A model generated the notes under the pieces. That model had not been told where the DNA came from, did not search any database, and saw nothing but the letters and a program-made list of their open reading frames with translations. A program made the position numbers and the translations under genes. Below are positions 1-25,169 of a stretch of 25,169 nt of DNA, in pieces (the stretch's first letter is position 1; each line of letters begins with the position of its first letter). The stretch is taken from positions 1 through 25,169 of IMG/VR virus record IMGVR_UViG_3300024344_002431. One strand, given 5' to 3'. The DNA is from a virus.

Positions 1-344
1 TGGCCGTTCTGAGTCACCTGGAACAGAACCTCCCCGTAGGACTTCCCCTCGGGGTGGGTCATTACCCGCTGGAACAGGTCCCGCTCTAGCTCGACCAGGA
101 GCGTGAACTCCTTGTGCCGGACGAAGGCCAGCGCAGTCGAGACCAGCGAGACCTCCGGGTCAGACTTGTCCAGCCCGTACCGCTCGGCGTAGTATTCGGC
201 GAGCTGCTGAGTCGTCTTGTGGACGACCGCCAGACCGTCGACGCTCCCGAAGCGCCGTTCAGCCATCTCCTGGACGGTCGGCAGCTTCTCCAGCGGACTA
301 CCCTTCTCAGGAGAAGGCTCAGGGACTTGTTCCGGCTGCGCCAC
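1..344 (-). CDS. Unknown protein, 3' end outside window (partial)
   Basis: This frame is open from a GTG at 344-342 to the left edge, giving at least 114 residues. It begins MAQPEQVPEPSPEKG and continues as a charged, helix-rich protein. I chose the GTG because a strong purine-rich ribosome-binding site (GAGGAGGGGG on the minus strand, about 350-359) lies just upstream. The start overlaps the 3' end of the ParB-like gene by 26 bases, in keeping with the overlapping style of this cluster. The first 20 residues are rich in Pro and Glu and probably disordered. After that the sequence looks folded, with no Cys, no signal peptide and no membrane span. I do not recognise the family. Its neighbours are a ParB-like and a RuvC-like protein, so a DNA-related role is possible, but that is only inferred from position. 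Confidence 0.7.
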   Translation of the reverse strand, partial: MAQPEQVPEPSPEKGSPLEKLPTVQEMAERRFGSVDGLAVVHKTTQQLAEYYAERYGLDKSDPEVSLVSTALAFVRHKEFTLLVELERDLFQRVMTHPEGKSYGEVLFQVTQNG

Positions 345-783
345 TTTGCCCCCTCCTCTGCCGCTCGTAGGCCGCTCGCTGTTCGCCCTGAAGTTTGGAC
401 CCCGTGTAGAAGTCCGGCACGATCAGGCAGTCTGCCGCGTCGTACCCGAGGTTCTTCAGCGCCAGGATTCGGTTCGTTCCGCCCCAGACCACGTTCAGCA
501 CGTCCTGCTCAGGAATGTTCGGAGGAGGGTTCTTGTCCGACGGCCTGAACGTCCCCTCTCTCAGGTAGCGCAGGAAGTCCTCTCGCGGCCCCCTGACGAC
601 GATGATGGGGTTCTCCATCCCTCCGTCCTCGAGGGACTCCTGGACCTTCTCAGCGAACGCTGGGACGGCCCTGACCGGAGAGTACAGATCGTCGAAGCTC
701 ATCGTCCTGACCTCGAACGAGTCGATGACCACGTTCTTGAAGCGTAGGCGCGAGGCCCCCGACTTGATTCGCATAGCGTTCAC
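319..783 (-). CDS. ParB/sulfiredoxin-fold-like protein
   Basis: A 154-residue protein. Residues 55-125 resemble the ParB-type nuclease/CTPase core. A short strand reading NPIIVV (58-63) is followed by a loop, then VVWGGTNRILALKNLGY (98-114), which aligns by eye with the ParB box (GxHRxxAAxxLG), and a closing strand CLIV (119-122). The canonical His of the box is replaced (GGTNR, 101-105), so the family is likely but the activity uncertain. There is no helix-turn-helix domain like that of full-length ParB; such short stand-alone ParB-like proteins are common in phages. The C-terminal 25 residues are Arg/Gln/Gly-rich and probably flexible. The start is a GTG at 783 sharing GTGA with the stop of the RuvC-like gene, which suggests translational coupling. 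An in-frame ATG at 774 is an alternative. The 3' end overlaps the next gene. Confidence 0.7.
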   Translation of the reverse strand: MNAMRIKSGASRLRFKNVVIDSFEVRTMSFDDLYSPVRAVPAFAEKVQESLEDGGMENPIIVVRGPREDFLRYLREGTFRPSDKNPPPNIPEQDVLNVVWGGTNRILALKNLGYDAADCLIVPDFYTGSKLQGEQRAAYERQRRGQSGAAGTSP

Positions 784-1292
784 TCTGGCACCACCGACCC
801 GAACAGGGCGATCACAGCCAGTGTGGCATCGTTCTCGTGAGAGGTCTTCCCTGACGTCCCCTTGCCCACGACCCGCTCGACGGCTCGGCGGACGTCCTTC
901 TTAGAGGCCATCCCCTTGCGGTTGAAGGGGATCTCTAGCAGCTTCGCCGTGGCCCGCTTCAGCCCGATGGGGGAGGTGTTCCGCATCGGAATCCCCCGGT
1001 CGCAGGCCCAGGCGGCGATGATTGACGAGACCGACCAGAGGAAGGCGGTCGTCTGAATTTGGCCCATGATGAAGGGCGGAGTCTCGGTTCCGATTGCCTC
1101 GATCGGCCCGTACTCCTCAGACAGACGGGATAGCTTAGGCCACAGGAATTTCGCAAAGAGGAGCGGCGCGGTGGCCTTCCCTACGGAGACGGAATCGGAG
1201 TGCAGTATCTCGAACTCCTTTCCGTCGTCGGAGACCTTGACCACGGAGAGGCCGAGGTTGCGGTAGCCTGGGTCGATACCTAGAACAATCAT
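780..1292 (-). CDS. RuvC-like Holliday junction resolvase
   Basis: A 170-residue protein, close to the roughly 173 residues of E. coli RuvC. It starts MIVLGIDPGYRNLG, the RuvC-type RNase H-fold opening with the first metal-binding Asp at D7. A second acidic residue is E70 in GTETPP. The C-terminal motif SHENDATLAV (151-160) supplies H152 and D155, matching the HxxDA signature of RuvC enzymes. All expected catalytic positions are therefore present and the enzyme should be active. The family cuts four-way DNA junctions as a dimer. In a phage this resolves recombination or replication branches before packaging. The ATG at 1292 overlaps the upstream stop (ATGA), and a good ribosome-binding site GGAGGA lies a few bases upstream. 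The 3' end shares GTGA with the ParB-like gene. Confidence in the family is high; the biological role is inferred. Confidence 0.9.
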   Translation of the reverse strand: MIVLGIDPGYRNLGLSVVKVSDDGKEFEILHSDSVSVGKATAPLLFAKFLWPKLSRLSEEYGPIEAIGTETPPFIMGQIQTTAFLWSVSSIIAAWACDRGIPMRNTSPIGLKRATAKLLEIPFNRKGMASKKDVRRAVERVVGKGTSGKTSHENDATLAVIALFGSVVPE

Positions 1293-1732
1293 GTCGGAAT
1301 CCTCCCGGTCTGGTTCATCCTGGTCATTTCTTTGAGGATGCGGTCGCGCTTCGTTTTGACCTCGGGCGTGGTTCGGGTCCCTTGCTCTCCGATGGTTCCG
1401 ATGAACTGGAGCGCGAGTTCGGCCTGGGCACGCTTGACGCGGAGGAACGGGAGCAGCGCAATCAGGATGGGTCCGGCGGACTTGCCTGAGATTTCCCAGC
1501 GCCAGGACGGTTGGCGCGTCTCCAGCTTGCCCCTGTTGCTCAGGCTGACCCCGCCTCCGAAGCGGGTCAGGAGCCAGTCCACGAGGGGCTGGCTGGCGTT
1601 GCTCACGCCCAGCTTTGTTGTGTAGGTGTGCTTACCGCATCGCTTGTCGAGCTGCTTGCGGGCAGAGATGCACCCGTCGGCGTCGACCAGCCCGGCCAGA
1701 TACGGGATGTCCGTTTTAGGGCTTGTTCGCAC
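1289..1732 (-). CDS. LAGLIDADG-family endonuclease-like protein
   Basis: A 147-residue protein with one clear LAGLIDADG-type motif, YLAGLVDADGCIS (11-23), whose last acidic residue D19 would be the metal-binding catalytic Asp. The later stretch ISGKSAGPILIALLPFL followed by RVKRAQAELALQF (81-110) matches the helix that closes this fold in many single-motif enzymes. One motif implies a homodimer cutting a near-palindromic site. Family members are usually homing endonucleases, but some are maturases or domesticated DNA-binding proteins. The start is a GTG at 1732; it overlaps the lipoprotein gene by 17 bases and ends in an ATGA overlap with the RuvC-like gene. Such tight coupling on both sides is unusual for a freely mobile homing gene and suggests it is an established operon member. 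The ribosome-binding site is weak, so translation probably depends on coupling. Confidence 0.8.
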   Translation of the reverse strand: MRTSPKTDIPYLAGLVDADGCISARKQLDKRCGKHTYTTKLGVSNASQPLVDWLLTRFGGGVSLSNRGKLETRQPSWRWEISGKSAGPILIALLPFLRVKRAQAELALQFIGTIGEQGTRTTPEVKTKRDRILKEMTRMNQTGRIPT

Positions 1733-2144
1733 GGAAACCTACAGGGCGTTGATCGTCGAGGTCGTCTCTAGGAAGAGGCGGCTCGTCGTAGGGAAGGGTG
1801 TCTTGATCCACCTGAGCAGTGAACCAGCCTTTCAGCTTCTTGAACAGGGCCGAGGGGGAGGGGGACCACCAGAGCAAAAGTGTGAGGATTGCGAGGCCCC
1901 AGGCTAGGTGCCCGAGCTTGTCCAGGAGGTCTCCGAAGATCCCCCAGGCGGTGGTTGGAGCCTCGTCAGGCTTTTCGATCGTGGTCTCGGCGATCATCAG
2001 TCCGCTGGCAGCGCCCGCAGCGGCCCCGCCTGGGCCGAGGTAGGAACCAACCGCCGCGCCCAGGGAGGCAGAGCCAACCCGGGCGACGGCGGCGCAGGAG
2101 GTCACGCACAGGAGGATGAGAAGGGGGAGGACTGTACGCTTCAT
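1716..2144 (-). CDS. Lipoprotein with second membrane span; candidate unimolecular spanin
   Basis: A 142-residue protein. The N-terminus MKRTVLPLLILLCVTSC is a typical lipoprotein signal: two basic residues, a hydrophobic core and the lipobox VTSC, with lipidation expected at C17. Residues 24-52 are Gly/Ala-rich with a glycine-zipper spacing. A second hydrophobic segment at 78-93 (HLAWGLAILTLLLWW) is followed by a basic stretch FKKLKGW and a Pro/Asp-rich tail. A lipidated N-terminus plus a C-proximal membrane span is the layout of unimolecular spanins such as phage T1 gp11, which link outer and inner membranes during lysis. The segment between them is only about 60 residues, which is short for crossing the periplasm, so another membrane-stress or lysis role is possible. 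The start overlaps the upstream small membrane-protein gene as ATGA. No endolysin is seen nearby. Confidence 0.7.
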   Translation of the reverse strand: MKRTVLPLLILLCVTSCAAVARVGSASLGAAVGSYLGPGGAAAGAASGLMIAETTIEKPDEAPTTAWGIFGDLLDKLGHLAWGLAILTLLLWWSPSPSALFKKLKGWFTAQVDQDTLPYDEPPLPRDDLDDQRPVGFRANKP

Positions 2145-2338
2145 TTCTGCTTGGTCTCCAGTACGGTCATGCGATGCTCGATCTCTAGGAAGTACACAGC
2201 CAGATCGCGGTCTCTGGCTTTGTTGGCGTCGTCCAAGTCGGTCACCCTTGTCCAGAGCATCGTCAGCAAGAACATTGTAAGGGCAAGTAGCGCCCGGCTC
2301 ACAAGGGTAAAGAGGCGATCTTCCGTAATTTTGGGCAC
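2141..2338 (-). CDS. Small single-span membrane protein; candidate holin or inner-membrane spanin subunit
   Basis: A 65-residue protein with a short N-terminal charged segment, one hydrophobic helix (about 10-30) and a charged helical tail (31-65) that looks able to form a coiled coil. It starts with a GTG at 2338 sharing one base with the upstream TAG stop, and ends in an ATGA overlap with the lipoprotein gene. A membrane-anchored helix next to a lipoprotein gene recalls inner-membrane/outer-membrane spanin pairs, but the lipoprotein carries its own second span. A single-span holin is equally plausible from size. The sequence alone does not settle this. The position directly after the last virion gene is where short-tailed phages often keep lysis genes. 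Confidence 0.7.
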   Translation of the reverse strand: MPKITEDRLFTLVSRALLALTMFLLTMLWTRVTDLDDANKARDRDLAVYFLEIEHRMTVLETKQK

Positions 2339-5300
2339 TATTTGAACTCCTGACTGTAGGCGGCGGTCGCCATTCCTTTGAGGGACTCTGCTAGGGTCGC
2401 CGCGTTTCGGCGATACCTCTCCTGTTTCTCTCTGTCCGTTGTGGCGGCGGCCAACATCTTCAGCTGACGAAGGTGCTGCTTGTACTGGTAGAGCGCGTGG
2501 CGCAGCTCAGCCTGAGGACGGACCTTCCTGACCCCGAGCCCGAAGTCGGAGTCGGTGATTCGCCTCTCCATCGGGGTGAAGTCCACGAAGGGGGACTGCT
2601 CCTCTCTGCTCAGAGAGCCGCCCTCGAACCCGAGCTTGTCCAAACCAAGGAACGCGAGCTTGATTGGCCAGATCGTCGAGCGGGCCTGATCCCAGGAGTT
2701 GAAGGGCCGGGCCGCCGAGCGGGCGCCCTGCGGGAGCAGGCGGTCAGCGCCGAGGACAAGCCCGGCGACGCCGCCGAGGCCGTCGAGGCCCATCGCGCTC
2801 AGCTGCCGGGTCATCACATTCGGGTCGTAGGGGTAGGTGCCCTCGCCTCCGAGCTGGGCGGCCCGCATCGGCTGGGCAAAAATGTCTGCGAACGCGCCAA
2901 CCATCAGCGCCGCCTCCAGGTTTGCGTTCAGGCGGCCCACGTTGACCCGGTAGTCGCCCAGCTTGAGCGCGGGTGAACCCTCCTCAGTCGTGATCATCCG
3001 CTGGGACTTGATCAGCTGGGTCATCTCCGCGAGCTTCTGCGGGTTCTCCATGAACTTCGACCACGCGAACGGCGCGTAGTGACGCGGGAAGGTGTAGTAC
3101 AGGAGCGCACGCTTCATGTAGTTGCGCTCGATCGGGGTCAGCCGCTCGTAGGGAACGTGCGCCGCCTTCGTCATCTGCGCCGCCGTTTCCAACGTGTGCC
3201 CCTCTCGAACAAGGCCAACCATCGTTGCGGTCCGGTTGATTCCCTCGGAGGTCTCTCTGAGCTGTCCGCCCTTTCCGCCGCCCAGGTTCCGGTGCATCTT
3301 CTTGAGCGCCTGAGCCAGACGGGTGTGGCCCATCCTGGAAACCATGTCCGGGTCTAACTGTGCAAACTTGAGCCTGAAAATCTGCTCGCCGATCGTTCGG
3401 CTGCCACGGGTCAGGCTGGAGGCCATCGAGGAGAAAACATGCTCCTGTCCCATGACCCGGAACAGTTCCTTCATGTGGACCTGACGTCCGCCGCCCAGAT
3501 CGAGGAAGTCGTCGGCGTGCCGGTCGAGGCCGACCGCACGGATCGACTCTTCGGGAACGCCCGCCAGGCTGCCTCCCATCCGCTCGGCGAACTGCATGAT
3601 GTCGTTGTGGGGCGCGATCGTCCAACTCCCGTGCGACCAGCCGGGGACCCCGAGCGTGTCCACAATCATGTCGGACCGCTCGATGAAGTCGGTCTTTCCC
3701 CAGAAAAAACGGAAAGCGTCGACGTAGGAGGCCGCGAGGTTCTTCGGGCTGACCCCAGCAAGGTTCGCCTGGAACACGCCGGAGGCGGCGTTCGCGACGT
3801 GGAACGGGACCCGCATGACCGTCTGGAAGGACTTGATCATGTAGTTCACGTTGTCGAAGTTCCGCATGAAGGTGCTGGAAATCTGGAGCGACTGGCCGAC
3901 CGACTTAGCCGCTCCCACGACAACATTCTCTGCCCCGTACAGGACGTTCTTCCCGATCATCTCTCTGACCTGATTGTCGCTCAGCCCGCCACGGGTGAAG
4001 GATGATTCGGCCTTGGCGGTCAGTGTCTTGTTCACGAAGGAGCGGGCGGCGGTCGGCTGGTAGCCCAGCTCAGCCGCGTCGCCGACGTCGCCCAGGTCCA
4101 TCCAGCCGAAGCCGTTGCCCTCAGCCTCGCGGGCAGGGATGATGTGCCGCTTACCCTGATCGGTCTCCAGAACAATGAATTTCGGGCTGACTTCGAGAGT
4201 CCGCTCGGTCTCGCCGACCCTCCGAATGGTAGGCGTAGCCTCGGGACCTAGAGCCTCACGAGCCTTCCTGATCTGCTCAACTAGGACAGGATTAGTCTGT
4301 TCGAGGACGTCCTCGGGAATACCTAGGGCACGGCCCTCCTCAATCAGCTCAGGGCGTCGGAGTTTACTGACGGCCTTCCTACGCGGCCCCTGGACAGGAA
4401 GTTTACTCTCGGTGACCGTCGGGGTCTGGAACTCCCGGGTCATGTTTCGGCCCTTGTCGTCGAGGACGCCGACGACCTTTCCGCCCATGATGTTCGATTG
4501 GCCGTTCGTCCCGGTCCCCTCGGCCAGAACGGTCCCGATGAACTTCTCGATCGACTCGTCCTGTTGAGCCTGCCCGAGGCGCATGATCAAGGAGGCGAAC
4601 GGGTCGCCACTGATTCGCTCGCTCGACCAGGGCAGAGACTTTGCGAAGCCGCGCAGGACAAGGCCCTCGCGCTCCATAATTGACTCTAACTGTCCGGCCC
4701 ACTTGTTCACGTTGGGGCCGATCCGATCGGTCTCCCTGAGCCAAGTGTGGATCTCGTTCAGGTCGTCGATCGTCATTGTGTCCGCCGATCGGGCGAACCG
4801 CGAGGGGATCTTCAGGCCGATCCGCTTAAGGATGCCGGAGTCAGCCGCGTCCATCTCGCCGACAACCTGAGCGACCTGCTTCCTGGCGTGCTGGGTCATG
4901 TAGCGCCCGAGGTAGCCGACCGGGGAGCCGACTGTCCAGACGCCCGATTTCCGTGCGCCCTCGAAGATCATCCCCTGCTGCTGGCGCACGAAGTCCATTA
5001 GCTGTCGGGCCTCCTTCGGCAGATGGTTCAGGACCATGTCGTCCATGACCGAGTTCAGCGAAAGCATCGCGTCGTTCACCCCGTTCAGTAACTCTTCGGG
5101 GATGTAGTCGCTGGCCCCGATCTTGTCCTGAACACGGAAGAAGTCGTCCAACTCGGCCACACGCATCTTCGCGGTCGCGTAGCTCCGAGCCCAGCCAGAG
5201 AGTTGGGCCGAGTCAGTCGCAAGCCCGCCGCCCTCCTTCCCGAACTTCTCTAGGATGATCTCTTCCTCGGAGATCGGGCGCGGCCCCGCCTGAACCGGCT

Positions 5301-7986
5301 TCATCTCAGGGACGTTGGCGACGTCGTAGGCTCCGTCAGCCTCGGTCAAACCCTTACGGAACGATTGGCCCCTCCGGCTAAGGGCAGTCTGGATTCGGTA
5401 GCGGTCGAGTGCAGTACCCGTGAACTCGGAAGGCTTCTTTCCGTGCCCTTCGAGTAGTTCGTTACTGAATCGGGTGCCCTTACCCTCCAGAACAGTAAGG
5501 TCGTCGGCGGTCAGCCCAGCCTTCAGTTCGTCGAGTTCGGTCGCGGGGACCTCGATCTGCTTCTTGCCCTTGACCTTTCGGGCGTACTTCTGGGCCCAGT
5601 CGGTGACCTTGCCTCGGCCCGTTCGAGGGGTGGCCTCCTGAATGAACTCACGCAGAGCGCGCATCGCCTGATCGACCGTCTCGAACTCCTGGCCAACGAA
5701 GCCCCAGCTTCGGAGCGCCGTCTTCTCAGAGATCGCGGTCGGGACCGGGCGGTAGCCTCGGATCTCCCCGTCCACAAAAACAGGATCGACCCGGAACCCG
5801 AAATCGTCGGCGGCCTTGTTAGCCTCGACCAGTCCCCAATTATTCTTGCGCCTGACGCGCCACATCGGAACAGGGGTATCAACCGCTCGGGACAGGCGGC
5901 GGGTCCCGCCCTTTCCTTTGCGCTTGATCAGTTCGGTCAGTTCGCTCGGCTGGAGGCCGTGCTTCTCGATGAACGCCGACGTAGCTTTGTTGCGCCTGAC
6001 CAGCGCGTCGACCTCGTGCGTCTTCCAGGGCCTAGAGGCCCTCTCGTCGATCTCGGACAGCGCGGTCCGAAGTTCGCCGTCGGAGAGTGCGCCTACCTGC
6101 TGTCCATGCAAAGTGGTGCCGGTCAGCCGATGCTCGTTGTGCGCCCAGCCCATCCGTCGCGTCTGAGCAGGAGTGAACTCGGGAACATGGGTGACCCGTC
6201 GAACGTCGTCGAAGACCTTTGAGAGAGCCTGATCGTCGTAGAGCGGGAGCGCGTCGAAGACCTCCGAGCGCATGATCTGTCCGATCGACTTCCTAACCTC
6301 GTCGGTCACCCCGCTCGCGGTCAGTCCGACCTCAAGAGCCTTCATCGCCTGTTGATGGCGGTCCAGGAAGCGGCGCTTCGCCCTGAGCCCAGCCCGTGCA
6401 TTCGTCGGGTTGATCTTCTCAAGCTGGAGAGAGGCAATCAGCTCGGACTCGCTGGTCGTGGCTTCGAGATAGTTCCTGATCAGATGGTTGAACGAGGCGT
6501 CGTCCATCCCAGGCATCGCCTTGAGCGCCTCCCCAATCTTCTCGGACATGACTGTCGTGACCGCGCCGACGAACGCCTCGCTTCGCCCCTTGTCCGACTC
6601 GAACTGATGCATCGACTCGGTGAGCTGGTCGCTCGTCGTGCCCGATCGGAAGACCCGGTTGTGCATCTCCCGTAGCCCCTTGCCAGCCCTGAAGGACAGG
6701 TCGGAGACGAAGTTGCCAAGGCCCTTCATTTCCAGCCGCTCGTCGGCCAGTTCGCGGTACTTCCGCCCAACCTCAGTCCACTCCATCTTCGTGGTCAGGT
6801 CGCCGCGAGCCATTCGCTCGGAGGCCGCCTGAACGTCATCGAGTCGGCGCTCTAGGACAGAGGTGAGTCGATCGGACGCGTCCATCGGAGAGTCGCTCAG
6901 AGAGAACGTGTCCTCGCCTGAGACCCGCTTCCAGAGGTCGTCGACGGACTCAGCCTGTGGGCCAAACTTCCGTGCGCCGAACAGTCGGCTGAATGCCTCG
7001 GAGGGGGTGAGGCCCTCGTCCTGTAGTTTGTCGAATCGCTCGACGACCTTCTCGACGCCTTGCTTGTCGACCTGATTGAGTGCCAGAGCAGAGTCAGGGT
7101 TCTGAACAGATTCGATCCGGGCCAAAGCCTCGTCGGAGATTTCGGTCGCAGCCTCGCCGATCGCGGCCCTAGCCTCAGTCCCGTACTTGATTCCGCCAGC
7201 GAATTGTCGAGCCGGGGCAGTCAACTTCGAGAGCCCCTGAGCGATCCAGGGGACGCCAGCGACACTCTGAGTTGCCCATGCGGCAATCGTTGTCTTGCTG
7301 AGGGCCTCGGGAGCAGCAGTGAACGCGGACCACCAGCTGCGGTGACCTTGGAATACGTCGATCTTTGCGCCCAGTTTGTAGAGCCCGGGGACACCAATCG
7401 CAATCTGCCGGTCGCCCGTCTGCTTGAGCAGCTCGGCTAGGTTCCCCTCCTTCTGTGCGTCGGTCAGCCCGGCCAGTCCACGGCGGGTGTCGGCGATACC
7501 CTGAGCAGCGTGTCGGGAAGCCTCGTCGGAGTGTCCGGCGAGTCGGCCCGAGGCGTCGCGCAGAATGTCGTCGTAGGCCGAGAGGCTCACACTGTCGAAG
7601 CTGGCTCCAGCAGCCTTCATTGCCTGCTCGACTACGGGGGACTTTAGCATCTTCGTCCCGTTGGCGGCCTTCGCAACCTTTCCGGTCGCGCTGAGCCCTC
7701 CGGTCAGGTAGGTCAGCGGGTCGGAGGCGATCGCCGCGAACAGCTCTTGGCCCAGGCCCGGGTCCATGCCCATCGCCTTCGCCATGTAGTCGGGCATGAC
7801 GTCCTCTTTGTGATCGTCGAGGACCCCGAGCAGAGGAATGTTCGCCGCGTCGAGGAGGCCCTTCTCACTGAACAGGTCGATGTCCTCGTCCTTCATGGCA
7901 CGGATGATCCGCCACAGGACTTGCTGAGGAAGTGCGATCGTCGAGTTGAAGACCCGATCAATCCAGCCTGCTTGCTGGGCCGCCAT
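2338..7986 (-). CDS. Giant internal virion / large polyvalent-type protein (1882 aa)
   Basis: An 1882-residue protein, last of three large genes after the nozzle, in the slot of T7 gp16. The N-terminus (MAAQQAGWIDRVF) has no signal peptide. Most of the chain is charged and helical. Around 1204-1243 there is a compact helical motif (KAVSKLRRPELIEEGRALGI and the 20 residues after it) resembling SAP/Rho-N nucleic-acid-binding domains. Residues 1374-1412 (including RVPFHVANAASGVFQANLAGV in part) and 1582-1652 (NRTATMVGLV, then LTPIERNYMKRALLYYTFPRHYAP) match a pattern I know from the C-terminal parts of very large phage ejected proteins: an FHxxN segment, an R-rich helix, an LTPxER motif, an aromatic FY/YT segment and a final NP. 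No lysozyme or transglycosylase motif is evident. Likely ejected with the DNA. Start ATG 7986, two bases after the previous stop. Confidence 0.75.
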   Translation of the reverse strand: MAAQQAGWIDRVFNSTIALPQQVLWRIIRAMKDEDIDLFSEKGLLDAANIPLLGVLDDHKEDVMPDYMAKAMGMDPGLGQELFAAIASDPLTYLTGGLSATGKVAKAANGTKMLKSPVVEQAMKAAGASFDSVSLSAYDDILRDASGRLAGHSDEASRHAAQGIADTRRGLAGLTDAQKEGNLAELLKQTGDRQIAIGVPGLYKLGAKIDVFQGHRSWWSAFTAAPEALSKTTIAAWATQSVAGVPWIAQGLSKLTAPARQFAGGIKYGTEARAAIGEAATEISDEALARIESVQNPDSALALNQVDKQGVEKVVERFDKLQDEGLTPSEAFSRLFGARKFGPQAESVDDLWKRVSGEDTFSLSDSPMDASDRLTSVLERRLDDVQAASERMARGDLTTKMEWTEVGRKYRELADERLEMKGLGNFVSDLSFRAGKGLREMHNRVFRSGTTSDQLTESMHQFESDKGRSEAFVGAVTTVMSEKIGEALKAMPGMDDASFNHLIRNYLEATTSESELIASLQLEKINPTNARAGLRAKRRFLDRHQQAMKALEVGLTASGVTDEVRKSIGQIMRSEVFDALPLYDDQALSKVFDDVRRVTHVPEFTPAQTRRMGWAHNEHRLTGTTLHGQQVGALSDGELRTALSEIDERASRPWKTHEVDALVRRNKATSAFIEKHGLQPSELTELIKRKGKGGTRRLSRAVDTPVPMWRVRRKNNWGLVEANKAADDFGFRVDPVFVDGEIRGYRPVPTAISEKTALRSWGFVGQEFETVDQAMRALREFIQEATPRTGRGKVTDWAQKYARKVKGKKQIEVPATELDELKAGLTADDLTVLEGKGTRFSNELLEGHGKKPSEFTGTALDRYRIQTALSRRGQSFRKGLTEADGAYDVANVPEMKPVQAGPRPISEEEIILEKFGKEGGGLATDSAQLSGWARSYATAKMRVAELDDFFRVQDKIGASDYIPEELLNGVNDAMLSLNSVMDDMVLNHLPKEARQLMDFVRQQQGMIFEGARKSGVWTVGSPVGYLGRYMTQHARKQVAQVVGEMDAADSGILKRIGLKIPSRFARSADTMTIDDLNEIHTWLRETDRIGPNVNKWAGQLESIMEREGLVLRGFAKSLPWSSERISGDPFASLIMRLGQAQQDESIEKFIGTVLAEGTGTNGQSNIMGGKVVGVLDDKGRNMTREFQTPTVTESKLPVQGPRRKAVSKLRRPELIEEGRALGIPEDVLEQTNPVLVEQIRKAREALGPEATPTIRRVGETERTLEVSPKFIVLETDQGKRHIIPAREAEGNGFGWMDLGDVGDAAELGYQPTAARSFVNKTLTAKAESSFTRGGLSDNQVREMIGKNVLYGAENVVVGAAKSVGQSLQISSTFMRNFDNVNYMIKSFQTVMRVPFHVANAASGVFQANLAGVSPKNLAASYVDAFRFFWGKTDFIERSDMIVDTLGVPGWSHGSWTIAPHNDIMQFAERMGGSLAGVPEESIRAVGLDRHADDFLDLGGGRQVHMKELFRVMGQEHVFSSMASSLTRGSRTIGEQIFRLKFAQLDPDMVSRMGHTRLAQALKKMHRNLGGGKGGQLRETSEGINRTATMVGLVREGHTLETAAQMTKAAHVPYERLTPIERNYMKRALLYYTFPRHYAPFAWSKFMENPQKLAEMTQLIKSQRMITTEEGSPALKLGDYRVNVGRLNANLEAALMVGAFADIFAQPMRAAQLGGEGTYPYDPNVMTRQLSAMGLDGLGGVAGLVLGADRLLPQGARSAARPFNSWDQARSTIWPIKLAFLGLDKLGFEGGSLSREEQSPFVDFTPMERRITDSDFGLGVRKVRPQAELRHALYQYKQHLRQLKMLAAATTDREKQERYRRNAATLAESLKGMATAAYSQEFK
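4258..4377 (-). other. SAP/Rho-N-like helical motif within the 1882-aa virion protein
   Basis: These bases encode residues 1204-1243 of the giant virion protein. The segment reads as two short helices separated by a GIPED turn and ending in a basic helix (VEQIRKAR), close to the helix-extended-helix pattern of SAP or Rho N-terminal domains (ELIEEGRALGI resembling ELRELARELGI). Those domains bind DNA or RNA. If correct, the ejected protein could contact the entering genome. The assignment is by eye only. Confidence 0.4.
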
Positions 7987-7988
7987 AC

Positions 7989-10976
7989 CTAGTTGCGTCC
8001 CGCGTTTCGCGCCCGAAGCGCCTCGGTGTCGGTTATTGCTCCCATGAGTACAGCAGCCTTGAGTACCAAGTCGTCGGGCGTGCTAACCGGGAGGGTGTCG
8101 AACTCAGTACCTAGCATGGCGGCTATCTCTGGATGGCCCTGGCCACTCCGCCACTCCGCCAGACCGGGCGTGCGCGAGAGGATAAAGATGTCCTCGATGT
8201 ATGCGCTGGCCTCCTGAAGCGTGAGCTTAGACTGAAGGGCACGCTGGTCCAACGTACTCTGTATGGGGGCCTGCCCGTGCGCCTGGATAGGTGCGGCAAT
8301 ATCCTGTAGGATCTTCTGGAGAGCTGTTAGCGCACCGGCCATAGTAGGCTGTTTCTTGATCTCAGCCGTGTCGATCACAAACCCAGACATAGAGGAACCG
8401 AACTCATCCTGTTTGAGCAGTAGCGGGGCCAAGGTGTCGATGCGCTCCCCCAGCTGCTTCGGCCCCGATACCGGACTGAAGGTCTCTCGGGAGTCCGGGT
8501 CGGATAGGAAGGGCAGCGTCAGCGGCTTGAAGATGTTGTTCCTCAGGGCGGTACTACCTCGCGTAGCGTCCATCGCCTTGAGTACCGCCGTGTCGTAGTC
8601 TAGTCGGGCTACCTTCGCCTCGATCGCGGCGTTGTCGATCACAGCTAGGTCGACCCCGGACCCGGGAGTGACGTCCATAACACGACCTATGTGTCGGGCA
8701 TCGGAGCCCACGCTCACACGGGCAGCGTCGATGCGTCGGCGACTCTCAGCAATCGTGTCCACGTTAGGTGAGATATCATTGGGGTCCCCCTGCGGCTCGG
8801 GGACAAGATTGGCCACCGAGAACCCTTCCGCCGAAGTCAGCTGGGACATGATCCGTGTAGAGGGTCGATTGGTTAGGAAGCCCGTTACGCCCGTCTCAGG
8901 GGCAGAGTGTAGGAGCCTGTAGACCGCCTGATGCATAGGCGATAGCTGTGCCACCCTCTTAGGTGGGAGACGGTAGATCGGGGTGATCAGGTCCCACATA
9001 TTCGATCGTCCGGGTACGACGCCCTTTTGTGCCTCGGGCACATCGGAGTAGACGTCCAAGATGTTCTTCAGGTGTATTGAGCCCGTGTCGCCGCCGAGTT
9101 CGACCAGCGCAGAAGTTCCGATCTGCTGTGTGGCCCCGGCTAAGATAGCCCGCCCACGAGTCTCCTCTACCCTCGCAGCAAAGGGGTCGTCCTCAGACAG
9201 TAGAGGTAGGCGGGGGTACTCAAAGAACTCCTCTGCCTCCGCAGACTCCATTCGGAAGGTCTCAGGGTTGAGCGTAGCGATCTGCTCCGCCAGCGCAGTC
9301 TCGACGCTGCCCGCGAATGCCTCTCCGTCTGGTCCTGGCCAACGCTTCTTCTGGTTCGTTAGCTGGGTCAGTGCGATACCCCTTATGTCTTTCAGATCCA
9401 GCTCTTGTCCGGGGCCAGTGAAGTGTCGGCTCAGCAGGCTGTCCGCAACGGAACTCACTACAATCTTCTGCTTATAGAACTGCTCAGGACTGAACTCAGG
9501 GCCGTCTGCCCCCTGCCTGAGACTAAGCCTCGCTACCTCCTCCCGCTGCTCGTCGGACCACCCGAAGTCCTCGAACTGCCTCCCAGGAAGTACAAGTCCC
9601 TGGAACGCGGCGTCGGCTGCTGCTGAAGCCTCACGCCTAGAGATCACACGCTTACGCTTGAGTTTCAACTCTTCAGGGTCCACTTGCGCGAGACGCTGAA
9701 ACTTGTGGGCCTCATCCTCGAACGCCGCGTCATCTCCGTTACCTCGGAGGTTCCGCATACTTTCGATTCGCTGTAGGGCCGAGTACGAAGCCCCCTCCTC
9801 CGTCTGAGCAAGATGGTCATTGGCGGCGGCCAGAGTCTCGCCCCCCAGTCCAACCTCGGCAAGCATATCGGGGTCGTCGCGCATAGCAGCTAGAACACCT
9901 AGTACGCCGTCTAAACGGACAACTCCGGCATTCGTAGAGAGTTGGTGGCGCATGTCGTTCCACTCGCCCGACTCGACAAACCGCGTAAGGTTGCCCTCTT
10001 CGTCACGCTCAAAGCCTGAGAATGTTCGGGGGTCCGCCTGCCAGTCGTGATCTCTGGCCGCGCCCTGCTCGGCACGCTGGAAACGCTCGCGGAACAGCGT
10101 GCTTTCGGAGCCGATTACCTGCGAGAGGGTTCCAGCACCGGCCCTCAACTGGCCACCGAATTCGCTTCCCTCTCCGATCTCATCACTATACCTTAGCCGA
10201 AAGGCGTCAATATCTCCTTGGAGGGTAGTCAGCGTGGGTCGGAGATCCTCTAGTGCCGAGGGGCGCTCAGTAGGGTCCTGTTTATTAGCTGCCCCGGACT
10301 GCATGGCGAAACGATCGGCCCGCCCCTGCAACTCGCCTAGCACCTGTTCGCCCCGAACAAGTTTCTGAAGGCCCGCCGCCGCAGCCTCATCGGACAGGCT
10401 AGGGTCTAGGCCAGCCGCGCTCGCGTCGTGCCTTATCTTGGCCTGCCTACCCACAACGGCTCCAGTATCTACTAGGCCGAGTGCCGCCGATCCGACATGG
10501 GTGTGAACGAAGTCGACCAGATCGGGGCCGCGTAGTTTCCGGGCCTCCGCCTGAAGGGCGGCTGGGACCATACCCACTAAAGCCTTTCTTGTCTCTCCGG
10601 TAGCGCCGCCGTCGCTGTTGTACGCGGCAAGAAGCCGAGCCTTCGTGTCCGAGGTTACGAGACCCTCCCTCAGCGCGTGTTCCTGCTTCAGCTCCTCCAA
10701 CCTGAACTCGTGCTGCTGCTTCTGGCGGGCGAAGTCGTGCGCCTCAGCCGCGTCGTCCCGCCGCTGCTGGAATGCTTCCTGTTGGCCACGCTGGTACGCA
10801 TCCCAGGCCCGGCCAACCGAGAGTTGGTTCGCGTCGGCCAGCTTGTTTGCGAACGCCGACATCGCCTGGGGGCCGCCAGCACCGAGGGCGCCCGCGATCC
10901 CGCCGATCGCCGCGAGGGCATCGGAGCCCCCATCAGGGGTCACCGCGTCGAGAATGTCCTTGTAGTCCAGAGGCAT
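7989..10976 (-). CDS. Large virion protein of unknown fold (995 aa), gp15-like slot
   Basis: A 995-residue protein placed between the 237-aa and 1882-aa proteins, the order in which T7-type phages encode internal core proteins gp14, gp15 and gp16. Residues 18-45 are Gly/Ala-rich and mildly hydrophobic. Residues 60-105 are Gln/Glu/Arg-rich and should form a coiled coil. The rest alternates acidic helical stretches with short Pro/Gly linkers. I see no enzyme motif, no signal peptide and no Cys cluster. The ATG at 10976 shares one base with the upstream TAA (TAATG), with GGAG about a dozen bases upstream. It ends with TAG two bases before the giant gene. Parts of the gene look less GC-rich than its neighbours (for example 8341-8400). 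Function inferred from position; the family is not recognised. Confidence 0.65.
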   Translation of the reverse strand: MPLDYKDILDAVTPDGGSDALAAIGGIAGALGAGGPQAMSAFANKLADANQLSVGRAWDAYQRGQQEAFQQRRDDAAEAHDFARQKQQHEFRLEELKQEHALREGLVTSDTKARLLAAYNSDGGATGETRKALVGMVPAALQAEARKLRGPDLVDFVHTHVGSAALGLVDTGAVVGRQAKIRHDASAAGLDPSLSDEAAAAGLQKLVRGEQVLGELQGRADRFAMQSGAANKQDPTERPSALEDLRPTLTTLQGDIDAFRLRYSDEIGEGSEFGGQLRAGAGTLSQVIGSESTLFRERFQRAEQGAARDHDWQADPRTFSGFERDEEGNLTRFVESGEWNDMRHQLSTNAGVVRLDGVLGVLAAMRDDPDMLAEVGLGGETLAAANDHLAQTEEGASYSALQRIESMRNLRGNGDDAAFEDEAHKFQRLAQVDPEELKLKRKRVISRREASAAADAAFQGLVLPGRQFEDFGWSDEQREEVARLSLRQGADGPEFSPEQFYKQKIVVSSVADSLLSRHFTGPGQELDLKDIRGIALTQLTNQKKRWPGPDGEAFAGSVETALAEQIATLNPETFRMESAEAEEFFEYPRLPLLSEDDPFAARVEETRGRAILAGATQQIGTSALVELGGDTGSIHLKNILDVYSDVPEAQKGVVPGRSNMWDLITPIYRLPPKRVAQLSPMHQAVYRLLHSAPETGVTGFLTNRPSTRIMSQLTSAEGFSVANLVPEPQGDPNDISPNVDTIAESRRRIDAARVSVGSDARHIGRVMDVTPGSGVDLAVIDNAAIEAKVARLDYDTAVLKAMDATRGSTALRNNIFKPLTLPFLSDPDSRETFSPVSGPKQLGERIDTLAPLLLKQDEFGSSMSGFVIDTAEIKKQPTMAGALTALQKILQDIAAPIQAHGQAPIQSTLDQRALQSKLTLQEASAYIEDIFILSRTPGLAEWRSGQGHPEIAAMLGTEFDTLPVSTPDDLVLKAAVLMGAITDTEALRARNAGRN

Positions 10977-11689
10977 TAGGAGTCTTCTCCGAAGAGGGAT
11001 TTCTCAAGGTCAGCGAGGCGTCGGGCCGCCTCCTCCCCCGTAATATTGCCCTTTGCGACCTCCTGAGCAAAGAACTCTTTGCGGTCGGCAACCCGCTGGT
11101 CCTCTAGCGCCTGGGCGTCGGCCTCCTTCCCGGCGGTCAGACTTAGCCCCTGAGCAACCGCGCCGAGCGCCTTAGCGAAGGGGTCGCCAGCCGCCAGCTC
11201 CATCTCACGGGCCTGGGTGATCCCAGCCGCGTAGGCCGCGTCGCCCTGAGAGCGAATCTGATTGACCTGCCGCTGCTGCTCAGCGGCCATCCCATGAATC
11301 TTCTCGGTCAGCTCGACGTACCGCTGAATCTTCTGGGACTCGCGGCCAATGTACTGCTCAAACTGTCCGCCAAATACCGCGTCCCTGACCTGCTGGTCCA
11401 TCTGGCCAAAGGCCCGGTTGCGGGCGATCCGCTCAGAGCCCTTCCGGGCCTGAAGGAATGCGATCTGAGCAGACTGCTGGTAGACAGGGGAGTCCGCCGA
11501 GCGCAGGGAGCGGAGCGTGTCTATCTCAGAGCCGAGCGCAGCGCCGGTCTCCTTCGCACGCTGCTGAGCGGCCTGACGGAGACGCATCGCGTCGGCCTCA
11601 GCCGCAGCGGCGGTCCGCTTTGCTGAGCTGGAGCTGCTGAAGGCACTGTAAAGGCCAGACGCAGCTGCGATGGCTTCAAATAGGACCAT
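10976..11689 (-). CDS. Ala-rich internal virion protein candidate (237 aa), gp14-like slot
   Basis: A 237-residue protein. The first 20 residues (MVLFEAIAAASGLYSAFSSS) are hydrophobic and small-residue rich, followed by long Ala/Gln/Arg/Glu helices (23-60, 85-160, 165-235). A short hydrophobic opening then an Ala/Gln-rich coiled coil is the usual look of small internal core or ejection proteins (T7 gp14, P22 gp7), which are membrane-active and travel with the DNA. The gene sits just after the nozzle gene, as gp14 does in T7-like order. The start is well supported: GGAGG lies 8 bases before the ATG, and the ATG shares a base with the upstream TAA (TAATG). The assignment rests on composition and position rather than a diagnostic motif. 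Confidence 0.65.
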   Translation of the reverse strand: MVLFEAIAAASGLYSAFSSSSSAKRTAAAAEADAMRLRQAAQQRAKETGAALGSEIDTLRSLRSADSPVYQQSAQIAFLQARKGSERIARNRAFGQMDQQVRDAVFGGQFEQYIGRESQKIQRYVELTEKIHGMAAEQQRQVNQIRSQGDAAYAAGITQAREMELAAGDPFAKALGAVAQGLSLTAGKEADAQALEDQRVADRKEFFAQEVAKGNITGEEAARRLADLEKSLFGEDS

Positions 11690-14600
11690 TAGGGATTCCT
11701 CCCCGGATCAGGGGTAATCGTGAGTTCTGCCTCAGAGAGCGCAGAGAGGTCGGCGGCAGGGGTCCAGACGACGAACCGCCCGAGCCGTTGGGCGTTGGAT
11801 AGCGAGAACAGGGCCGAGGTAGCGCCGATCAGCGCAGGGGTCGACTCAACATTGTCCAGCCGCGACCGATCGGTCGGGTCAACCGCGTAGTCGCTGGCGT
11901 CGGAGGCGGCCCACCAATCAGAGCCGTCGGTGATCCCGAGCCGGACATGGTTCAGCGTGCCGCGAAGGTCGAACTGCCCCGTGTCCAGCATCGTCCCCCA
12001 GTAGCCAACCCCGATGTATGCGTTGTAGGCCAGGGTCCGGGAGGTCCCGCCCAGGTCGGTGAACGAGGCGGGCACAGTCACCGCAGCGGTGAAGGTCACA
12101 ACGAGGCCACTGATCGAGGCCACCTCGAGCGTCTGACGGTGGTGAGCGTTCGGGGTCGAGCTGCCGTCGTCGCGGTCACCGACGAGGGTGATCCGCTGTC
12201 CAACCGAAATCCCGGTCACACTCCCCAGGGTGGCCGTTGATCCTGTGTAACTCGTGACGCTGACGGCTGTGCTAGGCGTGCCTGAGTCCACGTCGTCCTG
12301 ATATACCCCGGCAGTCCCGAGAGAAGGAAAACCAGAAACGTGAACCCAGTAGTCAGAGCCGTCCTTGTCCGTGACAGAAAGCGCATAACGATCCTCGACG
12401 TACCATCGCTGGCGGGGGAAGTAGTAGCGGAGAGCAAGGCCAGTCGACTCGTCGATCACAAAGAGCGAACTGAGCGCAGACGAGACTGAGAGGCGGGCGT
12501 TCGACGTCGCCGGGAGCAGATCGAGGACCGGGAGGCCGATGTCCTTAGCCTGCCCGTCGCCGGTAATCGCCCAGAGCGTCCCGTTGTAGGCGTAGGCGAT
12601 GCCCTTCTCAACGACCAGACAGCGGGCCGAGGATGCGCCGACCCCTCCGCCCAGGGTGTTCGCCTGCGGGCTGGTCGGGGTGCCATCGAGGAACACTCCC
12701 CACGACTCTCCAAGGACAAGAACACGGGACTGACGGGCGTCGCGGCTGCCAATCTCGGCGGCGGCCTGGACCGTGCCCTGCTCCTTGACCGGGAGGTCGT
12801 ACACCATGTCTAGGGGGAAGCTCTCCCAAGAGGAGGGCGACTCCGAGAAGTGGATGCGGGGCTCGTCCTCAACGAACACGCCAAGGTGACCCTCCCACTC
12901 GAAGATCCCTTTCGGGTTGCGGGGGACAAGGCCCGTTAGCTGGTCGAGCTGGGTTCCGAGGGCCGTGTCGTCGGCGAAGTCGGTGTAGCTGTTGGTTCCC
13001 CGAGGGATCTCCGTCAGGTAGTAGAGCGGCGCGTCGCGGCAGGCGCGCCAAGCGTCAGAGACCGCGTTCGGGTTCGGGTTGCCGTTCGGGAAGTTGTCCG
13101 TGACCGGGATGACCTGGGTACGGAAAATCTCGATGCCCCGGATTCCAGCGAGCGGAGGCTCAGGGAAGGGGACGTAGTAGTTCGTGCCGGTTCCAGGCGT
13201 CTCGTCCACAACCTCAGCCGTGCGCTGGATGGGAACCGCGTCAGTCGAAAGCTGCGGGTTCTCGCCGGTCCGGGACATCGTTCCGACCTGATCCATCGTC
13301 GACTGCGAATCGGGGTCGTCGACGTCATCCTTCATAAACCTGCCGTAGTGCCACAGCTTGTCCCAGAGGTTCGGAGGGACACGGGTGGACATGTAGGGGC
13401 CGAACAGTTCGTCGCCGTCGCCCTCTCCGGCAGCTGAAGTGTACCGTTCGCCGTCCCAGAGCCGGACCTCCGCAATCTCGACGTCGTACTGCTGTGCAAT
13501 CGGAGGGAACCCGCCAACCATGTAGAGGCCGTCGGCGTTCGATCCAGCGGTGTTGTCCACAATGCCAACCCCGTTCAGGTCAGCCGCGTAGACGTCGCCC
13601 CAGGGACCTGAAATCCCATCAAGGAAGACCCGCTCAAGCCAGACATCCAGGACAGAGGTAGCCCCGGTCCGTGTGATGTGGTGAATGTAGAGCGTGATCC
13701 AAGTAAAGCTCTTGAAGTCGATCGCCCCGCCCAGGTCGCTGAAAAGGGTGACCCCGCTTCCAGCGTGCCACTTCCGGGTTGCGACCTCGACCGAGGGGTC
13801 GTCGCCAACCCCGATCACAATAGAGCCATTGTTCCTGCTCGTCCACGCGGCCCAGAGGGGAACATCGTCCAGCGTCGCCGCCGACCAACCTACCCCGTCG
13901 ACCAGCCGCATATCCCAGCCATACGTCAGGATCGGGCTGTACGTCACGTTCTCTAGGATGGTTGTGAGGCCGTTCACCTTGCCTCCACCCTCCTTCCAGA
14001 AATAGCCTCTGAGCTGGGCCTGCTCGTCCCACCCGCCGTCGATCTGGGAAACGCTCGAATCGGGGCAGAACGCGATGTCCGCCTCTAGACCCTTGGCAAG
14101 CGGGCCACTCCGAGCGCCGTAACGCTCAAGCCCTCGGGACGCGATGACCTGTAGATCGTGGTCCTGCTGCCAAGCTCTGCCGTGGTAAAGAACAGTGTCG
14201 GATGTCCCGTTGCCTGCAATTGCTCCAACGTGATCGTAGTTGAAGACGTTGGACCCGGCGGCGGAACGCTTACGGGTCTTCACATCCATCTTCGTGTTCT
14301 GGCGGCGGCCCGTGCCCCACATCAACTCGTCAGCCGCGTTGCCTTTGTAGTTCGAGGGCCAAAAGCCTTTGAGGAACTTCTCTGAGTCGGTCGAGCTGAG
14401 AGGCCACTGTTGCCACTCAGTTCCAGCAGCGGCGTCGGCATCGTAGATCGAGACGCTCAGACGGCTTCCTGCTGCCTCACCGTATGCAGTTCCCGTCCGC
14501 CTCACTAGCACACAGTAGTCTCGCCCGTCCTGGAAAGTGTAGTCCCAGGAATAATGTTTGAGGTCGTCGTTGTTATCTCCTCCAGTCCTGTCCCGGCAGA

Positions 14601-17025
14601 CCACAATGCTGTGCGTGCCCTGGTTCGCTGAACCGTTGCTTCCCGCGCTGTAGGGCTGGATCGAGACGACTAGGTGGTGCAGCGAAAACTTGCCCGAGGC
14701 GTACCGCTGCCAAGAGGGGCCGACCGCGAAGAGTGTCTGGTACGAGTCGTTTGACGAGAAGCGGAAGCAGAACTGGAAGGTACACTCCTGGTTCGAGCCG
14801 CCGATCCAAGGGAAGCGCAGGTTCGTGTTGACCGCGCCCCAGTTGGCTACGCCAGTCGGAGCGGTAACCCCCTGACTGAACACAGTCTCTTCAACCTCGG
14901 TGGCGTCAGGAATCCTTGCGGCGACCTCGAGCGTCAGGCCGGGGTTCTTGATTTCGCGGTCACCCAGTAGTGGGGTTCCGGTGTCGTTGTCCTTGTCCTT
15001 GAACAGGAAGGTCTCGATATCGCCCGCAGCCGGGGCAACAGGGGCAGACGCAAGCTCACACTCCCCGAACGAGATCCCCCAGGGGGTTTCGCCTGGAGGG
15101 CCAAAGGAGACCGCGCCGAGGAAGACGTTGACCCCTCCACGGGCGTCGACCGGATCAAGGCTGAAGGCAGGGCCGACCGTTCCATCCTTTGTGATCCAGC
15201 GGTAGGCGTAGCGGACGAAGCCGTCGAGAACGCCAACCCCTTGAGGCGTACACGAGACCTTCGTCGCGGGCCGGGGGATTCCAAGCGGGCGATAGGTCAG
15301 GTCGATGTCGTCGAGGACATAGTTGACCCCGTTCGAGTTCAGGAACGCCTTGCTGCCGCGACGCTGGACGGTCGCGTCCTTCGTCAGCGCCTTGCTCAGC
15401 TCGCCCGTGTACGTCGAGTCCGGGGTACTGACCGCGAGGGTGTACCCGCCGACCGCCGCGACGTAGGTGCCCCCCTTGAACCCGCCCTCCAGGTAGATCG
15501 GAGGGGCAGAGGCAACGCGGACACCCGAGAACGAGTTGAGGGCGCGGTTGCCCCGGTCAAGGATCTGATCGCCGAAGACCGAGTTGGCGTCGTAGTAGAG
15601 AACAGCATCCTTCAGAGGGTGCCACTTGATCGTCGCGCTGTTCGTGAACGCGAACCGCTTGATCTGCCCGCCGAACGGCTGAGAGTTCTGCTGGTCAGCG
15701 GTGTCGCCAATGACGAACCCGAGCTGCTTGTCGTAGTTGAAGATCGCCGGGTTGCCCGCTGTCCCGGTATCGGCACCAACCGCTACTCCCGCCGAAGTTT
15801 GGATGGTCAGGTAGGTAGTCGTCGCGTCGCGGCCAACGAACACCCAGTAGGTTGTTCCGGCGGTGAGCGCGTCGGTTCCTGCGAGCGTTACCCCGTCAGC
15901 AAAGACCAAATCAAGGAACCCGGTCGAGGCGGTCAGATTCAGGCGTAGGATGTCCTGGAACTCGAAGATCGTCGAGTCCGAGAGGATCGCGGGAAGCGTC
16001 AGCTCGATCTGGAACAGCCAAGAGAGTCGGGCCGTGCCCTTGCTTGCGGTCCAGTAGTATTCGTCGAAGTCGGAGTAGAACGGGACCTCGATGACCCCCT
16101 TTCCGCCGAAGTGAATCCAGTCGGTCGTCGCAACCGATGGGAGCGTCGGGGTCAGGTAGCTATAGATCGTCGTCGAGGCCGCGTTCGTGTATGAGAGGAC
16201 GGTCCCGCCCGCGCTGAGCGCGTCGTGCCAAGCAAGGGTCGCGGTTCCGCCCGCGTAACTCTCAGTCGTCGACGGCGAAATGTCCGCCGCGAAGGTCTCG
16301 AACTCAGTGTCCTTGTCGAAGTCGGAGTTCTCGTAGAGCAGGAAGTTCGTCGTGACCACCCGATCGTAGGCCGCGATCCCGGAGAGTGCGCCCGAGGTCA
16401 GCTTCGAGCCGATCAGTTCGAGGTCAGTGACCGCCGTGAAGGTCGGGGTCGCCGTCGTTTCTGCCCCGATTGTCGCAGAGCCGCCGTCAGCCGGGACCGC
16501 CCAGGCCACGGCAGCAAGCGTCGCGGTCGCCCGACGAACCATGATCCGGTAGTCGGTGTTCGAGTCGAGGTCACCCATCGCGGCGTTCACCTGGAGCGCC
16601 CCGGTCGCGGTGTCGTAGATCCGCAGACTGACTACGTTCGTCGTGGTACTCTCGAAGTAGACGTACGCCTCCATCCCAGAGAACTTGAACAGCGGTGAGG
16701 CCGCGATCTCCGAGTTGGCAGGGCAGCGGACCGTCGCAAAGACCGTCCAGTCCGAAGAGATGTCGCCGCTGAAGTCGTAGTCGATTGCGACCGCGCCAAG
16801 GTCAATGTCGGCGGCAACACCCAGAAGGTTCGGGGCCGCCGACTGGGAGCGCCGGGAGCCTGTCCGGCGCTGGAGCTGAGCAGAGGAAGGGTCGACGTCC
16901 CGAGCCTCGAACACCGAATGGAGTCCGCCCGGCGAGACCAGCGAGGCTGACGTCGAAGGGTTCCTACGCCCGTACCCCGCCGATTGGCGGTCCATCGGGA
17001 GGTGGTCTATTCGGACGGTGGACAT
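11689..17025 (-). CDS. Tail nozzle-like beta-propeller protein with multiple LamG-like domains (1778 aa)
   Basis: A 1778-residue, beta-rich, low-Lys protein. By eye, two LamG/ConA-like sandwiches occupy about 70-235 and 320-470. Their signs are strands such as WTVFATVR, a DTATG turn, YRIMVRR, and an ending in which a residual gene-like strand precedes IAAYDR or IKRFAF. Residues 500-650 read like the first blades of a tail-nozzle propeller (RRGSKAFLNSNG, RPLGIPRP, then LDGFVRYAYRWITKDGT). A long insert, 675-1200, carries two more LamG-like segments. Propeller signals resume at 1275-1560: IEIFRTQ, NSYTDF, IFEWEGHLGVF, RIHFSES, ESFPLD, VLVLGESWGVFLDG, GVGASSARCLV, ALRYYFPRQRWYV. A beta tail follows. 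The position after the adaptor fits the P22 gp10 / T7 gp12 nozzle. LamG domains usually bind glycans or proteins, so surface binding is likely. T7 gp12 is under half this size. The ATG directly abuts the previous TAG with no clear ribosome-binding site. Confidence 0.75.
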   Translation of the reverse strand: MSTVRIDHLPMDRQSAGYGRRNPSTSASLVSPGGLHSVFEARDVDPSSAQLQRRTGSRRSQSAAPNLLGVAADIDLGAVAIDYDFSGDISSDWTVFATVRCPANSEIAASPLFKFSGMEAYVYFESTTTNVVSLRIYDTATGALQVNAAMGDLDSNTDYRIMVRRATATLAAVAWAVPADGGSATIGAETTATPTFTAVTDLELIGSKLTSGALSGIAAYDRVVTTNFLLYENSDFDKDTEFETFAADISPSTTESYAGGTATLAWHDALSAGGTVLSYTNAASTTIYSYLTPTLPSVATTDWIHFGGKGVIEVPFYSDFDEYYWTASKGTARLSWLFQIELTLPAILSDSTIFEFQDILRLNLTASTGFLDLVFADGVTLAGTDALTAGTTYWVFVGRDATTTYLTIQTSAGVAVGADTGTAGNPAIFNYDKQLGFVIGDTADQQNSQPFGGQIKRFAFTNSATIKWHPLKDAVLYYDANSVFGDQILDRGNRALNSFSGVRVASAPPIYLEGGFKGGTYVAAVGGYTLAVSTPDSTYTGELSKALTKDATVQRRGSKAFLNSNGVNYVLDDIDLTYRPLGIPRPATKVSCTPQGVGVLDGFVRYAYRWITKDGTVGPAFSLDPVDARGGVNVFLGAVSFGPPGETPWGISFGECELASAPVAPAAGDIETFLFKDKDNDTGTPLLGDREIKNPGLTLEVAARIPDATEVEETVFSQGVTAPTGVANWGAVNTNLRFPWIGGSNQECTFQFCFRFSSNDSYQTLFAVGPSWQRYASGKFSLHHLVVSIQPYSAGSNGSANQGTHSIVVCRDRTGGDNNDDLKHYSWDYTFQDGRDYCVLVRRTGTAYGEAAGSRLSVSIYDADAAAGTEWQQWPLSSTDSEKFLKGFWPSNYKGNAADELMWGTGRRQNTKMDVKTRKRSAAGSNVFNYDHVGAIAGNGTSDTVLYHGRAWQQDHDLQVIASRGLERYGARSGPLAKGLEADIAFCPDSSVSQIDGGWDEQAQLRGYFWKEGGGKVNGLTTILENVTYSPILTYGWDMRLVDGVGWSAATLDDVPLWAAWTSRNNGSIVIGVGDDPSVEVATRKWHAGSGVTLFSDLGGAIDFKSFTWITLYIHHITRTGATSVLDVWLERVFLDGISGPWGDVYAADLNGVGIVDNTAGSNADGLYMVGGFPPIAQQYDVEIAEVRLWDGERYTSAAGEGDGDELFGPYMSTRVPPNLWDKLWHYGRFMKDDVDDPDSQSTMDQVGTMSRTGENPQLSTDAVPIQRTAEVVDETPGTGTNYYVPFPEPPLAGIRGIEIFRTQVIPVTDNFPNGNPNPNAVSDAWRACRDAPLYYLTEIPRGTNSYTDFADDTALGTQLDQLTGLVPRNPKGIFEWEGHLGVFVEDEPRIHFSESPSSWESFPLDMVYDLPVKEQGTVQAAAEIGSRDARQSRVLVLGESWGVFLDGTPTSPQANTLGGGVGASSARCLVVEKGIAYAYNGTLWAITGDGQAKDIGLPVLDLLPATSNARLSVSSALSSLFVIDESTGLALRYYFPRQRWYVEDRYALSVTDKDGSDYWVHVSGFPSLGTAGVYQDDVDSGTPSTAVSVTSYTGSTATLGSVTGISVGQRITLVGDRDDGSSTPNAHHRQTLEVASISGLVVTFTAAVTVPASFTDLGGTSRTLAYNAYIGVGYWGTMLDTGQFDLRGTLNHVRLGITDGSDWWAASDASDYAVDPTDRSRLDNVESTPALIGATSALFSLSNAQRLGRFVVWTPAADLSALSEAELTITPDPGRNP

Positions 17026-17751
17026 CTACAGGACAGATGCGGTGGTGCTGGGAAGGCTGCTGCCCTGATCAAAGATGTTCCCGCCGCCGGAGGACCCGTG
17101 CGTACTCTCGGACGATCCGCCAACCGGGTCCGAGTCGGTTCCGCCGTAGAAGCCCGAGAGGAACTCCTCTCCGTCCTCAGTGTGGGCACAGTCCCAATAG
17201 TGCTGAAGCACGCTGGGCGCGTCGGCGTAGGCGGGCGAGAAGGCCAGACGGTCGATGTAGTTCACGACGACCCGAGCGCCGTACTGGCTGCTGGGGCAGT
17301 TGATCTCGGCGAACAGCCCGCCGTCGCAGAAGCGCCCGAACAGTTCGGGGCCACTCTTCCAAGAGGGGGCCTGCGCGGTGAGTCCGGCGGTGCAGATGTA
17401 CTCGCGGTTGATCGCGGTGTTGTCGTGCGGGTAGAAGCCGCCCCGGTCTTCGTCGCCCGAGAGCCAGGCCTTGCCTGTGAATAGTGAGACATTTACAGGC
17501 GTGACCCCTCGCTGGTTGGCGAGCGCGTTCGTGTCGACCTCCTGGATCTGCTTCTTGAGCGCGGCCTCCGAGGTCTCGACCGCCTCGCGCTTGAGGCAGA
17601 CCAGCGCGATGTCCACGTTCACAATATGGAGAGGCTGGCCCGTCATCGCCCAGGCCATGAAGGTCTGCGTCGTCCCGTCGTCGTTCATGATCAGGTCGAT
17701 CGAGGTCGACTTGATGTGGTCCGGGTGGATTCCAGCTCTTAGGCCCGTCAC
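17026..17751 (-). CDS. Unknown virion-module protein (241 aa), start unresolved
   Basis: The only canonical start after the last in-frame stop is the GTG at 17751, giving 241 residues from MTGLRAGIHPDHIK. It has no ribosome-binding site and leaves a 50-base gap, out of character for this cluster. An ATG at 17799 in the same frame has AAGG well placed upstream and lies two bases after the adaptor stop, but its third codon is TGA. The intervening codons read like protein (GTGNYSGACCCSSV). The chain has five Cys (52, 120, 142, 152, 188), a helix at 55-75 and a Ser/Gly-rich flexible tail (208-241). I do not recognise the family. Its place between adaptor and nozzle suggests a tail or head-tail junction component. 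The reading frame itself is convincing; the true N-terminus is not settled. Confidence 0.7.
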   Translation of the reverse strand: MTGLRAGIHPDHIKSTSIDLIMNDDGTTQTFMAWAMTGQPLHIVNVDIALVCLKREAVETSEAALKKQIQEVDTNALANQRGVTPVNVSLFTGKAWLSGDEDRGGFYPHDNTAINREYICTAGLTAQAPSWKSGPELFGRFCDGGLFAEINCPSSQYGARVVVNYIDRLAFSPAYADAPSVLQHYWDCAHTEDGEEFLSGFYGGTDSDPVGGSSESTHGSSGGGNIFDQGSSLPSTTASVL

Positions 17752-17790
17752 CGACGAGCAGCAGCACGCGCCGCTATAGTTTCCGGTTCC

Positions 17791-17793
17791 TCA
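17791..17793 (-). other. In-frame UGA at codon 3 behind the best-placed ATG of the 241-aa gene
   Basis: On the minus strand, 17799-17791 reads ATG AGC TGA, and the same frame continues open into the 241-aa gene. The ATG is preceded by AAGG with a 7-base spacer and follows the adaptor TAA by two bases. This could be a nonsense mutation, a sequencing error, a recoded UGA, or a two-codon leader cistron feeding reinitiation at GTG 17751. Confidence 0.6.
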
Positions 17794-17801
17794 GCTCATG
17801 G

Positions 17802-18644
17802 TTACGCCTTCGTGTAGACCTGACGGCCAGCGGACGAGTTCTTCAGGCTGTCCTCGGTGTCGCGGAGCGCGTGCATTCCCAGCCCGACCATCGACTCGAC
17901 GGAGGTGCCCGTCCAGGTCAGATAGGCCATTCGGGCCCGTTCGAGGATGGCGTCGATAGCCTCCTCCGGGAAATCAAGGGTGTCGGTGTCGTCGTCCAGT
18001 TCGGTCAAGAAGGTGGACTGACGGATGAGAAACTGATCGGTCGCGGCGGTCGGCGCAGGACAGAGCGCAACGTAGCTCGATGCGTTGTAGGGGTCGTACC
18101 GCTGCTCAAAGTATTTGGGCGTGCCGGTCTCGAACGGGTCGATCGAGGCACGGGCAGGCGAGAACTCCAGCGCCTTGCCGAGGCTGGAGCTGTCCATCCG
18201 GCGGACCTCGATGACCTGACCCGTCGAGGGCAGCTCGATGCCGCGACGGATGATCTTCGATGCGGTTCCGCCTGAGATCGACGTCGACGCCGGGGGGCCG
18301 ATGTCGAACGCCTCGGCGGCGGTCTGCTTGCGGATCAGGAACTTCGTCTTGGTTCCGCTGACGTCCAGGACAAGGATGTCTCGCGGGTGAGTCAGCCCGT
18401 CGGTCGCGGCCCCGACCGTCACACAGCTCGACGAGCCGAGCGTCGTGTCGGCTGAGGTCAGCGTGTCGTCGCCTGCGACCGATCCGATGACCGTATCGTA
18501 GGAGAGGCCGGGGACGCCATCGGAAAGCGCCCGGGCGATCCCTGCATTGAGGGCTTCGCCCAGGCGCTCCTTTTCGACGTCCGAAATCACACCCACCCCA
18601 AGCCTTCGCTTGAGGCGGGTACGAAGTGCGGACTTAGCTGCCAT
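17802..18644 (-). CDS. Head-to-tail adaptor (connector) protein
   Basis: A 280-residue protein lying between the capsid and tail genes. It starts with a basic helix (MAAKSALRTRLKRRLG), then an N-terminal helical segment (22-43), a beta-rich core (50-220) and a C-terminal helix with LDFPEEAIDAILERARMAY (223-241). The LPxEAxDAxxxxARxxxY-like helix is the familiar signature of adaptor proteins that dock under the portal (T7 gp11 / P22 gp4 position). The protein would form a ring joining portal and nozzle. The ATG at 18644 lies five bases after the capsid stop, with AGGG close upstream. It ends in TAA at 17802. The family call relies on position plus the C-terminal helix and would be strengthened by a profile search. 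Confidence 0.75.
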   Translation of the reverse strand: MAAKSALRTRLKRRLGVGVISDVEKERLGEALNAGIARALSDGVPGLSYDTVIGSVAGDDTLTSADTTLGSSSCVTVGAATDGLTHPRDILVLDVSGTKTKFLIRKQTAAEAFDIGPPASTSISGGTASKIIRRGIELPSTGQVIEVRRMDSSSLGKALEFSPARASIDPFETGTPKYFEQRYDPYNASSYVALCPAPTAATDQFLIRQSTFLTELDDDTDTLDFPEEAIDAILERARMAYLTWTGTSVESMVGLGMHALRDTEDSLKNSSAGRQVYTKA

Positions 18645-18649
18645 CGGCC

Positions 18650-19807
18650 CTAGGCGATGACGTCAGAGGTGATTCCGTTGATCATGAAGAACGAACGGCG
18701 GCCCTTGTCGCAGGACCAACAACGCTTGAACTCAATGCGCTGGAACAGGTTGGTCTTCGTCGGGTGCGGCAGAACGTCGCCGATTTTCCGGATGAAGCCC
18801 AGGGAGCTGTCGGACATGATTCCGCCCTGACGGACGACGTTGTACCGGAGAGAGTTCCAGTTCACACCGAGCAGCGGGGTGGTAGCGGTCGTCGCATACG
18901 TCGCGGAAGTGTCGAAGATGACGTCCTTGAGCAGGTAGCGGGACCAGTCGATGTTGATGCCGCCGAAGGGGATGGTCCCCTCCTTGCCCATGTTGGCGCG
19001 GACCGGATCGGGCAGCGCGGCGTCGGCGCGCAGCTTCGAGAGGATGCCCTCGAACGCGAGCAGGGTCGTGTAGAGGTCCGTGGGACGCTCCTCTTCAGAG
19101 TAGGAGGCGTTCAGGATCGCCGACTGGATGTCGGTGTAGATGTCCGAAAGGTTCACCTGACCCGACGTAACGTGCGTCGGCTGCCACTTTGCGATGTTGT
19201 CGGTCTTGACGTTGCCCCAACTCTTCGCGGTCGAAGTCGCCGATGCCTCGTTAGAGGTCGCCGAACTCTGGAGGAAGATCGAGGCCAGACTCATCGGGAT
19301 TCCAGCGGTGTTGTCGCCGTCCGCAGAGAACGGGTCGCGCTGGGTCTGAGTCGTCGAGGACTCGCCAGTAGTGCCCTGCGTGAACAGAAGCTCCTCCTGG
19401 TTGATGAGGCTGGTCATCGTCGCCTTCATCTGAGACGCCACGAAGTCGATCAGGTTGCCGGGAGGCTGAGACTGGGGGAAGTTGATGTTCCGGGTCGCAG
19501 CGGGCAGATCGAACAGCGCAAACGTCAGGATGTCGGACGCGGTTGCAGAGAGGTTGTTGGCGGCACTGGGAGTACCGTCGAGCTGATCAGCCTTGTACAG
19601 CGAAGTGGCTTCGCCATGCGCGTGCATGATCGGGTGACGGACGGCCTCGGCGTCATTGACGAGGAAGACTCTGCCCTTCTGAGCAGCGGTCTTCATAAAC
19701 TTCTCGCCGCCGTCGGTGAGAGCATTGATGGGGTCTCGACTGTAGGTGTCGAGAGCTGTGGCGACCATCGTGTCGAGGGTCTGGTTGTAAGAGCCTGCGG
19801 TTCCCAT
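18650..19807 (-). CDS. Major capsid protein
   Basis: A 385-residue protein directly after the scaffold gene, the standard place for the coat protein. It opens with MGTAGSYNQTLDTMVATALD, continues with mixed beta/alpha segments such as LFDLPAATRNINFP, and ends with a compact region (GVNWNSLRYNVVRQGG, FQRIEFKRCWSCDKGRRSF, MINGI). That ending is typical of podoviral coat proteins of the HK97 fold. Residues 138-200 are Ser/Thr/Gln-rich and may form an exposed loop. The ATG is backed by AAGGA with a 7-base spacer, one of the best ribosome-binding sites in the window, as expected for the most abundant virion protein. A 6-bp stem hairpin follows the scaffold stop just upstream. No sign of the slippery-site frameshift used for T7 gp10B was seen at the 3' end. 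Confidence 0.88.
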   Translation of the reverse strand: MGTAGSYNQTLDTMVATALDTYSRDPINALTDGGEKFMKTAAQKGRVFLVNDAEAVRHPIMHAHGEATSLYKADQLDGTPSAANNLSATASDILTFALFDLPAATRNINFPQSQPPGNLIDFVASQMKATMTSLINQEELLFTQGTTGESSTTQTQRDPFSADGDNTAGIPMSLASIFLQSSATSNEASATSTAKSWGNVKTDNIAKWQPTHVTSGQVNLSDIYTDIQSAILNASYSEEERPTDLYTTLLAFEGILSKLRADAALPDPVRANMGKEGTIPFGGINIDWSRYLLKDVIFDTSATYATTATTPLLGVNWNSLRYNVVRQGGIMSDSSLGFIRKIGDVLPHPTKTNLFQRIEFKRCWSCDKGRRSFFMINGITSDVIA

Positions 19808-19832
19808 TGGGGATTCCTTTTGCTAGAGGTGT

Positions 19833-19854
19833 CGGATAAGAGGGGGTCTATCCG
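19833..19854 (-). other. Hairpin between scaffold and capsid genes
   Basis: On the minus strand CGGATA and TATCCG form a perfect 6-bp stem with a 10-base loop (GACCCCCTCT), starting at the base after the scaffold TAG. There is no T run after it, so it is not a rho-independent terminator. It could be an RNA processing or stability element, or it could limit coupling so that capsid translation starts independently from its strong ribosome-binding site. Confidence 0.5.
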
Positions 19855-20553
19855 CTACTGGTTGACCGACTTCTCGATGTTGCGCAGCACCTTGTCCGCG
19901 AGGCTCTGCTCGCCGCCAGCGTTCTGGACGTTGAGCTGGACCTCGCCGCCAGGGTAGGAGACCGAGCCGTCAGGGTTGGGGTCCGAGCGGGTCAGTCCGC
20001 TTCGGGGTCCCGCAGCCTCACGGGCGACCGAGCCCACGCCAGACATGTGTACCAAAGAGTTCACCCCGCCCTCAGTGAGCAGGATGTGAGGGGTAAGGTT
20101 GCCCTTATCCTTCTGCTCCTGGTAGAACGCCTGGACCTTTCCGTAGTCCTCTGAGCCGGGAGTGATCCCGTGTTTGCCCAGAGTGGTCAGGAAGGTCTCC
20201 TTCGCTGATTCGCGTCGGGAGTATTCGGCGTCCTTCTCGGCCAGCAGGTTTTCGATTTGGGCCTTGTTCATGTAGCCCTCCTCGCTGATCTGCTTCTGAT
20301 GCTTGGCGTCGCGCTTGGCGATCGCATCGTTCACGGCCTTGCTGACGTAGGCGGTAATCTCCGCCTGCTTCGCTTCGTCGAGTTGTAGGTCTTCCAAAGA
20401 GCGGGCTTGCTCCGTCGATTGCTGGGTCCGCTCAGCGGCCCCGGCATTACCCGCCTCCTCAGTGAGGTCTACCCCGCTTGCGCCAGGCTCCTCATTGGGT
20501 TTAGCTGTGGAATTGTTCTCGTCGGTTGCGGTAGTCTCGTCCTTCTCAGTCAT
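19855..20553 (-). CDS. Capsid scaffolding protein
   Basis: A 232-residue, acidic, highly charged protein immediately before the capsid gene. Residues 1-50 are Thr/Asn/Glu-rich and probably disordered. Residues 50-155 are helical with many Lys/Glu/Gln, including AYVSKAVNDAIAKRDAKHQKQI and NKAQIENLLAEKDAEYSRRES in part. The last 20 residues (SLADKVLRNIEKSVNQ) form an amphipathic basic helix, the usual coat-binding end of scaffolds. There are no Cys or Trp residues. The family guides coat assembly into a procapsid and then leaves. The start ATG has a perfect AAGGAG with a 7-base spacer (20561-20566). The 114-base leader upstream carries several dyads, so this may be the head of a separately controlled scaffold/capsid transcript. 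Confidence 0.8.
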   Translation of the reverse strand: MTEKDETTATDENNSTAKPNEEPGASGVDLTEEAGNAGAAERTQQSTEQARSLEDLQLDEAKQAEITAYVSKAVNDAIAKRDAKHQKQISEEGYMNKAQIENLLAEKDAEYSRRESAKETFLTTLGKHGITPGSEDYGKVQAFYQEQKDKGNLTPHILLTEGGVNSLVHMSGVGSVAREAAGPRSGLTRSDPNPDGSVSYPGGEVQLNVQNAGGEQSLADKVLRNIEKSVNQ

Positions 20554-20667
20554 CGGTTCTCTCCTTGGGTTACCCAGCGCAGGGGTGCGCGGGGCTCGGA
20601 GGGGAGGCTGCCAATAATTCGTCGGACGGGGCTAGAGCCCCATCCTACGAAACCGGCGGGCGCAAAA
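20554..20667 (-). promoter_or_regulatory. Structured leader upstream of scaffold gene
   Basis: This is the largest gap inside the structural cluster (114 bases). It contains three dyads: TGGGT-T-ACCCA (20566-20576, an 11-base palindrome), GCGCA-GGGG-TGCGC (20577-20590) and GGGGC-TAGA-GCCCC (20628-20641). An AT-rich patch (20611-20619) sits between the last two. I found no convincing -35/-10 pair and no T run, so neither a promoter nor an intrinsic terminator can be claimed. The AAGGAG of the scaffold gene abuts the palindrome, so RNA folding could influence its translation. Confidence 0.4.
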
Positions 20668-21057
20668 TCAATCCCGGACACCGGAAACCTTCGTCGATTC
20701 GTCTAACTTCTTGCCCGTTCGCAGCTTACGGGGGACCGTAGCCTTGATTTGGGCCTCTTTAGAGACGTATTTCCCGGTGTCGAGGCAGATTCCGTGCTTG
20801 CGGTACTTCCTCTCCATTTCGTTCTTCGAGTGAGCCATCCGATCTGGATGGTTCGGGTGCAGCTGCACGATCCGGCGGCCCTTTGTCCAGCTGTCGTCGC
20901 CGTTGACGAACCCGCCCACCGCCTTGAGCCCGATCGCCTGCTCGGCGGCGACGGTTGAGCAGTCGGGGCAGGGCTCAGGGCGGCGGGCGTCCGACATAGA
21001 TTTGGTCACCTCCCAGGTTAGGCCGCAGTCAGAGCAGTGGTAGGGATAGTCGGGCAT
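20668..21057 (-). CDS. FmdB-like zinc-ribbon protein
   Basis: A 129-residue protein. The opening MPDYPYHCSDCGLTWE followed by PCPDC is the classic FmdB-type zinc ribbon (MPxYxYxCxxCGxxxE...CPxC), with C8, C11, C30 and C33 as zinc ligands. The remaining hundred residues are basic (for example KGRRIVQLHPNHPDR and ERKYRKHG) and could bind nucleic acid or a partner protein. Bacterial FmdB-like proteins are small and of poorly defined function. Here the gene sits between portal and scaffold, four bases after the portal stop, so it is co-expressed with head genes. It may be a regulator or an assembly or packaging cofactor. Fold confidence is high; role is unknown. Confidence 0.8.
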   Translation of the reverse strand: MPDYPYHCSDCGLTWEVTKSMSDARRPEPCPDCSTVAAEQAIGLKAVGGFVNGDDSWTKGRRIVQLHPNHPDRMAHSKNEMERKYRKHGICLDTGKYVSKEAQIKATVPRKLRTGKKLDESTKVSGVRD

Positions 21058-21061
21058 TGGG

Positions 21062-23050
21062 TCAGCCTATCGGGAGCTGTTGAGGGGTTGCGGTCGGGAC
21101 CCCGCCGGTCGCCAGGGCCGCCTGGAGCTGGTTGTCCAGTTCGCCCGGGCCAGCGCCGACGCCGGGGACAACCCCTCCGCCGCCCGGGTTCAGGATCTCC
21201 TGTTTGCGGGCCGCGAACGCCTTGTGCATGTCGATCGTCTGCTGGAGGGCCATGATTGACTCCTCGGGATCGCCGCGCCCGACCCACTTCTCTTTGACCT
21301 TCGTGTAGTACGCGATGTACATGTCGTGCTGGTCGTCCTCGAAGACCTCGATCGGGTCCTGGGTCTGGAGGTACTCGATCAGACGCTCCTCGGGGCCAAA
21401 CTCGATCGTCGGGGCATCGAGGTAGATGTCGGCGTCCTCAATTCCCATCGCGTTGCCCAGAGTGCGGAGGGCCTCGCGGGTCATCCGTGGCATCCCCTGC
21501 GGGAACGCCTGCTGGGTGTTCGTCGTGACCGTGAGCCACTGCATGATCGACTGGAGATCGCCCTGGTTCGAGAGGTGCCCCAGCTCAACCGGGTCCACGT
21601 CGAACGAGAAGGCGGCGGTCGCCGGGTCCGGGACGTGCAACTCCTGGATCACACCGTTGTCGAGGGGCACTTCGAGCGACTTCCCGAAGATTTCGCGCTG
21701 GTAGGCGAATCCGGCCTGAGCAAGGCGGGTCCACATCCCAGCCATGACTTCGAGCCGGTCCTGGTTCCTGCGGCTGGCAGCCGAAGTGATTGAGACCGCC
21801 TCAGCCGCAGACTTTCGCGGGTTGGAGGCGATGCCCCGCTCGGCTGAGGTCACCCCGGTGATGTCGTCCAGGAGACCCATGTAGGTGTTCAGCGCAGCGA
21901 GGTACTCGCCGAGGACCGAGTTCTGCTCGACCGGGCGCATCGTCGCGTTCACGCCTTCAGGGGTGTCGTCGGTGTCGACCGCGATGTAGGTCGTCGAGCC
22001 CGGGATCGCGTTGATCAGAGCTTGGATGTCGTCCTCGCTGAACGCCCCCTTGGCGTACAGCATCGTCGTGTTCGTCGTGCGGATCTCTCGGTCGATCTGA
22101 ACGAGCGTCTGGACGATCATCCGCATCAGCGGAATCCACGAGAGTACCTCGGCGGCGGGAACGTCCTCTCCAGGTGCCGGGTCCATGAAGTTGGCCAGCG
22201 CGAGCGGGCAGGCGGGCAGGTCGACCGAAGTGACGTACTCGCCCAGCGCCTCTCTGACTTTGACCCGTCGGAGGTCGAGGTCGCCGGTGTCGCCCGAATC
22301 CTGCGGGCCCTCGGCGACGAACACCGACATCGGGCAGCGGTCGGCCTTGACCGGCTTGCTCAGGCCGTGACGGAAGCCCTCGTGGTAAACCTCAGTGACC
22401 CGGACAATTTGCCACGGCTTGAGCGCGGGCTCGCCCTCTCGCTTCGGCTGCCACTCCTTGGGCAGATCGGAGACCTGCATGTCGTAGGCGTGCCAAGTGA
22501 ATCGGCGGTGGAACGGCTCGTACCCGCAGTCGCGTGCCTCAATCGCCTCGTATTTCAGGCGACGGTAGGGGACGGGCTCCTCTTTGGCCGTTTTGTACGT
22601 CAGCTTGGCCGCGAAGTAGGGCGAGAGCAGGCCGTTGAACGCGGCCTTCCGCATCGCCTCGCGCAGGTGCCCGTGATCCGTCGCAATTCGGGTAATCCGG
22701 TTCTGATCCTCTGCGAGGTGGGCAGAGCCAGAGACCCGAGCCTTGACCCGGAACGAGGGGACCCCCGGGGTCAGTGAGACTAGGACCTGGCGCGATCGGC
22801 TCAGGAAGAGGTTGGCGGTCGTCTGGGGCGGACGCCAGGAGCCGATCTGGGTGGCCTCTAGGACCTGGGAGGCGGGGAGCCCCTGTTCAGGGAGAAGGCG
22901 GGCCCTGCCCCCCATCGGGTCGCGGCCAGTGTAGATGTCGGCGATCAGCTTTTCGCTTCCGGCCAGCGGCTCCTGGACCGCGCTCATCGCTCGGGTGACC
23001 AGCTCGGCCAACTCCTTGGCCGCGTCCTCCGCCATCGTTATGTGCTTCAT
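21062..23050 (-). CDS. Portal protein
   Basis: A 662-residue protein directly downstream of the terminase, with its ATG overlapping the terminase stop (ATGA). Segments typical of podoviral portals are visible: NLFLSRSRQVLVSLTPG (80-96), AMRKAAFNGLLSPYFAAKL (132-150), an acidic beta region with receptor-like loops (215-300), and the crown/stem helices with EYLAALNTYMGLLDDITGV (382-400), an RGIASNPRKSAAEAV segment and a long helix after it. The C-terminal 40 residues are Gly/Pro/Gln-rich and flexible. The portal forms the dodecameric ring through which the terminase drives DNA. An ATG five codons downstream (MAEDAAKE) is an alternative start. The ribosome-binding site is weak, so translation probably depends on coupling to the terminase. 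Confidence 0.88.
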   Translation of the reverse strand: MKHITMAEDAAKELAELVTRAMSAVQEPLAGSEKLIADIYTGRDPMGGRARLLPEQGLPASQVLEATQIGSWRPPQTTANLFLSRSRQVLVSLTPGVPSFRVKARVSGSAHLAEDQNRITRIATDHGHLREAMRKAAFNGLLSPYFAAKLTYKTAKEEPVPYRRLKYEAIEARDCGYEPFHRRFTWHAYDMQVSDLPKEWQPKREGEPALKPWQIVRVTEVYHEGFRHGLSKPVKADRCPMSVFVAEGPQDSGDTGDLDLRRVKVREALGEYVTSVDLPACPLALANFMDPAPGEDVPAAEVLSWIPLMRMIVQTLVQIDREIRTTNTTMLYAKGAFSEDDIQALINAIPGSTTYIAVDTDDTPEGVNATMRPVEQNSVLGEYLAALNTYMGLLDDITGVTSAERGIASNPRKSAAEAVSITSAASRRNQDRLEVMAGMWTRLAQAGFAYQREIFGKSLEVPLDNGVIQELHVPDPATAAFSFDVDPVELGHLSNQGDLQSIMQWLTVTTNTQQAFPQGMPRMTREALRTLGNAMGIEDADIYLDAPTIEFGPEERLIEYLQTQDPIEVFEDDQHDMYIAYYTKVKEKWVGRGDPEESIMALQQTIDMHKAFAARKQEILNPGGGGVVPGVGAGPGELDNQLQAALATGGVPTATPQQLPIG

Positions 23051-24645
23051 CCGGGCCAGTTGTCTTGGTTGGAGGTGGTCTTCCAGATCGCGGTCGGGTA
23101 GGGTTCGAGATCGGGTTGGGGCATTCCGGGGAGGGGTCCGCGCCGCTCGGTCATCGTACTCAGCAGCGCCAGAGCAGAGATGAGGTCGTCGGAGTCTCCC
23201 AGTGGATACTCTGTGAGACGCCGAGTCAAGAGGTCTTTTCCGGGAAAGTTTCTGGGCAGAACGAGGTAGCCCTTGCGCATCGCAGTCTGTAGGCCCATCA
23301 GCCTGAACAGCAGTCCACGGGTCCCAATCTTCTGGCCCCGAATCTTGACCCCCTTGATCCTGCCTCGCTCTTCGAGCCAGGGGGCAAAGAGGGCCTGAGC
23401 CGCTACCTGCTCAATCCAGATGGATTTGATAAGGGGATGCTGTGGGATGCAAATGTCCTCGATCCAGCAGGCAGCGGCGTCAGCCCCTCCAGCGATTTCG
23501 TGCGCCCGGACGGGCACAAAGATGTTCCGGTCGGGCTCGAAGCCCTTCAGGCCCAGCGCCGAGGCGGTCAGCAGCCGGACCACCAGCAGCCCGTTCAGGT
23601 CGCCCTTCGCCCCGTCGACCCGGGCTACCGGATCAAAGAGCAGCAGTTCAGGCCCGTCCGGTAAGTCGGACGGTGTCTCATATTGAGAATCGGTGGCGGC
23701 CTCGACCAGCTGGGGCTCGAACAGCGCCTCTTCGGAGGGGATCGGCTGGCAGAGGTACTGGGCGGCGAAGAACGTCTTGGGCAGGTTCTCCCGCTTGGCC
23801 TCGATCTCAGCCTCGTTCAGGAAGCTGGGGCAGAGCGGGGCCCTTTCGTCTGTTAGGGCTTTGTTAGGGCCATCCCAGACGCCGAATCGGAACTGCCGCC
23901 AGTCGGGACGGCGGCCCAGGTGGGCTGTGATGTCGTCGAAGGCCCAGGGGGTTCCGACATGTCGGATGGGGGAGTCGGCCGAGTACATGAGCGGTTCGAG
24001 CGCGTCGATGAACTCGATGACCTTCTGGCGTCGGGCGAAGGTCCGGCTGTTCTGCTCGTTGGCCGGGTCGTCGATGACCGCTCGGGTCGGGTGGTTGCCC
24101 GCGAGGTTCGAGTCGACCGACGCGGCGAACACCGAGGGCTCCCGGCCCTTCCCGCTCCGGCCAACGATGTTGAAGTGGTCGGTCGGCCCGGCCAATGTCC
24201 GACTTGTGGGACGTGCCCCTGGGCTGATCCAGGGGAAGATGTCGGACACCGGGAAGAAGAGCCCGGGCAGCAGCTCGACGTCCCCGCTCAGCCGGTCCCT
24301 GATCTCCCCGGTCAGCTTCTTGCTCAGGTCGAGCGTCGCGCTGGCCAGCAGGTTCCTACTTGTGGGATCGCGCAAAAGAGTGTGCGCCGTGTCGATGACT
24401 GTGATCAGCGTCGACTTCGCGTGGCCACGGGGAATGATCGTAGAGGTCCTGGGACCGCTGTGCACATGGCTCATCATCCGATAGTGGAACTCGCCGAACT
24501 GCTTGCGGCGGGGCCCTCCCTCCTCGGTCGGGGGGTCCCCCTTGTAGCCCAGCGCAACCCCGAACGCGATCGGGTCCTGCCAGAGCCTGATCAGCGCGTC
24601 CCGGACCTGCTCGGGCAGATAGTCGCCGTACTGCGTGGACTGCAT
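23047..24645 (-). CDS. terL: Terminase large subunit
   Basis: Starting at MQSTQYGDYL (ATG 24645) the protein has 532 residues. The ATPase half shows Walker A PRGHAKST (72-79), a Walker B-type AVIDDP (189-194) and the coupling motif HVGTPW (229-234). The nuclease half has an RNase H-like set of acids: D338 in LLLFDP, E412 in SIWIEQ and D484/D486/D487 in GDSDDLISALALL. All key residues are present, so motor and headful or site-specific cutting should work. The frame stays open upstream to an ATG at 24870, but those 75 residues are Arg/Pro-rich junk over a region with promoter-like dyads, so I prefer 24645 despite a weak ribosome-binding site. The stop overlaps the portal start. No small subunit gene is found in the window. 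Confidence 0.92.
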   Translation of the reverse strand: MQSTQYGDYLPEQVRDALIRLWQDPIAFGVALGYKGDPPTEEGGPRRKQFGEFHYRMMSHVHSGPRTSTIIPRGHAKSTLITVIDTAHTLLRDPTSRNLLASATLDLSKKLTGEIRDRLSGDVELLPGLFFPVSDIFPWISPGARPTSRTLAGPTDHFNIVGRSGKGREPSVFAASVDSNLAGNHPTRAVIDDPANEQNSRTFARRQKVIEFIDALEPLMYSADSPIRHVGTPWAFDDITAHLGRRPDWRQFRFGVWDGPNKALTDERAPLCPSFLNEAEIEAKRENLPKTFFAAQYLCQPIPSEEALFEPQLVEAATDSQYETPSDLPDGPELLLFDPVARVDGAKGDLNGLLVVRLLTASALGLKGFEPDRNIFVPVRAHEIAGGADAAACWIEDICIPQHPLIKSIWIEQVAAQALFAPWLEERGRIKGVKIRGQKIGTRGLLFRLMGLQTAMRKGYLVLPRNFPGKDLLTRRLTEYPLGDSDDLISALALLSTMTERRGPLPGMPQPDLEPYPTAIWKTTSNQDNWPG

Positions 24646-24675
24646 GCGGAGGGAGGCTACCGCCCCGGGCAGAGC

Positions 24676-24716
24676 ATGTAAAGGCCCGTCGTTTGTATGC
24701 CGGTGCCGCTTTACAT
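24676..24716. promoter_or_regulatory. 8-bp inverted repeat flanking the -10 region
   Basis: ATGTAAAG (24676-24683) and CTTTACAT (24709-24716) form a perfect 8-bp inverted repeat with a 25-base spacer that contains the TACAAA box. It abuts and slightly overlaps the 17-bp palindrome. It could be a pair of half-sites for a looping or dimeric regulator, or a weak hairpin. Confidence 0.4.
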
Positions 24717-24720
24717 TCAA
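24692..24720 (-). promoter_or_regulatory. Promoter-like element for the terminase/structural operon
   Basis: On the minus strand TTGAAT (24720-24715) and TACAAA (24697-24692) are separated by exactly 17 bases and match the sigma-70 -35 and -10 boxes at four of six positions each. Transcription would start near 24685, about 40 bases before the terminase ATG at 24645. The stretch is an AT-rich island in GC-rich DNA. Confidence 0.45.
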
Positions 24721-24731
24721 CGGGATTGAAT
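24715..24731. promoter_or_regulatory. 17-bp palindrome, operator-like
   Basis: ATTCAA-CGGGA-TTGAAT is a perfect 6-bp dyad with a 5-base centre. It covers the -35 box of the promoter-like element. Size and symmetry suit a dimeric helix-turn-helix repressor or activator, but no such regulator is encoded in the window. Confidence 0.45.
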
Positions 24732-24851
24732 TTCGCTCGGGGACAGGCCTGGCGGTAGCAGGTACAGTGCGTGTGCAGAAGTTGGCGATTTGTGCTAACT
24801 GCTGCGAACGGGCGCTGCGCCCGAGGGGGACCCGAATAGGGCGGTGCTTGA

Positions 24852-24882
24852 GGGGAGGGGGTAGGGCCACGGGGGGAAGGGG
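24852..24882 (+). other. G-quadruplex-capable G-run cluster
   Basis: Five runs of G (lengths 4, 5, 3, 6, 4) separated by A, TA, CCAC and AA satisfy the usual G3+N1-7 quadruplex pattern on the plus strand. It lies about 165 bases upstream of the putative transcription start of the terminase operon. Confidence 0.5.
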
Positions 24883-24890
24883 ACACCCTC

Positions 24891-25011
24891 CTGCGATTGG
24901 GTCTCAGTCTCATTGCCCGATCCGACTGGCGGCCCGGGCAGATCCCCCCGGCCCGATCGGCCCCCGCTCGAGCATGCCAGGCTTCCCCTGTTGCCCCGTG
25001 CTGCGATTGGG
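24891..25011. repeat. 11-bp direct repeat CTGCGATTGGG, 110 bases apart
   Basis: Exact copies occur at 24891-24901 and 25001-25011. An 11-bp exact match is not rare enough to prove function, but both copies lie in the gene-free region beside other repeats. Confidence 0.45.
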
Positions 25012-25043
25012 AGGGGGCACTAGGGATTGAGTGCACTGGTGGC

Positions 25044-25110
25044 CTCAGTCTGGGAGAGGGTAGCTCAGGCCGGGAGAGGGTAGCTCAGTCTGGGAGAGGG
25101 TAGCTCAGGC
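25044..25110. repeat. 20-bp tandem repeat, about 3.3 copies
   Basis: Units at 25044-25063, 25064-25083 and 25084-25103 are followed by a 7-base partial copy (25104-25110). The unit is CTCAGTCTGGGAGAGGGTAG. Units 1 and 3 are identical; unit 2 differs at two positions (GGCC for GTCT within the first eight bases). The array resembles iterated binding sites or short terminal-repeat arrays at phage genome ends. The TAGCTCAG at the joints recalls a tRNA D-arm, but no tRNA folds here. Confidence 0.85.
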
Positions 25111-25169
25111 ATGCCCGGCCATCCCGGGGAAGCAGAGGGATCGACGCCCCCCGCCCCAGGCACTCCCAG

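Follow-up and report, generated by a model that had tools for sequence, protein, structure and literature searches.

The 3' end of a late operon in an uncultivated phage group raises the question of why a gene of the homing-nuclease kind sits, with overlapping reading frames, beside the gene for a Holliday-junction resolvase. The window analysed here is a whole virus record of 25,169 bases, and the cassette, which lies wholly on its minus strand, encodes a single-motif LAGLIDADG endonuclease (LAG), a RuvC-like resolvase, a ParB-like protein and an all-helical protein (Table 1). A sequence-only reading had proposed that the four are co-translated and act together as one DNA-processing or anti-competitor unit. 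That reading was partly supported by the results below.

Genes of the cassette

Table 1. Positions of the operon features in the 25,169-base window
Feature	Positions	Strand	Remarks
Terminase gene	23047-24870		With the portal gene, the first visible genes of the operon
Portal gene	21062-23050		Weak match
1882-aa protein	2338-7986	minus	Left side of the accessory segment
65-aa protein	2141-2338	minus	Conserved upstream; one membrane helix by eye
Lipoprotein gene	1716-2144	minus	142 aa; 5' of LAG; lipobox judged by eye
LAG (single-motif LAGLIDADG endonuclease)	1289-1732	minus	147 aa; GTG start
AGG (Shine-Dalgarno-like)	1301-1303	minus	Ahead of the ruvC start, within the final codons of LAG
RuvC-like Holliday-junction resolvase	780-1292	minus	170 aa
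ParB-N/sulfiredoxin-fold protein	319-783	minus	154 aa; without HTH domain
All-helical protein	3-344	minus	Incomplete, runs off the contig; about 145 aa in relatives

The consecutive overlap of the four genes, as first described, was confirmed on the minus strand in the order LAG-RuvC-ParB-helical: LAG and ruvC share 4 bases (ATGA), ruvC and the ParB-like gene 4 bases (GTGA) and the last two genes 26 bases. A further overlap, of 17 bases, joins LAG to the lipoprotein gene. Overlap alone says little, because 9 of the 16 neighbour pairs in the operon overlap and 13 of the 16 lie within 5 bases; as a sign of joint function it was rejected. The 1882-aa protein is probably an internal virion protein, judging from its size and position. 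Past the cassette, the genes face the opposite way in most of the relatives viewed; they include a protein of about 300 aa, here called exo, which gave no Pfam match, is a nuclease by guess and served as an outside marker.

The LAG protein of the window matched phrog_5046 (E 1.5e-24), the family that holds all 15 cassette LAGs. The LAG profile matched the solved structures of I-MsoI (1m5x, E 2.1e-12), I-CvuI (5a74, E 6.9e-14) and I-CreI (1bp7, E 1.2e-10) over most of the chain, with the catalytic Asp and Lys at aligned positions. These three enzymes are known from organellar introns, whereas LAG stands in a phage late operon and has no recognised intron. Taken alone, the window protein scored 15.7 bits with each of Pfam LAGLIDADG_3 and LAGLIDADG_1, below the cut-offs of 22.5 and 23.1, which are not a defining property of LAGLIDADG endonucleases; PADLOC reported it as 'HEase' (E 2.1e-10). 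As a single query it found no relative, and a two-sequence alignment was needed to find the relatives used here.

The catalytic acidic residue of the LAGLIDADG motif, D19, is invariant in the 15 cassette LAGs, and the equivalent position is acidic in 44 of 45 other family sequences. The basic active-site residue K100 is invariant in both sets (15/15 and 45/45); in the profile alignment it corresponds to I-CreI K98. N45 was considered as the counterpart of I-CreI Q47 and dropped, because the profile alignment is offset at that position. A homing nuclease that has become fixed is expected to degenerate. The available part of a recent preprint (PMC13405050) reports most sampled LAGLIDADG nucleases as degraded and about 10% of the homing endonucleases tested as functional; set against that report, the cassette LAGs show no decay of D19 or K100.

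The resolvase matched phrog_159 (E 2.8e-9) and, at profile level, the solved RuvC structures 7w8d (E 3.5e-6) and 4ep4 (E 1.2e-5) over residues 1-117, while its scores lie below the curated cut-offs of Pfam RuvC (19.8 against 22.2 bits) and NCBIfam (23.5 against 163). Its catalytic residues had been called intact, and indeed all four (D7, E70, H152 and D155) are invariant in 17 of 17 sequences; they were assigned as the D-E-H-D set by analogy with Thermus RuvC. Identity to the window protein goes down to 54% among relatives. Among 50,697 phage records RuvC gave one weak match, and the terminase gave weak matches in 10. No relative turned up when bacterial genomes were scanned with the RuvC alignment, which leaves no hint of the host.

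For the ParB-like protein the sequence evidence is weak (phrog_4715, E 0.065; Pfam ParB_N in 3 of 16 relatives). Its AlphaFold2 model (pLDDT 85.7) had Noc, ParB, Srx and free serine kinase as top rows in Foldseek, at a probability of 0.99-1.00 and a query TM-score of 0.38-0.46; 7nfu (E 8.6e-4) and 6sdk (E 1.2e-3) both reached a probability of 1.00. The predicted structure thus points to a ParB N-terminal fold, although the model matches sulfiredoxin and free serine kinase as well as the ParB N domain. A single helix (125-143) follows the N domain and the HTH DNA-binding domain is absent, for which reason the protein was not classed as a ParB partition protein. The model of the helical protein is all-helical (pLDDT 74.1); it had no Foldseek match in PDB and BFVD at E <= 0.001 and no VIA-align match at Z >= 8. 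From its position and helical model we would guess at a terminase small subunit.

Occurrence and history of LAG

Loci were collected by scans with RuvC, LAG and the helical protein and reduced to 25 non-duplicate RuvC lineages, the window included; copies, re-fetches and fragments were dropped (L001-L004, L006, L010, L011, L014, L015, L019, L025, L028, L029, L075 and L079). Fifteen lineages carry LAG (window, L005, L007, L008, L009, L012, L013, L017, L018, L020, L021, L022, L023, L024 and L026) and ten do not (L016, L027, L074, L076, L077, L078, L080, L081, L082 and L083). Three loci found via the helical protein (L098, L104 and L109) do not reach the LAG slot and stand outside the 25.

Conservation of the gene order in other phage genomes, a point raised by the sequence-only reading, was found: LAG lies directly 5' of ruvC in all 15 LAG-positive loci, with a 4-base overlap in 13 and a 1-base overlap in two, and the ParB-like and helical genes come after ruvC in all 15. 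An order LAG-RuvC shared by 15 lineages despite a median LAG identity of 32% is well beyond chance. The suggested co-occurrence of LAG with RuvC held in part, since LAG is single-copy and always 5' of ruvC where present, but is absent from 10 of the 25 lineages. In a LAG profile search of 28 contigs (near-duplicates included, window excluded), 16 had a single copy each and the other 12 had none; of these 12, seven measure 36-46 kb.

Several arrangements occupy the slot where LAG is absent. A lipoprotein-like gene stands directly 5' of ruvC in L016, L074, L076, L078 and L080 (lipoboxes by eye). The sequence-only reading had named this direct junction as pointing to an ordinary homing element, and one of the five lineages, L016, is nested within the LAG-positive group. 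In L027 a calcineurin-like phosphoesterase (metallophosphoesterase) gene fills the slot, with a 4-base overlap with ruvC. Altogether, 6 of the 10 LAG-negative lineages show a 4-base overlap of ruvC with the frame upstream, counting L083, where that frame is short and perhaps no gene.

The ParB-like gene is absent from 6 of the 25 lineages (L027, L077, L080, L081, L082 and L083). In L104 the end of ruvC is directly followed by the helical gene, which is therefore another case without ParB, outside the 25. A sulfotransferase-like gene lies between RuvC and ParB in L005, and such a gene interrupts the order in L016 too. The helical protein was found together with RuvC in 23 of the 25 lineages (E 1e-3), with weak matches just past ruvC in L082 (E 0.001) and L083 (E 0.003). 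The RuvC-like and helical proteins are the older core, persisting without LAG and ParB, and the claim of one four-gene unit is not supported. Among the matches listed in a scan with the exo end, seven were strong; six were already in the set, and the new contig, L128, held none of the four cassette profiles. Going by titles and abstracts, no paper on a LAG-RuvC phage cassette was found.

Outside the cassette, LAG relatives occur at varied places in eight cultured-phage regions: beside ThyX in three phages, and otherwise beside a DHH phosphoesterase or a tmRNA gene, near genes for terminase and methylase, between those for scaffold and capsid, or inside an annotated methyltransferase ORF. In phage CcrRogue the relative shares 1 base with each of its two annotated neighbours, so that tight coupling is not peculiar to the window. 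One of the two LAG copies of the distant locus L053 likewise overlaps open frames on both sides, and the general claim that two-sided coupling of homing nucleases is rare does not hold in this family. At least two LAG-matching ORFs were found in 6 of 38 distant IMG/VR loci (L036, L041, L052, L053, L054 and L061), and the cassette families of RuvC, ParB and the helical protein are all missing from the fetched stretches of the 38. These sequences suggest that phrog_5046 is a family of the mobile kind that has settled in the cassette phage group.

The history of LAG within the group was followed on a tree of RuvC, the helical protein and exo with 21 rows; the long rows L080 and L081 were left out, and L082 and L083 entered neither this tree nor an earlier one. 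The 15 LAG-positive lineages alone were rejected as one clade (AU p 0.0035), whereas a clade of these plus L016 was not (p 0.54), a grouping that was named after an earlier tree had shown L016 inside. Loss of LAG is therefore the most likely history for L016, where the other upstream genes of the segment are different as well. LAG changes state three times on the 21-row tree, in which half of the inner branches are weakly supported, and five times with L080 and L081 in. No empty-site allele with near-identical flanks was found among these loci, the upstream genes of L016 differing as well.

A tree of the LAG family set the cassette LAGs against four sequences from cultured phages and 45 from the 38 distant IMG/VR loci. 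The cassette LAGs group with only two outsiders, both L053 LAGs (support 94/70). A single cassette LAG clade was not rejected (AU p 0.37), yet occurs in only 1% of bootstrap trees because both L053 copies fall inside. This would fit one acquisition of LAG with a later move to L053; the alternative is a second arrival of LAG.

Coupling, selection and allele exchange

An AGG is present at -14 to -4 of the ruvC start in 15 of 15 LAG-positive loci and in 2 of 10 LAG-negative loci. The C-terminus of LAG carries an Arg/Lys-Gly motif in 13 of the 15, and all 13 of these codon pairs contain AGG, compared with 74 of 134 such pairs elsewhere in those loci; the counts take loci as independent, without correction for shared descent. 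This suggests that the end of LAG may double as the ribosome-binding site of ruvC. Translational coupling of LAG and ruvC is likely, because the 3' end of LAG carries this Shine-Dalgarno-like AGG. That much of the proposed co-translated unit finds support; its extension to four genes does not, with LAG absent from 10 and ParB from 6 of the 25 lineages.

For LAG, dN/dS was computed in eight pairs, with values of 0.08-0.26 overall and 0.08-0.13 in the four close ones, which indicates that the gene is under purifying selection. Median identity was 32% for LAG, 68% for RuvC, 48% for ParB and 61% for the helical protein. LAG distances correlated with those of RuvC, ParB, the helical protein and exo (Mantel r 0.76-0.87, 0.80 for RuvC; 0 of 5000 permutations as high) and more weakly with those of the 1882-aa-type protein (r 0.68, 66 pairs). 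LAG exceeded RuvC in similarity in just 2 of 105 pairs. Since LAG distances track RuvC in this way, most LAG descent looks vertical; frequent homing would blur that. Despite the high Mantel correlation, strict tracking of the backbone tree by LAG was rejected (AU p 0.0016, with 3 of 12 splits in common). The fixed place, single copy and low dN/dS of LAG likewise led us to reject a random recent insertion.

Between similar flanks one LAG allele has been replaced, in a single event that includes the left flank. L021 and L024 share 95% identity in the 1882-aa-type protein, 89% in RuvC and 94% in the helical protein, and 56% in LAG. The corresponding values for L018 and L024 are 96% (208 aa available), 93%, 92% and 58%. 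At the DNA level the latter pair is 60% identical over the final 100 bases of LAG, rising to 77% and then 92% over the first and second 100 bases of ruvC; to the left of LAG the two sequences are also dissimilar. ParB shows a comparable trough between L009 and L021 (RuvC 88%, ParB 56%, helical 89%). From these drops in identity amid alike neighbours, we conclude that LAG and ParB alleles have been exchanged within conserved frames.

Explanations for the LAG-ruvC pair

We favour, with moderate confidence, the reading of LAG as a settled, still competent free-standing homing endonuclease, which would be translationally coupled to ruvC and act by intronless homing or exclusion in coinfection. A single-motif nuclease of the I-CreI/I-MsoI kind would have settled in the late operon between the virion/lipoprotein genes and ruvC, most simply once, and been kept in place since. 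LAG would work as a pair of chains, cutting a single site in the DNA of a related coinfecting phage that lacks LAG or has another allele. Repair of the break from the LAG-positive genome would copy LAG with flanking DNA, which amounts to intronless homing and would exclude the markers of the rival. In this form the anti-competitor idea of the sequence-only reading may hold. The phage RuvC-like resolvase could resolve the homing junctions, along with other branches before packaging, and the LAG-positive phage would gain an advantage in coinfection. LAG may be costly to lose, because its last codons carry the ribosome-binding AGG of ruvC. The ParB-fold and helical proteins would be neighbours with jobs of their own. 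In T4, according to the available part of PMC2988022, the junction resolvase (gene 49) resolves homing junctions and homing without gene 49 is reduced, not abolished; a resolvase neighbour could thus help but would not be required.

Alternatively, LAG and RuvC could be a domesticated pair, with LAG nicking or cutting the phage's own or host DNA at chosen sites and RuvC resolving or debranching before packaging, which is possible though on balance unlikely. One copy at one position, kept over the divergence seen in RuvC, agrees with such a pair, as do purifying selection, an intact active site, a place in the late operon and translational coupling to ruvC. An HK97-type HNH nuclease that serves the terminase is a precedent in the excerpt of PMC10448857. 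LAG is nevertheless missing from ten lineages, once inside the LAG-positive group, with none elsewhere on the LAG-negative contigs searched, and is therefore dispensable; nor does any of the 38 distant LAG loci carry the cassette RuvC family in the stretch fetched. We consider it quite unlikely that LAG has been domesticated as the site-specific partner of RuvC in a two-enzyme exclusion or recombination module, in which LAG would break or nick rival or own DNA, the co-translated resolvase would process the joints and the embedded ribosome-binding site would keep the two together. According to a passage in PMC10448857, active homing of a nuclease gene often cannot be judged from bioinformatic data alone.

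Very unlikely, in our view, is that LAG is a passenger that no longer homes, has no job of its own and is kept mainly as the ribosome-binding site of ruvC. The distribution of the AGG (15/15 against 2/10 loci) would suit a passenger, and so would the greater divergence of LAG than of its neighbours, but a ribosome-binding site alone would not need two catalytic residues, Asp and Lys, a long way from the 3' end, to stay invariant in 15 of 15 sequences, or low dN/dS over the whole gene. Highly improbable is a four-gene anti-competitor or debranching machine with all four proteins acting together: the order in 15 lineages, with an insert in one (L005), speaks for it, yet RuvC and the helical protein persist across lineages that differ in having ParB or LAG, ParB or LAG identity falls far below both flanks in some pairs, and sulfotransferase-like genes interrupt the order in L005 and L016.

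The 15 related lineages hold a nuclease gene, intact by sequence, at a single locus beside a resolvase whose ribosome-binding signal it carries, and the ten related lineages without it serve as contrast. How a selfish nuclease becomes a kept gene is thereby made testable.

The Seg proteins of T-even phages are GIY-YIG enzymes and the Mob proteins HNH enzymes, whereas LAG is a single-motif LAGLIDADG nuclease present in one copy at one place in a phage group and overlapping ruvC. With SegF and SegG, LAG has in common that the nuclease gene stands alone and that alleles are exchanged together with adjoining DNA; PMC2988022 describes both intronless homing and marker exclusion for such T-even free-standing endonucleases. 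HEG islands, as presented in part of PMC10448857, likewise place a nuclease gene at an exchange boundary between related phages, but the cassette has one nuclease instead of two flanking ones, and the boundary was seen in few genome pairs. The HK97-type HNH nuclease beside the terminase (same excerpt) resembles LAG as an HEG-like nuclease with a constant place in the late module; LAG belongs to another nuclease family and lies beside ruvC instead. A model for the coinfection benefit of a homing nuclease is the interference-competition endonuclease gp210 of phiPA3, which differs from LAG in being an HNH enzyme encoded within an intron and in having a target in phiKZ that is known, according to PMC11620839.

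A phosphoesterase gene beside ruvC

At several loci of related viral contigs that do not carry the LAGLIDADG endonuclease gene (LAG), a gene for a calcineurin-like phosphoesterase lies at or near the 5' side of ruvC (table below). At L027 it occupies the slot of LAG itself; in the more distant loci L081, L082 and L083 it is separated from ruvC. The calcineurin-like phosphoesterase is possibly another partner of RuvC in place of LAG, or an earlier one.

Calcineurin-like phosphoesterase genes in the vicinity of ruvC
Locus	Coordinates	Position relative to ruvC	Identification
L027	4748-5470	overlaps ruvC, in the slot of LAG	Pfam
L081	4600-5322	about 0.6-0.7 kb 5' of ruvC	Pfam
L082	4504-5259	about 0.6-0.7 kb 5' of ruvC	by eye
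L083	4709-5425	about 0.6-0.7 kb 5' of ruvC	by eye

Uneven divergence within and around the cassette

Between the related loci L020 and L022, LAG (94%), RuvC (92%) and the exo protein beyond the cassette (99%) were highly similar, whereas the upstream 1882-aa-type protein, probably an internal virion protein, was only 46% identical over the 289 aa available. These identities mark a mosaic border separating the virion gene from the cassette. Within the cassette, comparison of L009 with L021 gave 56% identity for the ParB-fold gene (319-783 in the window) against 88% for RuvC and 89% for the helical protein, a trough between conserved flanks that looks as if it arose by allele exchange or fast evolution.

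In L005 and L016 a sulfotransferase-like gene (188-191 aa) is inserted between ruvC and the ParB-like gene. The copy in L001, a locus set aside as a duplicate or fragment, matched Pfam Sulfotransfer_3 below the cut-off.

The helical protein and the terminase genes

The helical protein (3-344 in the window, and its relatives) is a conserved core protein beside RuvC, without a known family or fold. Of nine regions, eight extend past TerL, and in these no small terminase subunit stood out by eye 5' of TerL. The terminase matches in three regions (G003, G013 and G025) each contained one in-frame stop.

LAG relatives at other loci

Five distant loci (L036, L046, L052, L053 and L061) contained multiple LAG-family copies per locus, or double copies fused, as expected for an actively spreading kind of gene. 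Elsewhere, a phrog_5046-type LAGLIDADG gene overlaps the ThyX gene in Vibrio phage 496E54-1, and a gene of this type does so in Braelyn and Emma1919, two Streptomyces phages that belong to one family.
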